The notes under the pieces: model-generated
Database searches by the model: none
What the model saw: the letters and a program-made list of their open reading frames with translations, nothing else
Told to the model about the DNA's origin: nothing
Shown here: piece after piece, positions 1-64,000 of the stretch
How positions within the stretch are numbered: the stretch's first letter is position 1
Layout: each line of letters begins with the position of its first letter
Position numbers and translations under genes: made by a program
From: Deltaproteobacteria bacterium
Lineage (GTDB): Bacteria; Desulfobacterota; Binatia; HRBIN30; JACQVA1
Length of the DNA: 64,000 nucleotides
Reading direction: 5' to 3'
Assembly: GCA_016178705.1 (NCBI GenBank)
Contig: JACOST010000013.1
Location: forward strand, 1-64,000

Positions 1-17
1 GCTGCACTACCTTGGTC

Positions 18-95
18 ATGGGAGCCTCCCTTCTTGGTGCAACAATCTTGCGGCCACGTTTGGCGTGTCCCGCGTGCACAAGGTGAGGCTCCCAT
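18..95. repeat. Inverted repeat at left edge
   Basis: An 11-base perfect inverted repeat has ATGGGAGCCTC at 18-28 and its complement GAGGCTCCCAT at 85-95, and is extended by four more pairs with one bulge. The arms lie about 56 bases apart, upstream of the first gene. It could be a dispersed palindromic element or the end of an upstream unit; the window is cut too close to tell. Confidence 0.45.
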
Positions 96-204
96 CTTTC
101 TCAGCTCACTCCAACCGAACACATGGTAACTCTGCGGTGAATCCCCACTCGTCTTGACTGCTTCGGCAATGGGGCTACGCTCGCGTTCGGATAAGGGAGT
201 CTCA

Positions 205-585
205 ATGACACGCTGGCTTTCACTCGTGCTCGCCTCCGTCCTGCTGGTCGCGACTCATGCGATCGCCGAAGAACCGAGCACCGAGGAAACGGTTCCCAAG
301 ACGGTTCACGGCGGCAAGCAGAAGATCAAGTCGGGCGGCAAAGAGGTCGGCGAAGGGTTTCGCGGGATCGGACGCGGCATCAAGAAGACCTTCACCGGTG
401 AGAGTTCGAAGGAAGACTACAGCGAGGGCGGCAAGCAGCTCGGCGAGGGCTTCAAAGATCTCGGCACCGGCACGGCAGGTGTCGGCCGCGGTGTCGGCAC
501 GTCAGTGGGTCACGCGTTCACCGGCGAGCCGGACAGCACAGGCGGCAAGCGCGCGACCAAGAGCAAAGCGGAGAACAAAGACTAG
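205..585 (+). CDS. Small exported Gly/Lys-rich protein of unknown function
   Basis: This is a 126-residue protein. The ATG at 205 follows an AAGGGAG ribosome site; an upstream TTG at 154 would add 17 residues in front of an obvious signal peptide, so I rejected it. Residues 1-22 form a Sec signal (MTRWLSLVLASVLLVATHAIA) with likely cleavage before EEPS. The mature part is a diverged internal duplication: a GGKEVGEGFRGIGRGIKKTFTGE-like unit followed by GGKQLGEGFKDLG ending in HAFTGE, with a Lys-rich tail. Such Gly-rich helical repeats occur in small periplasmic proteins of unknown role in deltaproteobacteria. A hairpin follows the stop at once, so it is probably monocistronic. No function is assigned. 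Confidence 0.75.
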   Translation: MTRWLSLVLASVLLVATHAIAEEPSTEETVPKTVHGGKQKIKSGGKEVGEGFRGIGRGIKKTFTGESSKEDYSEGGKQLGEGFKDLGTGTAGVGRGVGTSVGHAFTGEPDSTGGKRATKSKAENKD

Positions 586-588
586 AAA

Positions 589-616
589 AAGGAGGCGGCG
601 GGACGCCCGCCTCCTT
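589..616 (+). terminator. Stem-loop terminator after the small exported protein
   Basis: A 10-bp perfect stem, AAGGAGGCGG / CCGCCTCCTT, with an 8-base loop begins three bases after the stop codon at 585 and is followed by a short pyrimidine tail (CCTTCG). The T-run is poor, so Rho-independent activity is likely but not certain. Confidence 0.6.
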
Positions 617-680
617 CCTTCGCTGTCTCGCGGACAGCGAACCTACGCTGGTGCGGCGGCGACGACAACGGTACAGGGAG

Positions 681-1028
681 ATGGTGGAGCCCGCCGCTGG
701 CAAACCGCCGTCGTTGTTCGGTCCGTTGCCGACACGCGGGATATGGACCGCGCTCGATCTCTCGCGCGCGCAGTTTCTACTGATCGTGATCGCCTCGCTG
801 GCGGCCTTCGTGTTCGTCGGCGGGCCGGTGTGGGCGCACGCACGCGAGAGTCACTTCTGGCGCATCGGGCTGAGTTACGCAGTCATCCCGGTCTTGGTGG
901 CGGCCGCGTTGCGCCGCAACGGCAAGACGCGCCTGATTCGCATCGTCGTTGGCAGCGCCGTTATCGCGCTGATCAAGCTCGTCGTCACCGCCGCGCTGTT
1001 GGTCGCGATCGTGTTGGCGCAAGGCTAA
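681..1028 (+). CDS. Small integral membrane protein, unknown
   Basis: This is a 115-residue protein. The ATG at 681 is preceded by ACAGGGAG; an in-frame ATG at 651 gives an Arg-rich extension (MRRRRQRYRE) without a good ribosome site. Three hydrophobic segments are visible, around residues 28-48 (LLIVIASLAAFVFVGGPVW), 58-74 (LSYAVIPVLVAAALRR) and 83-112 (VVGSAVIALIKLVVTAALLV). I recognise no family. It lies between a terminator and a dispersed repeat and is probably transcribed alone. It could be an accessory protein of the nearby oxidase, but nothing in the sequence shows that. Confidence 0.55.
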   Translation: MVEPAAGKPPSLFGPLPTRGIWTALDLSRAQFLLIVIASLAAFVFVGGPVWAHARESHFWRIGLSYAVIPVLVAAALRRNGKTRLIRIVVGSAVIALIKLVVTAALLVAIVLAQG

Positions 1029-1183
1029 CAGCTCGTTGGAAAACCCCGCATGCTTCGAGACGCGCCTCTCGGCGCTCCTCAGCATGAGCGGTTCATCCTT
1101 TGTGCCACAACACTTTCCCGTTCGCCCTGAGGAGGCGCGCAGCGCCGTCTCGAAGGGCGCCGCACTTTTTGAACGCGCTGCTA
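1029..1183. repeat. Dispersed repeat family A, copy 1
   Basis: This is a roughly 155-bp element containing GCATGCTTCGAGACGCGCC and, near the other end, GCGCCGTCTCGAAGGGC, which are inverted copies of each other. The centre holds CTCAGCATGAGCGG and GTGCCACAACACTTTCCCG. The same sequence recurs at 27197-27348 (same orientation) and 38711-38868 (opposite). It fills most of the gap between the convergent genes ending at 1028 and 1273. The ORFs that run through it are artefacts. Confidence 0.85.
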
Positions 1184-1272
1184 ACGTCGATGTGGCTAAC
1201 CATGATGGCCCGCAATAGCGGACCCTACAAGATCGGACACCGTAAGGTCCGCTGTGCGGACGCGCCGGCGGT

Positions 1273-1935
1273 TCAGTGGCCGCTGTGCCCGACGCCGAAC
1301 GCACGCAGCAGCGTCACCAACCCAAACGCAATCACCAGCCAACCCGACAAACGCGACAAGTATCCTCGAATGGACGGCCGAGCCAAGGCCCGCGTCGCGC
1401 CGACGGACAGCATCGCCGGCACGGTGCCGAGACCGAAACACAGCATCGTAAGCATGCCTTCGCCGATCGACGCCGTCGCTGCGGCGCGCGCGGCGAAGGC
1501 GTAGATCAACTGACACGGCAGAAACGCATTGAACACACCGAGCGCTAGCGGCGCCGCGGGTGATCGCGAGCGGATCACGCCACCGAGCACGCGACCGACG
1601 GTCGCCTGCGCCAACACTGCACCGCGCGTGGTGATGTGCGCCAGCACGCCGAGCACTTCGAGTCCCACCAGGATCATGAAGCCGCCGGCGACCAGCGCGA
1701 GCAGTTGCTCCGCCACATGCCCGGGACCACCGGCAACCATCCCCGCGCCGAGCGCTCCAGAGATTGCACCGATGAAGACGAGCGTGTTGAGCCGGCCGAG
1801 ATTGTAGAGCACTTGCCGTTGCAGATTGCGGCCGGGCGCGACCGCGGCCAGCGCGAGTGGAAATCCGCCGCACATACCGACGCAGTGCAGTGACGCGGCG
1901 AGTCCGCCCACGAAGATCGCAAGGTACCACGTCAC
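1273..1935 (-). CDS. TauE/SafE-family membrane protein (cbb3/copper-associated type)
   Basis: This 220-residue polytopic membrane protein has six or so hydrophobic helices. Residues 17-24 carry HCVGMCGG, the Cys-containing motif of the TauE/SafE (PF13386-type) proteins found beside ccoGHIS and copper ATPases, where they are thought to help copper supply to cytochrome oxidase. A second half begins near FNAFLPCQLIYAF, whose Cys-Pro fits the duplicated architecture. Its ATG overlaps the TGA of the upstream P-type ATPase (ATGA), so the two are translationally coupled. It is the last gene of the oxidase operon. The annotation as sulfite exporter should not be taken literally; the metal-handling role is inferred from position and motif. 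Confidence 0.8.
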   Translation of the reverse strand: MTWYLAIFVGGLAASLHCVGMCGGFPLALAAVAPGRNLQRQVLYNLGRLNTLVFIGAISGALGAGMVAGGPGHVAEQLLALVAGGFMILVGLEVLGVLAHITTRGAVLAQATVGRVLGGVIRSRSPAAPLALGVFNAFLPCQLIYAFAARAAATASIGEGMLTMLCFGLGTVPAMLSVGATRALARPSIRGYLSRLSGWLVIAFGLVTLLRAFGVGHSGH

Positions 1936-4040
1936 GAGACGTTCCCGTTGCGCAATCGGCGCGCGTTCGCCACCACGACGAAGCTACTGCCCAGCATCGC
2001 CAACGATGCCACCAACGGATTGAGGGCGCCGGTAACCGCGACGGCAAGCGCGGCTGCGTTGTAGGCAAACACCCAGAACAGATTCTGCCGGACGACTCGG
2101 CGCACGCGCCGTGCATAACCTAGCAACCACGGCACACGGCGCAGGTCGTCGCTCACGATGGCGACATCGGCCGTCATCCGAGTGAGGTCGGTGGCGCTTC
2201 CGATCGCAATCCCAATACCCGCCGCCGCCAGTGCCGGCGCGTCGTTGATGCCGTCACCCACCATGGCCGTCGCACCCTGCGGAGTCGCGCTACGAATGTG
2301 CGCCAGCTTGTCCTCCGGCAGCAGACCGAGCGCCGCTCGCATCGGCGCGATCAGACGCGGCACCACCGCCGCCGCCCGCACGTCGCCGGAGAGCAATCCG
2401 ACTTCGACCCCCAGGTCATTAAGAGCGGCGACCGCCGCCGGTGCCTCCGCCCGCACATCTTCCTCGAACACAAACCGGCCGAGCAATTGCTGCCCGCGCC
2501 ACAAGCACACCGTCGCGTCGTGCTGATCATCGAGACGCCCGAGTTCTTCGTGGGCGAAGCGGACGCAGCCGAGCGCGAGTGACTCGCCGTCAACGACACC
2601 ACCTACACCGCGCCCCGGTACAACTCGAATCGACCCGGCTTCGAGCAGCGGACAGTGCGCGGCTCGCGCGGCCTGGGTGATCGCCAGGGCGAGCGGATGC
2701 GTGAGCGCACCTTCCAATGCCGCAGCGCGGGCCAGCAGATCGTCGCGCGACAGCGCGACGCCGGGAGCCGGCTCGATCGCCACGAGACGCGGCACGCGTT
2801 GCGTGAGCGTGCCCGTCTTGTCGAAGAACACGCGCGCGACATCGGCCGCGCGTTCCAATGTCGGCGCGCTGCGCACGATGACGCCGTGGCGTGCCGCCGT
2901 CATCAGTCCTGTCCACACGGCCACCGGCGTCGCAATCCCGAGCCCGCACGGGCAGGCAACCACGAGGACGGCCAGGCCGACCAACACTCCGGTCTCAACG
3001 CCCGCCCGCATACTCCAGAACAGCATCGCGCCGGCAGCCATCACGATCACGATCGGCACCAACACCGCGGCAACGCGATCGGCAAGTCGCTCGGCTGGCG
3101 CGCGCTCACGACGGGCCGCTTCCAACAGCGCTGCGACACGCGCGGCCGCGCTCTCCGCGGCACGTGCGCTGACCCGCACGCGAAAGAGCCCATCGACACT
3201 GCACGTACCGCTCGCCACCGCGCTACCCGGCTCTTTCAGGATGGTGCGACTCTCGCCTGTCAACGCGCTCTCATCGACCCCGCCGGTGCCGTCGATCACC
3301 ACGCCATCAGTCGGAAACGCCTCGCCAGGCGTGACACGGACCACTTCACCGGCGCGCAACGCATCAACGGCGACGGCAGCGCTCACGCCCGCACGAATGC
3401 GCGTGGCAACCGCGGGCGCTGGCGCCAGCGTCGCACGGACGGCCGCGCCGGCTTCCGCCTTCGCGCGAGCTTCGAGATAGCGGCCGATCGTCACCAACAC
3501 GAGCAACATCGCCGCCGTGTCGAAGTACACCGCACCCCGTCCGGCGAGCGTGTTCGAGACCGACAGCGCATATGCCGCCGCGGTGCCGAGGACGATGAGC
3601 GCGTCGGTGTTGGCGCCGCCCTTGCGGAGCGCGCCGAGGGCGCCGCGCAGGATCGGCCACCCCAGCAACATCAGCACCGGCGCGGTCATCAGCATCGCCA
3701 GCACGCGCAGCACCTGAAACAGCGGACCATCGCTCGATCCGGCAGCGGTGCCGTACACATATGGCACGTAGGTCGGCATGCTCACCATCATCACGTTCAG
3801 CGCGAAGAAGATCGCGAGACCCAGTCGCACGAAGATGGCGCTCGCCGCACCGTGCTCGCCGGTGGCGCGCGTGACTTGCCACGCCAGCACGCAGCCGTAG
3901 CAACAGAAGCGCGACGGCGCGCCTTCGACTTCGCCGATGACCCAGCGCCGCCCGAGCGGCAAGCCGCAATGGGCGCAGTCGGCGGCCGTCTGCACGTCAC
4001 TGGTTGTGACCAACCGCTGTTCGATCACGACCGCGTTCAT
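1932..4040 (-). CDS. ccoI: Cu(+)-translocating P-type ATPase of cbb3 oxidase biogenesis, lacking the HMA domain
   Basis: This is a 702-residue P1B-type ATPase. At the N-terminus CAHC (22-25) and FCCYGC (45-50) form the metal-binding cap seen in CcoI/FixI. The usual GMxCxxC heavy-metal-associated domain that should follow is absent, and the chain goes straight into the membrane part. The rest is complete: TGES actuator loop, CPC in helix 6, DKTGT phosphorylation site, an HP (THPLA) in the nucleotide domain and GDGINDAP. The role would be copper export to the periplasm for assembly of the CcoN Cu-B site. I chose the ATG at 4040. An open frame continues to 4196, but its extra 52 residues are a translated palindromic repeat (VIPAEAGIQ). 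It is followed by the TauE-like gene with ATGA overlap. Confidence 0.92.
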   Translation of the reverse strand: MNAVVIEQRLVTTSDVQTAADCAHCGLPLGRRWVIGEVEGAPSRFCCYGCVLAWQVTRATGEHGAASAIFVRLGLAIFFALNVMMVSMPTYVPYVYGTAAGSSDGPLFQVLRVLAMLMTAPVLMLLGWPILRGALGALRKGGANTDALIVLGTAAAYALSVSNTLAGRGAVYFDTAAMLLVLVTIGRYLEARAKAEAGAAVRATLAPAPAVATRIRAGVSAAVAVDALRAGEVVRVTPGEAFPTDGVVIDGTGGVDESALTGESRTILKEPGSAVASGTCSVDGLFRVRVSARAAESAAARVAALLEAARRERAPAERLADRVAAVLVPIVIVMAAGAMLFWSMRAGVETGVLVGLAVLVVACPCGLGIATPVAVWTGLMTAARHGVIVRSAPTLERAADVARVFFDKTGTLTQRVPRLVAIEPAPGVALSRDDLLARAAALEGALTHPLALAITQAARAAHCPLLEAGSIRVVPGRGVGGVVDGESLALGCVRFAHEELGRLDDQHDATVCLWRGQQLLGRFVFEEDVRAEAPAAVAALNDLGVEVGLLSGDVRAAAVVPRLIAPMRAALGLLPEDKLAHIRSATPQGATAMVGDGINDAPALAAAGIGIAIGSATDLTRMTADVAIVSDDLRRVPWLLGYARRVRRVVRQNLFWVFAYNAAALAVAVTGALNPLVASLAMLGSSFVVVANARRLRNGNVS

Positions 4041-4080
4041 GAATTCATCCAGCCATGCATAGGAACCCTCGACAGCGGGT

Positions 4081-4158
4081 CCGTCATGCCGGCGTACGCC
4101 GGTATCCAGGCGGGGTGTCGGGGCACGAGCCTGGATTCCGGCTTCCGCCGGAATGACG
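4081..4158. repeat. Palindromic repeat family B (VIPAEAGIQ type), copy 1
   Basis: Two arms of about 29 bases, CCGTCATGCCGGCGTACGCC... at 4081-4110 and its near-complement ending GGAATGACG at 4130-4158, form a long imperfect hairpin. The element lies in the 181-base gap between the FixP-like anchor gene and ccoI, inside an otherwise overlapped operon, so it is transcribed and could fold in the mRNA. A second copy is at 8403-8479. Confidence 0.88.
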
Positions 4159-4221
4159 AAGGAGAGGGCGCTCGACTTCCATGCGAAGCGTTTCACCCGT
4201 CGCCTCTGCTCGACCGTCGCC

Positions 4222-4440
4222 TCACTCCATCAGATTGAGCATCAAGTAGGTCACGCCGAAGATGAAGAACGACAGCCACAACAGTCCGATCCACCACGGC
4301 GCCGGATTGCCTTCGTAGATGTGGAAGCGGCCGTCTTCGAGCGTCTGGTCGGGCCGCGACGCGGTGGCGGCGCTGGCTCCTGGCGGCGCGAGAATAGGGC
4401 CGGCACTCAGCGGTTCGGTGGAACCCGGTTCGTTAGCCAT
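4222..4440 (-). CDS. FixP/CcoP N-terminal-like membrane anchor protein
   Basis: This is a 72-residue protein. Residues 1-30 are a Pro/Ala-rich cytoplasmic stretch. Residues 36-70, EDGRFHIYEGNPAPWW then a single helix IGLLWLSFFIFGVTYLMLN, look like the FixP_N region of CcoP (a D/E-G-I-x-E-x-x-N-P-x-P-x-W-W motif followed by a membrane helix). In an ordinary cbb3 operon this domain is fused to a dihaem cytochrome c. Here it stands alone, and the dihaem part is a separate gene at 6807-7619. Its start overlaps the end of the preceding gene by 8 bases. A CcoQ/FixQ function is the alternative, but the NPxPWW motif favours the CcoP anchor. Confidence 0.7.
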   Translation of the reverse strand: MANEPGSTEPLSAGPILAPPGASAATASRPDQTLEDGRFHIYEGNPAPWWIGLLWLSFFIFGVTYLMLNLME

Positions 4441-4777
4441 GATGCGACCCCAGCTCTCCGCCGCGTTCGATCTCGCGATCGAGTTCGAGCATACGGAACT
4501 TTGGTTGCTCGACGTCGCGGAATTTTCCCGTCATCACCGCCCACAGCGTGAGAAACACGATGGGCAGCATGCCGATGAGATACACACCAACGGCGGCCGC
4601 ACCGAAACCCGCGATATCGTCGTTGACGATCGTCATCACGAACTCAGTCATCTTGTAGGTAAAGCCAAGGCCGGCGATCACCAACACCGCGACCGCAAAG
4701 CCGATCGTCACGATCGTTCTAAGGAGCGATTGATCGCCGCGCCTGCCGCGAATCGCTCTGAGTCGTCGCGTCGACAT
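4433..4777 (-). CDS. Small two-helix membrane protein of the oxidase operon, unknown
   Basis: This is a 114-residue protein. The ATG at 4777 overlaps the ccoO stop (ATGA). The frame is open further upstream, but only as an overprint of ccoO. A basic N-terminus (STRRLRAIRGRRG) is followed by two hydrophobic helices around residues 23-42 (IVTIGFAVAVLVIAGLGFTY) and 59-82, and then a charged C-terminal tail (LELDREIERGG). It sits where ccoQ normally lies, between ccoO and the CcoP part, but is twice the length of CcoQ and I recognise no family. A structural or assembly role in the oxidase is inferred from translational coupling only. Confidence 0.7.
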   Translation of the reverse strand: MSTRRLRAIRGRRGDQSLLRTIVTIGFAVAVLVIAGLGFTYKMTEFVMTIVNDDIAGFGAAAVGVYLIGMLPIVFLTLWAVMTGKFRDVEQPKFRMLELDREIERGGELGSHHG

Positions 4778-5412
4778 CACGAACCTCCTTGCAACGCGTC
4801 CACGTTGTAGATCGTGGCCGGCACTTGCGTGACCCAACTGCCGAGCCACTGCACGTAGGCCACCAACGCCAACCCGCGCTCGGTGGGTCGCCGCTGCTCG
4901 TCGAAGAACCACGGATACGCCGGCATCACTGAATAAGGCGCCACGCTGCGCGGATCGTAGAAGTGCGCGACATGCCAGTCGTTCGAGTGCTTGCCCGACT
5001 CGCGAATCAGATCGGGACCGACGCGCCGCGTGCCGAACAAGTGCGGCAGGTTCATCATGTTCTGGTATTCGCCGGGCTGCGATACCGGCCCGAAGCGCAG
5101 ATCTTCCTTCGAGACCGGCCGGACGAACTGCGAGTGGCAGTGCCAACACGCCTCGGCGATGTAGTTGGCCTTGCCGACCTCCAGCGCATGCGCGAAGCTC
5201 GTCGGGTTCACCTCACCGAAGTAACGCTTAAACTCGTCCGGATAGTCCTCCGCGAGCTGATGAAACTCGGGCGGAATGGTCTTGGCGATCTCCGCCACCG
5301 ACGCGATCGGCAACTTGCGCAGCGTGAGCACCGGCAGCAGCCCCTGCAAGACGAAGCCGAGCAAAAACGTCAGAACGCCGGCGATGAGGAAGCTCGCTCC
5401 GAATCGTTCCAT
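4777..5412 (-). CDS. ccoO: cbb3-type cytochrome c oxidase monohaem subunit
   Basis: This is a 211-residue CcoO/FixO. One N-terminal membrane anchor (residues 7-30) is followed by a periplasmic c-type domain with the haem site CWHCH (in ACWHCHSQFVRP) and the distal Met in VMPAYPWF. Other conserved parts are GPDLIRESGKHSNDWH and the Tyr-rich PRSVAPYSVMPAYPWF stretch. It passes electrons from the dihaem cytochrome to the CcoN catalytic subunit. It starts 3 bases after the ccoN stop and overlaps the next gene by ATGA. The length is typical of the family. Confidence 0.96.
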   Translation of the reverse strand: MERFGASFLIAGVLTFLLGFVLQGLLPVLTLRKLPIASVAEIAKTIPPEFHQLAEDYPDEFKRYFGEVNPTSFAHALEVGKANYIAEACWHCHSQFVRPVSKEDLRFGPVSQPGEYQNMMNLPHLFGTRRVGPDLIRESGKHSNDWHVAHFYDPRSVAPYSVMPAYPWFFDEQRRPTERGLALVAYVQWLGSWVTQVPATIYNVDALQGGS

Positions 5413-5415
5413 TCG

Positions 5416-6810
5416 TTACACCCGCTGCGCCACCGCGACCGCCGCCCGCGTGGCGAGCGTGCTCGGTTGCCGCGCCGTCGCCCACATCGCGTAGAAGAAC
5501 AGTCCTTGGCCGGCGATGATGAGCAAGCCGGCGACCGAGCGCACCCACCAAAACGGCATCGAGGCGACGACCGATTCGCCCCAGTGACTCAAGGCTGCCC
5601 AGCTAAAGCCCTGCACCAAGCCGGCCGCCGTCAAGTCGATCACCATCAGCACGAGCCCGATCAGCGTGAACCAGTAGTGCAGCGTCAACAGTTGCGGCGT
5701 CGCCCACGGCCGGCCGACCGCGCGCGGCCACAGCTCGATGATCAACCCCATGATCCAGAAACCGAACACGCCGAACATCACCATGTGTGCGTGCGCCACC
5801 ACCCAGTCGGTGAAGTGAATGATTTTCTGGAACGTCAGCGTGACCTGGAAGGCGCACTGGAAGCAGGTCAGCGCGTACATGATCATGCCGGTGTAGAACC
5901 AGCGAATGGCGAGGTTGCCGCGAATCGCGTCGGCGCGGCCGTGCAGCGTGCCGAAGAAGTTCACGATGACAGTGATGACGACGATCTCGACCGCGATGGT
6001 CGCCACCACTGCCCCGTACTGCGCGTACATCGGGATCGGGCTGTACAAGAAGTGATGTACGCCTTGCATCGGATAGAAGAACGCCAACCCCCAGAACCCG
6101 ATCAACGACAGCGCGTGGCTCCAGATCGGTTTGCGCAGCAGCAGCGGCACGAAGAAGTACATCAGGCCCCAACCGATTGGCGTGACGAACAGACCGACCA
6201 GATCGTGGATGAACAACCCGGTGATCGCCGCGCCCGCCGTGCCCGGTACCCAAAACTGCGGCAGGTAGTTGCCCATGAAGTAGACCAGGCCGGTCCACGC
6301 GAAGGCCGCGAGGAAATACCACAAGCTGACATACAGCCCCTGCTCCTGCGTGCGCAGGATGGGCGTCGCCAGGTTCGTCACCAGCAGCACCAAGCCGACA
6401 ATGATCAACGGGTCGACGAACATCGGCGTCTCGCCCCACTCGATCCCTTGCCCGTAGCCCAAGAGTTGTCCGCCAATGGTCAGCGTCATGAAGAGTTGCC
6501 ACGCGCCAAAGATGACCCAGCCGAGTCGATCCGAAAGAATCGGCTGGCGCGTCAGCCGCGGAATCGCGAACAGCATGCCGCCGATGAAGGCATTGGCGAT
6601 GAAACCATACGCCGCCATGTTGGTGTGGACCATGCGCACGCGTCCGGGCGACAGCCACTCGATGCCGCTGAGCGGATAGAGGTTGTTGAACTGCATTGCA
6701 TACGCGAGCCCACCGAGTAGCGAAGTCGCGAAGAACGCCATGCTCGCGATCAAGTGCCAGCGCACGAGATCGAAGTTGACCAGCGGACGCCGATCGACGG
6801 TTGCGATCAC
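5416..6810 (-). CDS. ccoN: cbb3-type cytochrome c oxidase catalytic subunit I
   Basis: This is a 464-residue subunit with about 12 transmembrane helices. Haem and Cu-B ligands are visible: the first His in MVHTNMAAYGF, the MQGVHHFLYSPIP pair of Cu-B histidines, and WVVAHAHMVMFG carrying the haem b3 and b ligands. It reduces O2 to water in the cytoplasmic membrane and pumps protons. I chose the GTG at 6810: it overlaps the stop of the upstream cytochrome gene (GTGA) and has GGAGGCG in front, whereas the open frame running on to 7062 only overprints the cytochrome gene. The order dihaem c, then N, then O differs from the usual ccoNOQP. Confidence 0.96.
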   Translation of the reverse strand: MIATVDRRPLVNFDLVRWHLIASMAFFATSLLGGLAYAMQFNNLYPLSGIEWLSPGRVRMVHTNMAAYGFIANAFIGGMLFAIPRLTRQPILSDRLGWVIFGAWQLFMTLTIGGQLLGYGQGIEWGETPMFVDPLIIVGLVLLVTNLATPILRTQEQGLYVSLWYFLAAFAWTGLVYFMGNYLPQFWVPGTAGAAITGLFIHDLVGLFVTPIGWGLMYFFVPLLLRKPIWSHALSLIGFWGLAFFYPMQGVHHFLYSPIPMYAQYGAVVATIAVEIVVITVIVNFFGTLHGRADAIRGNLAIRWFYTGMIMYALTCFQCAFQVTLTFQKIIHFTDWVVAHAHMVMFGVFGFWIMGLIIELWPRAVGRPWATPQLLTLHYWFTLIGLVLMVIDLTAAGLVQGFSWAALSHWGESVVASMPFWWVRSVAGLLIIAGQGLFFYAMWATARQPSTLATRAAVAVAQRV

Positions 6811-7619
6811 CTGGACGCCTCCTTTCCAGCTTCTGCAACGGGCGAATGATCGGTGGCGCGCAGCGACAGAATGTAAGACACCAAGTTCCACGCATCGCCG
6901 GCAAGGATGTTTTCGCCGTCCGGTTCGGCGAAGATGTCGGCGAATGACGGCATCGCCGTACCACCGACGCCGGTCATGAAGGTGCGGTAGACGTCTTGCG
7001 GCGTTGGCCCACTCTTGAGGCGCCCCTTGGTGAAGTCGAACGGCTTTTGCGCGTTGCCCCAACTGTCAGGCGGAAGGTTCTTGGCCGACAGCCCGTCGCC
7101 GCGCCCGCTTTCACCATGGCAGGCGGTGCATTCGAGCATGGTGTACAGCTCGCGTCCGCGCGCCACCGACGCGGGTGAGCCGAGTGCGGCCGGCGGCGGT
7201 GGAACGTAGATCGGCGTGCCGGCCCCGCGCGTCTTCCACTCCGGGAAGAAGCCCTTGATGTACTCGACCACCGCCAAGCGCTCGCGTTCGCTCAGCAACG
7301 ACCAATCGGGCATCGACGTGCGATACACCCCGCGGCTGACGATTCGATACAGATCTTCGTCGGTCGGCAGGGTTCCGCTCGGGGTCGAACGAAACTTGAA
7401 GATGCCCTTGGTGAAGTCGCGTGGCTTGACGAGCAGCATCGGCGCCGCGGCGCTGTTGCCGTCGCCGTTCACGCCGTGACAGCCGACGCAGTAGCGCGTG
7501 TAGATCGTCGCGCCTTCACCCTTGAGCGTGGCGACTTGATCATCGGCGCGGAGCGGCGCCGCGAACACCACGATCGCAATCCACATCAGTGTGGGCAGGG
7601 TGCCGAATCGCACGCGCAT
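6807..7619 (-). CDS. Dihaem cytochrome c of the cbb3 oxidase operon (CcoP-like periplasmic part)
   Basis: This is a 270-residue protein. A Sec signal or anchor at residues 8-25 (LPTLMWIAIVVFAAPLRA) precedes two cytochrome c domains with haem sites YCVGCHG and ECTACHG. Likely Met ligands are in TSMPDWSLLS and TAMPSF. The spacing matches the tandem domains of CcoP, but the CcoP N-terminal anchor is missing and found instead as a separate 72-residue gene at 4222-4440. It probably delivers electrons to CcoO. Its ATG at 7619 overlaps the stop of the preceding membrane gene and its TGA overlaps the ccoN start. It could also be a soluble electron donor and not a true subunit. Confidence 0.88.
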   Translation of the reverse strand: MRVRFGTLPTLMWIAIVVFAAPLRADDQVATLKGEGATIYTRYCVGCHGVNGDGNSAAAPMLLVKPRDFTKGIFKFRSTPSGTLPTDEDLYRIVSRGVYRTSMPDWSLLSERERLAVVEYIKGFFPEWKTRGAGTPIYVPPPPAALGSPASVARGRELYTMLECTACHGESGRGDGLSAKNLPPDSWGNAQKPFDFTKGRLKSGPTPQDVYRTFMTGVGGTAMPSFADIFAEPDGENILAGDAWNLVSYILSLRATDHSPVAEAGKEASR

Positions 7620-8269
7620 CACGTCACCGCCGGGCGATACGGCACGAAGCGAGCGAGCGGCTGCAGCACGCCGAGCGTCAGTCCGTAAATCAGGTGCGTC
7701 AACGCCGCGATCCAGACCGGCATCAGATTGAGGACGTATGGTTCGCCGACCAAGCGCGGCTGCAGCCACGACAGCACGAAGTAAAAATTGACCACCCACA
7801 TCAGCAACCCGTACAGCGCGCCGAGCGCGATCTGCTGCAGATAGGAACTCGGGAAGTAACGGCTGATGAAGACCTGAAACACCGCGCCCGCAGCCGCCCC
7901 GACCGAGAAGTGCGCGACCGCAACCAACATGAAGAAGTTGAGATCCTCGGTGGTCAGCGCCTTGGCCCCGAGGAAGGCGGTGCCGTAGACGCGCAGGAAC
8001 AGCAGCGGGTCCTGATTGACCATCAAGGACCCGATGACATGGAAGGCGAAACTGGTGACGCTGCCGACAATGCCGAGCGTGGTGCCGGCGACCAGATAGA
8101 AGGTCAGGTAGAACCCGGTCGGCGGCCACGTGCGGCCGGTCGGGACCGTCAGCCGTGCTTCCAGGTCGGCAATGGCCACCCGATGGTCCTCGATCTCCCG
8201 CAGAATGTCTTCCCGCCCCGCCATGAGTCGCAGCACCGGATCGCAAGCGACATGCCACGGCCGTACCAA
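7619..8269 (-). CDS. Polytopic membrane protein heading the cbb3 oxidase operon, unknown
   Basis: This is a 216-residue protein (201 if it starts at the ATG at 8224, which gives MAGREDILREIE and may be the true start). A short charged coiled segment (residues 16-42) precedes about five hydrophobic helices, including YLTFYLVAGTTLGIVGSVTSFAF, FFMLVAVAHFSVGAAAGAVFQVF and IALGALYGLLMWVVNFYFVLSW. I recognise no named family. It is the first gene of the operon and is ATGA-coupled to the dihaem cytochrome, so a role in oxidase assembly or as an extra subunit is plausible but inferred. Confidence 0.75.
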   Translation of the reverse strand: MVRPWHVACDPVLRLMAGREDILREIEDHRVAIADLEARLTVPTGRTWPPTGFYLTFYLVAGTTLGIVGSVTSFAFHVIGSLMVNQDPLLFLRVYGTAFLGAKALTTEDLNFFMLVAVAHFSVGAAAGAVFQVFISRYFPSSYLQQIALGALYGLLMWVVNFYFVLSWLQPRLVGEPYVLNLMPVWIAALTHLIYGLTLGVLQPLARFVPYRPAVT

Positions 8270-8586
8270 GTTGTAGCTATCGCTCGCCGCATCAGCCCCG
8301 ATCGTCCAATTACTGCGAGTGGGAACGCCGAGCGTGCGGTACTCGCGCGCGCGCGAAACCTCAACGCGGGAGGCTCTTCACAAGAGCGCCGACATCCCCA
8401 CTCGTCATTCCGGCGAAAGCCGGAATCCAGGATCGCGCCCCGTCCCCCCGCCTGGATGCCGGCTTTCGCCGGCATGACGGACGCGTTGCGTGGATCTCTG
8501 GTGCAAGCCAACTCGGGGTATGGCTCGCTCGCATCGTTCAACAAGCGCTTGACGATGGAGACGGAACTCGCGATCTTCATCAGGGC
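8270..8586. other. Divergent intergenic region with a palindromic repeat
   Basis: This gap of 317 bases lies between the oxidase operon (leftward) and a GNAT-type gene (rightward). It contains palindromic repeat family B copy 2 (8403-8479). I found no FNR-like TTGAT-N4-ATCAA box and no convincing -35/-10 pair. The minus-strand ORF through it is a translation of the repeat. Confidence 0.6.
8403..8479. repeat. Palindromic repeat family B, copy 2
   Basis: The arms are 8403-8431 (CGTCATTCCGGCGAAAGCCG... ) and 8451-8479 (its near-perfect complement ending GGCATGACG). Each arm is itself palindromic around CCGGCGAAAGCCGG. This is the widespread proteobacterial repeat whose translation reads MPAKAGIQ/VIPAEAGIQ. 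Confidence 0.9.
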
Positions 8587-9933
8587 ATGACTGATCACGA
8601 ATTGGAGGATGTAGCCGGGGATCGGGCAGCGCGGGTTCGCTGGGCGCTCCGCCTACTCGAATCCGGCGGTGCAGCAGTCGCGGCGGACGAGCTGGCGGCA
8701 GCGTTGGCGGGCGTCGGGCCGTTCGGCCAACATGAGAATTTCGGCGCGTACCTTGCGTTCTGGAATATACGGATCGGACCGCATCGCCTGGCGGCGGTGC
8801 GGCGCGGCGCCGGCGATGTCATTGAAGTCATCCTCCTCGATCAGCGCGCGCGCCGCTGGCGGCTCGATTGCGGCGTGGAGTTCGCGCCGCCGCATCGACT
8901 CACGCGCTTCGAGATCCAGCGAGAACTTCCCGCCGGCGTCGCGATCCGCCGCGCGACCGTCGCGGATGCCGACGCCATCGCCAGCATCGAGCGCGGCAGC
9001 GCCATCGTCCGTGACGACGGTGTGCGCGTCACCATCGTTCGCGGCGCGCAGTTGTTCGATCAACTCCGTCTCATGGACGCAGCGCGGGTGTTTCTCGCCG
9101 AAGACAACGGGACGCCAATCGCCTGCGAGGCAATCGGCGCGCACCGTGCGCGCGTCGGCGGTCAACTGGTCACGCTGCTGTATCGGCATCACACCCGCGT
9201 GCTGCCCAGCCATCAGCGGATCGGACTCAACGACGCGTTCTCGGCGCGCGTGAACGAGTTCGCTCAAACCGAAACCCGGCCGGATAGCGGCTATGTCTAC
9301 ACCGACCCGCACAACGAAGCGGTGCGCGAGTGGCAAGCATCGGCCAGCGGCGCACACACCTGGCGGATCGCGCGCGCGTGGAACTATCGGCCGTTCCGCG
9401 CGCTGCTGCGCTGCGCCGCGGTGTCCGGGACTGCCGCGGGTCACGCGGCAACGCGCGCTGACGCGGCGCGGATCGTCGCGTTGGTAAACGCCTGCCATGA
9501 ACGCGAGGAGATGTTTCTTCCATACGACGCGGGACGGTTGGCGAGCCGCCTCGATCGCCTTCCCGAGTCGTACGGATGGGCGCGGGTGTGGTTAGAAGGC
9601 GAGGCAGTCGTCGGCGTGTGGGAGTCCGGCGAACTGTGCGTCCGCGACGAAAACGGCAAGACGACCGAGTCGGTACGTGCGTACGTTCTCGACTACGGCT
9701 TCGATCCGCAACGCGGGCTGCGCGACTTCGAGCGCTTGCTGCGCGCGTGGTGTGCCCGCCTAGCCGACCGCGGCGTCACCCATCTTTCGATTTTCAGTTC
9801 CCCCGCGTCGCTGGGATCGGAGTTGATTCGCGACCTCGCCGAGGCCGTCGTGGAGGTTCAGTTTCAGTGCCGCCTCGGCGAGCCTCCCGATGTGTCCGAG
9901 CGCGGATTCTACGTCGATCACGTCTATTTCTGA
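8587..9933 (+). CDS. GNAT-fold acyltransferase-like protein, double domain
   Basis: This is a 448-residue soluble protein. Residues 1-105 form an N-terminal alpha/beta region without a clear family. Residues 112-230 start with VAIRRATVADADAIASIE, the typical beginning of a GNAT domain, and a second related segment (TRADAARIVALVNACHEREEMFLP, then WARVWLEGEAVVGVWESG) follows around 290-410. The Q/RxxGxG/A acetyl-CoA loop is not obvious in either, so activity is uncertain. It is related in flavour to the other GNAT-like protein at 29534. It is convergent with the glyoxalase-like gene, 10 bases apart. Confidence 0.6.
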   Translation: MTDHELEDVAGDRAARVRWALRLLESGGAAVAADELAAALAGVGPFGQHENFGAYLAFWNIRIGPHRLAAVRRGAGDVIEVILLDQRARRWRLDCGVEFAPPHRLTRFEIQRELPAGVAIRRATVADADAIASIERGSAIVRDDGVRVTIVRGAQLFDQLRLMDAARVFLAEDNGTPIACEAIGAHRARVGGQLVTLLYRHHTRVLPSHQRIGLNDAFSARVNEFAQTETRPDSGYVYTDPHNEAVREWQASASGAHTWRIARAWNYRPFRALLRCAAVSGTAAGHAATRADAARIVALVNACHEREEMFLPYDAGRLASRLDRLPESYGWARVWLEGEAVVGVWESGELCVRDENGKTTESVRAYVLDYGFDPQRGLRDFERLLRAWCARLADRGVTHLSIFSSPASLGSELIRDLAEAVVEVQFQCRLGEPPDVSERGFYVDHVYF

Positions 9934-9943
9934 CGGGCTTCGC

Positions 9944-10393
9944 CTAGTCAGCGGGCCGTTCACCAAGGACTTCATGGAACCTGAGGAGATATCCGTCCGG
10001 GTCCATCACGAGGATCTGTCGCTGGCCGATCAGGATGGTCTCCCGTCGGTACCATGCTTCGCGGGGTTGCATCTTGAGCGGGTAGTTGGCGTTCGCCAAC
10101 GCCAGGAGAATTTGGTCAAGCGACTCGACGCGAATCTCAAGGTTCATACCGCGACCCAACGGGTATTCGAGCGCGCCGGTTCGCCACGCCCCCGCCCGTA
10201 ACTCCTCATCGGTTGCGGCGTCGGTCGCCGAAACCTGTTCGAGCATCAACTGACTGTTGCCGAGGGACAAGAACGCAAACCCAACGTCTTGCCGTTGATA
10301 CTCGATCTTGAAGGGCAGCGTCTGTGTGTAGAACCGCAGGCTCGCTTCGATGTCGAGAACCCCAAGCTCCGGAATGAGGTCGTTGTACGTCAT
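9944..10393 (-). CDS. Glyoxalase/bleomycin-resistance (VOC) superfamily protein
   Basis: This 149-residue protein has the paired beta-alpha-beta-beta-beta layout of the vicinal oxygen chelate fold. The first module is LGVLDIEASLRFYTQTLPFKIEYQ...FAFLSLGNSQLMLEQ and the second MNLEIRVESLDQILLAL...ILVMDPDGYLLRFHE. The terminal Glu of RFHE matches the usual metal-binding position, while the first-strand ligand is not a clear His. The substrate is unknown. The ATG at 10393 was chosen over a longer frame that overprints the thioesterase gene. Two thioesterase genes lie just upstream on the same strand. Confidence 0.85.
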   Translation of the reverse strand: MTYNDLIPELGVLDIEASLRFYTQTLPFKIEYQRQDVGFAFLSLGNSQLMLEQVSATDAATDEELRAGAWRTGALEYPLGRGMNLEIRVESLDQILLALANANYPLKMQPREAWYRRETILIGQRQILVMDPDGYLLRFHEVLGERPAD

Positions 10394-10434
10394 TGAAGAC
10401 GCAAGAGTCTGCAACGTGCGCGAACCAACGCCCG

Positions 10435-10818
10435 CTACAGCAAGAATTTTCCGTTGCCCGACGCGACTGGGCGCGATGGGTCGTCCTGCCACGCGATGAC
10501 GTGGACCACGGCGACGCGACGGCCGAGTTTGAAGATGTCGGCGCGCGCGCGGGTGGTGGCGGGGCCAGCGGAGCGGAGGTAGTCGATCGCGAAGTTGATC
10601 GGTTTGGGCACCTTGTCGGTGCCGCTCTCGTCGATCAGCCGGAGAATCGCCGTCAGCTCGAGGAACGCACCGAGAACGCCGCCGTGGATCGCCGGGAGCA
10701 TGACGTTGCCGATGATCTCCTGACGGAACGGCAGCACACATTCGAGCGCGCCGTTGGCGCGATCCACCGCGACGCCGAGAAAGCGCGCATAGGGTATGAA
10801 ATCGAGTACATCGCTCAC
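10435..10818 (-). CDS. PaaI-type hot-dog thioesterase
   Basis: This 127-residue single hot-dog domain has IHGGVLGAFLELTAILRL, the PaaI-family HGG motif at the start of the central helix, with Glu where many members have Asp. The probable reaction is hydrolysis of acyl-CoA thioesters. The GTG start at 10818 overlaps the TGA of the second thioesterase gene (GTGA) and has GAGGAACC ahead of it. The pair may form a heteromer, since each partner keeps a different half of the usual motif (see the next gene). Confidence 0.85.
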   Translation of the reverse strand: MSDVLDFIPYARFLGVAVDRANGALECVLPFRQEIIGNVMLPAIHGGVLGAFLELTAILRLIDESGTDKVPKPINFAIDYLRSAGPATTRARADIFKLGRRVAVVHVIAWQDDPSRPVASGNGKFLL

Positions 10819-11327
10819 GACGGTTCCTCCCTGTCCTCGGGCGCGCCATCGCGCATGAACCGCTCGAAGGAGCTGCCGGCAGGATTCGCCCCCAGCATGA
10901 ACGTGCCCAGGCAACTCGCGAACGGGTCATCGGGGCCACGCTCGTAAGCAATGCCACGAATGAAGGCAACGTTGCGCGTTACTTTGTAGCAGTCGACGCG
11001 CGCGTAGAGATCGAGCCCCGGCGCCGCGGCGCGGAGGTAGTCGACGCGCAGGTCCACGGTCGCGATCGCCCGCAAGACATCGAGCGCGCACGCAACCGCA
11101 AGGCCGGAGGCGTGATCGAGGAGTGTGGTAATCGCGCCACCGAAGACGACCTTGCGGACCGGGTCGCCGATGAGCTCCGCACGATAGGGCAGCATGATGA
11201 TGGCGAAGCCCGGCCCGGTCTCAATCACCTTCATGCCGAGGTGATGCGCGTGCGGAGTATGGCTCGCCATGTCGTCGCGACCGGGGCCGAAGAGGGACCC
11301 GAGGGCGTATTGCTGATTCGAGGACAT
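10815..11327 (-). CDS. PaaI-type hot-dog thioesterase
   Basis: This 170-residue hot-dog protein has VVFGGAITTLLDHASGLAV, the catalytic loop and helix with the conserved Asp, but FGG in place of HGG. Strands LRAIATVDLRVDYLRAAAPG and LYARVDCYKVTRNVAFIRGIAY follow, as in PaaI acyl-CoA thioesterases. The ATG at 11327 (MSSNQQY) was preferred to an upstream TTG. It is coupled by GTGA overlap to the following thioesterase, which retains HGG but not the Asp. It diverges from the GH36-like gene, about 80 bases apart. Confidence 0.85.
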   Translation of the reverse strand: MSSNQQYALGSLFGPGRDDMASHTPHAHHLGMKVIETGPGFAIIMLPYRAELIGDPVRKVVFGGAITTLLDHASGLAVACALDVLRAIATVDLRVDYLRAAAPGLDLYARVDCYKVTRNVAFIRGIAYERGPDDPFASCLGTFMLGANPAGSSFERFMRDGAPEDREEPS

Positions 11328-11406
11328 GCGCGATTGTAGCACTCGCCGCTGTCAGTAGAAGAGTGGGTACTTGCGATACGCGACGCGCGACGATACTGAG
11401 CGCCGC

Positions 11407-13764
11407 ATGCCGCCCGCTGACGAACTCGAAGCCGCACGCGGGCTCACGCTGCATCTCGGTGACTCGGTGCCGTGGCGTCTGAGTTGGGGCGAGCCGGACT
11501 GGCTCGGGCCGATCGGCTTCATGTTGCAGCGCGCGGGAGAGGTGCACGGCGGTGGCGTCGACGTACCGGGCGCGCGGCGTTTGCAACCCAGCCTCCACAG
11601 CTTCGCGGGGCGCGACGATCTCGGCGCGTACAATGGTGTCGACGTGGCGTGGGCAACGCTGCCGATCTCGCTTCGCACCAGCGTCCGCGCCTACGTCGAC
11701 GCGCCCGTCATCGTGTTTCGCATCGAGTCCCCGGACGGTGTGCGCGAACTCAGCACTGGGCGTTTCGAACAGCCCTCGGTCGTGTGGCCACTGTTCCGGC
11801 CAACGCAGCGTCAAGCTGGCGGCGTGCCGGCCGGCACCGTGTCGTGTGGCCATCAGTACACCGAGTTCGCGTTGCCAGTGAGCGGCGATGCGCACTGTAC
11901 GGGCTTCCGCTTCGCGCCGAATCGGCCACCGGTGGTCGAGCCGTTGCTATTCATTGCGCCCGACGGTCGCACGCTGCTGCTTGCGCCGCTCGATCAGTTT
12001 CACGAACAGATCATCGTCGTGCCAGCTGACCGCGAGTCGGCCGCTGAAGGCGTACGCTGCGGCTGGCACGGTGACCTGGCAGAGGTTCCCGCCGGCTTCG
12101 CAACAGAGTTGGTGCTATGGACGGGCGATGGACCGCGTGAGGTGCTCGACGCGTGGGCCGCATTGTTGCGGCAGCGTCATGGGACTCAGCGCGCGACCCG
12201 CTACGCCGACGCCGGCGTCGGCAAGCTGTCGTACTGGACCGACAACGGCAGCGTCTTCTACTACCGCACCGAGCCGGAGTGCGATTACCTCACCACGTTG
12301 GAACACGTCGTTGCCGACTTGCACGCGCACGATGTTCCAGTCCGCTCGTTGCAGATCGATTCGTGGTTCTACCCGCATGAGAACCTCCGCGAGGTGAGCG
12401 CCGAGGGGGCGCCGATCGTGCCGCCGAGCGGCATGTTGAAATGGGAGCCACGCGCGGACCTCTTTCCCGACGGCGCATCTGATCTCCAACGGCGCGTCGG
12501 CGGTCTGCCGCTGACGTTTCACAGCCGTCACTTCTCGCGCCAGTCACCTTACTTTGAACAGTACGCGGCGTGGAGCGATGGAGCGTACGCGCACCCGACG
12601 GACGGGGTGCTGTTCGATCGGCTCATGGCGCAGGCGGCGGCGTGGGGCGCGATCACTTACGAGCAAGACTGGATGGTCGAGTCGTTCTTGGGCGTGCGCG
12701 GCCTGCGCGCCGCGCCCGGTCGCGCGCGCGCGTGGCAGGAGCAGCTCGACCGCGCCGCCGGCGAGCACGGGCTCACTCTGCAATGGTGCATGGCCACCCC
12801 CGCTGACTTCTTCCAGACCGTCACGCTGCGGCATCTCACATCGATCCGCACGAGCGGCGATTATCGCTACCTGTTCGACAATGGACTCAACTGGGTGTGG
12901 TTCCTTCACACCAACGCGCTGGCGCGCGCCCTCGGTCTCCATCCGTTCAAGGACGTGTTTCTCTCGCACGGCGCGACCGCGATCAGCGCGGGCGAGGAAT
13001 ACGCCGAGGTCGAGGCGCTGCTCGCCGGGTTGAGCGCGGGGCCGGTGGCGATCGGCGATCAACGCGGGCACACCGATCGCAACCTGGTGATGCGGGTCTG
13101 CCGCGAGGATGGCGTGCTGATCAAACCCGACGTGCCGCTCGCGGCGCTCGACCGCTGCTTTCTCCGCAACAGCTTCTTCGAAGCGTCACCGTTGGTTGGC
13201 GAGTGCTTCAGCCAGCATCCGGCCGGCCGCTGGCTGTACGTCGCCAGCTTCAACGCGTGGCGCGAGAAGCAGCCACTGCAGTTCCGGATCGACCTCGCTG
13301 ACCTCGGTAGTGTGCGACCGGACGGCGCGGTGCTCGTGTACGATTGGCGTAGTCGCCGGTGGGAACGCATTGAACGCAACGGCGGCTGGGATTGTACGCT
13401 CGAATTTCAAGACTGGGACTATCGCGTGCTGTGCCCATTGCTGCCCGGTGACGTGACCGTGTTCGGCGACGTGAGCAAGTACACCACCGCTGGTGACCGG
13501 CGCATCGCCGGCATCTCGACGACGACGGATGGCATTCGCTTCGACGTGCTAGGCACGCCGGGGTCGTCGATCGATATCCGCGGCTACGCCGCCACTCGGC
13601 CGCGCGGTTTCGCCGCGTGGGTACCGGGCGCGTCACGCACGATCGCCGCAGCCGACGCGCTCGCTGGCGAGTCGTGGTGCTGGGACGGCGATTCGGGCGA
13701 ATGGATTCTGCGCATCCGCAGCGGCGTACTCGGTCAACAACGGGTGTGCCTTACACCTGGCTGA
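11407..13764 (+). CDS. GH36/GH-D-clan-like glycoside hydrolase, distant
   Basis: This is about 785 residues from the ATG at 11407 (a TTG at 11371 adds 12). The layout is an N-terminal beta-rich region (1-250), a central barrel (about 265-620) and a C-terminal beta domain. Barrel features include VGKLSYWTDNGSVFYY, LQIDSWFYPHENL (a candidate strand carrying an acidic residue), FHSRHFSRQSPYF, AITYEQDWMVE (a second acidic residue), WCMATPADF and FLSHGATAISAGEEYAEVEALLAG, an order resembling alpha-galactosidase/raffinose-synthase-type enzymes. There is no signal peptide, so it probably acts in the cytoplasm. I assign the fold by pattern only; substrate and nucleophile are not established. Confidence 0.55.
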   Translation: MPPADELEAARGLTLHLGDSVPWRLSWGEPDWLGPIGFMLQRAGEVHGGGVDVPGARRLQPSLHSFAGRDDLGAYNGVDVAWATLPISLRTSVRAYVDAPVIVFRIESPDGVRELSTGRFEQPSVVWPLFRPTQRQAGGVPAGTVSCGHQYTEFALPVSGDAHCTGFRFAPNRPPVVEPLLFIAPDGRTLLLAPLDQFHEQIIVVPADRESAAEGVRCGWHGDLAEVPAGFATELVLWTGDGPREVLDAWAALLRQRHGTQRATRYADAGVGKLSYWTDNGSVFYYRTEPECDYLTTLEHVVADLHAHDVPVRSLQIDSWFYPHENLREVSAEGAPIVPPSGMLKWEPRADLFPDGASDLQRRVGGLPLTFHSRHFSRQSPYFEQYAAWSDGAYAHPTDGVLFDRLMAQAAAWGAITYEQDWMVESFLGVRGLRAAPGRARAWQEQLDRAAGEHGLTLQWCMATPADFFQTVTLRHLTSIRTSGDYRYLFDNGLNWVWFLHTNALARALGLHPFKDVFLSHGATAISAGEEYAEVEALLAGLSAGPVAIGDQRGHTDRNLVMRVCREDGVLIKPDVPLAALDRCFLRNSFFEASPLVGECFSQHPAGRWLYVASFNAWREKQPLQFRIDLADLGSVRPDGAVLVYDWRSRRWERIERNGGWDCTLEFQDWDYRVLCPLLPGDVTVFGDVSKYTTAGDRRIAGISTTTDGIRFDVLGTPGSSIDIRGYAATRPRGFAAWVPGASRTIAAADALAGESWCWDGDSGEWILRIRSGVLGQQRVCLTPG

Positions 13765-14263
13765 ACGCGGCCGGGTACTCCACGGTACCACGAACCCCGC
13801 GGAGCACTCCCGGCATCAATTCGAGCGCCATGAAGGCGGCATCACGATACGGGGCTTCGAGTCCGAGGGCGCGCGCGGAGGTAAATCCGAAGCGTGGATA
13901 GTAGTTCGGGTGCCCCACGACCACGACAATGCGGTGCCCGAGTCGGCGGCAGTCATCGAGACCGTGTCGCACCAACTCGCAACCGACGCCGCGGTTCTGG
14001 AACTTCGGTCGCACCGCCATCGGTGCCAGAGCGAGCGCCGGCAGCGCGCCTTCGCTAGTTTGAAGGGCGATGCGACTAAAGAGGACGTGACCGACGACGG
14101 TCGTCCCATCGACGGCCACGAGCGACAGCTCGGGAATGAATTCGGCCGATGCACGGATAGCCTCGACCAGTCGCGCCTCATCGTCACGGCCGAAGGCAAG
14201 GGCGTTGATCTCGTGAATCGCCGCGTAGTCGGCGATCGTTTCGGCGCGAATGGCGAGGCTCAC
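13751..14263 (-). CDS. GNAT family N-acetyltransferase (YhbS-like)
   Basis: This 170-residue complete GNAT domain begins with LAIRAETIADYAAIHEINALAFGR. The acetyl-CoA motif A is LALAPMAVRPKFQNRGVGCELVRHGLDDCRRLG (Q-N-R-G-V-G is the pyrophosphate loop), followed by VVVVGHPNYYPRFGFTSAR, the hallmark of the YhbS subgroup. The substrate is unknown. Its 3' end overlaps the convergent GH36-like gene by 14 bases. Confidence 0.92.
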   Translation of the reverse strand: MSLAIRAETIADYAAIHEINALAFGRDDEARLVEAIRASAEFIPELSLVAVDGTTVVGHVLFSRIALQTSEGALPALALAPMAVRPKFQNRGVGCELVRHGLDDCRRLGHRIVVVVGHPNYYPRFGFTSARALGLEAPYRDAAFMALELMPGVLRGVRGTVEYPAAFSQV

Positions 14264-14563
14264 GCGCGTGGTCTATCTGGCCCCGGCGGCGGAGCCAAGC
14301 GCCGATTCTCCTCGAACTTGGACCGGTCATTGTTCGCTTGCGTTCGCTGCTTGCGTTCGGTTGTACCCCAGCGGCACACCTGCTATGGTCGCGCCACTCA
14401 AACTGACTGTCTGGCGCGAGAATCCCGCCTAGCACTGCGGCGTCTCGGCACGCCTCCCGCACCCCACAATCAGCGATGACAGCGACAACAGGTGCCGCTG
14501 TCCTAAGAAGAGGCAAACGCAACGCGGTCGCGGCGGCGACCCATCAATAAGGGAGTTCGTGCA
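14264..14563. other. Long 5' region of the RNA-binding protein gene
   Basis: These 300 bases have no gene. They hold an 11-base direct repeat GCTTGCGTTCG at 14336-14346 and 14349-14359, a weak promoter candidate TTGTAC-N17-TATGGT (14361-14389), and a 7-bp stem GACAGCG/CGCTGTC (14478-14502) shortly before the ribosome site AAGGGAG. If the promoter is real the transcript would have an untranslated leader of about 165 bases, which is common for cold-induced RRM genes. Confidence 0.4.
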
Positions 14564-14875
14564 ATGGGAAGGAAACTATACGTCGGCAATCTCGGGTTCG
14601 ACGTGACCCAGAAGGATCTCGAAGAGCTGTTCGCTCAGGCTGGCGCCTGCGAATCGGTGGCGGTCATCACTGATCGCGAAACCGGTCAGTCGCGCGGGTT
14701 CGGGTTCGTGGAAATGAGCTCGAACGGCGAGGCTCAGCGGGCCATCCAGCAGTTCGACGGGCAGGATTTCAAGGGTCGCGCGCTTAAGGTGAACGAGGCC
14801 AAAGAGCGCGAAAGCCGTGGCGGTGGTGGCGGTGGTGGCGGTGGTGGTGGCGGCGGCTGGAACCGTCGCTACTAG
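14564..14875 (+). CDS. Glycine-rich RRM RNA-binding protein
   Basis: This 103-residue protein is a single RNA-recognition motif (residues 3-80) with RNP2 LYVGNL at 5-10 and RNP1 RGFGFVEM near 45-52, then a tail of 13 consecutive glycines and WNRRY. It belongs to the bacterial and cyanobacterial Rbp family, which binds RNA and is often cold-regulated. A clean AGGGAG ribosome site lies upstream. A perfect 14-bp hairpin follows the stop. It is probably monocistronic. Confidence 0.96.
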   Translation: MGRKLYVGNLGFDVTQKDLEELFAQAGACESVAVITDRETGQSRGFGFVEMSSNGEAQRAIQQFDGQDFKGRALKVNEAKERESRGGGGGGGGGGGGGWNRRY

Positions 14876-14893
14876 TCGCGACCAGTTGTACCC

Positions 14894-14924
14894 TTCGCGC
14901 CCGCCTCAATGAGGCGGGCGCGAA
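14894..14924 (+). terminator. Perfect 14-bp hairpin after the RRM gene
   Basis: TTCGCGCCCGCCTC (14894-14907), a 3-base loop AAT and the exact complement GAGGCGGGCGCGAA (14911-14924) form a very stable stem 18 bases after the stop codon. There is no T-run, so it could act as a terminator, a 3' RNA-stability element, or both. The loop is symmetrical and could work for both strands. Confidence 0.65.
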
Positions 14925-14997
14925 CATCCTCCAGACGCGGGAGTGGCGCACACAGGTGGCAGCGCCGGCTGTCAACCCACGGCACTCAGGAGACTCC

Positions 14998-15330
14998 ATG
15001 CAATTCAGCCATCTGCCGACTTCGAAGCCGGCTCCCAAGCGCGTCAAAACCGGCCCTGTCTTCTGCGTCGGTTGGCGCGCATTCGTAAATTGGCCACAGC
15101 CGAATGGGGGTACGCCGCTGCCGGTCCCAATGACCGACGCCGAGGGCAAGACGATCGGCAACGATCTCATCGATGGTCAAGAAGTGGAGATCGTCTCGTG
15201 GCGCCCCCGCGCGCGCGAAGGTGTGGCCTATCAAATCAGGCGAATCACCGACCGCAGCGAGTGGTGGGTTGCCGCTCTGTACCTCCGCCGCCTGCGCCTT
15301 AGTGAGCCACGCGTAGCTACGCCGATCTGA
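14998..15330 (+). CDS. Hypothetical protein, 110 residues
   Basis: The ATG at 14998 is preceded by CAGGAGA; the longer open frame upstream lacks a ribosome site. It is a small soluble protein with FSHLPTSKPAPKRVKTGPVF, VGWRAFVNWPQPNGGTP and EVEIVSWRPRAREGVAYQI followed by ITDRSEWWVAALYLRRLRL. The alternation of short strands suggests a small beta-barrel. I do not recognise the family. It is followed after 14 bases by the radical SAM gene on the same strand and may be co-transcribed. Confidence 0.6.
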   Translation: MQFSHLPTSKPAPKRVKTGPVFCVGWRAFVNWPQPNGGTPLPVPMTDAEGKTIGNDLIDGQEVEIVSWRPRAREGVAYQIRRITDRSEWWVAALYLRRLRLSEPRVATPI

Positions 15331-15344
15331 GGTGCACGAAACGG

Positions 15345-16970
15345 ATGCCCATGCGCGTCTTCTTGATTCACATCCGCGATCCGCAATTCTACGCGTTGCC
15401 GACCGCGACGCGCGCGAAGAATGGCAACATCCGCGTCATGGGTTTCCCGCCCATCGGGATCATGTCGCTCTCGGCGGTGCTCAAGCGCGCCGGTCACGAG
15501 TGCGTGATGTTCGATCAGGCGAACCCGGAAACGCCCGACAACGTCATCATCGACGAGATCCAGCGACAACAACCGGTACTGGTCGGACTGAGCTTCTTGA
15601 GCACCACGAGCTACCCGTACGCCAAGATGCTTGCGCGTCAGATCCGCGCGACCAATACGCAGACCCGGCTGGCGTTCGGCGGCGTCTTCGCCACCCTCAA
15701 CGCGCAACTAGTCAAGCTGCAGTGTCCCGAAGTCGACTTCGTCTGTCGCGGCGACGGGGAGCAACTCCTGCTCGATCTGCTCGACCGGCTTGACGATCCG
15801 ACCGAGGTCGCCGGCGTGACTTGGATGAAGGACGGCCAGTTGATCCACAATCCCAACCGGACGATGGATCGCGCCCTCGACCAGTGGCCGTTTCCTGACC
15901 GCGAAAGCCTGCCGTTGGACTTCGTCGAGTCGATGCCGCTCGACGTGCCGGCGGTGTTGTCGATGGAGCGCTTCACCACGATGCAGACCTCGCGCGGCTG
16001 TCCGTGGCCGTGCGTGTTCTGCGACATTCCGATCTTCAATGAAGGCAAGTGGCGCTCGCGCAGTCCGCAGCACGTTATCGACGAGTTCGTGCACCTGCAA
16101 CAGCTCGGGTACGGATCCGTTTACTTTGTCGACGATCACTTCTTGCTGCAACCCAAACGCATCGAGGCCATCTGCGCGGGCATCAACCAGGCCGGCGTCA
16201 CCATCGAGTGGGGCTGCGAGGGCCGCGTCGACTCGACCGCGCAACACCTCTTTCCCGCCATGGCCAAGGCGCACTGCCGCACCATCATGTTCGGCATCGA
16301 GAGCGGCAGCCAGGCGGTGCTCGATCGCTTGAAGAAGGAACAGACGCTGGCCGAGGTCGAGACCGCCGTCACCAACGCCAAGCAAGCCGGCATCGAGATC
16401 GTGCACGGATTCTTCGTCGTCGGCAATCCGGACGAGACCGTGGAAGATATGCGTGCCACCTTCGACTTCGCCTCCAAGCTGCGCCTCGATACCTTCGCCT
16501 TCAACCGGCTGTGCGTCTATCGCGGCACACCGCTGTGGCAAGAGTACCTCCAGCGCGGCGTGGTGAATGATGCGACGGATTGGTACAAGTACTTCAAGTG
16601 TTCCGAAATTGACCCGACCTGTCTCGACGGACCACTGATCAACGCCGAACGGAGCGCGGGGCTGCGCCGGCTGTTCATCTACAAGCTCACGCACTACCCA
16701 CTGCAAACGCTGCGACTGCTGCGCCGCTTCACTCGCTACATGAAGCTGCGCGACGTGGTCTACCTCATCGTCAAGCCATTTCTCGGCGACAAGCGCGGGC
16801 CGACGAAGAACGAGGTGCTCTCGCGTGCTGTCGAGCACGGCTCCCTCAAGGACGCCGCGGCCAGTCTCACACAACTATCCGACCCGGTCCTCGAATTCGT
16901 GATGAACGAGTCGAGGGCCGAGCGCCACCGCTTGGAGCGACAAGCCGAAGGCTCGGCCGAAGTCGCCTGA
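15345..16970 (+). CDS. Radical SAM protein with N-terminal B12-binding-like domain
   Basis: This is a 541-residue protein (539 from the second ATG). Residues 1-150 form a Rossmann-like B12-binding-type domain (MGFPPIGIMSLSAVLKRAGHECVMFD; LVGLSFLSTTSYPYAKMLARQIR; LAFGGVFATL), but the DxHxxG cobalt-ligand motif is not visible, so cobalamin may not be ligated. The radical SAM core has SRGCPWPCVFCDIP, the CxxxCxxC cluster site, followed by YFVDDHFLLQ, GCEGRVDS, FGIESGSQ and GFFVVGNPDET. The C-terminal 120 residues are helical. The substrate is unknown; such BchE-like proteins act on lipids, hopanoids or pigments. It is followed after 14 bases by a Cys-rich small protein. Confidence 0.92.
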   Translation: MPMRVFLIHIRDPQFYALPTATRAKNGNIRVMGFPPIGIMSLSAVLKRAGHECVMFDQANPETPDNVIIDEIQRQQPVLVGLSFLSTTSYPYAKMLARQIRATNTQTRLAFGGVFATLNAQLVKLQCPEVDFVCRGDGEQLLLDLLDRLDDPTEVAGVTWMKDGQLIHNPNRTMDRALDQWPFPDRESLPLDFVESMPLDVPAVLSMERFTTMQTSRGCPWPCVFCDIPIFNEGKWRSRSPQHVIDEFVHLQQLGYGSVYFVDDHFLLQPKRIEAICAGINQAGVTIEWGCEGRVDSTAQHLFPAMAKAHCRTIMFGIESGSQAVLDRLKKEQTLAEVETAVTNAKQAGIEIVHGFFVVGNPDETVEDMRATFDFASKLRLDTFAFNRLCVYRGTPLWQEYLQRGVVNDATDWYKYFKCSEIDPTCLDGPLINAERSAGLRRLFIYKLTHYPLQTLRLLRRFTRYMKLRDVVYLIVKPFLGDKRGPTKNEVLSRAVEHGSLKDAAASLTQLSDPVLEFVMNESRAERHRLERQAEGSAEVA

Positions 16971-16984
16971 GCGAGAGGTTCACC

Positions 16985-17383
16985 ATGCCCATGAAAGACA
17001 CTCCACACCGCTACGGGGCCGAGGATTGGGTTACGCTGCGCGACACGCGCGAACACGTCAAGATCGAGATGTGGTCGAGCATCGCGGCGGCCTACCGCGT
17101 TCGCTCGCGCGCGAACGGTTTGCTGTTCGTCACCGACGAGGAGGTCGACGAGGTGCCGGCTCACCCCGAGGCCCATCTCGGCAAGCACTGGCACCGCTGC
17201 CAAGCGCCGCGGTGCGGCGCTCCCATTACGCCGGATCGCCCGATTTGCCCGCGCTGTCAGGCGCCCATCTGTTCGTGCAGTCGCTGCCAATGCGCCCGGC
17301 CAGTCGCCACCGCGGCGCGCGCCCGCGCCAAGACCGCGCGCAAGAAGGCGGCGGCGAAAGCACAGTCCGCCCCCGCTGCTTGA
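16985..17383 (+). CDS. Cys-rich zinc-ribbon-like protein, unknown
   Basis: This is a 132-residue protein. The N-terminal part (YGAEDWVTLRDTREHVKIEMW...AAYRVRSRANGLLFVTDEEVDEV) is unassigned. Residues 70-105 hold CQAPRCG, ICPRCQ, ICSCSRCQC, eight cysteines arranged as paired CxxC knuckles. A Lys/Ala-rich basic tail ends the protein. It might bind zinc and nucleic acid, but this is inferred from composition only. It follows the radical SAM gene by 14 bases on the same strand and is probably co-transcribed. Confidence 0.65.
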   Translation: MPMKDTPHRYGAEDWVTLRDTREHVKIEMWSSIAAAYRVRSRANGLLFVTDEEVDEVPAHPEAHLGKHWHRCQAPRCGAPITPDRPICPRCQAPICSCSRCQCARPVATAARARAKTARKKAAAKAQSAPAA

Positions 17384-17438
17384 GACTCGCTGCCGCGCTC
17401 CATCTCGGCGCGGGACAGAGCTAGCAGCCCGCGCCTCG

Positions 17439-18320
17439 TCAGGTGTCCGACTGAACGGTGTCGTGGAAGTGGGCGTAGTTCACACTGCGCCGCCCATCAC
17501 GAGTGCGCGAGAGAATGTCGACAAAGCGCGCGTTCCACCTGATGTCGCTGACCACGTACGAGTGTCGGGCGTGCACCGTTTGCGCAAAACTCTCGTCGAG
17601 ACCGGTGAGCGAGATGATGATCTCCGCCTCGGCGTCGGCGAGCGATTTCGGCGTGGCGTGAAACAACGGGCTGCTCTCGGTGAGGGGGTGAATCGCCGTC
17701 CAGGACAGCGCAAACAGCGCGTTCTGAGCGCGGGGCACATGCAGGTCGTGCAGCCGCCGGATCACTTCCCCTTCTTCGGTGGTTTCGGTCAGCGCCAGCA
17801 CAACGTGGATACGCGCTTCGACGATCTGATTGCCGCGTTGATTGGCCATGCGAAACATTAGGCAGGGAACGCCGTCCCGTCGCGTCACCACCGCCACGCG
17901 GCTGAACAATACCCGCGCCGTCGGCCGCGAGAATTTCGCGAAGGTCAAGCCCGTAACAAGGGCGATACCCAGCAGGCCGACCAACGACTCGATGGTCACC
18001 AGCACGTTGGCCCACAGCGTATGCGGGACCATCTTACCGTAGCCGATCGTCGCCATCGTCTGCACGCTGAAGAAGAACGCATCGGCGAACGAGCCTGGGC
18101 GCGCGTTCTCGATGTTGTCGCCGCCGAGCAAGTACAAGACAGCAAACATGCTGTTGGTGGTGACGAACAGCGCCACCAGCACGATCAGCAGCCGCCACCA
18201 CGAAGACACCAGCAACGAAAGGTAGAGGTCGCGGAGACGGCTGCCGCGCACGCCGACGTGCACAACATTGAGCGCGCCGGTGGGATCGACCACGCGCTGC
18301 GAATCTTCGGGACGATTCAT
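17439..18320 (-). CDS. Inward-rectifier-type (KirBac) potassium channel
   Basis: This is a 293-residue protein. Two membrane helices (about 43-65 and 103-128) flank a pore helix and the selectivity filter TIGYG at 91-95. The cytoplasmic C-terminal half carries Kir immunoglobulin-like strands (ARVLFSRVAVVTRRDGVPCLMFRMANQRGNQIVEARIHVVL; FALSWTAIHPLTESSPL; EIIISLTGLDESFAQTVHARHSY). Length and order match bacterial KirBac channels. The ATG at 18320 was chosen; the open frame to 18683 overprints the divergent pirin gene. The 60-base divergent spacer holds the palindrome AGTATACT (18329-18336), which offers a TATACT -10 on both strands. Confidence 0.95.
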   Translation of the reverse strand: MNRPEDSQRVVDPTGALNVVHVGVRGSRLRDLYLSLLVSSWWRLLIVLVALFVTTNSMFAVLYLLGGDNIENARPGSFADAFFFSVQTMATIGYGKMVPHTLWANVLVTIESLVGLLGIALVTGLTFAKFSRPTARVLFSRVAVVTRRDGVPCLMFRMANQRGNQIVEARIHVVLALTETTEEGEVIRRLHDLHVPRAQNALFALSWTAIHPLTESSPLFHATPKSLADAEAEIIISLTGLDESFAQTVHARHSYVVSDIRWNARFVDILSRTRDGRRSVNYAHFHDTVQSDT

Positions 18321-18380
18321 CGTCGGCGAGTATACTTGAGCCGTGGCGCGATGCGAGTATTGTGCAGCCGGAGGGACGCC

Positions 18381-19073
18381 ATGATCACCATCCGGCCCGC
18401 CGCGGCTCGCGGCCACTTCGACTTCGGCTGGCTCGACACGCAGCACACGTTCTCCTTCGGCGAATATCACGATCCACAGCACATGAGCTTTCGCGTGCTG
18501 CGGGTGATCAACGAGGACCGCGTGCAACCGGGCCGCGGCTTTGGAACGCACCCCCACCAGGACATGGAAATCGTCACCTACGTCCTCGCCGGCGCCCTCG
18601 AGCATCGTGACAGTTTGGGCAACGGCTCGATCATTCGCCCGGGCGACGTCCAACGCATGAGCGCCGGCACCGGTGTGACCCACAGCGAGTACAATTCCTC
18701 ACAATCCGAACCGGTGCACCTGTTGCAGATCTGGATCACGCCCGAGCGGCGCGGCTTGGCGCCGAGTTACGAACAAACGCACTTCGCCGACACCCGCAAC
18801 GCCCTGCAGCTGCTCGCGTCGCACGATGGCCGTGATGGTTCGGTGACCGTGCATCAGGATGTCGCGATTCTCGCCGCTCGGCTCGACGTTCGGCAAGCGG
18901 TGACCTACTCGGTGGCACTCAAGCGCCATGCCTGGGTACAGGTCGCGCGCGGAACGGCGACCCTCAACGATCACCGCCTCGCCGCAGGCGACGGCGCCGC
19001 CGCGAGCGATGAACGCTCATTGCGGGTTGGTGCGACGCAAGACGCGGAAGTCCTGCTCTTCGATCTGCCTTGA
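18381..19073 (+). CDS. Pirin family bicupin protein
   Basis: This is a 230-residue protein. The N-terminal cupin carries the pirin metal site: RGFGTHPHQDMEIVTYVLAGALEHRDS gives His, His and Glu, and GDVQRMSAGTGVTHSEYN supplies the last His. The second cupin (HQDVAILAARLDVRQAVTYSVALKRHAWVQVARG) is degenerate. Bacterial homologues of the YhhW type can show quercetinase activity, but the physiological role is usually unknown. The ATG at 18381 has GGAGGGA eight bases upstream. It is divergent from the potassium channel gene. Confidence 0.95.
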   Translation: MITIRPAAARGHFDFGWLDTQHTFSFGEYHDPQHMSFRVLRVINEDRVQPGRGFGTHPHQDMEIVTYVLAGALEHRDSLGNGSIIRPGDVQRMSAGTGVTHSEYNSSQSEPVHLLQIWITPERRGLAPSYEQTHFADTRNALQLLASHDGRDGSVTVHQDVAILAARLDVRQAVTYSVALKRHAWVQVARGTATLNDHRLAAGDGAAASDERSLRVGATQDAEVLLFDLP

Positions 19074-19217
19074 GCGCGGCGCAACTAGAGACTTCCGGCA
19101 TGACGACGGTCATCTCGCAATACGGTGCGCGTCCGTGTTAGAGACGGCTGGGTTGACGACTCGGGCGGAGCGCCCGCCGGATGGTCGAGCCCCGATGGAT
19201 GTAGGAGGGAGAAGATC

Positions 19218-19622
19218 ATGTCCGCCAAGGCACAGAAGAAGCGTTCCAAAACGACGAGCGCCGGCGAGCGGGCGCGCGCGGCAATGTCGCGCGAGGCACG
19301 CGCCGCCTACGGAGAAATTCAGCAGGGCGTTACGCATCTGGAAAAATCCATCGCCGAGATCCAGCGCGGTTTGCGGAAGGCGGAGCAAAAGATCGAAGCC
19401 GATGCGCGCACCCGGATTCGCGAGTTGCGTACGGATGCGCGCGCGCAGCTTGGGGTCTTGAAGACAAAACAGCGCGAAGCCGCCGCTACCCTCAAGCACG
19501 TGTCCGCGGCTGCGGGCGAATCGTGGCAGGACGTGAAGCGGTCGGCTGACTCGATCTTCGCCGATGCCAGCATCACCGCCGCGTCAGTCATCGAGCGCTT
19601 CCGCAGCGCATTCGGGCGCTGA
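19218..19622 (+). CDS. Coiled-coil/helical hypothetical protein
   Basis: This 134-residue protein starts at the ATG at 19218 directly behind AGGAGGGAG. It is almost entirely helical and rich in Ala, Arg, Lys and Glu, with heptad-like stretches EIQQGVTHLEKSIAEIQRGLRKAEQKIEADARTRI and ARAQLGVLKTKQREAAATLKH. The C-terminus SITAASVIERFRSAFGR is amphipathic. There is no signal peptide. It could be nucleoid- or membrane-associated (phasin-like), but no family is recognised. Confidence 0.65.
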   Translation: MSAKAQKKRSKTTSAGERARAAMSREARAAYGEIQQGVTHLEKSIAEIQRGLRKAEQKIEADARTRIRELRTDARAQLGVLKTKQREAAATLKHVSAAAGESWQDVKRSADSIFADASITAASVIERFRSAFGR

Positions 19623-19672
19623 CGCAGCCGGTTGACGGCGTAGCGATGGTTAGCGTCTCACGGGGGGCCACG

Positions 19673-20623
19673 ATGAAAACGCAGCATGTGTCGATCCACG
19701 GCCACCGCGTCGCCTTCCGTACGGCTGGCCAGGGGCCGGTCGTGCTGCTGGTGCACGGCATGGCCGGCAGCTCGATGACCTGGGAGCACGTCTTGCCGGC
19801 GCTGGCCCGGCACTTCACCGTCGTCGCACCGGATCTGCTCGGGCATGGAGAATCGGGGGCGCCGCGGCGAGGCGAGTACTCGCTCAGCGCTCACGCCAAT
19901 GTCCTGCGCGACCTCTTGGAGGTCCTCGGACATACGGGCGCAACCTTCGTCGGCCAATCCCTCGGCGGCGGCGTGGCGATGCAGTTGGCCTATCAATTTC
20001 CCGAGCGCTGCGAGCGCCTGGTATTGGTGAGCAGCGGCGGCCTCGGCCCGGAGGTCAACTTTCTGCTCCGCGCACTGACCTTTCCCGGAGCCGAATACGT
20101 ATTCCCGCTGGTTTGTTCCCCGCCCCTTCGAGACGCCGGACTGTGGGTCAGGTCGTGGCTGCGCACGATCGGGCTGCGCGTCGCTCCTGCGGTAGAAGAA
20201 ATGTGGCGCAGCTACGCATCGCTGTCGGACGCCGACACGCGCCGGGCATTTTTTCGCACCCTTCACTCCGTCATCGACCTCGACGGACAAGCCGTAAGCG
20301 CGAGCGACCGCTTGTACCTGACATCGCAAGTGCCGACACTGATCGTGTGGGGCGCTCAGGATCCGATCATTCCCGTCAGCCATGCGACCGCGGCGCACGC
20401 GGCCATGCCCGGCAGTCGTCTCGCGATCTTCGACGATGTCGGCCACTTCCCACATTGCGAGGCGCCCGACCGATTCGCTGAAGCGCTCGTCGACTTCGTC
20501 GCGTCCACCGAGCCTGCCCGGCTCTCAGAAGTTGGCTGGCGCAAGTTGCTCCAGTCATCTCCGCCCGTGCGAGCCGACGGCGAAGCCGGGATCGCAGTCC
20601 GCCTGGCGGAGAGCGGCGCGTAA
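19673..20623 (+). CDS. Alpha/beta hydrolase
   Basis: This 316-residue alpha/beta-hydrolase fold protein has an oxyanion-loop region VLLVHGMAGSSMTWEH, nucleophile elbow GQSLGGG, an acid near WGAQDPIIPVSH and catalytic His in DVGHFPHCEAPDRF. A cap region lies between LLRALTFPGAEYVFPLV and LHSVIDL. It belongs to the large hydrolase group including lipases and C-C hydrolases; the substrate cannot be told. Start at the ATG at 19673; an ATG at 19646 adds nine residues. It is convergent with the histidine kinase gene, 18 bases apart. Confidence 0.92.
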   Translation: MKTQHVSIHGHRVAFRTAGQGPVVLLVHGMAGSSMTWEHVLPALARHFTVVAPDLLGHGESGAPRRGEYSLSAHANVLRDLLEVLGHTGATFVGQSLGGGVAMQLAYQFPERCERLVLVSSGGLGPEVNFLLRALTFPGAEYVFPLVCSPPLRDAGLWVRSWLRTIGLRVAPAVEEMWRSYASLSDADTRRAFFRTLHSVIDLDGQAVSASDRLYLTSQVPTLIVWGAQDPIIPVSHATAAHAAMPGSRLAIFDDVGHFPHCEAPDRFAEALVDFVASTEPARLSEVGWRKLLQSSPPVRADGEAGIAVRLAESGA

Positions 20624-20641
20624 CCGATCCCGCGACGCCGA

Positions 20642-23368
20642 TCAGTTGCTCAGCGGACCAGGCGTTGACGGAAGGGCGCGCCCGTCCGTATCTCTGATGT
20701 CGTGCGGAATCCACACGCGAAACGTCGATCCCGCACCGACCTGGCTGTGCACGGCGATGGTACCGCCGAGGAGATCGAGAAACCGGCGGACAATGTACAA
20801 GCCCAAGCCCACGCCGCTATGCGATCCCAGTGATGCGCCGTCCACCTGGCGGAACGGTTCGAAGATCACGGGCAATGCCTCCGGTGGAATGCCGATTCCA
20901 GTATCAGTGACGCACAACTCGACGCCGCCGTCGCGCGCGTCGGCGGTCACGGCGACACTCCCGTGTTCGGTAAACTTGAGCGCATTGACGATCAGGTTCT
21001 TGACCACCAACTTCAACTTCGTCGCGTCCGTGTACAGCAGGCGCAAACCCGGCGGCACGCGCCAGGTCACGTGCAGCCCGGGCTTGGCTTGCAGCTCGCG
21101 GGTCTCGCCGTCGATCTCGCCGATCAGATCGCCGAGGCTGAATTCCTGGCGCACCAAGGGTTGCTCGGCTCGCGCCTCCAATCGACTGAGGTCCAACGTG
21201 TTGTTGATGAGATCGCCGAGTTCCTTCGCACGCTGCGCCATGCGCCGCAGCGTATCGCTCTGCTCGTTGGTAACCGCGCCGAAGGTGCCATCGAGCAACA
21301 AGTCGTTGTACCCGATGATGATGTTCAGTGGTGTGCGCAGTTCGTGCGACATGGTGGCGACGAAGTCGGATTTCAAACGACCGGCATGGGCCAGCTCGTT
21401 GAGCAGACGGGCATTCTCCAGAGCGAATGACGCGAGTTGAGCGATGCCGCGCGCAATGCGCAGCTGCGCCATCGTGAACGACGAGCGCCGCCCCCGGCAA
21501 CCGGCGACCTGGAAACCGATCAGCTCGGTTCCGCGACGCAGCGCCATACACACCACCGACGTTAAGCCGAGTTGTCGCGCCAGCGACGCCATCGGATCGT
21601 CTGACGACTGGGGCACCACTCCTTGCACCACTTCGTCACGCTCCAGATTGTCTACAAAATCCTTGAGCAACGCGCGCGGTGCCTTCAACACCCGAATCGA
21701 CTCCCACTCCTCCGCGCCGTACCCATAGCCGGAGCTGCACGTGTATGCGTCCGCCGTCACATCCCAGAGGGTGGTGTGGCTGCAGTCGCAGGCCAACGCC
21801 TCGGTCGTGATCTGGCACAACTTGTCGAGCAGGGCCGGCTGATCAAGCGACGAGATAAGTTCGCGTCCGACCCGTGCCAATGCCGCGGAGACCTCCGCCT
21901 CTTGTTGCTGCGCCCGATGCAGTTGCGTGGTCTCGATCGCGACCGCGACGTGGTCGGCGATGCCTTCCAGCATTTCGCTCTGACGCGGTTCGAATCGACG
22001 CGTGGGGTGCGTGTTGAAGACGACCAGCACGCCGAGGGCACGCCCTTTGACGTTCAGTTGCGTCCACGCCAACGCCGTGATCGGGCTGCCCGTGAACAAC
22101 TCGGCGGGAATCCAGGATTGCTCCACGATGTCGTTGATCACCATTGTGCGCTCGCCGCGGAGCTGCTCGACGAACGGCAGGCCGCGGCGAAACTCGAAGG
22201 CGGCCGCCTGGCGCAGCAGATCCGCGGTCAGTCCGTGCTGCGCGAGCATGCGAAAGGTGTGGACTTGCGGATCCCAGTAGTACGTAGCGACCGCGTCGCA
22301 GGGCAGCACCTCAGCGATGCGGCGATGCGCGCGGTCGAGCATTTCCGACAAGTCGAACGTGCCGGTGACGTCGCGCGCGACCTCGAGCAGCGTGACCTTT
22401 TCCATCTCCGCCCGCTTGCGATCGGTAATGTCGCGCGCATGGACAACGATGCTCTGAATCTGCGGATGGTGCAGGAGGTTGTTCGCATTGGCATCGAGAT
22501 ACGCCCACTCGCCGGTGACGCGCCGCACGCGGAACTCCGCGCTGGCGTTGGCGCCAGCTGCGGCGATGGACTCGAACAGGCGCTGGAGCGTGCCGCGATC
22601 CTCTGCATGCGACAACGTCGCGAAGAAATCGCGGCCGACCAACTGCTCTGGAGAATATCCGAGCACGCGCTGCACTGCCGGGCTGGCGTAGCGAACGACG
22701 CCATCCAGGCTCTGAATGAGAACGATGTCCGAGGAGTGCTGTACCAGCGCGGCAAAGCGTTCTTCGCTGACACGCTGCGCTTCGTTCCGCTGGCGGGTCA
22801 GATTCTGTTCAGCCGTCGCGAAGCGGAGCCGTTGACGCCGGCGCGCGATCCACACCGACAGCAGCATCGCCACAGCCAACGTGAGGATCGTGTCGTGCCC
22901 GAAGCTACCGATCCGGCCGTTGACCGCGTACACGTTGCCAGCAATCACGCTCGTAGCAATCGCTACGGTGGCCAATTGTGGAACAACACCCCAGGCAAAG
23001 ACCGCCCCGATCCCAAGCGTGAGCACCAGGGCGAGCAGTGGTGCAGTCGTCGCGTCGCCTCGAACTATACCGGCGCCGGCGCTGCACCCGAGCACCGTAG
23101 CAACCATAACCAAGGCGAAGGCTACCGCGTGTGATTGCATCGATGGCAACCGGATCGCACGCAGTCCGAGCGCAAGGAGTCCGACGAGGCACAGATTCAC
23201 AACATGCAGGCGCGGCAATTTGGCACCGAAGGCGATGAGATCGCCGACGCCAAGCGCGATCCCAACGACCAGGAGGTTCCAGCAACAGATCCGAATCTGC
23301 TCCAGAAACAGACGATCAGCCTCGGCGCGCACAGCCGAATCAACGACGTCACCCCTTCGCTCGGACAT
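20642..23368 (-). CDS. Membrane PAS-GAF-GAF hybrid sensor histidine kinase
   Basis: This is a 908-residue protein. Residues 25-190 hold about six hydrophobic helices. A PAS domain (about 205-320; RFAALVQHSSDIVLIQSLDGVVRYASPAVQRVLGYSPEQLVG) is followed by two GAF domains (about 325-480 and 490-655). The HisKA phosphorylation site is FVATMSHELRTPLN. The HATPase has an NLIVNALKFTEHG N box, DTGIGIPPE and GVGLGLYIVRR. It has no receiver domain and no adjacent response regulator, so it is an orphan kinase here. It is divergent from the monooxygenase gene at 23543. The spacer holds no clear promoter. Confidence 0.95.
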   Translation of the reverse strand: MSERRGDVVDSAVRAEADRLFLEQIRICCWNLLVVGIALGVGDLIAFGAKLPRLHVVNLCLVGLLALGLRAIRLPSMQSHAVAFALVMVATVLGCSAGAGIVRGDATTAPLLALVLTLGIGAVFAWGVVPQLATVAIATSVIAGNVYAVNGRIGSFGHDTILTLAVAMLLSVWIARRRQRLRFATAEQNLTRQRNEAQRVSEERFAALVQHSSDIVLIQSLDGVVRYASPAVQRVLGYSPEQLVGRDFFATLSHAEDRGTLQRLFESIAAAGANASAEFRVRRVTGEWAYLDANANNLLHHPQIQSIVVHARDITDRKRAEMEKVTLLEVARDVTGTFDLSEMLDRAHRRIAEVLPCDAVATYYWDPQVHTFRMLAQHGLTADLLRQAAAFEFRRGLPFVEQLRGERTMVINDIVEQSWIPAELFTGSPITALAWTQLNVKGRALGVLVVFNTHPTRRFEPRQSEMLEGIADHVAVAIETTQLHRAQQQEAEVSAALARVGRELISSLDQPALLDKLCQITTEALACDCSHTTLWDVTADAYTCSSGYGYGAEEWESIRVLKAPRALLKDFVDNLERDEVVQGVVPQSSDDPMASLARQLGLTSVVCMALRRGTELIGFQVAGCRGRRSSFTMAQLRIARGIAQLASFALENARLLNELAHAGRLKSDFVATMSHELRTPLNIIIGYNDLLLDGTFGAVTNEQSDTLRRMAQRAKELGDLINNTLDLSRLEARAEQPLVRQEFSLGDLIGEIDGETRELQAKPGLHVTWRVPPGLRLLYTDATKLKLVVKNLIVNALKFTEHGSVAVTADARDGGVELCVTDTGIGIPPEALPVIFEPFRQVDGASLGSHSGVGLGLYIVRRFLDLLGGTIAVHSQVGAGSTFRVWIPHDIRDTDGRALPSTPGPLSN

Positions 23369-23542
23369 CTTGTTTTTCTATCACAGCCTGAGTCAAATCC
23401 GGTACCGCAGAACGAAGTGGGTACCTTCCCGGCGTCACGGTTGACGACGCCCAGATCACGATGGCGAGTCACAAAAGTGGCCGGGGTGTTCCCCACTGGC
23501 CAACGTCGCGCTACAAGACGATGTGGAGGAAAGGACCCTTTC

Positions 23543-25075
23543 GTGAATGATTTGCGCGCCCACGTCCAACCATCGTCCGCCGGCCGAACACCGACTGTGG
23601 CAATCCTCGGGGCGGGCATCTCGGGCATCTGTCTGGGCATTCAGCTCAAGCAGGCGGGGATCGACTCATTCACGATCTTCGAGAAGTCCGACGGCGTCGG
23701 CGGCACCTGGAAGGACAACACCTATCCCGGCGCCTGCTGCGACGTGCCGTCGATGCTCTACTCGTTCTCCTTCGAGCTGAAGACCGATTGGTCGCGCAAG
23801 TTCAGTCCGCAGTCTGAGATCCTCGACTACCTCGAACACTGCACCGACAAGTATGGCGTGCGCCCGCATCTCCGCTGCAACACCGAGATCGCGTCGGCGC
23901 GCTTCGATGAAAGCGACAGCGTGTGGCGCATCCGCACCGCGACCGGCGAGGATCACACCGCCGACATCTTCGTCAGCGGCGTCGGACAGCTCAACCGGCC
24001 GTACTACCCGGATATCCCGGACCGCGAAGAATTCCAGGGTACGACCTTTCACTCGGCGCGCTGGAATCATCAGCACGACCTGAGCGGCGAGAACGTCGCG
24101 GTCATTGGCAATGGCGCGAGTGCGATTCAGATCATTCCGCAGATCGCGCCCGCGACGAAACAACTCCACATCTTCCAACGCAGCGCCAACTGGATGATCC
24201 CACGCATGGACGGCGCGTATAGCGAGCGAGAGAAAGATCGTTTCACTCGAATGCCGCTGCTGGCGCGCGCCTACCGGGCGTTCATCTGGGCGCTCCTCGA
24301 ATCCCGCTGGCCGGCATTCTCGAAGCAGAGTCGCGCCGGCAAGAAGTTGGAGAAGTTCGCCACCGCGGAAATGCACAAGCACATCACCGATCCAGTTCTA
24401 CGCGCGATTCTGACGCCCGACTATCCCGTCGGCTGCAAGCGCATCTTGATCTCGGACGACTACTATCCGGCACTGACGCGCGACAACGTCGAGGTTGTCA
24501 CCGACCACATCACCCGTTTCACCAAGAACGGCATCGTCACCACCGACGGCCGCGAGCGGCCGCTGGACACGATCATTTATGCCACGGGCTTCCGCGCCAG
24601 CGATTTCCTCGCCCCGATGGACATCCACGGCACCGCCGGCAAGACGTTGAATCAGGTATGGAAGGACGGCGCCGAAGCGTACCTGGGCGTGGCGTTGGCG
24701 GGTTTTCCGAACTTCTTCATGCTCTACGGACCCAACACCAACCTCGGCCACAACTCGATCATCCTGATGATCGAGTGCCAGGTGCGATACATCATGCAGT
24801 GCATCCGCAGGTTGATGGAGCGCAATCTCGCCTCCATCGACGTGCGTCAAGACGCGATGGAGAACTACAACCGCGAGGTGCAGCGCAGCCTCAAGCAGTC
24901 GGTGTGGGATACCGGCTGTGCCAGTTGGTACAAGAACGCCGCCGGCAAGATCACCAACAACTGGCCGCACAGCACCATCAGTTACTGGTGGCGAATGCGC
25001 ACCGCCGATCTGACCGCGTATCATCAGAAGGCGCGCACCCAGCCAGGCAGCGGCGTACTCCCGCGCCCGGCGTGA
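23543..25075 (+). CDS. Flavin-containing Baeyer-Villiger-type monooxygenase
   Basis: This is a 510-residue protein. The FAD Rossmann motif is ILGAGISGICLGIQLKQAG near residue 20. The Baeyer-Villiger fingerprint F-x-G-x-x-x-H-x-x-x-W is present as FQGTTFHSARW near residue 163. The NADPH site is VAVIGNGASAIQI. Further conserved stretches are GGTWKDNTYPGACCDVPS and YATGF. It uses NADPH and O2 to oxidise ketones to esters or lactones, or possibly heteroatoms. I chose the GTG at 23543, eight bases after AGGAAAGG; the open frame upstream to 23135 overprints the kinase gene. It lies among other oxidative genes (P450, luciferase-like). Confidence 0.93.
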   Translation: MNDLRAHVQPSSAGRTPTVAILGAGISGICLGIQLKQAGIDSFTIFEKSDGVGGTWKDNTYPGACCDVPSMLYSFSFELKTDWSRKFSPQSEILDYLEHCTDKYGVRPHLRCNTEIASARFDESDSVWRIRTATGEDHTADIFVSGVGQLNRPYYPDIPDREEFQGTTFHSARWNHQHDLSGENVAVIGNGASAIQIIPQIAPATKQLHIFQRSANWMIPRMDGAYSEREKDRFTRMPLLARAYRAFIWALLESRWPAFSKQSRAGKKLEKFATAEMHKHITDPVLRAILTPDYPVGCKRILISDDYYPALTRDNVEVVTDHITRFTKNGIVTTDGRERPLDTIIYATGFRASDFLAPMDIHGTAGKTLNQVWKDGAEAYLGVALAGFPNFFMLYGPNTNLGHNSIILMIECQVRYIMQCIRRLMERNLASIDVRQDAMENYNREVQRSLKQSVWDTGCASWYKNAAGKITNNWPHSTISYWWRMRTADLTAYHQKARTQPGSGVLPRPA

Positions 25076-25185
25076 TCGCGGCGTTCATGTGTGATGGGCT
25101 GACCAGGATACGACGATGGTTGGGCAGTTCGGCGGACATCTCAAGTTGCACAGTAGGCGGTTCGGTACGAGCGTGACCGTGAGTC

Positions 25186-25491
25186 ATGAGTGATCAGCCA
25201 GTCCGGTTTCGCGCAGTCAACGTGGCCACGGCGATCGTCCTCGCAATTTACGTCGCAATGCTCGGTTTGTCTCTCGCCTCAGTAGGACTCTCCATGTTCC
25301 AACACCTGTCGACTGACAACCGCACGTTTTGGGTCTTCCAGTCCACCCTGCTCTTGGCCTTGATGCCCACTTCGTTCCCGATTCGCAGACGCTTGCGAAC
25401 CTGGTACGCACTTCCCCGCCTGCTCATCGTCACCAGCCTTTTGGGCTCGTTCGTTGTCATGGCGAGCGTCTCGGATGGATTCCGGTACTAG
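25186..25491 (+). CDS. Small membrane protein, unknown
   Basis: This is a 101-residue protein with three hydrophobic segments: 12-35 (VATAIVLAIYVAMLGLSLASVGLS), 47-63 (TFWVFQSTLLLALMPTS) and 79-95 (LLIVTSLLGSFVVMASV). The ATG at 25186 is preceded by an imperfect ribosome site (CGTGAG). No family is recognised. It might be transcribed alone, since the amidohydrolase gene begins 120 bases later. Confidence 0.55.
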   Translation: MSDQPVRFRAVNVATAIVLAIYVAMLGLSLASVGLSMFQHLSTDNRTFWVFQSTLLLALMPTSFPIRRRLRTWYALPRLLIVTSLLGSFVVMASVSDGFRY

Positions 25492-25610
25492 CGGGGACGT
25501 GTGAGGGGCCAGCAAGGTACTCCACCGGACGCGCGGGAATATGCGCGTCGGCAAGCACTGACGGTTTGCCAGATCGCCATGGACCTGGCCGACGCACCAA
25601 CCTGAGATCG

Positions 25611-26489
25611 ATGTCGAACCAACTGACGATCGCACTCCTTCAGCTCTTGTCCCGTGGATCGGATCGCCACGCCAACTTGCAGAAGGGCGATGACTTCTGT
25701 CGGCGCGCGGCGGCGGCGGGCGCGGATGTGGCGCTGTTCCCGGAGATGTGGAGTATCGGGTACCAAGCGTTCGATCCCGCGCAGCCCAGCGAGCGGGAGG
25801 CGTGGCTCGCCTTGGCTGTCGGTGTCGACGATCCGGTCGTTCAGCACTTCCGCGCGCTAGCCCGCGAACTCAGCATGGCGATCGGGATCACCTATCTCGA
25901 ACGCTGGCCCGGCGCGCCACACAACACACTCACGCTGTTTGATCGCCACGGCAACGCGGCGCTCACCTACGCCAAGGTCCATCTCGGTCCGTGGAATCCA
26001 CCAGCCAGCGCCTGCAGCGCTGGCAACGAATTTCCGGTCTGCTCGCTCGACACGCGCGTGGGTCCCGTTCGAGTCGGATCGATGATTTGCTTCGACCGCG
26101 AGTTTCCGGAGGCCGCCCGCATGCTGATGCTGAACGGAGCCGAACTCATTCTCACGCCCAACGCCTGCGATCTCGACGATCGCAAGAGTTCCATCGGCGA
26201 TGTCCGCATCGCTCAGTTTCGCGCCCGTGCCTTCGAGAACTTGGTTGTCGTCGCGATGACCAACTACCCTGCACCCCAGCACGACGGCCGCTCCGTGGCT
26301 TTCTACCCCGACGGATCTCTAATCGTGCAGGCCGACACCGCGGAGCGCATCGTACTCGCGGAGATCGATCTGGATCGGGTGCGCGCCTACCGAGAACGCG
26401 AGGCCAGCCGCGATGCACCGCGGAGTCCCGCGAAGTACGCGGCCCTCGCGTCGGTCGATCACCCGCGACCGTTGACGTTGCGAAGGTGA
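25611..26489 (+). CDS. Carbon-nitrogen hydrolase (nitrilase fold)
   Basis: This 292-residue protein has the catalytic triad in order: Glu45 (ALFPEMW), Lys122 (TYAKVHL) and Cys160 (SMICFDREFPE). A second Glu follows the first triad residues in the usual region. It hydrolyses a C-N bond in an amide, nitrile or carbamoyl compound; subgroup and substrate cannot be told from motifs. The ATG at 25611 is chosen because the longer frame has no family similarity. No membrane or signal segment is seen. Confidence 0.93.
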   Translation: MSNQLTIALLQLLSRGSDRHANLQKGDDFCRRAAAAGADVALFPEMWSIGYQAFDPAQPSEREAWLALAVGVDDPVVQHFRALARELSMAIGITYLERWPGAPHNTLTLFDRHGNAALTYAKVHLGPWNPPASACSAGNEFPVCSLDTRVGPVRVGSMICFDREFPEAARMLMLNGAELILTPNACDLDDRKSSIGDVRIAQFRARAFENLVVVAMTNYPAPQHDGRSVAFYPDGSLIVQADTAERIVLAEIDLDRVRAYREREASRDAPRSPAKYAALASVDHPRPLTLRR

Positions 26490-26514
26490 CTTGACCCTGA
26501 TGAGACAATACTCG

Positions 26515-26664
26515 CTCGCGCAAAGACGCGAAGCTGCAAAGAGAAACAGGATGCCGTGGACGCACTGTGTGACCTCGTAACCGCATCGAGAATGGGCATT
26601 GTGATCTGTTCCTTCCCTTCCCTGCCCCCCTGTCCTACTTGGCGGCTTGGCGTCTTTGCGCGAG
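26515..26664. repeat. Dispersed inverted repeat family C (CGCAAAGACGC type)
   Basis: The left arm 26515-26541 (CTCGCGCAAAGACGCGAAGC...) and right arm 26638-26664 are reverse complements at 23 of 27 positions, with about 96 bases between. The element fills the gap between the amidohydrolase and the glutathione peroxidase. A related element with different spelling lies at 49789-49870. Confidence 0.8.
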
Positions 26665-26713
26665 ATGTAGTGGTTAGCTTGCAACTCCCACCTCACTCTG
26701 GCATCAGCGCGGT

Positions 26714-27196
26714 ATGAACCTCTACGACTTCACGGCAACGACCATTGATGGAGACAAGCGATCGCTGCGCGACTACGCCGGTAAGGCCGTGCTGGTCGTG
26801 AACGTCGCCTCGCAATGCGGGCTCACGCCGCATTACGCCGGGCTGCAGGAGCTGCACAAGAACTACGGGGATCGCGGGCTCGTGGTGCTGGGTTTCCCGT
26901 GCAATCAGTTCGGCAACCAGGAACCGGGGACCGAGAAGGAAGTCAAAACGTTCTGCGAGACCAAATTCGGCGTCACGTTCCCGATGTTCGCCAAGATCGA
27001 CGTGAACGGCGACACGCGCCACCCGCTCTACGCCTTCTTGACCGAACAGCCCACGCAGCCGGACGGCGCCGGCGACATCCAATGGAACTTTGCGAAGTTC
27101 CTCATCGACCGCTCCGGCAAAGTTGCGGCTCGCTTCGCGCCGACCGCGAAGCCCGTGTCCGACGAGATCGTTAGCGCAATCGAAAAGATTCTGTAG
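26714..27196 (+). CDS. Glutathione peroxidase family (thiol peroxidase, Cys type)
   Basis: This 160-residue protein has NVASQCGLTP with peroxidatic Cys35 in place of selenocysteine, GFPCNQFGNQEPG with Cys63 and the catalytic Gln, a possible resolving cysteine in VKTFCETKFGV, and the WNFAKFL Trp/Asn pair. It reduces hydroperoxides, most likely with thioredoxin as the reductant, as for other bacterial Cys-type members with the TFC cysteine. There is no signal peptide. No good ribosome site precedes the ATG. Confidence 0.96.
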   Translation: MNLYDFTATTIDGDKRSLRDYAGKAVLVVNVASQCGLTPHYAGLQELHKNYGDRGLVVLGFPCNQFGNQEPGTEKEVKTFCETKFGVTFPMFAKIDVNGDTRHPLYAFLTEQPTQPDGAGDIQWNFAKFLIDRSGKVAARFAPTAKPVSDEIVSAIEKIL

Positions 27197-27348
27197 CAGC
27201 CCGTTGAAACTCCGCATGCTTCGAGACGCGCCTGTCGGCGCTCCTCAGCATGAGCGGTTCTTCCCTTCTGCCACAACATTTCCCCGCTCACCCTGAGGAT
27301 GCGCGAAGCGCCGTCTCGAAGGGTACCGCGTCTATTCAACGGGCGGCC
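27197..27348. repeat. Dispersed repeat family A, copy 2
   Basis: This is the same element as at 1029-1183, with GCATGCTTCGAGACGCGCC near the left end and GCGCCGTCTCGAAGGG near the right. The outer ends here are CCCGTTGAA and TTCAACGGG, a 9-base terminal inverted repeat. It starts directly after the peroxidase stop codon. Confidence 0.85.
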
Positions 27349-27369
27349 AACCCAAGGCAGTCGCGCCGT

Positions 27370-27759
27370 TCACCGCCGAGGGGTTCTCGTGTAGGTGACG
27401 AGGAAGAGCACGCCCAACAGCAAGTCGATCATGCCGAAGGCCAACATGAGGGGCGCGAGGCGCTGTTGGGCGAAGAGCACGAGCGTGGCGATACCGAAGG
27501 TCGCTTTCTCCACCACCGACGGCAGCATCAGCGCGCGATAGCGCGTCGGGTCGCGACTGATCACCAAGAACGCGAGTTGAAACGCAAGCGCGGTACCGAC
27601 GAAGCCGTAGTAGAACTCCGGATGCGTGATCGGCGGCGGAAAATCGCGCCCGGTCCGCGCTTCGGTGAAATACTGCGGGACGAGTACGAGCAAGCCGTAG
27701 ATGCCGGCGACAAAGAACACGCGGCGCGCGAATTTCCGTTGGCTTCCCCTGTAAATCAT
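27370..27759 (-). CDS. Small four-helix membrane protein downstream of P450
   Basis: This is a 129-residue protein with hydrophobic helices near 13-30 (VFFVAGIYGLLVLVPQYF), 50-67, 83-97 and 104-122 (LMLAFGMIDLLLGVLFLVT). Its ATG overlaps the stop codon of the cytochrome P450 gene (ATGA), so the two are coupled. I recognise no family. Its place makes a helper role for the P450, or an origin in the same catabolic unit, possible but unproven. Confidence 0.65.
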   Translation of the reverse strand: MIYRGSQRKFARRVFFVAGIYGLLVLVPQYFTEARTGRDFPPPITHPEFYYGFVGTALAFQLAFLVISRDPTRYRALMLPSVVEKATFGIATLVLFAQQRLAPLMLAFGMIDLLLGVLFLVTYTRTPRR

Positions 27760-28955
27760 CAGCGCGGGTTGAACGTGATTGGCATCGACGCAAAGCCGCG
27801 CACGTTGGGCGAGTGCACGCGGACGAGCTTGGTCGCCTCGATCTCGAAATCCGGTACTCGTGCCTGGATCGCTTCGAGTGCCACGCGCGTTTCGAGTCGA
27901 GCGAGCGACGCGCCCATGCAGAAGTGTGTGCCTTTGCCGAAGGCGAGGTGCTGACTGCTGTCGCGCGCGATGTCGAACACATCGGTGTTGGCGAACACGC
28001 GCTCGTCGCGGTTCGCCGAGCCGACGAGCAGCAGCACCCGATCGCCGGCTCGCAGCCGCTCACCGTGCAGCTCGCAGTCGCACGTTACCGTGCGCGCGAG
28101 CATCTGCGTCGAGCTGTCGTAGCGCAAGGTTTCCTCGATCCAGTTTGGAATCATGGCTGGGTCGCGGCGCACCCGTTCGCGTTCGCTCGGGTTCCGCCAC
28201 AACCAATAGAGCGCGTTGCCGATCAACTTGGTCGTCGTCTCGTTGCCGGCGATGATCATGAGAAAGAGGAACGCCATGACGTCGCGATCCTCCAGGCGCG
28301 CGCCGTCGATCTCGGCGTCGAGCAGGGCGCTCGCGAGATCGCTGCCGCGCTGCTGCTTGCGCTGCGCGATCAGCTCGCGGAAGTACGCCAGCAACTGCCC
28401 GCTCGCCTGCAGCGCCGCAGGTGGAATCTCCGCGCTGCCCGCTTCGCGGTGAACTACCGCATCGGCCCAGTGCCGCAACTCATCGCGGTCGGCCGGCGGC
28501 ACGCCCAGCAGCTCGCCCACCACGTCCATCGGTAACTTGGCGGCCAGATCCTCAATTACATCGCAGTGCCCGGCCGAGACGAAACTCTCGATGTGCGCGG
28601 CGGTGAGCGCACGAATCCGCGGTTCGAGATCGGCCACACGCCGCGGCGTGAACCCGCGCGACACCAGCGCCCGCATCTGATCGTGACGGGGCGGGTCCAT
28701 CGCCAGGAATGACGCCACCGCCGACGGATCACTCATGCTCGATCGTTCCAACGACACGCCTTGGGCGTTCGAAAACGTCTGCGTGTCCTTGAACGCCGCG
28801 AGCACATCGTCGTGACGCGACAGCGCCCAGAATCCGAGCGCATCGTTGCGATACGCAGGCGCGTGCGTGCGCAGTTGCCGATAGACCGGAAACGGATCTT
28901 CGTGGATGTCGTACGAATACGGGTTGAAATCGATCGCTGAGATCGAGTCGGACAT
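27759..28955 (-). CDS. Cytochrome P450
   Basis: This is a 398-residue soluble bacterial P450. The I-helix oxygen-activation motif is AGNETTTKL, the K-helix ExxR is ETLRY, and the haem-binding loop FGKGTHFCMGASLAR contains the thiolate Cys. WALSRHDDVLAAFKD and MDPPRHDQMRALVSRGFTP are typical of the CYP107/CYP125-like class I proteins fed by ferredoxin; no ferredoxin gene is adjacent. The ATG at 28955 is preferred to the upstream extension, which overprints the divergent membrane gene. It is coupled to a small membrane protein downstream. Confidence 0.96.
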   Translation of the reverse strand: MSDSISAIDFNPYSYDIHEDPFPVYRQLRTHAPAYRNDALGFWALSRHDDVLAAFKDTQTFSNAQGVSLERSSMSDPSAVASFLAMDPPRHDQMRALVSRGFTPRRVADLEPRIRALTAAHIESFVSAGHCDVIEDLAAKLPMDVVGELLGVPPADRDELRHWADAVVHREAGSAEIPPAALQASGQLLAYFRELIAQRKQQRGSDLASALLDAEIDGARLEDRDVMAFLFLMIIAGNETTTKLIGNALYWLWRNPSERERVRRDPAMIPNWIEETLRYDSSTQMLARTVTCDCELHGERLRAGDRVLLLVGSANRDERVFANTDVFDIARDSSQHLAFGKGTHFCMGASLARLETRVALEAIQARVPDFEIEATKLVRVHSPNVRGFASMPITFNPR

Positions 28956-29067
28956 CGCCGTGCTGGTACTACAGGGACGAATCGCGAACAAGGGCGAGAT
29001 GACCGGCTTGTGCACTGGGGAGCGCCCGTGCTTTACAGCAACACAATTCATCGGGTGGAGGTACGTG

Positions 29068-29487
29068 ATGGCCAACAACGGACGAACGCGGGGTCCCTTT
29101 CTCACCGTGATGGCGGTGTTGTTCGGCGTTCTCGCCTTCTCGAACAGCACCAAGGCGCTGCAACATTTGCGCGACCCGACACATCTGGGGATCGTCATCG
29201 TCGGCGTGCGCTTCGAAAGTGTCGTGGCCAACTTGATACTCGGCCCGCTGATGGGCGCCATGCTCGCCGCATACGCGTACGGCCTCTGGAAGCTCAAGCC
29301 GTGGGTCGCCCCGCTGTCGATCATGTACGCGTTCTATGTCCCGGTGAACCTGGTGCTCTTCTGGTACTCGCAGACCAGCCCCGACATTCCGCCGCTCGGC
29401 TTCATTCTGATGTATCTGGCGGTTTCACTGACCGGCTCGATCGGCACGGCGCTGTATCTCGCGTACCATCGCGACCTGCTCGCGTGA
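29068..29487 (+). CDS. Four-helix membrane protein, unknown
   Basis: This is a 139-residue protein from the ATG at 29068, behind GGTGGAGG. The upstream in-frame extension to 28906 is not supported. Hydrophobic helices lie near 11-26, 48-68 (LILGPLMGAMLAAYAYGLW), 78-95 and 106-131. No family is recognised. It is divergent from the P450 gene, with a 112-base spacer in which no clear promoter is visible. The following GNAT-like gene begins 46 bases later and may share the transcript. Confidence 0.6.
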   Translation: MANNGRTRGPFLTVMAVLFGVLAFSNSTKALQHLRDPTHLGIVIVGVRFESVVANLILGPLMGAMLAAYAYGLWKLKPWVAPLSIMYAFYVPVNLVLFWYSQTSPDIPPLGFILMYLAVSLTGSIGTALYLAYHRDLLA

Positions 29488-29533
29488 GGTCGTTGGTCGC
29501 GGCTTTGGTCGTGGGAACGGCCACGGTGGGGTG

Positions 29534-30658
29534 ATGACCATCGATCCCGCACCGTTCATGCGCGGTGAACCGGACCGCTTCGACGAGTGGCTCCGCTATC
29601 CGTTGGCGCGCTCGTCCTCCGATCCGCGCGTCGAAGTGCGGCGGGCGCAGTCGGCGGAGTTCGAGCGCATCTACGATCTCATCGACGAGGCCTTCGGCGT
29701 GCGCCGTCCGCGCGCACTCTACGATTGGCTGTACCGCCGCAACCCGCACGGCATCGCCCGCTGCTGGATCGTCGTGGAGCGCAGCAGTGGACGCTTTGTC
29801 GGCAACCTGACGAACTGCCCGTGGCCGTGCGCGCGCGGCGCGCGCGCGCTACCCAGCGTGCTCAATGCCGACAATGTGGTCGCGCGAGAATGGCAAGGCC
29901 AGGGACTCAATCGCGTGCGCAGCTTCGTGCGTGATGAGCACCCGATGGAGCAAACAATCCGCTTCGGTTGGCCGAATCCGCAATCGCAAGGCGCGGCCCG
30001 CAAGGGCGAGATCGACGTCCACCGATCGGAACCGATTCCGTACTACGCGCTCCCGTTGCACGCCGCCGTGCCGTTGATCGAGCGCGGATGGCCCCGGGCG
30101 CTCGCTGCCGTCGCCGAGCGTACGGCCCTGACCGTTCTTGGCGCGTGGGTGTCCATCCGCTTACAAAACTCGTTCCGCGGCTCGGTGGAGCCGGTGCGCC
30201 GCTTCGACGAGGCGTACGATGCGGTGACCGAACGCTGCTCGACGTGGGACGGCTACTGGTTTCCGCACAACGCCGACTTTCTCAATTGGCGCTATATCGA
30301 TCACCCCACGCGCCAGTACCTTCCCTTTGCCGCCGTGAGCGGTGGCGCGGTGACAGGCTACTGCGTCGTCCAGATCGACGGTCATCGCGCGTGGCTGATG
30401 GACTTCGCCGCACCGCCGCTGTCGACCCCAGTCGCGCGCGCATTGCTGCTGCGCGCGGTCACCGTCGCGCGCGACGCGGGTTGTGCGTGGCTGACTGTCT
30501 GTGCCCCGCCACGTTGGCCGCATTGGAAGATGGTGAAGTCCGCCGGCTTCATGAAGATCCCAACGCCCATGTACCTGTTCACCTCACCGTACGAAGACCC
30601 CGACTTGCATCGGCTCGACCGCTGGCAATTCCTTTCGGGCGATCGCGACGGCTTGTAG
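29534..30658 (+). CDS. GNAT-fold acyltransferase-like protein
   Basis: This is a 374-residue soluble protein; a GTG directly before the ATG would add one residue. The start VEVRRAQSAEFERIYDLIDEAFGVRRP is a typical GNAT opening, followed by WIVVERSSGRFVGNLTNCPW, NVVAREWQGQGLNRVRSFV (a Q-G-Q-G acyl-CoA loop) and later a second GNAT-like half (FLNWRYIDHPTRQYLPFAAVSGGAVTGYCVVQIDG). This resembles the FemAB/exopolysaccharide-associated acyltransferases. The substrate is unknown. Confidence 0.65.
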   Translation: MTIDPAPFMRGEPDRFDEWLRYPLARSSSDPRVEVRRAQSAEFERIYDLIDEAFGVRRPRALYDWLYRRNPHGIARCWIVVERSSGRFVGNLTNCPWPCARGARALPSVLNADNVVAREWQGQGLNRVRSFVRDEHPMEQTIRFGWPNPQSQGAARKGEIDVHRSEPIPYYALPLHAAVPLIERGWPRALAAVAERTALTVLGAWVSIRLQNSFRGSVEPVRRFDEAYDAVTERCSTWDGYWFPHNADFLNWRYIDHPTRQYLPFAAVSGGAVTGYCVVQIDGHRAWLMDFAAPPLSTPVARALLLRAVTVARDAGCAWLTVCAPPRWPHWKMVKSAGFMKIPTPMYLFTSPYEDPDLHRLDRWQFLSGDRDGL

Positions 30659-30726
30659 CGGACCGCGAGTGAGCCGCGATTTCCAGACGTCTCCCACGAA
30701 CGTCGACGAATAGACACACTTCGCAC

Positions 30727-30756
30727 TTGTCTCCGCTACATCGCTTGCGGTAGTCT
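30727..30756 (+). promoter_or_regulatory. Candidate promoter of the ilv leader
   Basis: TTGTCT at 30727-30732 and TAGTCT at 30751-30756 are separated by 18 bases. Transcription would begin about 30763, only a few bases before the leader ATG, and no Shine-Dalgarno sequence precedes that ATG, so a leaderless leader-peptide mRNA is possible. The match to consensus is moderate. Confidence 0.4.
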
Positions 30757-30765
30757 CCGCCGCAA

Positions 30766-30849
30766 ATGTCCCCCGTTGAGCGCGCCGCCGATCTGCTGCT
30801 GTCCGTCGTCGTAGTAGTCGTACGTGTACTGGAGGCCGTCGCGCCATAG
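30766..30849 (+). CDS. Acetolactate synthase leader (attenuator) peptide
   Basis: A 27-codon reading frame begins ATG TCC CCC GTT and ends at TAG 30847-30849. It encodes a peptide with three consecutive leucines (10-12) and six consecutive valines (14-19), then Val21, Leu22 and Val25. Valine and leucine codons make up half of it. This is the design of ivbL, the E. coli ilvB leader: ribosome stalling on the Val/Leu run when charged tRNA is short decides whether the downstream terminator forms. The frame ends 24 bases before the 14-bp terminator stem at 30874, and ilvB starts at 30976. It is too short for ordinary gene finding. Confidence 0.88.
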   Translation: MSPVERAADLLLSVVVVVVRVLEAVAP

Positions 30850-30873
30850 CGGGGATCAGCAAGCACAACTTTG

Positions 30874-30907
30874 AAACCCCTGTCGGCGTGAAGGCCGGCG
30901 GGGGTTT
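30874..30907 (+). terminator. Attenuator terminator ahead of ilvB
   Basis: AAACCCCTGTCGGC (30874-30887) pairs with GCCGGCGGGGGTTT (30894-30907) in a 14-bp stem with two G-U pairs and a 6-base loop, followed by T-rich TCTGTTTCT. It lies between the Val/Leu leader peptide and ilvB on the same strand. A competing anti-terminator could use the GCCGCCGAT (30784-30792) or GGGG (30851-30854) segments of the leader, but this cannot be settled by eye. Confidence 0.85.
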
Positions 30908-30975
30908 TCTGTTTCTACATCCCTCACCGTCCATCGCGCCGCGCAGGGAGCGCATCCGAGAAAGGAGAGCTCCCA

Positions 30976-32655
30976 ATGAAGACCAACGGCGCCCAATTGA
31001 TCACGAGGCTGCTCGAACGCCAGGGCATCACTACCATCCCCGGCATTCCCGGCGGCGCGAGCCTGCCCCTGTACGACGCGCTGCGCGCCAGCACCATTCG
31101 CCACGTGCTCGCGCGCCACGAACAGGGGGCGGGATTCATCGCGCAAGGCATGGCGCGCGCCAGCGGCCGGCCGGCCGTCTGTTTCGGAACGTCGGGCCCC
31201 GGCGCCACCAACCTGCTCACCGCCATTGCCGACGCCAAGCTCGACTCGATTCCGCTGGTCGCCGTCACCGGCCAAGTGCCGCGCGCCATGATCGGCACCG
31301 ACGCCTTCCAGGAGATCGACACCTACGGACTCACCATCCCGATCACCAAGCACAACTTCCTAGTGCGCTCGGCGGCGGAACTCCTCGAAGTGATCCCGGA
31401 CGCCTTCCGCATCGCCGCCTCGGGCCGACCCGGTCCGGTGGTGATCGATGTTCCGAAGGATGTGCAGAACGAACCGATCGAGATCGACGCGCTGCCCGAA
31501 CCGGGAACCGCCGATCCGCCGCCGCGCTTCAGCGACGACGACATCGCTCGCGCCGCCGCGTTGATCAATCAGGCGCGGCGGCCCGTCCTACTCATCGGCG
31601 CGGGGATCATCGCGGCGAACGCGTCGTCCGATCTTCGGCGGCTGGCCGACAAGGCGTCCATCCCAGTCGCCGCCACGCTTCTCGGCCTCGGCGCCCTGCC
31701 CCATGACCACCCATTGTTTCTCGGCATGATCGGCATGCACGCCGCGCGTTTCACCAACTTACTGCTCGAAGAGTGCGACCTGCTCATCGGGCTCGGCGTG
31801 CGCTTCGACGATCGCGCCACCGGCAAGGTCGCTGAGTTTTGTCCGCGCGCGAAGATCCTTCACATCGACATCGACCCCAGTGAGTTGGGCAAGATCAAGC
31901 AACCAACCCTGGGGATCGTGGCCGATGTTGGCCAAGCGTTGCGGGCGTTGGATCCGCGAGTCGCCGCGACGTCACGCTGCGAATGGGTTCAGCGCATGGC
32001 GACGCTGCGCGCGCTGCATCCATTGGCGATGCCGGGTGCCGATGATCCGTCGCGTCCCTACGGCATCGTCCGTCACACCGCCGCGTTGGTGCCCGACGAC
32101 AGCGTGATCACCACCGACGTCGGCCAACATCAGATGTGGGCGGCACAAGCGTATCCGCTCACCCGGCCGCGGCAGTGGCTGACCTCCGGCGGCCTCGGGA
32201 CGATGGGGTTCGGATTGCCAGCCGCCATCGGCGCGGCACTCGCCGAGCCCTCTCGCGCGGTGGTGTGCTTTAGCGGCGACGGCAGCCTGCTGATGAATCT
32301 GCAGGAGCTCGCCACTGCGGCCGAGGAAAACGTGAACGTCAAAGTGATCTTGCTCAACAACGCCCACCTCGGCCTCGTGCGCCAGCAGCAGCAACTCTTT
32401 TATGGCGAGCGTTTCCACGCCTCGCGTTTCCGAGCCGAGCCCGACTTCGCCGCCATCGCGCGCGGCTTCGGCATCACCGCCTACGATCTCGGCACAGCGG
32501 CGAATCCCCTCGCCACTCTCACCCGTGCACTCGGCGAACCCGGCCCGTGCCTGGTCAACGTGCCGATCGCGGCCGACGAGAACGTCTACCCAATGGTGGC
32601 GCCCGGCGGCGCCAACCGCGACATGATCGGAGGAGAGAGCCATGCACGCATCTGA
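30976..32655 (+). CDS. ilvB: Acetolactate synthase large (catalytic) subunit
   Basis: This 559-residue thiamine-diphosphate enzyme condenses two pyruvates, or pyruvate with 2-oxobutyrate, in the first common step of valine, leucine and isoleucine synthesis. Catalytic Glu49 lies in ARHEQGAGF; GTSGPGATNLLTAIADAKLDSIPLVAVTGQV is conserved; the FAD-domain residues include GVRFDDRATG; the ThDP/Mg motif runs from GDGSLLMNLQELATA to NNAHLGLVRQQQ. The AGAG-to-GGAGAG site at 30964 supports the ATG at 30976. It overlaps ilvN by 14 bases, so the subunits are translationally coupled. The short tail and the 105-residue partner resemble E. coli IlvBN more than the IlvIH type. Expression is probably governed by the upstream leader peptide and terminator. 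Confidence 0.97.
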   Translation: MKTNGAQLITRLLERQGITTIPGIPGGASLPLYDALRASTIRHVLARHEQGAGFIAQGMARASGRPAVCFGTSGPGATNLLTAIADAKLDSIPLVAVTGQVPRAMIGTDAFQEIDTYGLTIPITKHNFLVRSAAELLEVIPDAFRIAASGRPGPVVIDVPKDVQNEPIEIDALPEPGTADPPPRFSDDDIARAAALINQARRPVLLIGAGIIAANASSDLRRLADKASIPVAATLLGLGALPHDHPLFLGMIGMHAARFTNLLLEECDLLIGLGVRFDDRATGKVAEFCPRAKILHIDIDPSELGKIKQPTLGIVADVGQALRALDPRVAATSRCEWVQRMATLRALHPLAMPGADDPSRPYGIVRHTAALVPDDSVITTDVGQHQMWAAQAYPLTRPRQWLTSGGLGTMGFGLPAAIGAALAEPSRAVVCFSGDGSLLMNLQELATAAEENVNVKVILLNNAHLGLVRQQQQLFYGERFHASRFRAEPDFAAIARGFGITAYDLGTAANPLATLTRALGEPGPCLVNVPIAADENVYPMVAPGGANRDMIGGESHARI

Positions 32656-32959
32656 TCAACGAATCGTTGAGGAACCCGCTCCGACAACCGGGGCCGTCCT
32701 GCGCCTGCTCGTGCGCAACCATCCCGGTGTCATGTCGCATGTGTGCAGCCTGTTCGCTCGCCGCGCGTTCAACGTCGAGGGCATCATCTGTCTCCCCGTC
32801 GGCGACGGCAGGCAGAGCGCCATCCTGTTGTTGGTGAACGAGGACGCACGCCTCGCGCAGGTGATGCAGCAGCTCCACAAGCTCGAAGACGTGATCGAGG
32901 TCGATCGCGCGCCGACCGCGCGCGCGATCTTCGCAGCGGTCGCGGATCATCTGGGGTAG
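32642..32959 (+). CDS. ilvN: Acetolactate synthase small (regulatory) subunit
   Basis: This 105-residue protein is a single ACT domain: AVLRLLVRNHPGVMSHVCSLFARRAFNVEGIICLPV, with the NHPGVMSHV loop that binds valine for feedback inhibition, then SAILLLVNEDARLAQVMQQLHKLEDVIEVDRA. It lacks the C-terminal extension of IlvH, as IlvN does. The ATG lies inside the end of ilvB (14-base overlap) behind GGAGGAGAG. Confidence 0.96.
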   Translation: MHASDQRIVEEPAPTTGAVLRLLVRNHPGVMSHVCSLFARRAFNVEGIICLPVGDGRQSAILLLVNEDARLAQVMQQLHKLEDVIEVDRAPTARAIFAAVADHLG

Positions 32960-32974
32960 GACGCCCGCCCTACC
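32955..32974 (+). terminator. Hairpin at the end of ilvN
   Basis: GGTAGG (32955-32960) and CCTACC (32969-32974) form a 6-bp stem that includes the ilvN stop codon; the loop is ACGCCCGC. There is no T-run. It could be a weak terminator, or part of a common GC-rich intergenic repeat. Confidence 0.4.
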
Positions 32975-32996
32975 GGGAGGTTTGAAATTCAGCAGT

Positions 32997-33065
32997 GGGA
33001 GGGCGAGCCTCCCGGCGAGCCGTTCGCCTTTACATGGCGCGGCTCGACGGAAGCCTCGTCTTCCC
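32997..33065. repeat. Dispersed inverted repeat family D (GGGAGGGCGAG type), copy 1
   Basis: The left arm 32997-33023 begins GGGAGGGCGAGCCTCCCGGC; the right arm 33039-33065 is its diverged complement (GCGGCTCGACGGAAGCC...). The second, better preserved copy is at 49704-49775. Confidence 0.8.
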
Positions 33066-33114
33066 TAGCCAGCGGCGCGTGGAAGATCGATCGCGCACCG
33101 TTGGCAACCCAAGC

Positions 33115-33144
33115 TTGACCGTTCACGTGCTTTGCTGGTCTAAG
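33115..33144 (+). promoter_or_regulatory. Candidate promoter, probably leaderless
   Basis: TTGACC at 33115-33120 (5 of 6 consensus) and TCTAAG at 33139-33144 (4 of 6) are 18 bases apart. Transcription would begin near 33151 and the coding sequence starts at 33153 with no Shine-Dalgarno, so the transcript would be leaderless. Confidence 0.5.
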
Positions 33145-33152
33145 AACGCGCG

Positions 33153-34235
33153 ATGCAATTCGGTCTCTTCTTCGAGTTGTCGGTACCCCGCCCGTTCACC
33201 GGCGAGATCGAGCGCCAGGTGTTCGAGAATGCACTCGAACAGGCACGCGTCGCCGACGAGCTGGGGTTCGATTCTCTGTGGGCGGTCGAACATCACTTCC
33301 TGGAGGAATACTCGCACTGTTCGGCGCCGGAGTTGTTCCTCACCGCGTGCGCGATGCAAACCAAACGGATTCGTCTCGGCCACGGCGCCGTGGTGTGCGT
33401 GCCGCAAATGAATCATCCGGTCCGCGTGGCGGAACGCGCGGCGACGCTCGACATCCTCTCGCGCGGCCGCCTCGAGTTCGGCACCGCACGCTCGTCGACG
33501 TGGACCGAGCTCGGTGGCTTCCAAGTCAATCCCGACGACACCAAGAAGACCTGGGACGAGTACGTTCGGGTGCTGCCGAAGATGTGGACACAGGAGCGCT
33601 TCGCTCACGAGGGGTTTTCATTCTCGATGCCCGAACGCGCCATCATTCCGAAGCCGTTGCAGAAGCCGCACCCGCCGATGTGGGTGACGGTGACCAGCCC
33701 AGGCACAGAGCTGGACGCGGCAGACCGCGGCATCGGTTGTCTCGGTGTCGCCGCTGCCAGCTACGCCGAGCAGGAGCGACGCACGGCGGAGTACCGCCGC
33801 CGCATCAAGCTGTGCGACCCGGTTGGGGCGGTCAACGACCGCGTGGCCACGCTCAATTTCCTCTACTGTCATCAAGATCCGCAGCAGGCCGCGTCAACCG
33901 GCCTGCTCATGCTCGGCGTCTTCGGCCTGCTGAATGCGCATTTGCTGTCGACCCGCGAGGCCTATCCAACCCGCGCCTATCATTCGCTCGGCAACCTCGC
34001 CCCGCGCCCGGCCACCGTCGACGAGAGCCCCGGCGATCGGCGCGCCGCTCCTGAAGGCATCGCGATCGGAGACCCCAAACAAATCGTCGCCGCCGTCAAA
34101 CGCTGGGAATCGATCGGCGTCGATAGCATCAACTTCATCGTCAACGCCGCGGAGATCCTTCCGCAGCCACAGGTGCTGGAGAGCCTGCGCCTGTTCGCGC
34201 GCGAGGTGATGCCGGCGCTCCGGAGGTCGAAATGA
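33153..34235 (+). CDS. Luciferase-like (LLM) flavin-dependent oxidoreductase
   Basis: This is a 360-residue TIM-barrel protein of the bacterial luciferase superfamily. MQFGLFFELSVPRPFTGEIERQVFENALEQARVADELGFDSLWAVEHHFLEEYSHCSAPELFLTA carries the strand-1 start and the conserved EHHF; AERAATLDILSRGRLEFGTARS and KPHPPMWVTVTSPGTELDAADRGIGCLGVAA follow. It uses FMNH2 or F420; which one cannot be told. It is followed with a 1-base gap by an acetoacetate-decarboxylase-like gene and probably works in the same catabolic unit. Confidence 0.92.
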   Translation: MQFGLFFELSVPRPFTGEIERQVFENALEQARVADELGFDSLWAVEHHFLEEYSHCSAPELFLTACAMQTKRIRLGHGAVVCVPQMNHPVRVAERAATLDILSRGRLEFGTARSSTWTELGGFQVNPDDTKKTWDEYVRVLPKMWTQERFAHEGFSFSMPERAIIPKPLQKPHPPMWVTVTSPGTELDAADRGIGCLGVAAASYAEQERRTAEYRRRIKLCDPVGAVNDRVATLNFLYCHQDPQQAASTGLLMLGVFGLLNAHLLSTREAYPTRAYHSLGNLAPRPATVDESPGDRRAAPEGIAIGDPKQIVAAVKRWESIGVDSINFIVNAAEILPQPQVLESLRLFAREVMPALRRSK

Positions 34236-34236
34236 G

Positions 34237-34977
34237 ATGCTGATCGGGACGGCAAACATCGACGAGTTGGCCGCGCGCGCGCCGGTCATGGAAGCGGTGG
34301 ACGGCGGAGAGGCCGTCGTCTGCAAGCAAGCCGATGTGCTGCAGGTGCTGTACGAGATCGCCACGCCGCACCGCGATGCGATGCTGCCACCGGCGTTGCA
34401 TCCGGCCGATCCGCCCATCGTCACGTGGCTCTTCTACCGCTGTCCCGCGAGTCCGTGGGGGAGTTTCGCCATGGCGCAGACGCGCATCGAATGCCGCAGC
34501 GGCCTGCGCTTGCGCGCGTTTCTGGTCTCGGCGGTGGTGGACAACACCGCCGCCGCGGCGGCACTCGGCCAGCGGTGGGGGTTTACCGTGCAAACGGGTC
34601 GCATCGAGCTGCAGCGTTACTACGACTCCACGCACGTCACAGTCATCAGCAACGGCGCCGCGATCCTCGACATTCTGGTTTCCGATCCCGAGCCGCTGTC
34701 GGCTGCTGACCTGCAATATGTCGCGAACATGAACTTGGTGCGCACATCGCGCGGTGTTCGGCTGGTGCAAGTGGAGCCGCGCTACGAAGTCCACCGCGTC
34801 GAACGCGGTCGGCCACGTCTGCTGGCGTTCAACGGCGCCGCCTGGGGCGACGGCCACGTCGAGCCGGTCTATCCGGTGTCCGCGTCACTCGCAGTGGCGG
34901 ACATCACCCTTCCCCGCATCCGCTTCGTCTGCCGCCCCGATGTTCTCGCCTTCGATGGCACCGAGGTCGTGCGCTAG
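34237..34977 (+). CDS. Acetoacetate-decarboxylase-superfamily protein lacking the Schiff-base lysine
   Basis: This is a 246-residue protein. LPPALHPADPPIVTWLFYRCPASPWGSFAMAQTRIECRSGLRLRAFLVSAVVDNTAAAAALGQRWGF follows the ADC order (LPxxLxP, SPFGxYxE-like, VDNxAALAxGRExWGY). True decarboxylases continue GYPKK with the catalytic lysine; here the sequence is GFTVQTGRIEL, so the Schiff-base Lys is missing. It may be a hydrolase, aldolase or binding protein of the superfamily. It is separated by one base from the LLM gene and probably co-translated. Confidence 0.75.
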   Translation: MLIGTANIDELAARAPVMEAVDGGEAVVCKQADVLQVLYEIATPHRDAMLPPALHPADPPIVTWLFYRCPASPWGSFAMAQTRIECRSGLRLRAFLVSAVVDNTAAAAALGQRWGFTVQTGRIELQRYYDSTHVTVISNGAAILDILVSDPEPLSAADLQYVANMNLVRTSRGVRLVQVEPRYEVHRVERGRPRLLAFNGAAWGDGHVEPVYPVSASLAVADITLPRIRFVCRPDVLAFDGTEVVR

Positions 34978-35077
34978 CCGCGACGACAACGCGAGACCAG
35001 ATGCAACCGGAGGTGAGCGAGGCGCGCTGCCAATTCCACTTTCGCTGCCGCTTCGGGCCCGCCACTCGCGCGCGAAG

Positions 35078-35569
35078 ATGAGCATGGCGCAGCCGCGGAC
35101 CAGCGTTCGCCTGAGTACCGATGAGGCCTGGCAGTTGGTCGCGGAGTCACATACCGGAATCTTCGTAACGCTGCGCGCCGACGGTGTGCCGATTGCGACG
35201 CCGATGTGGTTCGCAGTGCTCGATCGACAGATCTACGTGCAGACACCCAAGCAATCGAAGAAGGTGGCGCGTCTGCGGCGCGACCCACGCGTCAGCTTCC
35301 TCGTCGAGTCCGGCGAGCGCTGGGCGGAACTGCGCGCCGTTCACATCACCGGGCAGGCCGAGTTCGTCGACGACCCGACAACGCACGCGCGCGTCGCCGC
35401 CGAGATGGAGCGGAAGTACACACGCTTCCGAACCGGGCGCGCCGCCATGCCCGACGCCACGCGGCGACACTACGAGACTCCGTTCGTGCTCATCCGCGTC
35501 GCACCGGATGAGCACATCATCAGTTGGGACAACCGCAAACTGCGGGACAGGAGACTCGATCGGAGTTGA
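35078..35569 (+). CDS. Pyridoxamine-5'-phosphate-oxidase-fold flavin/F420 protein
   Basis: This is a 163-residue split-barrel protein. LSTDEAWQLVAESHTGIFVTLRADGVPIATPMWFAVLDRQIYVQTPKQSKKVARLRRDPRVSFLVESGERW is typical of the PPOX class, especially the group that includes F420-dependent reductases; HITGQAEFVDDP and ISWDNRKL close the domain. The reaction is unknown. The ATG at 35078 gives MSMAQPRTS; the longer frame overprints the preceding gene. It follows the ADC-like gene by 100 bases on the same strand. Confidence 0.88.
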   Translation: MSMAQPRTSVRLSTDEAWQLVAESHTGIFVTLRADGVPIATPMWFAVLDRQIYVQTPKQSKKVARLRRDPRVSFLVESGERWAELRAVHITGQAEFVDDPTTHARVAAEMERKYTRFRTGRAAMPDATRRHYETPFVLIRVAPDEHIISWDNRKLRDRRLDRS

Positions 35570-35626
35570 ACCCTTCCACGACCGGCGGTCGAGCGGAGGT
35601 GGAAGCGAGTTCACTACGATGATCAA

Positions 35627-36209
35627 TTGGATTGTCACGCGGAGGAGCTGATCCGCCAGGTGACTCCCAAGCCGGAACACCTTGCCTCCCTCGTCCATGC
35701 CATTCGCGGCGAGAAGATCCTGCTGGTTGCGGATCTCGCGGCACTCTATAGAGTCAGCACGAGGCCCTCAACAGGCAGTGAAGAGGAATTCCGTGCGCTT
35801 TCCTTATGATTTCATGTTCCAGCTTACCGCCGAGGAATGGAATGCTTTGAGGTCACGTTCTGTGATCTCAAAAGAGCCATCGATGATGTGGTCACGATCT
35901 GTGACCACATCCCAAAGATTCCGGCGCGAGGGATCCGTTCCCTACGCCTTCACCGAGCAGGGCGTTGCCATGCTTTCCAGCGCCCTGCGCTCGCCGCGTG
36001 CCGTTGCAGTGAACATCGCCATCATGCGCACCTTCGTGCAGTTGCGACGCCTCATGGATTCGAATCGCGACCTCGCTCGGAAGATCGAGACTATGGAGAA
36101 GCAATACGACGAGAAGTTCGCCGTTGTCTTCGATGCCATCAAGCGACTCGTCGCCGACGATCAGACGAGAAAAGCGCGGCCCAAGGGCCGTATCGGCTTC
36201 ACTCGCTGA
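35627..36209 (+). pseudogene. ORF6N (phage antirepressor-type) gene broken by two single-base deletions
   Basis: The first frame (from about 35627) reads ...HAIRGEKILLVADLAALYRVST, the start of an ORF6N domain. Family members then have the equivalent of KxLNQAVKRN. Here the DNA reads ACG AGGCCCTCAAC AGGCAGTG, which restores ACG AAG GCC CTC AAC CAG GCA GTG if one A and one C are added. After this the other frame continues RNSVRFPYDFMFQLTAEEWNALRS... and VPYAFTEQGVAMLSSALRSPRAVAVNIAIMRTFVQLR, a good ORF6N middle and end with a coiled tail (RKIETMEKQYDEKF). So one gene is split into two frames. Recent inactivation or sequencing error are both possible. The start codon is uncertain. Confidence 0.75.
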
Positions 36210-36292
36210 CCATATCAACCCGCGCGGAAGAATCGCTTGGCCAAGACGCCTGCCGCCAAGGGGACCGCCGCCGACAGGGGCGCTCGCGGTCG

Positions 36293-37270
36293 TCAGCGCG
36301 TCCGTACTTTGTGCAGGCGAACACGCACGGTCCGAGTTTGGTTTCCGCGGACCACGACGGCGCGGCGGGCGGTTGTCGTCACACCGTCATGCACCCGCGT
36401 CGCCACCACTCGTGCGACGCCGGTCGGCAAGCCGCTCAACTGGACGCTGCCGTTGGACACGCGGTGGAACGTGAGAACTTTGCGCACGCGGCGGGTCACG
36501 GGTCGACCCGCTGCGGTCGTGGCTGTGGTCTGCACCATGACCATCTCGGACACATCGACGTTCACGTCGTCCATCTCGGTGCCGCTGTCGTCGACATCGT
36601 CGACTTCTTGGCCGCTCGTATCATCGACTTCAACCGCAACTTGATTGGTGAAGTTCTTGACCTGCAGTTCCGTTGCCACCAACGCGGGGAGTTGGGAGGG
36701 ATCCAATTGCACGTCGGCGATCTGGCCGGGCATCAGCGTGCTCAGATCAATCGCTTGGCTAGCTCCGTCGTTGGCGTCGTCGTCAGCGCCATCGAGATTG
36801 GCTGCGCTCACGTCGATCGTCAGACCCAGCACGGTGATGGTGTGCAGCATCGGATCGACGGACTGAATCGGACCCTGGAGTTGGGGCTCTCCGTCTCCGC
36901 CGTTTGCAACCGCGGTTGCCACCAGCGGCACAGTGTCGCTCGCAAACGCTACTTCAACACCCTGGCCAGGTACCAAGCCCGCGCAGCCGCTCGCGCCGGC
37001 GGCTTGGCCATCCTCACCTTCGCTCTCGCCGTCGCTACCGCCCGTCGCGTCGATCGCAGCTGTGCTCACATCAATGACCAGTCCGAGCACGGTGATCGTC
37101 GGCGGGGTCGCATCGCACGCAGTCGCACCGAGGGGCGCTTGCAGATGGATCGCCACGTCGTCGGTTTCATCGTCGGCGGCCACCACGGCCACTGTCGCAA
37201 GCATCAATCCGGCAACCAGCGCTGCGCCAGCAATGACCTTCATGTCGATCCATCCGATTGTTGGTTTCAT
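36293..37270 (-). CDS. Exported DUF5666-like protein
   Basis: This is a 325-residue protein. Signal peptide MKVIAGAALVAGLMLATVAVVAA (residues 10-32) follows a short N-terminal extension. Two related segments are seen: PPTITVLGLVIDVSTAAI...GLVPGQGVEVAFASD and HTITVLGLTIDVSAANL...LMPGQIADVQLDPSQLPALVATELQVK, the pattern of DUF5666 beta-barrel repeats. Acidic linkers lie between, and the C-terminal 80 residues are Thr/Val/Arg-rich (RVARVVATRVHDGVTTTARRAVVVRGNQTRTV). Its role is unknown; it is probably periplasmic or surface. The ATG at 37270 is 7 bases after AGGAGG. A sigma-54-type promoter lies 40 bases upstream, directly downstream of a sigma-54 activator gene. Confidence 0.8.
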   Translation of the reverse strand: MKPTIGWIDMKVIAGAALVAGLMLATVAVVAADDETDDVAIHLQAPLGATACDATPPTITVLGLVIDVSTAAIDATGGSDGESEGEDGQAAGASGCAGLVPGQGVEVAFASDTVPLVATAVANGGDGEPQLQGPIQSVDPMLHTITVLGLTIDVSAANLDGADDDANDGASQAIDLSTLMPGQIADVQLDPSQLPALVATELQVKNFTNQVAVEVDDTSGQEVDDVDDSGTEMDDVNVDVSEMVMVQTTATTAAGRPVTRRVRKVLTFHRVSNGSVQLSGLPTGVARVVATRVHDGVTTTARRAVVVRGNQTRTVRVRLHKVRTR

Positions 37271-37309
37271 CATTTCCTCCTGGTGCCCCATGGGGCGTCT
37301 GACAACGAG

Positions 37310-37326
37310 AGCAAGAGCACAGCCAA
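37310..37326 (-). promoter_or_regulatory. Sigma-54 (-24/-12) promoter candidate for the DUF5666-like gene
   Basis: On the minus strand the sequence reads TTGGCTGTGCTCTTGCT. The GG and GC elements are separated by exactly 10 bases, and the flanking TTGGC and TTGCT match the consensus TGGCAC-N5-TTGC at the conserved positions. Transcription would start near 37299, leaving a short leader with the AGGAGG ribosome site. Confidence 0.6.
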
Positions 37327-37409
37327 CGCGCCCGAGCCAAACGACACTGGCTGGCAAGATGCCCCTAAACGAAACTCGCTGCAACATCTTTCGATCCACG
37401 CAGCAAAAT

Positions 37410-37427
37410 TCTGCAAATTGTTGCAGA
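37410..37427. promoter_or_regulatory. Palindrome, candidate activator binding site
   Basis: TCTGCAA-ATTG-TTGCAGA is a perfect 7-base inverted repeat with a 4-base spacer, about 85 bases upstream of the -24 element. That is where sigma-54 activators bind. A further CTGCAA half-site is at 37379-37384. The same palindrome with another spacer is at 38876-38893. Confidence 0.5.
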
Positions 37428-37432
37428 GTCGG

Positions 37433-38578
<1,146 letters not shown>

Positions 38579-38664
38579 CGTTGAGTCATTCCCTCCCCCT
38601 CTTGAAGCGCGCTGACGGCGCTGTCGCACGCGCCATCTAGACACAGGGATGCAGGGACTTTGAG

Positions 38665-38893
38665 CTTTGCTGCAACGGCTTGCGGGTGTGATCTGCAAGC
38701 CGCTGCAAAAGTGCGGCGCCCCCTTCGATGGGGCTCAGGACAGGCTTCGAGACGGCGCTGCGCGCCTCCTCGGGGCGAACGGGAAAGTGTTGTGGCACAA
38801 AGAAAGACCCGCTCATGCTGAGGAGCGCCGCAGGCGCGTCTCGAAGCATGTCGGGTTCTTCAACGGGCGGCTTGATCTGCAAGCCGTTGCAGA
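38665..38893. repeat. Repeat family A copy 3 with flanking palindromes
   Basis: Family A (38711-38868) is in the opposite orientation to copies 1 and 2, and here carries an extra CCTTCGATGGGGCTCAGGAC segment. It is flanked by related palindromes: GCTGCAACGGCTTGC...ATCTGCAAGCCGCTGCAAA on the left (38670-38710) and TCTGCAA-GCCG-TTGCAGA on the right (38876-38893). Together these fill the 321-base gap between the regulator gene and the octahaem cytochrome gene. Confidence 0.8.
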
Positions 38894-38899
38894 GAATCG

Positions 38900-40498
38900 C
38901 TACTTCGCTTTCTCCTCGTAGCGCTGTTCGTAGGCGCGTTGCAGGGCCTTCGCCTCCTCCGGCGTCATGCCCTGCTGCCAGACGTGCTCATCCTTGGCCA
39001 TCAGCGCGGCGAGCTTGGCCTTCCACTCGGCACCGTGGCCGCGGCGCTCGGCCAATTCCGCCACTTCGGGGAGGAACTTAGTGTAGAAGTGCTTGCTCAC
39101 TTCATACATACCGTGCCAGTGCGTGTAGTCGGGGCCTTGCATCGAAGCGCCGTGGCGCGCGCGCCGGCCTTCGTGGTGCCACAACTCGTAGAAGGTCCAC
39201 TGCAGATTCTCGCCGAACGGCGACTTCGAGTTGAGCAAGCCCTCCTTCGTCAATTCGTCCATGATGGACTTGCTCGGCACCGCGAACTTGTCGTTGTAGA
39301 GCGTCACCAGCGAGTCGTACTGCTGGTAGAAATTGTCGACGTAGGTGTGATTGTGGCAGTTGAGGCAGACGCCCTTCATGCCTTCGCGCCGATCCTTCCA
39401 CGTGAGCACCTTGGCCACTTTGCGCGGCACCGTCTTGCTGACGAGCTGATCGTGCTCGACCACGTACTCGGTCGTATCGACCGTCGCGCCGATGTCGGGC
39501 AGCGCGCGGGTGTCGGGGAAGTCGTCTTGCGTGCCGTCGTCGAAGCGCACGAGATTGAGCTTGGTCGAGACGATCGGCCGCAGCGTCCAACTGATGCGCT
39601 CGCCGACGTCGTGACTGTTGCCTTGCACTTCGCCGGTCGGCGTCACGAAGCCCGAGATGTGACATGTCGCGCAGGTCGGCGCCGCGGAGTAGTCCTTGCC
39701 GAGAATCCAACTGCCGTCCTTGTCGAGCGCCATGCGGGCGCGGTTCGCATAGAACGCGATGCCGTGTTTCGACTCGTTGTAGATTTCGATCTGCGGATGA
39801 TCCGGACCCATGTGGCACTTGCCGCAGTTCTCCGGACTGCGTGAGAGCTTGGCTTGAAACTCGTGCCGGCTGTGGCAGGCATGACACGAGCCCTTGGAGC
39901 CGTCGGGATTGAGCCGCCCGATGCCGCTGTTCGGCCACGTAGTGAAATCGATCACCGGCTTGTGCTCGGGTCCGACGCGCTCGATTTGCCCCTGCGCGTC
40001 GCGTTTGAACTTGACGATCGTCCCATGACACTGCCAGCACCCGTTGACGGCGTCGGCGGGGTTGTCCGGCAAGCCCGCGATCTTGAGCGCGAGCACATTG
40101 TCGAGGCTGGAGATGATCTCGCCCGCGCGGGCGTGGTGGCTACGCGAGAACTCCTCATACTCCTTCTGATGACAGCGCGAGCAATCGAGCGGCGTCACCA
40201 GCGAGGCGATCCACACGCCCTCGTGCTTCCAGGCGTCCACCTCGCTCTCCTTGGCTTGGTGGCATTCGACGCAGCCGATGCCGATCTTGGCGTGGCGCGA
40301 CGCCTCCCATTGCATGACCAGCGCCGCCGAGTGCTGGCGATGACACGTCACGCAGCCGTCGTTCAATCCAGTGACCACGGCCTTCGGTTCTTCCTCGGCG
40401 CGATGCTTCAGCGTTTCGCGGTAGCCCACCAGCAACAGCGCCACGAGAAAGAACATGCTGAGCACCGCAATCACCACCCATTTTGCATTCAGCGACAT
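38900..40498 (-). CDS. Octahaem cytochrome c, hydroxylamine-oxidoreductase-related
   Basis: This is a 532-residue protein. A membrane helix at 8-28 (VIAVLSMFFLVALLLVGYR) may be an uncleaved anchor. Eight CxxCH haem sites occur in order: CVTCH, CVECH, CSRCH, CWQCH, CHACH, CGKCH, CATCH, CLNCH. The number and the later segment MQGPDYTHWHGMYEVSKHFYTKF suggest the HAO/epsilon-HAO group of multihaem enzymes, which oxidise hydroxylamine or hydrazine, or reduce nitrite/hydroxylamine. The cross-linking tyrosine needed for oxidation cannot be assigned by eye. It is the last gene after a Rieske protein and cytochrome b, so it probably takes the place of cytochrome c1 as electron acceptor. The ATG at 40498 is preceded by GGGGAGAA. 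Confidence 0.88.
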   Translation of the reverse strand: MSLNAKWVVIAVLSMFFLVALLLVGYRETLKHRAEEEPKAVVTGLNDGCVTCHRQHSAALVMQWEASRHAKIGIGCVECHQAKESEVDAWKHEGVWIASLVTPLDCSRCHQKEYEEFSRSHHARAGEIISSLDNVLALKIAGLPDNPADAVNGCWQCHGTIVKFKRDAQGQIERVGPEHKPVIDFTTWPNSGIGRLNPDGSKGSCHACHSRHEFQAKLSRSPENCGKCHMGPDHPQIEIYNESKHGIAFYANRARMALDKDGSWILGKDYSAAPTCATCHISGFVTPTGEVQGNSHDVGERISWTLRPIVSTKLNLVRFDDGTQDDFPDTRALPDIGATVDTTEYVVEHDQLVSKTVPRKVAKVLTWKDRREGMKGVCLNCHNHTYVDNFYQQYDSLVTLYNDKFAVPSKSIMDELTKEGLLNSKSPFGENLQWTFYELWHHEGRRARHGASMQGPDYTHWHGMYEVSKHFYTKFLPEVAELAERRGHGAEWKAKLAALMAKDEHVWQQGMTPEEAKALQRAYEQRYEEKAK

Positions 40499-40537
40499 GC
40501 TGTTTTCTCCCCTACGTGTCGGGCGCACGCGGCGGCG

Positions 40538-41611
40538 TCAGCCCGCCCAACTTTCCCACACGGTCAATGCCAAGAAGCCGAGGAAGGTGAACACGCCGAG
40601 CACGACTGAGACATCGCGCGGCATGCGCAGCCGCCGGTGCAGCGTCTCTTCGAGGAACGGCCACAGGAACATGCCGGCGCCGAGCGCCGCGGTGAGATAG
40701 ACGCTGGTCTTCAACGACGTGAGCTTGAGCAAGCGGAAGCTGAAGAAGAAGTACCACTCCGGTTGAATGTGCTCGGGTGTCACCGCCGGATTGGCTTTCG
40801 GACCAAGTTCCGCCGGCGCCGCAAGCGCTAGCACGGTGAGGACAAACATCAGCAACACGCCGATCAACAATTCCGTGCTCGCGTGGTGGGGCCAGAACGG
40901 GAAGGTCCGCTGCGACGCCGGCACGCGCGCGCCGCGAAACTCCAGCTCGGTCACGCCGTGCAAGCGGATGAGCACGATATGCGCGGCCAGCAACGCAAAC
41001 ATCACAGTCGGAAACAGGCCGATGTGGAAGACGAAGAAACGGGTCAGCGTGTTTCCGCTCACTTCGGCCCCACCACGCATCAGCAGCGCCGCCGGCGGAC
41101 CCACCAGCGGCAACGCCTCGACCAAGTTCGTCGCCACCGTGGCGCCCCAGAACGAGAGCTGTTCGTAGATCAACGAGTAGCCGGTAAACCCAAAGCCGAG
41201 CGTACACGCCAACAGCCCACAGCCGATGCACCAGTTGAGCTGGCGCGGGCGACGATACGCCCCGGTGAAAAATACCCGTAGCATGTGCAGGAACACCGCG
41301 ACGATCATTAGATTGGCTGACCACTTGTGCAGCGAACGCAGATACCACCCAAAGCGGACTTCCTGCGTGATCTTGAGCACGCTCTCGTACGCGCCGGACG
41401 GGTCAGGCACGTAGTAGAACGTCAGTAAGATTCCGGTCGCCACCTGCACAACGAACAAGTAGAGCGGCGTGCCGCCGAGGCACCACCACCAGGACGCCAG
41501 GTGATACGGTACCGGTTCGGCACCGACGGCGCGCAAGGCATCCCAATCGAGCGGGATGGTCTCGGCGAAGAAGCGTTGCAGACGCCCCGACAGCCCGCGG
41601 CTGGTTGTCAT
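40538..41611 (-). CDS. Cytochrome b of a Rieske/cytochrome b complex
   Basis: This is a 357-residue protein. The N-terminal four-helix part has haem ligands in SLHKWSANLMIVAVFLHMLRVFF and FFVFHIGLFPTVMFALLAAHIVLIRLHG; the C-terminal part has PEWYFFFSFRLLKL, with the quinol-site PEWY motif. Both halves are in one chain, shorter than mitochondrial-type cytochrome b. It oxidises quinol and passes electrons to the Rieske protein and haem b. Its ATG overlaps the stop codon of the Rieske gene (ATGA). The octahaem gene follows 40 bases later. Confidence 0.95.
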   Translation of the reverse strand: MTTSRGLSGRLQRFFAETIPLDWDALRAVGAEPVPYHLASWWWCLGGTPLYLFVVQVATGILLTFYYVPDPSGAYESVLKITQEVRFGWYLRSLHKWSANLMIVAVFLHMLRVFFTGAYRRPRQLNWCIGCGLLACTLGFGFTGYSLIYEQLSFWGATVATNLVEALPLVGPPAALLMRGGAEVSGNTLTRFFVFHIGLFPTVMFALLAAHIVLIRLHGVTELEFRGARVPASQRTFPFWPHHASTELLIGVLLMFVLTVLALAAPAELGPKANPAVTPEHIQPEWYFFFSFRLLKLTSLKTSVYLTAALGAGMFLWPFLEETLHRRLRMPRDVSVVLGVFTFLGFLALTVWESWAG

Positions 41612-42069
41612 GCCTCGACCTTGAGGAAAACGTTGCCGGCGCTGTCGACATCGAGCACTTCGTGGGCGAGGCTCTGCTTCGCATCGAACGGCGGCCCGGC
41701 GGTCGCAACGCCGTCGCGATTGAAGACGCCGTGATGGCAAGGGCAGAAGAAGCGATCCTTGTCGGGCTCCCAGTGCACCTTGCAGCCAAGATGCGGGCAG
41801 CGTGTGTCGAAGGCTTCGATCGAGTCGCCGCTCGGCCGCAGCAACAACGTGCGCCCCTTCGCGTCGACGAACGTGCGTGTACTGCCCGCGGCGAAATCCA
41901 CGCGTCGGCCGATGAACAACAATCGCGCCTTGCGCCGGACTCGCGCCGGGAATAGATACGCCACCGCGTAGCCACCGAGCAGCCCGTAACTCAGTAGTAG
42001 GCCGATTGCCGCCAGCATCTGCGCAAAGAACGACCGCCGACTCGTCTCCCCCGCACCGCCGTCGCTCAT
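41608..42069 (-). CDS. Rieske iron-sulfur protein
   Basis: This is a 153-residue protein. Twin-arginine-like SRRSFFAQM at the start is followed by a single membrane helix (LLLSYGLLGGYAVAYLFP). The [2Fe-2S] site is CPHLGC...CPCHHG, both Cys-His pairs being present. It accepts an electron from quinol in the cytochrome b complex. I chose the second of two adjacent ATGs (42069), 5 bases after GGAGG; the first gives one extra Met. It is the first gene of the operon Rieske, cytochrome b, octahaem cytochrome. Confidence 0.95.
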   Translation of the reverse strand: MSDGGAGETSRRSFFAQMLAAIGLLLSYGLLGGYAVAYLFPARVRRKARLLFIGRRVDFAAGSTRTFVDAKGRTLLLRPSGDSIEAFDTRCPHLGCKVHWEPDKDRFFCPCHHGVFNRDGVATAGPPFDAKQSLAHEVLDVDSAGNVFLKVEA

Positions 42070-42358
42070 CATCGCCTCCGCCACGAGCGCGGTTCTTACA
42101 CCATCACCCGGTCACGAGAAAAGCGTCCGATCAACGCCGCTGCCGTCGCATCGCTGCGAACGCCGGCCACTGACTTCCTGCGCTTGGGGAGTCATCTTCC
42201 TGGACGGCAGCGAAGAAGATTGATCGCCAAATTCCTTGACGAGGATGACGGGCGCGGGGTAAACACACCACGTCACCTGTTCGACAACTGACATCCTTCG
42301 TCGGGTAGCGAGAGCGCCCAGCTAATCCGTAGACACAATCACGTCACAGGAGGGGGCC
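42070..42358. other. Divergent intergenic region
   Basis: These 289 bases lie between the Rieske operon and the giant repeat protein. No promoter with both boxes is convincing. A TTGACG (42236-42241) has no clear partner. A minus-strand ORF of 60 codons (42112-42294) has no ribosome site or family likeness. Confidence 0.4.
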
Positions 42359-45300
42359 ATGTGGACCGCATCCGAGCGAGCGTGGAGTTCACCGGCATGC
42401 AGGAGAACGCGTGGCACGCGCAGCCAGGAGCGGCGCATCAACCCGTTGCGCACGCTGGCCATGCTGCTCATGCTGCCGGCAGCGCTGGCGCGCGCACAGG
42501 CGCCAGCTTTTCTGGTCAAGGACATCAATGCGACCATCGTCGGCCCAAACCAGGCGAATCCCACCGGTTTTGTGACCAGTGGGGCGACGACGTTCTTCTA
42601 CAACCAGGACGCTATCCATCCCTGCGGCCTGTGGAAAACGGACGGCACTGCGGCCAGCACCAGTCTCTTGAAGGACATCTCTGATGGCGCCTGGGTGAAC
42701 GATTGTTCCCCGCTCGATCAGCCGTCAGCAGCAGCGAACGGCACGGTGTTCTTCGCCGGCGCTGACTCCGTTCACGGCCTGGAGCTCTGGAAGAGCAACG
42801 GGACCGCAGCCGGTACCGTCATGGTCGCCGACATCTCCCCTGGCGGCGATCCACAATTCCCCAACAGCTCTAGGCCACGCGAACTGATCTACGTGAACGG
42901 CACCCTGTTCTTCTCGGCCGAAGATGGTGTTCACGGACAGGAGCTGTGGAAGTCCGACGGCACCGCAGGCGGCACGATCATGGTAGCGGATATCGCCCCT
43001 GGTGTGGCTGGTTCCTACCCCGGCGGGTTCACCAACGTGAACGGCACGCTCTTCTTCGGCGCGGCCAGCGGCTTGTGGAAGACCGACGGCACTGCGGCGG
43101 GTACCGTGTTGATCGTGCCCAATATCTATCCAGGGGTGCTGACCAATGTGAACGGCACATTGTTCTTCACCGCGTACGACGGCACGCACGGAGCTGAGCT
43201 GTGGAAGAGCAACGGGACCGCGGCTGGCACCCTCATGGTAGCCGACATCTTACCCGGGGCGATTGGGTCGAACCCCTCCTGGCTTACGAATTTGAACGGG
43301 ACTCTGTTGTTCACCGCCAACGATGGCACGAACGGGCTTGAGCTGTGGAAGAGCGACGGCAGCGAACTAGGCACCGTGATGGTGGCTGATATCTTTCCCG
43401 GCGTTGACAGCTACGGCAATCCGCAGAGGTCAAACCCGGGCGGACTGATCAATGTGAACGGCAAGTTGTTTTTCGCGGCCAACGACGGCGTCCACGGGCA
43501 AGAGCTGTGGAGCAGCGATGGCAGCGAAGCTGGCACGGTCATGGTGGCGGACATCTCGCCCGGCGTGGACAGCTATGGCAACCCCAAGAGTTCGTTTCTC
43601 GACTGGTTCGCCAACGTCAACGGGATTCTGTTTTTCTCGGCGGACGACGGCGTCCATGGACAAGAGTTGTGGAAAAGCGACGGCAGCGAAGCGGGCACCG
43701 TCATAGTGAGAGACATCGAGCTTGGTTCGACCGCGTCCTACCCGTCCTATCTCACCAAGCGGCTCGGGACGCTCGTCTTCTTGATGCAGGGCGATCCCAA
43801 TGGTCCCGAGCTCTGGCTGAGCGACGGCACGGCGGCGGGCACGGTGCGGATCGACAATCCCGTCTTTGGTCCATCGACGGACCATTCCATCCCTCAACCG
43901 TTCGCCGACGTGAACGGCACGCTGTTCTTCCTCGCTGATGACGGCACACATGGGATGGAGTTGTGGAAGAGCGACGGCAGCGAGGCCGGCACCAGTCTGG
44001 TGAAGGACATCGTTCCAGGACTGGGAGGTCTGGATTCGGGGAGCGGCGACTTCAGCAGCTGGGCCGTCTTGAATGGGACGCTGTTCTTTGCCGCTTATGA
44101 TCAGACCAACGGGAGCCAGAGCCAGCAGCTGTGGAAGACCGACGGCACCGAGGCCGGCACCTCGATTGTAAGGAACATCTACCCTGGTTCGGTGGGCGGT
44201 GTGGTCAACGTCAACGGCACGCTGTTCTTCTCCGCCAACGATGGGGTTAACGGGCAAGAACTCTGGAAAAGCGACGGCACTGACGCGGGCACCGTCATGC
44301 TGGCCGACATCTACCCGGGAATGGATCCCTACGGAAATCCGGGTAGCTCGCGTCCTGGTGGGATGATCAACGTCAACGGTTTGTTGTTCTTCAATGCGAA
44401 CGACGGCGTCCACGGCCAGGAACTGTGGAAGAGCGACGGCACCGCCACTGGCACCGTCATGGTCGCCGACATCTCTGCGGGGAACGACAGCTCCGGCAAC
44501 CCGCTTAGTTCGTACCCGAACACGATGATCAACGTGAACGGCACGGTGTTCTTCATCGCGGACGACGGGGTCAATGGCCGAGAACTGTGGAGGAGCGACG
44601 GCAGCGAGTCCGGCACCGTCATGGTGGCGGATATCTTCCCGGGCAGCACCAGCGGCTACCCCAACAGTGCTGATCCCCAAAACCTGCTCAACGTGAACGG
44701 CACGGTGTTCTTCACCGCGAACGACGGCGTCCACGGTTACGAGCTATGGAAGACCGACGGTACGGCGACGGGAACCGTGTTAGTCGCCGATATCTACCCG
44801 GGGACTAGCAGCGGCGGATACCCCTACGGCTCATTCCCGAGCGCGCTGCTCAACGTCAACGGCACGTTGTTCTTCTCGGCAAATGACGGCACCCGCGGGC
44901 GGGAGCTGTGGAAGAGCGACGGTACCGCCACTGGCACTGTTATAGTCGCCGATATTTTCCCGGGCACCAGCAACTACGGTGGCTTTCCCAATTCCTCGTA
45001 TCCCTCAGAGTTGATCAACTTGAACGGTACAGTGCTGTTCACCGCCGACGACGGCATCCACAACCTGCAGTTGTGGACGAGCGACGGCACCGGCGCCGGT
45101 ACGGCGATGCTCGCCAACCTCGGCTACCAGGCGAATCCGTTTACCCTCACCCGTTCGGGTGGCTTCGTGTTCTTCAACGCGGACGACTCGACTCACGGCC
45201 AAGAGCTGTGGGCAGTTCCGGTCTCCGCACTCACGGCGATCTGCGGCAACGGCATCGTCGAGGGGCTGGAGGAATGCGACGACGGCAACACCGTCGAGAC

Positions 45301-47368
45301 CGACACGTGCCTCACTACCTGCGTCCTCAATCCAGCCTGCGGGGATCTCACCGGCACATGGACCGACAGCGTCGCGGGTTTGCGCTGGAACTTTGTCGAG
45401 GAGGGAGGCGGGAGTTTTCACACGGTTTCCAATCTCTCGGTTCAATTCCTCCAGCCCGTTGGCTTTACCGACAACGGCCGGCGTGTCGGGACGACTGTCA
45501 ACTGGCCTCCGGCGGCCGATCCCGGCGTTTGGGCGACCTGCGACACCATCGTCTTCGCCGATTCAGTGTTCACGCGCCTGAGCCGGCAGGCGTGCGGCGA
45601 CGGCGTGGTGGATCCCGGCGAGCAGTGTGACGACAACAATCTCGCCAATAGCGACGGCTGCAACCTGTACACCTGCGTCCCGCAGCCGAACGATCTGTTC
45701 AATCCGCCCGGATTCATCAGCTGTCAACTGTGCGTGACGATCCCCGCTGGCTGCGGCAACGGGATCCTCGAACCGGGCGAAGCCTGCGACGACGGCAACG
45801 CGTACGGCTTTGACACTTGCGAAGCGGATTGTACACTACCCCGCTGCGGCAACGCCGTTCTCGATGACAGCGAACGTTGCGACGACGGCAACCTCATCGA
45901 CGGTGACGGCTGCTCGTCCACTTGCCAATCCGAGGGCGGCCCCAGCCTCTGTGGCAACGGGTTCCTGAACGACGGCGAGCGGTGCGACGACGGCAACAAC
46001 ATCGGCGGTGACGGCTGCGAGCCGGATTGTACGTACACGCCGGTGAGCGGGTCGGTCGGTAACGGCGGGACGATCACGACGGACCACGCGGGAAACGGGG
46101 CGACCCCTGGCTTCCCAATTCAGGCTTCGGTGACAACCCCCAATGCAGGCACCGTGTCCATCACCGCCGAGCCATCCAGCGCCGCGCCAGTACCAGGCCA
46201 TGTCGTCATCGACTTGCAGTTCCACATCACGGCGCCACCAGCCGCCGCAAACGACCCGCTCGTTCTCGTGTTCCAAATCGACGCGTCGCGCCTACCCGCG
46301 GGGATCGATCCGAGCGTGATCGAGATCTTCAAAGATGGCGTTCCCGTCCCAAATTGTACCGGTGCGGCCGGCGTCGCCTCACCGGACCCATGCGTTTCCG
46401 ACCGAGCGTTGCTCATGGATGGGGATGTTCAGATCACCGTGTTGACCTCGTCGGCGAGTACCTGGACATTCGCCGTGCCGTCGCACGACTCGGTTGTCGA
46501 ATTGGTCAGTCCGCAAACCCTCACCGTCCGGATTCGCGCCGGTCAGTCCCCGGTGAGCAAGCAAGTGCGAGTAAGCGTTCGCAACGCCGACGTGCTGCTC
46601 GCAACGGAGCAGCTCGGCCACGTGATCCAGTTGAGCGCTGGCAGCGCCGACTGTCCCGCAGGTACGATCGTCGGTCGACCCGACTTCCAGTCGTCTGACG
46701 CTGGCGATCAAGATATTGTGGCACTCGCTGGCGGTAGGTCGAAGACGGCGGTGGTAACGTTGAGTATTTCCGGTGCCTTCAACAGCGTCAACCGCAAGGC
46801 ACCGCACCGCTGCACGCTCAGCTTTACCGCCACAACGGTTGTTCCGTTCGGCGCGCCCGATCCGACACCAAAGAACAATACGGTGACGTTGGAGTTGAAC
46901 GTGGTCGACGAAACGGACCCCGAACAGACTACTGCGATCGTCCACGAAACAGTTCTCGCAAGTGTCGCGAAGCTACATGTAAGCATCAAGCGGGGCGCAA
47001 CCCCGGTGCTCCGGAGCGTCCGAGTGGCGGTGGGCAATGCCGACTATCGGCCGAAGGCGGAGGCGGCCGATCAGCACTTCATCACGGTGACTACCTCGGA
47101 TGGCGATTGTCCGCCGGGAACCGTCGGTGTAGCTGATATGGATCCGAAGACGCCGGGGGTGCAGAGCACGATGCCGGTGAAGGGCGGCAGTACGCGAAGC
47201 GGGACGGTTCCGATCGTGATTGATCCCCTGCTGTTTGCGACCACTAATGCCGCGTCCCCCACGCGATGCACCGCTCAGATCACCGCTACCGGTCCGAGTG
47301 GCGATACCGACGGTAGCAACAACACCACGAGGTTTGTAATCGATGTAATTGACCGCAACGACTTTTGA
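42359..47368 (+). CDS. Giant exported ELWxxDGT-repeat and Cys-rich repeat protein
   Basis: This is a 1669-residue protein with a strong ribosome site (CAGGAGGGGGCC) before the ATG. A long basic N-terminus ends in the signal LAMLLMLPAALARAQA (about 33-48). Residues 50-955 hold about 17 units of the ELWxxDGTxxGTxxVxDIxPG family, each about 50 residues with VNGTLFFxAxDGxHGxELWKSDGTxxGT, likely a beta-propeller-like array. Residues 960-1230 hold five Myxococcus-type Cys-rich repeats (CGNGIVEGLEECDDGN and relatives, x-C-D-D-G-N), the first two separated by an 80-residue insert. The last 440 residues contain three Ig-like beta domains with related starts (VRIRAGQSPVSKQVRVSVRNAD; LHVSIKRGATPVLRSVRVAVGNAD). 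It is probably cell-surface or secreted; ligand unknown. Confidence 0.92.
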   Translation: MWTASERAWSSPACRRTRGTRSQERRINPLRTLAMLLMLPAALARAQAPAFLVKDINATIVGPNQANPTGFVTSGATTFFYNQDAIHPCGLWKTDGTAASTSLLKDISDGAWVNDCSPLDQPSAAANGTVFFAGADSVHGLELWKSNGTAAGTVMVADISPGGDPQFPNSSRPRELIYVNGTLFFSAEDGVHGQELWKSDGTAGGTIMVADIAPGVAGSYPGGFTNVNGTLFFGAASGLWKTDGTAAGTVLIVPNIYPGVLTNVNGTLFFTAYDGTHGAELWKSNGTAAGTLMVADILPGAIGSNPSWLTNLNGTLLFTANDGTNGLELWKSDGSELGTVMVADIFPGVDSYGNPQRSNPGGLINVNGKLFFAANDGVHGQELWSSDGSEAGTVMVADISPGVDSYGNPKSSFLDWFANVNGILFFSADDGVHGQELWKSDGSEAGTVIVRDIELGSTASYPSYLTKRLGTLVFLMQGDPNGPELWLSDGTAAGTVRIDNPVFGPSTDHSIPQPFADVNGTLFFLADDGTHGMELWKSDGSEAGTSLVKDIVPGLGGLDSGSGDFSSWAVLNGTLFFAAYDQTNGSQSQQLWKTDGTEAGTSIVRNIYPGSVGGVVNVNGTLFFSANDGVNGQELWKSDGTDAGTVMLADIYPGMDPYGNPGSSRPGGMINVNGLLFFNANDGVHGQELWKSDGTATGTVMVADISAGNDSSGNPLSSYPNTMINVNGTVFFIADDGVNGRELWRSDGSESGTVMVADIFPGSTSGYPNSADPQNLLNVNGTVFFTANDGVHGYELWKTDGTATGTVLVADIYPGTSSGGYPYGSFPSALLNVNGTLFFSANDGTRGRELWKSDGTATGTVIVADIFPGTSNYGGFPNSSYPSELINLNGTVLFTADDGIHNLQLWTSDGTGAGTAMLANLGYQANPFTLTRSGGFVFFNADDSTHGQELWAVPVSALTAICGNGIVEGLEECDDGNTVETDTCLTTCVLNPACGDLTGTWTDSVAGLRWNFVEEGGGSFHTVSNLSVQFLQPVGFTDNGRRVGTTVNWPPAADPGVWATCDTIVFADSVFTRLSRQACGDGVVDPGEQCDDNNLANSDGCNLYTCVPQPNDLFNPPGFISCQLCVTIPAGCGNGILEPGEACDDGNAYGFDTCEADCTLPRCGNAVLDDSERCDDGNLIDGDGCSSTCQSEGGPSLCGNGFLNDGERCDDGNNIGGDGCEPDCTYTPVSGSVGNGGTITTDHAGNGATPGFPIQASVTTPNAGTVSITAEPSSAAPVPGHVVIDLQFHITAPPAAANDPLVLVFQIDASRLPAGIDPSVIEIFKDGVPVPNCTGAAGVASPDPCVSDRALLMDGDVQITVLTSSASTWTFAVPSHDSVVELVSPQTLTVRIRAGQSPVSKQVRVSVRNADVLLATEQLGHVIQLSAGSADCPAGTIVGRPDFQSSDAGDQDIVALAGGRSKTAVVTLSISGAFNSVNRKAPHRCTLSFTATTVVPFGAPDPTPKNNTVTLELNVVDETDPEQTTAIVHETVLASVAKLHVSIKRGATPVLRSVRVAVGNADYRPKAEAADQHFITVTTSDGDCPPGTVGVADMDPKTPGVQSTMPVKGGSTRSGTVPIVIDPLLFATTNAASPTRCTAQITATGPSGDTDGSNNTTRFVIDVIDRNDF

Positions 47369-47390
47369 CCGCCTCGACGAGTGAAGGTGA

Positions 47391-48560
47391 TCACCCGCCC
47401 GCGAACATCGCTTCGAACGGATGCGGCTGTTCGTATGGGCGGCGCGCGATGTCGGCGAGTGCGGCGGCGAGGTCGAGGCGCGGCACTGGTTGCGGTTCAC
47501 GGCAGTAGACGTAGGCGGTGGCGCAGTAGTCGTCGACGCGCTCGGCGATGCCGCGTGCGAGAACGCTCGGGCGCGGGTTGCGTTCCCAGCCCGCGCCCGC
47601 GGCGGGATGGCGCCGTGCGTAGTGCGCGAACTCCGCGTCCTGACCCGCGGCGAACAACGCGTAGCCGATCTGCTGGATGGTAACGCGCAGCTCGCGCGCG
47701 TAGACGATCGGGTCGGCAAGATGCCAGCGATAGAAGCCCACGAAGTCGGGATTCAGACTGCCGGCCGGATCGCGCACGTCGAGCGGGGTGCCGGCATAGT
47801 GCGCCGCGTGGGCACCCATTCCCCAAGCGGTGCCGACGTAGTCTTCGAGGCCGGTGCCGCAGATCGTCGGCTGCGCACCGTCGCCGTCGCGGTAGACTTT
47901 GACTTCGCCCTCGCCGTACCACACGCCGGTATCGATCACGCGCACGCCGACGTTGCAGCCGAGGAACCGCCCGGGTCCGTGCAAGTTCTCGGCGATCACA
48001 AAGTCGCGCTGCAGCGTGGTCGGATTCTCGCGACGAAAGGCGGCGTGCAGATAGCCGGCATCGTCCGCCACCGCGCCGAGCGTGTAGTCGATCTGGTAGT
48101 ACAGCGGCAGTGGTCGCTCACTGCCGTTGGTCAGCTCGACGCGGACGCGCTGGCGAAAGGGCATCGGAAAATACGCGTTGAAGCCGCGCCCTTCGTGCAG
48201 CGACACCAGCGCCGAATCGAAGGCGACGGGTCGCCCGTGCGCAACGCCGAAGAAATCGACGCACGGCACCGAGACGCTCGGCTCGCCGGCACCGTCGTAG
48301 AACACGTCCAGCCATAGCGCCCGCATGATCTCCGGGGGTGCCGGCGGGAACGTCATCCAGATGTGCCGAATCGTTCCGGGCCCGGCGAGATCGGCGAGCA
48401 CCACGCGCTCTCCCGCTTTGAGCACGCGCGACGGCGCGCCCTTGCGCCCGCCGTGCGCCGAACCGCCGGCGCCGCGCGCGCCCGTCGGGTTCTCGAACGT
48501 CACCGCACGACAATCGAGCGACAGATCGATCTTGGCAGCGTCAGCGATTTCAGTCATCAC
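47391..48560 (-). CDS. DUF2961 / GH172-type glycoside hydrolase
   Basis: This is a 389-residue protein (388 from the second ATG). Conserved DUF2961 signatures are visible: AGPGTIRHIWMTFPP, LWLDVFYDGAGEPSVSVPCVDFFG, SLHEGRGFNAYFPMPFRQRVRVELTNGS, LYYQIDYTLG, GEGEVKVYRDGDGAQPTICGTGLEDYVGTAWGMG and YRWHLADPI. Characterised GH172 members act on fructofuranose or arabinofuranose linkages. There is no signal peptide, so it is probably cytoplasmic. It is convergent with the giant repeat protein and divergent from the PLP enzyme. Confidence 0.88.
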   Translation of the reverse strand: MMTEIADAAKIDLSLDCRAVTFENPTGARGAGGSAHGGRKGAPSRVLKAGERVVLADLAGPGTIRHIWMTFPPAPPEIMRALWLDVFYDGAGEPSVSVPCVDFFGVAHGRPVAFDSALVSLHEGRGFNAYFPMPFRQRVRVELTNGSERPLPLYYQIDYTLGAVADDAGYLHAAFRRENPTTLQRDFVIAENLHGPGRFLGCNVGVRVIDTGVWYGEGEVKVYRDGDGAQPTICGTGLEDYVGTAWGMGAHAAHYAGTPLDVRDPAGSLNPDFVGFYRWHLADPIVYARELRVTIQQIGYALFAAGQDAEFAHYARRHPAAGAGWERNPRPSVLARGIAERVDDYCATAYVYCREPQPVPRLDLAAALADIARRPYEQPHPFEAMFAGG

Positions 48561-48658
48561 AGTTCACCCGTCCTATATCGACAGCGTCGGCACGGTCCTG
48601 TAGAGCGCTTCCGACCGCCGGTAGCCGCTGCCAGCGACGCACTCATTAGAGGACTACG

Positions 48659-49642
48659 ATGACGATCTATGACCTGCAAACCCCCGCGCTGCTCGCCGAC
48701 ACGGACGCGCTCGAACACAACCTTTCAACCATGGCCGCGGCCCTGCCCGGCCCGCACCTGCGCCCACACGTGAAGGCGCACAAGTGTACGGCGCTGGCGC
48801 GGCGTCAGCTCGCGCACGGGCATCGCACGTTTACTTGCGCCACGATCCGTGAAGTCGAAGGCCTCGCCGCCGCCGGTCTCGGCGAAGATTTGCTGCTCGC
48901 CAACGAAGTGCTCGACGCGCGCCGACTCGGCCGACTCGCCGCGCGTGTCACCGTCGCTGTCGACTCGGCGGCCACCATCACTGCGGCCACTGCCGGAAAC
49001 GTTCGCGAAGTCGTCATCGACGTCAACGTCGGACTGCCGCGCTGCGGTTGTCTGCCGGCCGCTGCCGGGGGACTTGCCGATCTGGCGCGCAAACAGGGAC
49101 TGCTGGTGCGCGGCGTCATGGGCTACGAGGGACACGTCGTCGGTCTCGACGACCGCGCCACCCGCACGCGTTTGTGTGAAGAAGCCATGCAGCAGCTACT
49201 GGCGGCGCACGCCGACGTCGGCGGCGAGCTGATCTCCGCCGGAGGCACCGGCACGTACGATTGCAACACCTGGGCGAGCGAGATTCAGGCGGGCTCGTAC
49301 GTCTTGATGGACACCGCGTACGGCAAACTGAATCTCCCGTTTCGCCGCGGCCTGAGCGTGCTCGCCACCGTGATTTCAGTCTCCGCCAGCTTTGCCGTCG
49401 CCGATTGCGGATTGAAGGCGCTCGGCATGGATCACGGCAATCCGTCGATCGATGACGCCAAGGTGTGGTTTTGTTCCGACGAGCACATCACCTTCGCCCC
49501 CGAGCGGACGGTGACGGTTGGCGATCGCATTCGCGTATGGCCCGCGCACATCGATCCGACCGTTGCGTATCACGAGCGATTGGTGGTCGTGACCGGCGAG
49601 GAGGCGCTCGACACCTGGTCGATCGATCTGCGCGGTTGGTGA
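48659..49642 (+). CDS. PLP-dependent D-threonine aldolase / D-serine dehydratase-like enzyme
   Basis: This is a 327-residue alanine-racemase-fold protein. The Schiff-base lysine is in LRPHVKAHKC near residue 40; VVIDVNVGLPRCGCLP and ISAGGTGTY are PLP-phosphate and barrel strands. The C-terminal domain has CSDEHITF and WPAHIDPTVAYH, giving the His and Asp metal ligands of the D-threonine aldolase/D-serine dehydratase family. It would act on D-3-hydroxy amino acids. It diverges from the GH172-like gene, about 100 bases apart. Confidence 0.9.
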   Translation: MTIYDLQTPALLADTDALEHNLSTMAAALPGPHLRPHVKAHKCTALARRQLAHGHRTFTCATIREVEGLAAAGLGEDLLLANEVLDARRLGRLAARVTVAVDSAATITAATAGNVREVVIDVNVGLPRCGCLPAAAGGLADLARKQGLLVRGVMGYEGHVVGLDDRATRTRLCEEAMQQLLAAHADVGGELISAGGTGTYDCNTWASEIQAGSYVLMDTAYGKLNLPFRRGLSVLATVISVSASFAVADCGLKALGMDHGNPSIDDAKVWFCSDEHITFAPERTVTVGDRIRVWPAHIDPTVAYHERLVVVTGEEALDTWSIDLRGW

Positions 49643-49703
49643 TATCGCGCGACTCGTTCGGTATCTCCTCTAATCCTGATGTAACAAAAGATCGGGCGAA
49701 TCT

Positions 49704-49775
49704 GGGAGGGCGAGCCTTCCGGCGAGCCGCTGGCGCGGTGATGGTGCGGCGGCTCGGCGGGAGCCTCGCCCTCCC
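49704..49775. repeat. Dispersed inverted repeat family D, copy 2
   Basis: The left arm 49704-49730 (GGGAGGGCGAGCCTTCCGGC...) and right arm 49749-49775 are complementary at 24 of 27 positions. The other copy is at 32997-33065. Confidence 0.85.
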
Positions 49776-49788
49776 AAACCCTCATTCT

Positions 49789-49870
49789 CAACGCGGAGAC
49801 GCTGAGAAGAGCCGAGAAACCCTCTGTGGTGCTGCTCCGCAATCCTCTGCGTCCCTGCGCCTCTGCGTTG
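49789..49870. repeat. Dispersed inverted repeat (CGCAGAGGCGC type)
   Basis: The left arm CAACGCGGAGACGCTGAGA (49789-49807) and right arm TCCCTGCGCCTCTGCGTTG (49852-49870) are complementary at most positions. It is similar in style to the element at 26515-26664. Both repeats together fill the gap between the PLP enzyme and the lipase-like gene. Confidence 0.7.
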
Positions 49871-49897
49871 ATCCTTGTTCTGTCAGATCAAGACCAA

Positions 49898-51097
49898 CTA
49901 CGGCTGCGCCTGCAGCGTAATGTCAGCGTTCTCCGCCGCCAATGTATGTTCGAGGAATGCGCGGGCGCGTTGATCGTTGCGCAAATAGGCATCGAAGAAC
50001 GGCAGAATGGCGAGGCGCTCGAGCGCGAGTTGACGAGAAGGCCGCATCGCGCGCGGGCGGGGGGTCGGATCGGCACACCCTGGCGGGCAGTCGCCCATGA
50101 TGATGCCGGCGTCGGCGCCGCCGAGCAGATCTGTAAAGCTCGGCCCACCGTCATCGCCGTGCGTCCCGCCGCCGAGCGCTTTGCAACCGACGTCGTCGGG
50201 ATTGCGCAAGTTCTCGAACAACAGCACCCCCGCACTGGTGAATCCGGTGTGCGAAGCGTCGGCGAGGGTCGCGAGGTACTTGGGCGTATTGGCTTGGCTG
50301 AAACCGAAGACCGCATTCTGTTGATAGGGAACGATCGCGTCGATGCTCCCGTGCACAATCAACAACGGGACGTGACGGTCGCCGTAGAATTTCGAACCGA
50401 AGAAGCATGCCATACCCGCAATCGGCGCCGCCGCGCGCACGCGCGGATCACGCAACGTGGGATGAAAAGTAGCGAGGAAGGTCGTCGAGCCGCCGAGCGA
50501 CAAGCCGGTGAGTCCGATGCGATCCGGATCGATGGCGCCGGCGAAGAAACTGTGACTATCGGCGCTGAGTGCGAGCAGTCGATCGATGAGAAAATGCACA
50601 TCACCGGGTTGGTTGACGAGATCGCGAGCATTCGGCCCGCCGGGCGTGTTCAAGTTCGTCAGCGGGAAGTCCGCCGACGCCACGATGTAGCCGTAGCTGG
50701 CGAGATGCTGCGCGAGGGCGGTCCCGCCGCCGCGCGTGTCCATGAAGCCATGACTGTAAATGATGAGCGGGTGACGCGTGCCGCCCCGCCGCAAAGGCGC
50801 GTCGCGCGCTTCGTCATCGGTCGCACCCGGCTGCGACGGATCGGTGGGATACCAGATCTCCGTGGGTAACGTGCGCGACGGCAAACCGGGAACGTTGCCG
50901 TTGGCCATCGTCGAGCGGCTGGTGTCTTCGAACTCGCTAGTTGTGACCCCGACACCCTCGGGACCGCGCTGCAGCAACGCCGCGGTGGTGAGCGGCGGAG
51001 CGCTGCTCGGCTGGTCCGAATCGCCGCAGCCGAACGAAACCGCAACCACCGCCGCCAGCAACACGTTGCGCGCGCTGGCGATCGTCCCTCTATTCAT
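49898..51097 (-). CDS. Exported alpha/beta hydrolase (PAF-acetylhydrolase/dienelactone-hydrolase-like)
   Basis: This is a 399-residue protein. A signal peptide with a lipoprotein-like end (LLAAVVAVSFGC) is followed by a Ser/Pro-rich linker. The hydrolase part has HPLIIYSHGFMDTRGGGTALAQHLASYGYIVASADFPLTN, nucleophile GLTGLSLGGST, VPLLIVHGSIDAIVPYQQNA (acid) and ASHTGFT (His). The order resembles platelet-activating-factor acetylhydrolase-type esterases. It is probably anchored in the envelope and hydrolyses an ester. It is divergent from the enoyl-CoA hydratase gene. A longer frame to 51193 lacks a signal. Confidence 0.88.
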   Translation of the reverse strand: MNRGTIASARNVLLAAVVAVSFGCGDSDQPSSAPPLTTAALLQRGPEGVGVTTSEFEDTSRSTMANGNVPGLPSRTLPTEIWYPTDPSQPGATDDEARDAPLRRGGTRHPLIIYSHGFMDTRGGGTALAQHLASYGYIVASADFPLTNLNTPGGPNARDLVNQPGDVHFLIDRLLALSADSHSFFAGAIDPDRIGLTGLSLGGSTTFLATFHPTLRDPRVRAAAPIAGMACFFGSKFYGDRHVPLLIVHGSIDAIVPYQQNAVFGFSQANTPKYLATLADASHTGFTSAGVLLFENLRNPDDVGCKALGGGTHGDDGGPSFTDLLGGADAGIIMGDCPPGCADPTPRPRAMRPSRQLALERLAILPFFDAYLRNDQRARAFLEHTLAAENADITLQAQP

Positions 51098-51215
51098 GCC
51101 GCGCTGACTATTCGAGCGGGGCAAGTGAGTCAACGAACAAGCGAGCAGCGGCCTGGTTGCAGTCGCGCGATATCCGGGGTACGCGCTAACCACATCTCGA
51201 TGAGAGGATGAGCCA

Positions 51216-52046
51216 ATGAACTACGATCAAATTCTTTACGACGTCACCGATCGTGTGGCGACCATCACGTTGAACCGACCAGAAAAGTTGAACGCGTGGA
51301 CGATGCGCATGGGCGCGGAGGTGCGCCACGCGATGGTGCAAGCCGATCGCGATGATGGCGTACGCGTGATCATCGTCACCGGTGCGGGCAAGGGCTACTG
51401 CGCCGGCGCCGACATGAACATGCTGCAAGGGTTGCAACAAGGCGGCAGCGAGGCCGGCGCCGACGCGGGCGACGGCAGCTTGCACGTCGACTTCGACGCC
51501 AGCCTGCCGGCGGCGTTCCGCGGCGAGTACAGCTACCCGCTCGGTCTGCACAAGCCGGTCATCGCCGCCGTCAACGGTATCGCGGTCGGGCTCGGCCTCT
51601 CATACATGCTCTACTACGATATGCGGATCGCTTCCGAGCGCGCGCGTTTCGGCACGATCTTCTCCCGCCGCGGCTTGGTCGCCGAGCACGGCAGCGCCTG
51701 GCTGCTTCCCAAGCTCATCGGCATGAACAACGCCTGCGATCTGTTGTACTCGGGCCGCATCGTGACAGCTGAGGAAGCGCAGCGCATGGGTTTGATCAAC
51801 CGCGTGGTGCCGCACGACGCGTTGCTGAGCACTGTACGCGAGTTGGCCACCGAGATGGCAACACTATGCTCGCCGCGTTCAATTCGACTGATGAAGCGCC
51901 AGCTCTACGGCGATCTGTTCGTCGACCTCGGCGCCTCGATTCAGGAAGCCGACACCGAGATGGTCGCCAGCTTCACCACCGCGGACTTCAAGGAGGGCGT
52001 CGCGTCCTTCGTGCAGCGTCGTTCGCCGCGATTCACGGGCCGGTAG
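51216..52046 (+). CDS. Enoyl-CoA hydratase/isomerase family protein
   Basis: This is a 276-residue crotonase-fold protein. RVATITLNRPEKLNAWT, VIIVTGAGKGYCAGADMNML (first oxyanion half), KPVIAAVNGIAVGLGLSYMLYYDMRIAS (second half) and FSRRGLVAEHGSAWLLPKLIG with the Glu of the catalytic pair are all present. A Gly/Ala/Asp-rich insert of about 30 residues follows GADMNML. It acts in fatty-acid or aromatic acyl-CoA metabolism; the exact substrate is unknown. The ribosome site is GAGAGG. It is convergent with a CBS-domain gene, 17 bases apart. Confidence 0.95.
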   Translation: MNYDQILYDVTDRVATITLNRPEKLNAWTMRMGAEVRHAMVQADRDDGVRVIIVTGAGKGYCAGADMNMLQGLQQGGSEAGADAGDGSLHVDFDASLPAAFRGEYSYPLGLHKPVIAAVNGIAVGLGLSYMLYYDMRIASERARFGTIFSRRGLVAEHGSAWLLPKLIGMNNACDLLYSGRIVTAEEAQRMGLINRVVPHDALLSTVRELATEMATLCSPRSIRLMKRQLYGDLFVDLGASIQEADTEMVASFTTADFKEGVASFVQRRSPRFTGR

Positions 52047-52063
52047 TCGTCTCGCGCGGCGCA

Positions 52064-52441
52064 CTATTGCGACCGCGGCCGCAGCAGCACGCGCAAGAGA
52101 TCGCTCTCGGTGATGATCCCCATCAATTTGCCGGCGTCGTCGGTGACCGGCAGACCGCCGACCTTGCGCTCCAGCATCAGTTTGGCGGCGGCCTCGACCG
52201 GTTCGTCGGGACCAATCGTGAACGGCTGCTCCACCATCGCGGCGTCGACGCGGGTGGTCGGCAGGTAGCCGGCGAACGGGCGCAAATCACCTTGCGCTAG
52301 CATGCCGATGAGCGCGCCCGACACGTCGAGAACCGGCAACCGTCGATAGCGGCCGCGGATCATCTTGTCCTGCGCCAGCGCGAGCATGTCGCGCGGGCTA
52401 ATGGTTTGCGGATTCGCGGTCATCCAGTCCCGAACGGTCAT
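52064..52441 (-). CDS. CBS-domain pair protein
   Basis: This is a 125-residue protein with two CBS motifs: MTANPQTISPRDMLALAQDKMIRGRYRRLPVLD...IGMLAQGDL and MVEQPFTIGPDEPVEAAAKLMLERKVGGLPVTDDAGKLMGIITESDL. Such pairs bind adenine nucleotides and sense energy state. A second CBS pair is at 54214. The ATG at 52441 is chosen; the frame to 52603 is unsupported. Confidence 0.93.
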   Translation of the reverse strand: MTVRDWMTANPQTISPRDMLALAQDKMIRGRYRRLPVLDVSGALIGMLAQGDLRPFAGYLPTTRVDAAMVEQPFTIGPDEPVEAAAKLMLERKVGGLPVTDDAGKLMGIITESDLLRVLLRPRSQ

Positions 52442-52617
52442 CGTAACGTTGCCTCCGCCAGCGGTTGCCGGCTTCGATGAGCGAGCAGCAGCATGCGTGC
52501 CGTGCGTCCCGGCTACGCAACCCACGGAAATCGACGCGCCGAAAAAGCTATGGCGTAGCGAATTTCGGAATGTTACTTTCGCCTGCGAGAAGACTCGGAG
52601 CACGGGGGGAATCTAAA

Positions 52618-53412
52618 ATGGGACGATTCGAGGGCAAGGTCGGCTTCGTCACCGGCGGCGGCACCGGGATCGGGTTCGCCTGCGCCGGTGCGATTGTCGC
52701 CGGCGGCGGCCGCGTGATGCTCGCCGGGCGCCGCGCCGAGATCGTCGGCGAGGCCGCCCGCGCGCTCGGGAAGGCAGCGTCATGGATCGCGTGCGATGTC
52801 ACCGACGACGCGTCGGTCGCGGCCGCCGTCGCCACCACGGTCGAACGGTTCGGACCGCTGCGGCTCGCCGTCAACGCGGCCGGCGGCGGCTCGATTGGCA
52901 GCGTGCTCAACGCCACCACCGAAGAGTTCGCGCAAACGATCGACACCAATCTCATCGGGGTCTTTCGTTGTTTGCACGCCCAGGCGCGCGCGATGAAGGC
53001 AGCCGGCGGCGGCAGCATCGTCAACATCAGTTCGATCGCCGGCGCGCTCACTCACCGCTGGATGACCGCCTACTGCGCGTCGAAAGCGGCGGTGAACATG
53101 CTCACCCGCTGCGCCGCCGACGATCTCGGCGAACACGGCATCCGCGTCAACGCCGTCATGCCCGGGCTCGTCCCGACTGACTTGGCCGCGCCCTTGACCA
53201 ATGCCGAGGAGGCAGTGGCCGACTACTTGCGTTGTATGCCGTTGTCGCGGCTCGGCACAACCGAGGACGTGGCGAACGCCGTCAGCTTTCTCTTGAGTGA
53301 TGACGCCGCGTGGGTGACCGGCCAATGTCTCGGCGTCGACGGCGGGCATACGATTCGGCGCGGTCCCGAACTGGTCCCGCTGTTTCGCCATATTCTCCCC
53401 GTGGAACGCTGA
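52618..53412 (+). CDS. Short-chain dehydrogenase/reductase
   Basis: This is a 264-residue classical SDR. The cofactor motif is VTGGGTGIGFACA, NAAG appears as VNAAGGGS, and the catalytic Ser-Tyr-Lys set is NISSIAG...AYCASKA. The C-terminal motif is WVTGQCLGVDGGHTIRRG. Arg at AGRRAE suggests NADP(H). The substrate is unknown. The ATG at 52618 is preceded by GGGGGGAAT. Confidence 0.95.
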   Translation: MGRFEGKVGFVTGGGTGIGFACAGAIVAGGGRVMLAGRRAEIVGEAARALGKAASWIACDVTDDASVAAAVATTVERFGPLRLAVNAAGGGSIGSVLNATTEEFAQTIDTNLIGVFRCLHAQARAMKAAGGGSIVNISSIAGALTHRWMTAYCASKAAVNMLTRCAADDLGEHGIRVNAVMPGLVPTDLAAPLTNAEEAVADYLRCMPLSRLGTTEDVANAVSFLLSDDAAWVTGQCLGVDGGHTIRRGPELVPLFRHILPVER

Positions 53413-53439
53413 CCTTCGTCACGAGGTGCGGGTCAAACG

Positions 53440-54180
53440 ATGTCGTCATCGAAATTCGCAGCCACGGCTCTGATTGTCGTGGTAATCATGGGCGCGGCGT
53501 GTTCCCGTGATCTGTCGGCTCGGCGCGCGGCCGGATCACCCGACGACATCGCGTGGCAAGAGACCAACGACGCGGGGCAGGCCGCGTTCAAGCAAGGGCG
53601 CTACGAAGAAGCCGCGGCGCTGTTCAATCGCGCCGTCACGCAAGCCGCGCCCTTCGGTCCCAACGACGGCCGCCTCGCCACCAGCCTCAACAACGTCGCT
53701 GCGGTCGACCGCGTGCAGCACAAATACGCCGAGGCGGAGACGCTCGACCGCCAAGCACTAGAAATCCAGGAACGCGTGCTCGGCCCCAACCACTTGTTCG
53801 TTGCGACCACGCTGCTCGCACTCGCCGACAGTTGTCGCGCCCAAGGGCGCTACGATGACGCCGAGCCGCTGGTGCTGCGCGCACTAGTCATTCGCACAAA
53901 GTCGCTCGGCCCCGACCACACCGATGTGGCGGCCGCCCGCTTCGCGTTGGCGCAGATCTACGCCGCGCAAGGACGCTACGAAGCCGCCGCGCCCCTCTAT
54001 GCGGAGACGCTCGCCACCTACGAGAAGAACCTCGGACCCAATCACGCGGCCGTCGCGCGTGTGCTCGACAACTACGCCGCCCTGCTGCGTCGCAGTCCGC
54101 GCGCCGCCGAAGCCGCCGCGCTCGAAGCGCGCGCGCAAGCCATTCGCGCCAGCCAACCCGCACCGCATCCAACCCACTGA
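53440..54180 (+). CDS. TPR-repeat lipoprotein
   Basis: This is a 246-residue protein. The signal ends IVVVIMGAAC, an acceptable lipobox, so Cys21 would be acylated. From residue 40 there are four to five tetratricopeptide units with the kinesin-light-chain-like pattern (YAEAETLDRQALEIQERVLGPNH; YDDAEPLVLRALVIRTKSLGPDH; YEAAAPLYAETLATYEKNLGPNH). It is probably a scaffold in the envelope. It begins 27 bases after the SDR gene on the same strand. Confidence 0.92.
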   Translation: MSSSKFAATALIVVVIMGAACSRDLSARRAAGSPDDIAWQETNDAGQAAFKQGRYEEAAALFNRAVTQAAPFGPNDGRLATSLNNVAAVDRVQHKYAEAETLDRQALEIQERVLGPNHLFVATTLLALADSCRAQGRYDDAEPLVLRALVIRTKSLGPDHTDVAAARFALAQIYAAQGRYEAAAPLYAETLATYEKNLGPNHAAVARVLDNYAALLRRSPRAAEAAALEARAQAIRASQPAPHPTH

Positions 54181-54213
54181 GATGCGAGCGCGGTCGAGGG
54201 GCGCCTCGAACCC

Positions 54214-54663
54214 TCAGTCCGATTCCAATTCCGGCAGCTCGGCCTTGGTCTCGGCCACGTCGAGCAGCCGCGCGAGGTAGCGTAAGCAATCGCCCTCGCT
54301 CAATAGACCGACGATCCGATCGCCCGCGATCACCACGACGCACCCGATCTTCTTGTTCAACATCATCTCGACCGCTTCGCGCAGCGGCGCGGTCGGCTGC
54401 ACGCTGAACACCGCGGCGGTCATGACTTCCCGAATCTTCACCTTCGCCAGCCACTCCCGCTCGGTGGAGGAGCGAAACTGCAGCACCGACGAAATCGCCG
54501 CGCGAAAGAGATCACGCTGCGACAGAATGCCGACCAGCTTCCGATCCGAGACGATCGGCATGTGGCGGATGCGTCCCAGCCGCATGATGTCGTCAGCAAG
54601 ATCCAACGTATCGGACGCATCGAGCGTCACCACTTCGGTCACCATCAAGTCACGTACGAGCAT
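54214..54663 (-). CDS. CBS-domain pair protein
   Basis: This is a 149-residue protein. Two CBS motifs (LMVTEVVTLDASDTLDLADDIMRLGRIRHMPIVSD...VGILSQRDL and VMTAAVFSVQPTAPLREAVEMMLNKKIGCVVVIAGDRIVGLLSEGDCL) are separated by an amphipathic linker with a Trp. The C-terminal tail is acidic (ETKAELPELESD). It diverges from the kinase cluster with a 245-base spacer, and may sense nucleotide state alongside it; this is inferred from position. Confidence 0.92.
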   Translation of the reverse strand: MLVRDLMVTEVVTLDASDTLDLADDIMRLGRIRHMPIVSDRKLVGILSQRDLFRAAISSVLQFRSSTEREWLAKVKIREVMTAAVFSVQPTAPLREAVEMMLNKKIGCVVVIAGDRIVGLLSEGDCLRYLARLLDVAETKAELPELESD

Positions 54664-54908
54664 GGTCGCTGTAGTTTCCAAGATGTGTGCCGCGATGAGT
54701 TCGCGCCGGCGAACCCGAGTGATGTGTTCGACTCCGCTGTATTTCGCAACCCAATAGCGACACTGCTTCCCGACTTTCGGAAGCGCATCGTCAGTGCTGC
54801 GAAGTTGAGTAGATGCTTGACACGCCGCCTGATGCAAACTCCCTTGACTGAGTAGATCAAGAGGGTGACACTCTGTGTTGGTACCACTCAGCGAACAAAG
54901 ACAGTCGG
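54664..54908. other. Spacer between CBS gene and kinase cluster
   Basis: This holds TTGACT-N17-GACACT (weak promoter, about 54853-54882) and the interrupted palindrome CTTGA-N9-TCAAG. TTGACA near 54815 has no suitable -10. The minus-strand frame continues open but shows no family likeness. Confidence 0.3.
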
Positions 54909-56402
54909 ATGACCGTGTCCGAGCGAGAACTGACAGCTTCACCACATCAGTTGAACGCCGCTTTCCCCACGCGTGCGAACGACCGCGTCGCAACCCGTTC
55001 GTGGGCTGAGCGTGCGATCACCATCGGTATCGCCCTCGCCTTCACAACGATCGGAGCGATCGCGATTGTTTCCTACCGCGCCATCGACCGGCTCGTGAAC
55101 GACGCGGCGTCCGTGGCGCGCACTCGCGACGTACTGCAAGCCTCCTATGAGCTGCGGGCGACCCTCACGCAGGCGCAGAGCGGCTATCGTGGGTACGCCG
55201 CGACCATAAACGAGCGCTTCTCGCAACCGTTCGCTACCGCCGTCGAGCAAGTCGACGAACAAGTTGCCCGCCTGCACCGTCTGACCGCCGACAATCCCGC
55301 GCAACAGCATCGTCTCGATACGCTGAAACCGCTCGCCGCCTCGCTGCTCGCCTTTGGCCGGGAAGTGATGCAGACGACCAAGGCGCGGGGCCTGGGAGCA
55401 GCGGCCGAGTCACTCGCTACCGCGCGCGGGCTGACATTGATGGACGAGATCAGTGCGCTGCTCGCCGAGTTGAACGCCGATGAAGACTCCTTGCTCGCAG
55501 TCCGCACCGCAGCCTCGCAGGCGAGCCGGCAACAGACAATGGTAGCGTTTTTCGGTCTCACCATCTTGGCGCTCGTGATGCTGGGCATCGTGGCCTTCGT
55601 AACCACCCGCGACATCGGCCAGCGCAAACGGACGGAAGCTGCGCTGCGTCGCGGGCGCGACCAACTGGAAATTCGGGTGGCGGAGCGCACCGCCGAGTTG
55701 GCCCGCTCCAACGTCGAACTGGAGCAGTTCGCCGCGGCCGCGTCGCACGATCTTCAGGAGCCGCTGCGCAAGATTCAAACGTTCGGCGAACGGCTGCTCG
55801 CGAGGCACGCCGACGCACTTGTGCCCGAGGCGCGCGACTACGTCGATCGCATGCGCAACGCCGCCGGCCGCATGCAGGCAATGATCAACGCATTGCTGAC
55901 CTTCTCGCGCATCACTACCAAAGCGCAAGCTTTTGAGTCGATCGACCTCACCGTCGCCGCCCGCGAAGCGGTTGCGGATCTCGAAACCCGCATCGAACAA
56001 GCGCACGGCCGGGTCGAGGTCGCGCCCTTGCCCCACGTCGACGCCGACCCCACCCAAATGCGGCTGCTACTGATGAATCTGATCGGAAACGCGCTCAAGT
56101 TTCATCGCCCCGACACGCCCCCCGTCGTTCGTCTCTGCGCCAACGGAGCCCTCGCAGATTCGGGGACGATAGCGATTGCGGTGGCTGACAACGGTATCGG
56201 TTTCGACGAGCGGTACAGCGATCGCATCTTCACGATGTTCCAGCGCCTACACGGGCGCGGGGAATACGAGGGTACCGGTATCGGTCTCGCCATCTGCGCC
56301 AAGATTGCCAAGCGCCACGGTGGTACTATCACCGCGCGTAGCGCACCCGGCGAGGGTGCAACGTTCATCATCACCCTGCCGGTTCACCAGGATCGCTCAT
56401 GA
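54909..56402 (+). CDS. CHASE3-type membrane sensor histidine kinase
   Basis: This is a 497-residue protein. Two membrane helices (about 34-56 and 210-232) enclose a helical periplasmic domain of about 150 residues with LRATLTQAQSGYRGYAATINERF, typical of CHASE3. A coiled linker leads to HisKA, with phosphorylation site AAASHDLQEPLRKIQTF (the SHDLQEPLR variant). The HATPase has NLIGNALKFHRPD, DNGIGFDERY and GTGIGLAICAKIAKRHGG. It overlaps the next kinase gene by four bases (ATGA). The output is probably the stand-alone receiver at 57984. Confidence 0.95.
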   Translation: MTVSERELTASPHQLNAAFPTRANDRVATRSWAERAITIGIALAFTTIGAIAIVSYRAIDRLVNDAASVARTRDVLQASYELRATLTQAQSGYRGYAATINERFSQPFATAVEQVDEQVARLHRLTADNPAQQHRLDTLKPLAASLLAFGREVMQTTKARGLGAAAESLATARGLTLMDEISALLAELNADEDSLLAVRTAASQASRQQTMVAFFGLTILALVMLGIVAFVTTRDIGQRKRTEAALRRGRDQLEIRVAERTAELARSNVELEQFAAAASHDLQEPLRKIQTFGERLLARHADALVPEARDYVDRMRNAAGRMQAMINALLTFSRITTKAQAFESIDLTVAAREAVADLETRIEQAHGRVEVAPLPHVDADPTQMRLLLMNLIGNALKFHRPDTPPVVRLCANGALADSGTIAIAVADNGIGFDERYSDRIFTMFQRLHGRGEYEGTGIGLAICAKIAKRHGGTITARSAPGEGATFIITLPVHQDRS

Positions 56403-57967
56403 ATACCGACGAACAGGCCGGGAGCGCACAGCATGGAGGCGAACGAGCACTGCGCCAGAGCGAAGCCCTTACGCGCGCGATCCTCGATGCAGCCGTCGAT
56501 CCGGTCATCACCATCGACGAGCACGGCAACGTGCAATCATGGAATCCCGCGGCCGAACGTTTATTCGGCTACGCGGCCGCCGAGGTCATCGGTCACAACG
56601 TCAACATACTGATGCCGTCGCCCTACAGCGAAGAACACGATCAGTATCTGGCCAACTATCGCCGTACCGGTGAGCGTAAGCTCATCGGCATTGGCCGCGA
56701 GGTCATCGGCCGGCGCAAAGATGGTACGCTCTTTCCGCTCGATCTCGCCGTCGGCGAGGCGCACATCGGCGATCAGCGCATCTTTACCGGCATCATTCGC
56801 GACATCACTGCACGCAAGCAGGCCGAGAACGGCCTGCGCCAGAGCGAAGCCCGCACGCGAGCGATCCTCGATGCTGCGGCCGATCCCATCATCACCATCG
56901 ACGAGCACGGCAACGTGCAATCGTTCAATCCCGCAGCCGAGCGCCTGTTCGGCTACGCGGCCGCCGAGGTCATCGGTCGCAACGTCAACATGCTGATGCC
57001 GTCGCCCTACAGCGAAGAGCACGATCAGTATCTGGCCAACTATCGCCGCACCGGCGAGCGCAAGATCATCGGCATTGGCCGCGAGGTCCTCGGCCGGCGC
57101 AAAGACGGGACCCTCTTTCCGCTCGAACTCGCCGTCAGCGAGGCGTACATCGGCGAGCAGCACATCTTCACCGGCATCATTCGCGACATCACCGAGCGCA
57201 AGCATCGGGAAGACGAGTTGCAACGGAGTCTGGCCGAGCTGGCGCGCTCCAATCGAGAGCTGGAACAATTCGCCCACATCGCCTCGCACGATCTCCAGGA
57301 GCCGTTGCGAAAGATCCAATCGTTCAGTGACCGGCTGATCAGCAAGTACGCCTCGGCTCTCCCGGATGAGGCTCGCGACTACCTGACACGCGCCGGCGAT
57401 GCCGCGAACCGCATGGGGACACTGATCGACGACCTAATGTCCTTTTCCCGCGTCACCGCCAAGACGCATCCGTTCACCAGCGTCGACCTCAACATGGTGT
57501 TGCGAGGCGTGGTCTCCGATCTCGAGACTCGCCTCGATCAAACGCAGGGCCGAATCGAGACCGAGGAGTTGCCAACGATCGAGGCCGATCCGATGCAGAT
57601 GCGCCAACTATTCCAGAATCTGCTCAGCAACGCCCTGAAGTTTCATCGCCCCAACGCGCCACCGGTCGTTCGCGTCTTCACCGACGAGACCGCGTCGACA
57701 CCCGATTCGGCGACGATCCTGATCGCCGACAACGGGATTGGCTTCGAAGAGAAGTATCTCGACCGCATCTTCACCATTTTCCAACGACTGCGCGTCCGCA
57801 GTGAGTATCCGGGAACCGGGCTCGGGTTGGCGATCTGCCGGAAAATCGTCGACCGTCATCAGGGCGACATCACCGCGCGCAGCACCCCCGGCCATGGGGC
57901 GACCTTCGCTGTGACGCTGCCACTGCGACATCGCAGCGACGAGCGCGGCTCCACGCTGGGCTCGTGA
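56399..57967 (+). CDS. Soluble double-PAS histidine kinase
   Basis: This is a 522-residue protein with no membrane segment. Two PAS domains (about residues 20-140 and 148-268) are nearly identical and carry FixL-like features (ITIDEHGNVQSFNPAAERLFGYAAAEVIG; RRKDGTLFPLELAVSE; FTGIIRDIT). HisKA follows with HIASHDLQEPLRKIQSF and HATPase with NLLSNALKFHRPN, DNGIGFEEKY and GTGLGLAICRKIVDRHQG. FixL-type PAS can hold haem for oxygen sensing; the proximal His cannot be verified by eye. It is ATGA-coupled to the preceding kinase. The kinase cores of both genes are closely related, pointing to duplication. Confidence 0.95.
   Translation: MNTDEQAGSAQHGGERALRQSEALTRAILDAAVDPVITIDEHGNVQSWNPAAERLFGYAAAEVIGHNVNILMPSPYSEEHDQYLANYRRTGERKLIGIGREVIGRRKDGTLFPLDLAVGEAHIGDQRIFTGIIRDITARKQAENGLRQSEARTRAILDAAADPIITIDEHGNVQSFNPAAERLFGYAAAEVIGRNVNMLMPSPYSEEHDQYLANYRRTGERKIIGIGREVLGRRKDGTLFPLELAVSEAYIGEQHIFTGIIRDITERKHREDELQRSLAELARSNRELEQFAHIASHDLQEPLRKIQSFSDRLISKYASALPDEARDYLTRAGDAANRMGTLIDDLMSFSRVTAKTHPFTSVDLNMVLRGVVSDLETRLDQTQGRIETEELPTIEADPMQMRQLFQNLLSNALKFHRPNAPPVVRVFTDETASTPDSATILIADNGIGFEEKYLDRIFTIFQRLRVRSEYPGTGLGLAICRKIVDRHQGDITARSTPGHGATFAVTLPLRHRSDERGSTLGS
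56456..57199 (+). repeat. Tandem duplication of a PAS-coding segment
   Basis: A segment of 384 bases (128 codons) is repeated directly: 56456-56815 matches 56840-57199 with only scattered, mostly third-position differences, for example the shared ATCACCATCGACGAGCACGG. This points to a recent tandem duplication inside the gene. Confidence 0.88.
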
Positions 57968-57983
57968 GCATAGGAGGTAGTCG

Positions 57984-58436
57984 ATGAAAGGCAACCGCAC
58001 CAGCATCACGATTGTGATGGCCGACGATGACCAGGAAGACTGCATAATGACCCGCGATGCCTTGGCCGAGAGCCGTGTCGTAAATGATCTCCGCTTCGTC
58101 CAAGACGGGGAGGAGTTGATGGACTATCTGCTTCGCCGCGGGTCGTATGAGGCTCTTGGCGCCGCCCCACGCCCGGGCTTGATCTTGCTCGATCTCAACA
58201 TGCCACGGAAGGACGGGCGCGAAGCCTTGCGCCAAATCAAAGGCGACGCCCAGTTGCGCGACATCCCGATCGTGGTGCTCACCACCTCCAAGTCCGAGGA
58301 AGACATCCTGCGCAGCTATACCAGCGGAGCCAGCTCGTTCATCACCAAGCCAGTCACCTTTGGAGGTTTGGTCGAAGTGATGAAGACCCTGGGCCAGTAC
58401 TGGTTCGACATCGTCGATCTGCCGATGCAGCCATAG
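57984..58436 (+). CDS. Stand-alone response regulator receiver (Rcp1-like)
   Basis: This is a 150-residue single receiver domain. The acidic pocket is MADDDQED, the phospho-acceptor Asp lies in [13 protein letters not shown], Thr in [11 protein letters not shown] and Lys in FITKPVTF. There is no output domain. The extended loop before LILLD ([15 protein letters not shown]) is typical of receivers paired with phytochrome-like and SHDLQEPLR kinases. The ribosome site AGGAGGT is strong. It lies between two kinases and probably links them as a phosphorelay partner. Confidence 0.95.
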
Positions 58437-58461
58437 CGCGCTTGCCAGAAGGAGTTGCCCG

Positions 58462-59718
58462 ATGGCCCACCCAACGTCCGCGGCCCACAACTTCGCCAAT
58501 CGGGCACCACCGACGGCGACGAGCAACCGCCCGGTGCGCGTACTGCTGATCGAGGACGATCAAGACGACTACATCCTCACGCGTGACCTGCTCAACGAGA
58601 TCGATGGGGAGCGCTTCGATATCGAGTGGGTGCCTGACTACGAAGGTGCGCACGCGGCGCTGGTTCGCCAGGAGCATGACGTGTATTTGCTCGACTATCG
58701 CCTGGGTGATCACAGCGGCATCGAGTTCTTGCGCGAGGCCGAAGCTCTCGGCTGTCAGGCGCCAGTGATCGTCCTCACCGGCCAAGGCAGCCGCGATGTC
58801 GACCTCGAGGCCATGCAAGCCGGTGCGGCCTACTACCTCGCCAAAGCCAGGATTGATGCGCCGTTGTTGGAACGCACCATTCGCTACGCGTTGCAGCTGC
58901 GCCAGGTCGAAGACCAAGTGCGTCGCCTCAATGCTGAACTCGAAGAACGTGTGCACGAGCGCACCACGCAACTGGAAGCCGCCAACCAGGAATTGGAAGC
59001 CTTCAGCTATTCGGTGTCGCATGACCTGCGGGCGCCGCTGCGGGGGATCAGCGGATTCAGCAAAGCCCTGATGGAAGACTACGCCGCGCAGCTTGACGAG
59101 CAAGGCCAGCACTACCTCAAGCGCATCAACGCCGCCGCCACGCGCATGGGCGATCTCATCGCCGACCTGCTGTCGCTGGCGCGCGTCACGCGCACCGAGA
59201 TGACGTATCGCGCGGTCGATCTCAGCGCCTTGGCGCAGGACATCCTCGCCGAACTCCGCAACGCCAATCCCGATCGCCGCATCGACTTGATCGTTGCCCC
59301 CAATATCACCGCTCGCGGCGATGCGCTTCTCCTCCGGACCGTGATGGAGAACCTACTCGGCAATGCCTGGAAGTACACCGGCAAGCAGCCGTCCGCGCGC
59401 ATCGAATTCGGAGTGCTGAATGCGGAGTTTGGAATCGAGCGAGTTGGACCGTCCGCGTCGGACACTCTGTCTTCCGAACTGTGCGCTCTCCATTCGCCAG
59501 TGTTTTTCGTCCGTGACGACGGTGCCGGGTTCGATATGAAGTACGCCGCCAGACTCTTTGGCGCATTCCAACGTCTGCACAATAGTCGAGAATTCGAGGG
59601 CACGGGAGTCGGGTTGGCAACCGTGCAACGAATCGTTCGCCGCCACGGCGGCCGGGTGTGGGCCGAGGCGGCCGTCGGCCGCGGCGCCACGTTCTACTTC
59701 ACGCTGCCGCCAGTCTAG
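58462..59718 (+). CDS. Receiver-histidine kinase hybrid with an inserted repeat
   Basis: This is a 418-residue protein. The N-terminal receiver domain (about 25-150) has LIEDDQDD, phospho-acceptor [18 protein letters not shown] and AKARI. A coiled helix leads to HisKA with [18 protein letters not shown] and HATPase with [13 protein letters not shown] and [11 protein letters not shown]...[18 protein letters not shown]. Between the N box and the DDGAGF box, residues about 315-346 ([20 protein letters not shown] and on) have no counterpart in related kinases and look like an in-frame repeat insertion. It could take phosphate on the receiver and pass control to its own kinase. Confidence 0.92.
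59404..59499. repeat. In-frame inserted repeat within the kinase HATPase domain
   Basis: This stretch of about 96 bases has GAATTCGGAGTGCTGAATGC at the left. Its other-strand translation gives [15 protein letters not shown]-type strings, as seen for a common intergenic repeat family. The length is a multiple of three and the reading frame stays open. Borders are approximate. Confidence 0.5.
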
Positions 59719-59770
59719 TCATCGCGATCACGGGCAGTTCGTCGGACCGTAGGCCGATAGCGTCGCCGGG

Positions 59771-60523
59771 TCACGGCTTGGTTGCCGCGAAACGCAACCG
59801 CACGTAGTCGGCGGTCCACTGACCTTGGGCGTCGCACAGCGCCGGGCGCGCGGCCTCTCTGACTTCGTCGATGAACGCGGCGCGCTCGGCTGCCGGCAAC
59901 ACGGCGGTGAAACTCTCAGCGAAGGTTTCGAGCCAGCCCGTGATGTCTCCCGGCAATGGCGTTGGGCGCGGAATGAGCGCGAGGTAGTTCACGACGAACC
60001 CACCAGCCCTGAGTCGCTGGCCGTAGTCCTCAGCGGTCGGAAAGTACCAGGGGTTCGCGGCGGCGCCATCGACCCCGCGGCGATCGAGCGCGGCGACCAG
60101 CGCGCGGGCGATAGTCGCCACGCAACCATTTCCACCGAACTCGGCGACAAACCGTCCGCCCGGTTTGAGCGCGCGCCCGACGCCGGCGATCACGTCGTCG
60201 GCGCGCCGCATCCAGTGCATCGCCGCGTTGCTGAAGACCGCATCGAATTCGTTTTCGAAGCTCAAGCGCTCGCCGTCCATCACCTGCGCATCGAGTCCGC
60301 GGGCGCGCGCTGCCGCGATCTGCTCGGCGCTGCCGTCAACTCCGACGACCGCGCAACCCAAGGCAACGAGCTTTTCGGTCAATGCACCATCACCACAACC
60401 GAGGTCGAGGATGCGTTCGCCGGCTTTCGGCGCGAGCAACTCCACCACCGGCATGCCGAGGTCGGCGACAAAGCGCGCGTTGCGCGCATAGCGTTCCGGA
60501 TCCCACGTCTGCTGCGTTGTCAT
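59771..60523 (-). CDS. SAM-dependent methyltransferase (trans-aconitate-methyltransferase-like)
   Basis: This is a 250-residue class I methyltransferase. Motif I is ERILDLGCGDGALTEKLV, the SAM acidic residue is in VVGVDGSAEQI, then FDAVFSNAAMHWM, and LKPGGRFVAEFGG closes the core. The WDPERYARNARFVADLG opening and the C-terminal region (GWLETFAESFTAVLP) are like Tam and related enzymes. The substrate is unknown. It is convergent with the receiver-kinase gene. Confidence 0.93.
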   Translation of the reverse strand: MTTQQTWDPERYARNARFVADLGMPVVELLAPKAGERILDLGCGDGALTEKLVALGCAVVGVDGSAEQIAAARARGLDAQVMDGERLSFENEFDAVFSNAAMHWMRRADDVIAGVGRALKPGGRFVAEFGGNGCVATIARALVAALDRRGVDGAAANPWYFPTAEDYGQRLRAGGFVVNYLALIPRPTPLPGDITGWLETFAESFTAVLPAAERAAFIDEVREAARPALCDAQGQWTADYVRLRFAATKP

Positions 60524-60558
60524 AGACTCCTATGTGTGTTCCGTCTTAGCGCGGGCTT

Positions 60559-60597
60559 CGCCCGCAGTCCAAGGTTGAAAGTCCAAAGTCGAAAGTG
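60559..60597. repeat. Short direct-repeat element (GTCCAAAGTCGAAAGT type)
   Basis: AGTCCAAGGTTGAAAGTCC and AAAGTCCAAAGTCGAAAGT are overlapping direct repeats, with GCGGGCTTCGCCCGC, a 6-bp hairpin, just to the left (60550-60564). This is a common intergenic filler in such genomes. The rest of 60524-60672 holds nothing I can name. Confidence 0.5.
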
Positions 60598-60672
60598 GCT
60601 GGCAGAATGTTTCTCGCAGCGCCGGCTTTGCGCAAGAAGTCGACTCTGCACAAAAGGTCGGTTTGGAGGGCG

Positions 60673-61136
60673 CTACGTCTCGGAGTTGAAGGACACCAAC
60701 CACCGCACGGCGGTCTCCTCTTCGTCAAAGACCGCGACGGCCTCCATCGCGTCCTTGAGAAATGTCTTCACCACGACCCTGGACGCACTCCGGGCCTGCA
60801 TCGTGGGCGCATAGTACGCGATCGCTGAGAACAGCTCTGCGGTCTTTGGTGCCAACATCTGTAGTGCCCCGAAGGATGGGGAGTAGGAATGGCTCCGATC
60901 AATCAGCAACGGAACCCTTTCCCCCGAAGAAAACGCACGGCCGCCGTGAGAAGCTCAGCCGCCTCTTGCTCCGTCGTCTCGTGATTCGGGCTCGGCTGTA
61001 GGTGCAGAATGCGCTCACCCCGCCACCACACAACGCCCGCAACCGATCTGAAAATTTCAGTCTTCATATGGACGGAAGCCGTAGCGACCAAGCCATGCCT
61101 GTCGGCCAAAACATGGGCGACGCGCGGGCTAGGCAT
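60673..61136 (-). pseudogene. STAS-like gene broken by a one-base frameshift
   Basis: The first frame (61136-60903) ends ...TEQEAAELLTAAVRFLRGKGFR and then stops after one more codon. The second (about 60909-60673) begins LLIDRSHSYSPSF and ends MEAVAVFDEEETAVRWLVS. Joined as GKGFR-LLIDRS they give a protein of about 155 residues with the strand-helix order of SpoIIAA/STAS-like proteins, including the closing F-x-D-E-E-E-x-A-x-x-W-L motif. One base appears to be missing near 60908. The N-terminal Met is probably the one before KTEIFRSV (near 61070). Confidence 0.5.
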
Positions 61137-61249
61137 CTCCTCCCGAAAGGGCTGGAAGCTTATTCAGCCGCGAGCGCCCCGAACCGGCGCGTCGTCCCGA
61201 CCATACCTGCGCACGAGACTTGATCAAAGGCAAAGCTTGACTCGAACGA

Positions 61250-61723
61250 GTGGACGGCACTAAACACACCCGGCGGCGCAGAGAGCTGCGGCTCGCTGGA
61301 CTACACACCGTGGCTGTTCCCGATCTTGATGCCGAAGCAACCCTGAAGGCGGACTCTGACGAACTCCGTCAGATCATCGCCCTTCGTCCTGCCGCCAGCC
61401 GGCCGCAGACGGCACCGCGCAACGCGACGCAAGCGCTGATGCTCGCCGTGCTCGAGGGTGGTATCCGCGACTATCTCGGTGCTGGGTCGGTTGTTCGGGC
61501 AGAAGCTGAGCACTGGATGCAAAGTGAGAAGCGCTGGCCCTTCGCTTTCAAGGTCATGTGCGAAACGCTCGGGCTCGAATCGAGCACGCTGCGGACCGCG
61601 CTCCGTGAGCTACGCGCTCGTAGTGCCGGTCCGAAGGCCATCGGCCGGAATCGGCCCAATGCCGGGTACGTCCGTCGGCTGCGAGCGAGGACTTCCAACC
61701 GCCATCTTCCTCCAACCCGGTGA
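61250..61723 (+). CDS. Small helical protein of an unnamed widespread family
   Basis: This is a 157-residue protein. The core ATQALMLAVLEGGIRDYLG...VRAEAEHWMQSEKRWPFAFKVMCETLGLESSTLRTALRELR resembles uncharacterised proteins seen in many deltaproteobacteria (LMLAVLEDAI...EAEEWI...WPFSFxxICEALGL). The last helices look like a helix-turn-helix, and the tail is very basic. DNA binding is a guess. It overlaps the next small gene by four bases. Confidence 0.6.
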   Translation: MDGTKHTRRRRELRLAGLHTVAVPDLDAEATLKADSDELRQIIALRPAASRPQTAPRNATQALMLAVLEGGIRDYLGAGSVVRAEAEHWMQSEKRWPFAFKVMCETLGLESSTLRTALRELRARSAGPKAIGRNRPNAGYVRRLRARTSNRHLPPTR

Positions 61724-61947
61724 CGGCCTCATCAAAGATGGTCGTGGTCGCCCATGACAATGAGCGGCGCATGAAATGCCACAGGTGCGATCGGGAAGTG
61801 CAGGGCGACCGTCGCGGGAGTCAAGAGCGGGCGTCCGGCGCGAGGGTCTTCGTGCAGCACTTTGAGTGCGAATGTGGCGAGGCATGGGACATGGACATGC
61901 CAATCTCCGATGATCCCGCTGGGCAATTGATGATGCGACGCGCCTAG
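61720..61947 (+). CDS. Small zinc-ribbon-like protein, unknown
   Basis: This is up to 75 residues from a GTG at 61720; ATGs at 61738 and 61771 are alternatives. CHRCDREVQG and FECECGEAWDMDMP give a four-cysteine knuckle. GTG overlap with the preceding stop codon suggests coupling. The function is unknown, and the reading frame could be a chance one. Confidence 0.4.
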   Translation: MTASSKMVVVAHDNERRMKCHRCDREVQGDRRGSQERASGARVFVQHFECECGEAWDMDMPISDDPAGQLMMRRA

Positions 61948-62301
61948 CTTGCGACTGCAAGGCCAGATAGCAAGAAGCGGCGGTCGGAGATCGCCAGGAA
62001 GGTAGCGCAGGTGCGGTGCACGTACCGATGAAGTGCACCGGTTCAAGCTGGGCGCCGGCACGATCGTGGACGCGACGTCATTCGGCGGCGTACAGCAGTT
62101 CACCGGCGACCTAGGTTTTCGCGATCGTCTCGCTCAGCGTAGACAGCACCCCGCGCGAATGCCACGACCGCCACCGATTGTCGGCGCAATGAGGGAGCGT
62201 AGAAGAATGTTGCTCGAGATGAAGAGAATTGTCTTGACATAGTACGACACGACGAACTATGTGCGCGCCTCCCGCGACAACGCGCGAGAGCAGGAGGGGC
62301 A
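61948..62301. other. Intergenic region upstream of the exported protein
   Basis: These 354 bases have no gene I can support. A plus-strand frame from 62033 has no family likeness. The right end carries a promoter candidate (62234-62263) and a palindrome. The rest shows nothing notable. Confidence 0.4.
62234..62263 (+). promoter_or_regulatory. Promoter with overlapping operator-like palindrome
   Basis: TTGACA (62234-62239, perfect -35) and TATGTG (62258-62263) are 18 bases apart. ACATAGT (62237-62243) and ACTATGT (62256-62262) form a 7-base inverted repeat that overlaps both boxes, an arrangement suited to a repressor. Transcription would start about 62270, before the ribosome site at 62292. 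Confidence 0.5.
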
Positions 62302-64000
62302 GTGCGCAGTCACCGGATCGATGCGAGCACTCAACGGGTGACCGCCGGCCGTAGCCGAGTCGCATTGCGTGTGCTCATCATCGCCGCGCTGGCCGCTGCG
62401 CTCGTGGCGGTGATCGCGCCGATAACTGCTCACGCCGTGGTGGTGCAACCCGAAGAGCTTCCTACCTGCGATAGTAGCGCACCGCCGTGCGAGCTGGCCG
62501 AACTCCGTGGGGAGATGACTTCGGTTGCACAACTCGCCAACGGGCAACGGGTGCTGGTGAGCGATCAGTTACCCCGTAATTGGCAAGACGCGCAGGGACA
62601 TTGGCAACGTGGCGTCCGTCAGTTTCACGCCGACGGCAGCGATGACCTGGCCGATCAATGGCCGGGATTCGTCGTGCGTTACTCGGCGATTGAGGGCGAT
62701 GCGCAGACCCTCGGTGTCGTCTCGTACGCACTGCGCGACGCGACGGGTGGGATGACCTGGTTGGTCGGGCGCCCCGCGGTAGACGCGAACCCGACGTCGA
62801 CGATTGTGGCCGGCGGTCTGGCGTGGACGCTGATGCTCGACCGCGACGGGCAACACTGGACGAGCGAAGCGGTGAATGCGCCGCGCGGTGTCACCACTGT
62901 GGACTGGCCGTACGAGCTGAGCGGGATGTGGGAGCCGTTCACCGTCGACCCCGACGGTGACGCCGTGAACTCGTTCTGGCGTGTCTCGCAGCCACGGATC
63001 GTCGGCGCGGACGGCACCGAGGTCCCATGTACGTGGCAAGCGGCGATCTTCCCCCAACGCTTGGTCATGGCGTGCGATGACTCGTCGTTGCCCGAGACCG
63101 CACTGCCGTACGTGATCGATCCGGTGTTCGGCCCTGGCAATCCGGGTACATGTGCTGAGGACGCTGCGAATGGCGAAGCCACGGCGTGGGGTGGGGAGAC
63201 TCATGCTCTGAGCAGCGACAATTTGTGGGCAACGGCGTTGGTGGCGCCGGGGAACACATCCCGTTTCCTCAAGTGCACCAACTTTGGCATTGGTCCCGGG
63301 AATCTGCCCTACGACGCGACGATCACACAGACCCTCGTGCGCGTGGAACGGCACTGCCAGGCGGCGGCGACTTGTCAGACCAATGCGATTCGTCTGGTCA
63401 AGGACGGTATCGTACAAGCCACCGAGCACGTCGACGATCCGACGGCCGACTGGCCCGCCACCACGGACGCGACGAAAGACTATGTCTTCACCGACAACGC
63501 GTTGAACCCATGGGACTGGACGCAAACGGGCGCGGGCGTCGCCATGGCGGTGCACAACCAAGCCACGTCGTCGCGCTATGCCTACGTCGACGTGATGCAG
63601 TTGCAACTCACGTACACGGCGCCTTCCACCTCGAACGGGATCGGATGGGAGAGCGACACGATGGAGGCGGGTCAGTCGGGAGTTAGCATCGCGTCGTCCG
63701 GCTGCGCCAGCGGCGCGTATTGCGTCAGCCTGGTGCCCGGTGGTGGCATAGTGTGGAGCGGTGCGGGCTACGGTACAACCGGGGCGCGCGCGTCTGCCCG
63801 CTTCAAGTTGACCGCGTGGCCTGGTCCCGCCGGCGAGGCGGATATTCACTTGCTGGATCAGCCCGGTGGAATCTATGCGCGGGCGTTCGTTCGCGGCAGC
63901 GACCAGTCGCTACGACTACAGGCCAATTCGGTCGATTGCCCGACCGCCTTCAGCACCACCGTGCAGTTGAACACGTGGTACCGGCTGGAAGTGCGCGCGA
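62302..64000 (+). CDS. Large exported protein, 3' end beyond the window
   Basis: The frame opens at GTG 62302 behind CAGGAGGGG and stays open for 566 codons to the edge, so the protein is partial. A Sec signal lies near residues 20-50 (RVALRVLIIAALAAALVAVI...ITAHA). The N-terminal 260 residues end in ALPYVIDPVFGP, resembling the domain that precedes wall-associated or RHS-type repeats (closing IDP). Cys pairs occur in CDSSAPPCE and CQAAATC. The last part (SNGIGWESDTMEAGQ...SARFKLTAWPGPAGEADIHLLDQPGG...NTWYRLEVRA) looks like a lectin/concanavalin-type beta sandwich. It is probably a secreted or surface protein. The long minus-strand frame opposite (62569-63849) is a shadow. Confidence 0.8.
   Translation, partial: MRSHRIDASTQRVTAGRSRVALRVLIIAALAAALVAVIAPITAHAVVVQPEELPTCDSSAPPCELAELRGEMTSVAQLANGQRVLVSDQLPRNWQDAQGHWQRGVRQFHADGSDDLADQWPGFVVRYSAIEGDAQTLGVVSYALRDATGGMTWLVGRPAVDANPTSTIVAGGLAWTLMLDRDGQHWTSEAVNAPRGVTTVDWPYELSGMWEPFTVDPDGDAVNSFWRVSQPRIVGADGTEVPCTWQAAIFPQRLVMACDDSSLPETALPYVIDPVFGPGNPGTCAEDAANGEATAWGGETHALSSDNLWATALVAPGNTSRFLKCTNFGIGPGNLPYDATITQTLVRVERHCQAAATCQTNAIRLVKDGIVQATEHVDDPTADWPATTDATKDYVFTDNALNPWDWTQTGAGVAMAVHNQATSSRYAYVDVMQLQLTYTAPSTSNGIGWESDTMEAGQSGVSIASSGCASGAYCVSLVPGGGIVWSGAGYGTTGARASARFKLTAWPGPAGEADIHLLDQPGGIYARAFVRGSDQSLRLQANSVDCPTAFSTTVQLNTWYRLEVRA

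Follow-up and report, generated by a model that had tools for sequence, protein, structure and literature searches.

In a 64,000-nucleotide stretch of DNA from a Deltaproteobacteria bacterium (contig JACOST010000013.1; this whole stretch is the window in what follows), we find an operon that in our estimate (probability roughly 0.7) encodes a divergent, O2-reducing cbb3-type (C-family) oxidase together with its assembly factors, in which the third subunit would consist of a dihaem cytochrome c and a separate FixP_N-like membrane anchor of 72 residues.

The oxidase gene cluster

Six consecutive genes on the minus strand encode, in turn, a membrane protein, a dihaem cytochrome, CcoN, CcoO, another membrane protein and the 72-residue protein, which confirms the cbb3 oxidase operon of the first-pass annotation, and the cluster runs on past the 72-residue gene into a copper ATPase and a DsbD_2 protein:

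7619..8224, minus strand: protein A, 201 residues, of unknown family; no Pfam match over cut-off
6807..7619, minus strand: protein B, periplasmic dihaem cytochrome c; PF00034 3.7e-19, PF13442 1e-18
5416..6810, minus strand: CcoN-like catalytic subunit of a divergent C-family oxidase, GTG start; PF00115 4e-58
4777..5412, minus strand: CcoO-like monohaem cytochrome c; PF02433 7e-34, over cut-off
4433..4777, minus strand: protein E, 114-residue CcoS-like protein; PF03597 E 0.0057, below cut-off
4222..4440, minus strand: protein F, 72-residue single-helix protein, FixP_N-like, candidate stand-alone CcoP anchor; PF14715 14.1 bits, below cut-off
1932..4040, minus strand: CcoI-like copper P-type ATPase, putative assembly role; TIGR01511 416.6 bits, cut-off 397
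1273..1935, minus strand: DsbD_2/TauE-like membrane protein (CcoH2-like), putative assembly role; PF13386 2.4e-41

Overlaps of 1 nt (TGATG) lie at the junctions of A with the dihaem gene and of CcoO with the 114-residue gene, the dihaem and CcoN genes share a 4-nt GTGA overlap, the 114- and 72-residue genes overlap by 8 nt, and a gap of 3 nt separates CcoN from CcoO. The two extra membrane proteins and their overlaps had been reported before and both stand, although the literal ATGA then described occurs at no junction. The same gene order recurs in related loci, and we therefore favor an operon over a chance arrangement. Among 57 related CcoN loci, the contigs of four (L053, L084, L085 and L088) stop before the anchor's place; in all 53 that reach that far, as the gene-order survey suggested earlier now shows, the genes after CcoN encode CcoO, a CcoS-like protein with two helices and a short protein with a single helix, the last called by iterated HMM with an order check in 52 loci and by a weak match in place in L059.

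Protein A comprises an N-terminal helix (probable coiled coil) and about four membrane helices, and despite a confident AF2 model (mean pLDDT 89.3) it was not identified by Pfam, NCBIfam or a PDB fold search (best fold match E 0.74). Homologues are present in 16 of the 57 loci, and on account of their starts the gene most likely begins at ATG 8224 rather than at TTG 8269, to which the open reading frame extends and from which it had been annotated. Protein E scores 16.8 bits against PF03597 (FixS/CcoS; cut-off 23.1) and by eye carries an extra N-terminal membrane helix; its family HMM matches an annotated CcoS (L094) at 6e-5 and CcoS-like ORFs without annotation at E-values as low as 3e-11, and the family occurs in 53 of the 57 loci. 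Being CcoS-like, it is probably an assembly factor. Neither Pfam nor NCBIfam recognised a CcoQ in the operon.

CcoN and CcoO had been described as canonical, a description that does not hold. The window CcoN scores 184 bits against TIGR00780, whose equivalog cut-off is 583, and CcoO passes the FixO family model PF02433 (117.7 bits, cut-off 29.6) and falls below TIGR00781 (106 against 200.65 bits). In the CcoN tree it belongs to a well-supported divergent clade, as does no canonical row. Four substitutions (W203G, N208D, H243G and E323Q, P. stutzeri numbering) mark all 53 clade rows of the CcoN tree, the window included, whereas Glu323 and Trp203 are present in all 17 canonical rows; L084-L088 (fragments) and L096 (without a match to the CcoN HMM) were left out of the tree and column counts. 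The haem and CuB histidines (60, 207, 257, 258, 345 and 347) and Tyr251 are retained in the same 53 rows. Four positions beyond the first CuB histidine there is Gly or Ala, matching cbb3 oxidases and unlike NorB, which has Glu. The loss of W203 reported from Nitrospina gracilis and Sinorhizobium is thus a mark of the whole clade, with records from several phyla.

The 72-residue protein and FixP_N

As had been proposed, the 72-residue protein was searched against the FixP_N model, which is indeed its top Pfam match, at an E-value (0.038) and score (14.1 bits) that do not reach the cut-off of 24.9. No other protein of the 6.1 Mb genome matches FixP_N better (E 0.169), a rank that says little because 12 of 14 control genomes also yield matches at E up to 10. 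By profile comparison the protein is nevertheless FixP_N-like. In hhalign, the anchor family aligned with 39 FixP_N sequences at a probability of 90.9% overall, against at most 14.5% in 16 control comparisons; the Binatia-like subset reached 90.5%, the Planctomycetota-side subset only 71%, and a set of four sequences around the Nitrospinota locus L048 96.7%. Among these references, L102 is a stand-alone protein, and the frames of L150 and L153 show no CxxCH. In the profile alignment the NPxPWW motif and helix of the anchor are in register with FixP_N. The anchor set comprised 53 sequences, those of 52 loci and the window's own; in a Pfam search with 47 of them, FixP_N was the commonest family, matched by 15 with a best E-value of 1.1e-5, and the FixQ/CcoQ model was absent from the ten families listed at E up to 1; identification of the anchor as FixQ was rejected on this basis. 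A search of PDB sequences (CcoP chains included) with the anchor profile returned only chance matches and no CcoP, which counts against the FixP_N link; the proposed link rests on the Pfam family matches and hhalign.

The gene is easily missed. A single phmmer round with the window anchor recovered it in 24 of the 57 loci, the window copy lies under the Pfam cut-off, and the S. meliloti copy (74 residues) is annotated as a hypothetical protein. Stand-alone FixP_N proteins that exceed the Pfam cut-off do occur beside divergent CcoNs (26.5 bits in G083 and 29.2 bits in G297), and no anchor was found at the P. fungorum locus (best E 0.23). A chance open reading frame was rejected on the conserved place of the gene, pN/pS (0.55 across 12 window pairs, with no saturation correction) being a weak filter. 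A literature search gave no described stand-alone FixP_N among the matches listed, and an account of cbb3 evolution (Ducluzeau, Ouchane and Nitschke 2008) may mention one. The earlier placement of the anchor after CcoO needs adjustment, in that it directly follows the 114-residue gene.

The canonical glutamate motif G[IVP]xE is present in 37 of the 39 FixP_N sequences. In the window clade this position is not kept, and an acidic residue lies four to seven residues before the invariant proline in only 34 of 53 anchors, such that strict conservation does not support a role in proton entry. The anchors beside the Nitrospinota fusions carry G[IVL]RE in 5 of 5 cases, aligned with the canonical GIxE.

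The dihaem cytochrome and the search for CcoP

As first annotated, the dihaem cytochrome lies upstream of CcoN, contains two CxxCH motifs and has its own signal peptide by eye (MRVRFGTLPTLMWIAIVVFAAPLRA-DD), with no other membrane helix seen; near relatives likewise show a signal peptide and no membrane helix, and at several Planctomycetota loci the N-terminus is lipobox-like (both by eye). The two motifs are 120 residues apart, a spacing shared by near relatives and widened to as much as 164 in some Planctomycetota, compared with 88-95 in three two-haem CcoPs that we measured. Against TIGR00782 the protein scores 38.5 bits (cut-off 179.95), and its closest PDB relative is 6h5l_B (176.5 bits over residues 34-253), a CcoP scoring 22.9 bits. 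By phmmer it is present in 54 of the 57 loci, the other three (L051, L086 and L087) starting at or inside CcoN. By homology the dihaem protein is the module that other lineages carry as part of CcoO or CcoN-CcoO, and it is only remotely like the haem domains of CcoP. Fusion of this module to CcoO was seen by phmmer in S. meliloti, G297 and P. fungorum and by HMM in Rhizobium sp. 007, and fusion to CcoN-CcoO in one Nitrospinota fusion by phmmer and in all five by HMM. A separate anchor accompanies the fused module in all five Nitrospinota fusions, in both rhizobia and in G297.

Searches of the organism's own genome with TIGR00782 and FixP_N found no CcoP elsewhere over cut-off, so that this candidate was rejected, and none over the TIGR00782 cut-off was found in the genomes of 40 relatives. 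In one relative (G185), a 4.1 kb contig carries CcoN, CcoO and CcoP as an operon, with CcoP (138 bits) truncated where the contig stops; barring misbinning of this contig, a second cbb3 oxidase can thus occur beside the divergent one. The main text of a Binatota paper (PMC8262859) makes no mention of cbb3, terminal oxidase or cytochrome c oxidase. The first-pass reading of a CcoP split into two genes is borne out for the anchor half, by FixP_N profile homology, conserved place and the lack of any CcoP in the genome that passes the cut-off. The haem half cannot simply be taken as a fragment of CcoP, given its spacing, its closer likeness to 6h5l_B and its fusion to CcoO elsewhere; a split CcoP is thus an apt name for what the pieces presumably do and a poor one for their ancestry.

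Proposed enzyme, alternatives and known systems

In the enzyme we propose, electrons would pass from a donor cytochrome to the dihaem protein and CcoO, then to haem b and to the haem b3-CuB site of CcoN. The soluble dihaem cytochrome would dock on the periplasmic side, with CcoO its most likely partner, and the single-helix anchor would pack against CcoN. In canonical cbb3 oxidases the FixP_N helix is both a structural helix and the cytoplasmic mouth of the proton path, and the separate anchor probably completes the membrane part as a structural helix and, probably, at this mouth. Since it is a separate protein also in enzymes whose CcoN, CcoO and dihaem part form one polypeptide, its job is probably membrane-part completion rather than haem tethering; the fusions too keep it as a small gene of its own, so that the place of the haem module varies and the anchor remains separate.

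Other roles can be envisaged for both halves. If the dihaem protein were a free periplasmic carrier or donor, the oxidase would be CcoN, CcoO and anchor alone, which we judge rather unlikely: the signal peptide, the lack of a visible membrane helix in near relatives and the likeness to the partner cytochrome 6h5l_B suit a carrier, and they are countered by covalent joining of the module to CcoO or CcoN-CcoO in rhizobia, P. fungorum, G297 and five Nitrospinota, by the lipobox-like N-termini in Planctomycetota and by its presence at every locus but the three that start at or inside CcoN. It is distinctly unlikely that the 72-residue protein is an assembly or stability factor (CcoQ-like or another small membrane protein) that acts in biogenesis only and lies outside the working enzyme. 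Such a role would agree with its single helix, its gene's place between the CcoS-like gene and CcoI, the lack of a recognised CcoQ and the imperfectly conserved acidic residue; the prevalence of FixP_N and absence of FixQ among its Pfam matches, the in-register NPxPWW motif and helix, and the G[IVL]RE of the Nitrospinota copies argue against it.

Most improbable, in our view, is an enzyme that chiefly reduces NO or another physiological acceptor through altered active-site surroundings (W203G, E323Q). The clade-wide changes do adjoin the CuB ligands and fall in the Glu323 helix, the dihaem module resembles 6h5l_B, which we take to be part of an anammox nitrogen enzyme, and canonical cbb3 enzymes can themselves reduce NO (PMC8780969). 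Against this, CcoN retains the three histidine ligands of CuB as well as the cross-link tyrosine, has Gly or Ala where NorB has Glu, and is encoded in a cluster with a copper ATPase.

The preferred reading, a divergent O2 oxidase with a separate anchor, offers a natural experiment on the job of the CcoP anchor, which here is cut from the haems yet kept in all clade loci that reach its place, with P. fungorum the one exception among sister lineages. Recurrence of this arrangement in several phyla points to a job beyond holding haems. More tentatively, and at somewhat less than even odds, CcoP may really be two subunits: an obligatory haem-free FixP_N helix, for structure and proton entry, and an exchangeable haem module, which in C-family oxidases may stand alone, join CcoO, join CcoN-CcoO or, canonically, join FixP_N. 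The stand-alone anchor might then be older, and canonical CcoP a later fusion.

The dihaem protein is homologous to 6h5l_B, deposited as a 'conserved hypothetical cytochrome protein' and presumably the Kuenenia dihaem partner of an HAO-like anammox enzyme (a soluble multihaem protein) rather than an oxidase partner. In PMC6423088 and PMC11897245, kustc0457 is described as a partner of this kind. With canonical CcoNOQP/FixNOQP (R. leguminosarum, L092) the window shares the catalytic ligands, a FixO-type CcoO, a FixP_N-like helix and a CcoI-type ATPase. Canonical CcoP, however, is one polypeptide (FixP_N with one or two haems), whereas the window has separate genes and another haem spacing, lacks a recognised CcoQ and carries W203G, N208D, H243G and E323Q in CcoN. 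The fused CcoNOP of N. gracilis, as far as the accessible part of PMC3578206 describes it, has W203G and two haem c sites after CcoO, as here, and unites in one 954-residue protein (13 predicted helices in the N-terminal part) what the window encodes in three genes. That part of the paper mentions no separate anchor; in the Nitrospinota fusions (933-949 residues) a FixP_N-like anchor gene lies directly downstream in 5 of 5 cases and may supply the anchor apparently missing from the fused oxidase of Nitrospina-type organisms. The second cbb3-type oxidases of S. meliloti R14 and Rhizobium sp. 007 (L090 and L091) fall in the same larger CcoN clade (100/98) and have in common with the window the dihaem module, the separate anchor, a CcoS-like gene, DsbD_2 and CcoI, the difference being that their dihaem module is joined to the C-terminus of CcoO.

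A divergent CcoN lineage and its gene cluster

The cluster consists of six closely packed genes on the minus strand, with a copy of a dispersed palindromic repeat at either end:

7619-8224, minus strand, A, a 201-aa membrane protein
6807-7619, minus strand, B, the dihaem cytochrome
5416-6810, minus strand, CcoN
4777-5412, minus strand, CcoO
4433-4777, minus strand, E, a CcoS-like 114-aa protein
4222-4440, minus strand, F, a 72-aa protein

A CcoI-like ATPase and then a DsbD_2 protein come after F. The window CcoN scores 184 bits, far under the ccoN equivalog cut-off of 583 (TIGR00780), and CcoO is likewise under its own (106 bits against 200.65; TIGR00781); the wider Pfam families do include both. 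The repeat is an 87-nt imperfect palindrome whose inverted copies (89%) lie at 4073-4159 and 8402-8488, on either side of the cluster, and it is called dispersed because it occurs at about 40 sites across the genome (77 hits, most sites on both strands).

Scanning genomes with CcoN as the query yielded 57 loci. The closest relatives (79-85% identity) carry record titles such as Deltaproteobacteria, Candidatus Binatia or just bacterium; among the titles of the others (48-75%) are Planctomycetota, Phycisphaeraceae, Nitrospinota, Methylomirabilota and Latescibacterota, although titles of metagenome-assembled genomes, which most of the surveyed genomes are, can mislead. With the window proteins as phmmer queries, B and CcoO were each matched in 54 of the 57 loci, E in 53, CcoI in 48, F in 24 and A in 16. 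A has about four helices plus a cytoplasmic-looking N-terminal helix; its gene lies near the dihaem gene in those 16 loci, which are Binatia-like with some Planctomycetota, and a search for a known family or fold found none.

A tree of 81 CcoN rows plus one A-family row places the 53 window-clade rows together on one side of a branch (100/99); with S. meliloti, Rhizobium sp. 007, G297 and P. fungorum they make up a larger group (100/98), separate from 17 canonical rows. The root of this tree is untrustworthy, the A-family branch having a length of 10, and P. fungorum sits on a long branch, which the tree program flagged. All 53 rows carry W203G, N208D, H243G and E323Q (P. stutzeri numbering) and keep every haem and CuB histidine as well as Tyr251. 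Four fusion rows share W203G, which is found in none of five other divergent rows (L171, L110, L112, L113 and P. aromaticivorans); E323Q occurs in all nine of these (four and five, respectively), and the canonical rows have Trp203 and Glu323 throughout (17/17). Two long-branch rows, L173 and L174, retain Glu323 and lack most ligands. These are CcoN-CcoO fusions adjoining a FixP_N/haem gene (minus strand, 5129-7408 and 5175-7481, in G320 and G363, of the same phylum as G158), on a very long branch (3.35), with His60, His207, Tyr251, His257 and His347 replaced in the aligned CcoN, which is possibly a non-oxidase or inactive if the alignment holds.

A small protein related to the CcoP anchor

No CcoP above the TIGR00782 cut-off was found in the source genome (6.1 Mb, 98% complete), where the best match reaches 43.3 bits over model positions 110-282 only, or in any of 40 relatives' genomes searched from the 57 loci, for which completeness is not given. 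The source genome has two additional COX1 genes, presumably A-family (PF00115, 506-509 bits), one of which is its only further TIGR00780 match, a weak one (40.5 bits). Among the relatives, G185 additionally carries a canonical operon of three genes, on a contig of 4.1 kb.

The top FixP_N match in the source genome is F itself, at a weak score (E 0.169) that is reached by chance in many control genomes. Taken one by one, F proteins are borderline: FixP_N (PF14715) is matched by 15 of 47 (E up to 1, best 1.1e-5), followed by SLC3A2_N (8, best 0.039) and CrgA (7, best 7.5e-4). Profile against profile, 53 F sequences scored 90.9% against 39 FixP_N sequences, 36 of them with CxxCH in the same frame. 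The Binatia-like F set gave 90.5%, a four-sequence set (L043, L044, L048, L049) 96.7% and F from the loci numbered L050 or higher, most of them Planctomycetota, 71%; none of 16 controls (12 with shuffled columns, two reversed, one of E with FixP_N and one of F with E) exceeded 14.5%. At the level of sequence profiles F is thus clearly recognizable as a FixP_N relative, through a short homology that covers one helix.

Iterated HMMs raised the count of loci with F to 52 of 57, and in every one of these the gene ends follow the order CcoN, CcoO, E, F, with that of F at most 450 nt from E. In four of the remaining five the contig stops short of the F position (L053, L084, L085, L088), and L059 has a weak match where expected (E 0.0043), so that F is present in 53 of the 53 loci that reach its position. 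Within the window's class, CcoN was matched at E up to 1e-30 in 24 of 118 genomes. Identity is at least 59% in 16 of these, the window's included, 35% in one of a fusion type and 27-30% in seven. The neighbourhoods of 15 of the 17 nearer genomes (all except the window's own and G514; several are apparently the same genomes as L032-L051) gave an HMM match to F in 12 and weak matches in position in two (L210, E 0.001; L211, E 0.02); in the fusion type, L213, F was recovered by a Nitrospinota-built HMM at 1e-5.

Stand-alone FixP_N proteins above the Pfam cut-off adjoin a divergent CcoN in two genomes (G083, 26.5 bits; G297, 29.2 bits). A further divergent cbb3 type is seen at loci L109/L171 (G083) and L110 (G134): its stand-alone FixP_N, about 100 aa long, has two hydrophobic stretches, and it is accompanied by a CcoO reading frame with two CxxCH motifs and a separate monohaem cytochrome. 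On a P. aromaticivorans plasmid (L093, 5947-6534), an NPVPW anchor and a single haem c domain belong to one protein, encoded next to CcoN and CcoO, that may link the anchor with CcoP; it is the only plasmid match of the 72-aa F, at an E of 0.4 that is not significant alone.

The dihaem module and the fused oxidases

B begins, as judged by eye, with a Sec-type signal peptide in near relatives and with a lipobox-like sequence in several Planctomycetota loci. By phmmer it matches the modules after CcoO in a Nitrospinota CcoN-CcoO fusion (169 bits), S. meliloti (157 bits), G297 (118 bits) and P. fungorum (69 bits), and of three CcoPs in the same comparison only one, at 12 bits. Its closest solved relative is 6h5l_B (176.5 bits; a CcoP scores 22.9), which we take to be the partner of an anammox HAO-like enzyme, and a B-type module may be common to oxidases and nitrogen enzymes. 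The first-pass annotation had read B and F as the two pieces of a split CcoP; since B matches the CcoO-fused modules and 6h5l_B far above the CcoPs, the haem-bearing part seems to be a module recruited on its own and not a fragment left by the breakage of a CcoP.

Within the phylum to which the Nitrospinota locus L048 belongs, the S. meliloti CcoN was matched in six of 77 genomes, five with a fusion of 933-949 aa and the sixth, G161, unfused. In each of the five, the fusion gene is followed directly by one for a protein of 60-70 aa, counted from the first ATG, that has a single hydrophobic helix; compared together, these proteins reach 96.9% against FixP_N and 95.9% against F. A passage of PMC3578206 describes a fused CcoNOP of 954 aa in N. 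gracilis, whose N-terminal part is predicted to contain 13 helices, and a W203G replacement common to it and S. meliloti SM11.

Proposed working compared with canonical cbb3 oxidases

By analogy with canonical cbb3 oxidases, electrons would probably pass from a donor to the dihaem protein, then to CcoO and CcoN. In the canonical enzymes protons enter at a glutamate that immediately precedes the FixP_N helix, as reportedly described by Lee, Gennis and Adelroth in 2011. A free anchor that persists where the haem module is fused elsewhere suits a role of this type better than tethering. In the R. capsulatus supercomplex, according to a passage of PMC7876108, the interface includes the CcoP helix and CcoN helices 8 and 9. 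Only 34 of the 53 window-clade proteins have an acidic residue at positions -7 to -4 relative to the invariant proline of the anchor, which counts against a strict proton-entry version. Given this count, and since H243 and E323 of CcoN are also replaced, the proton path of the canonical enzymes may have been rebuilt in the window clade.
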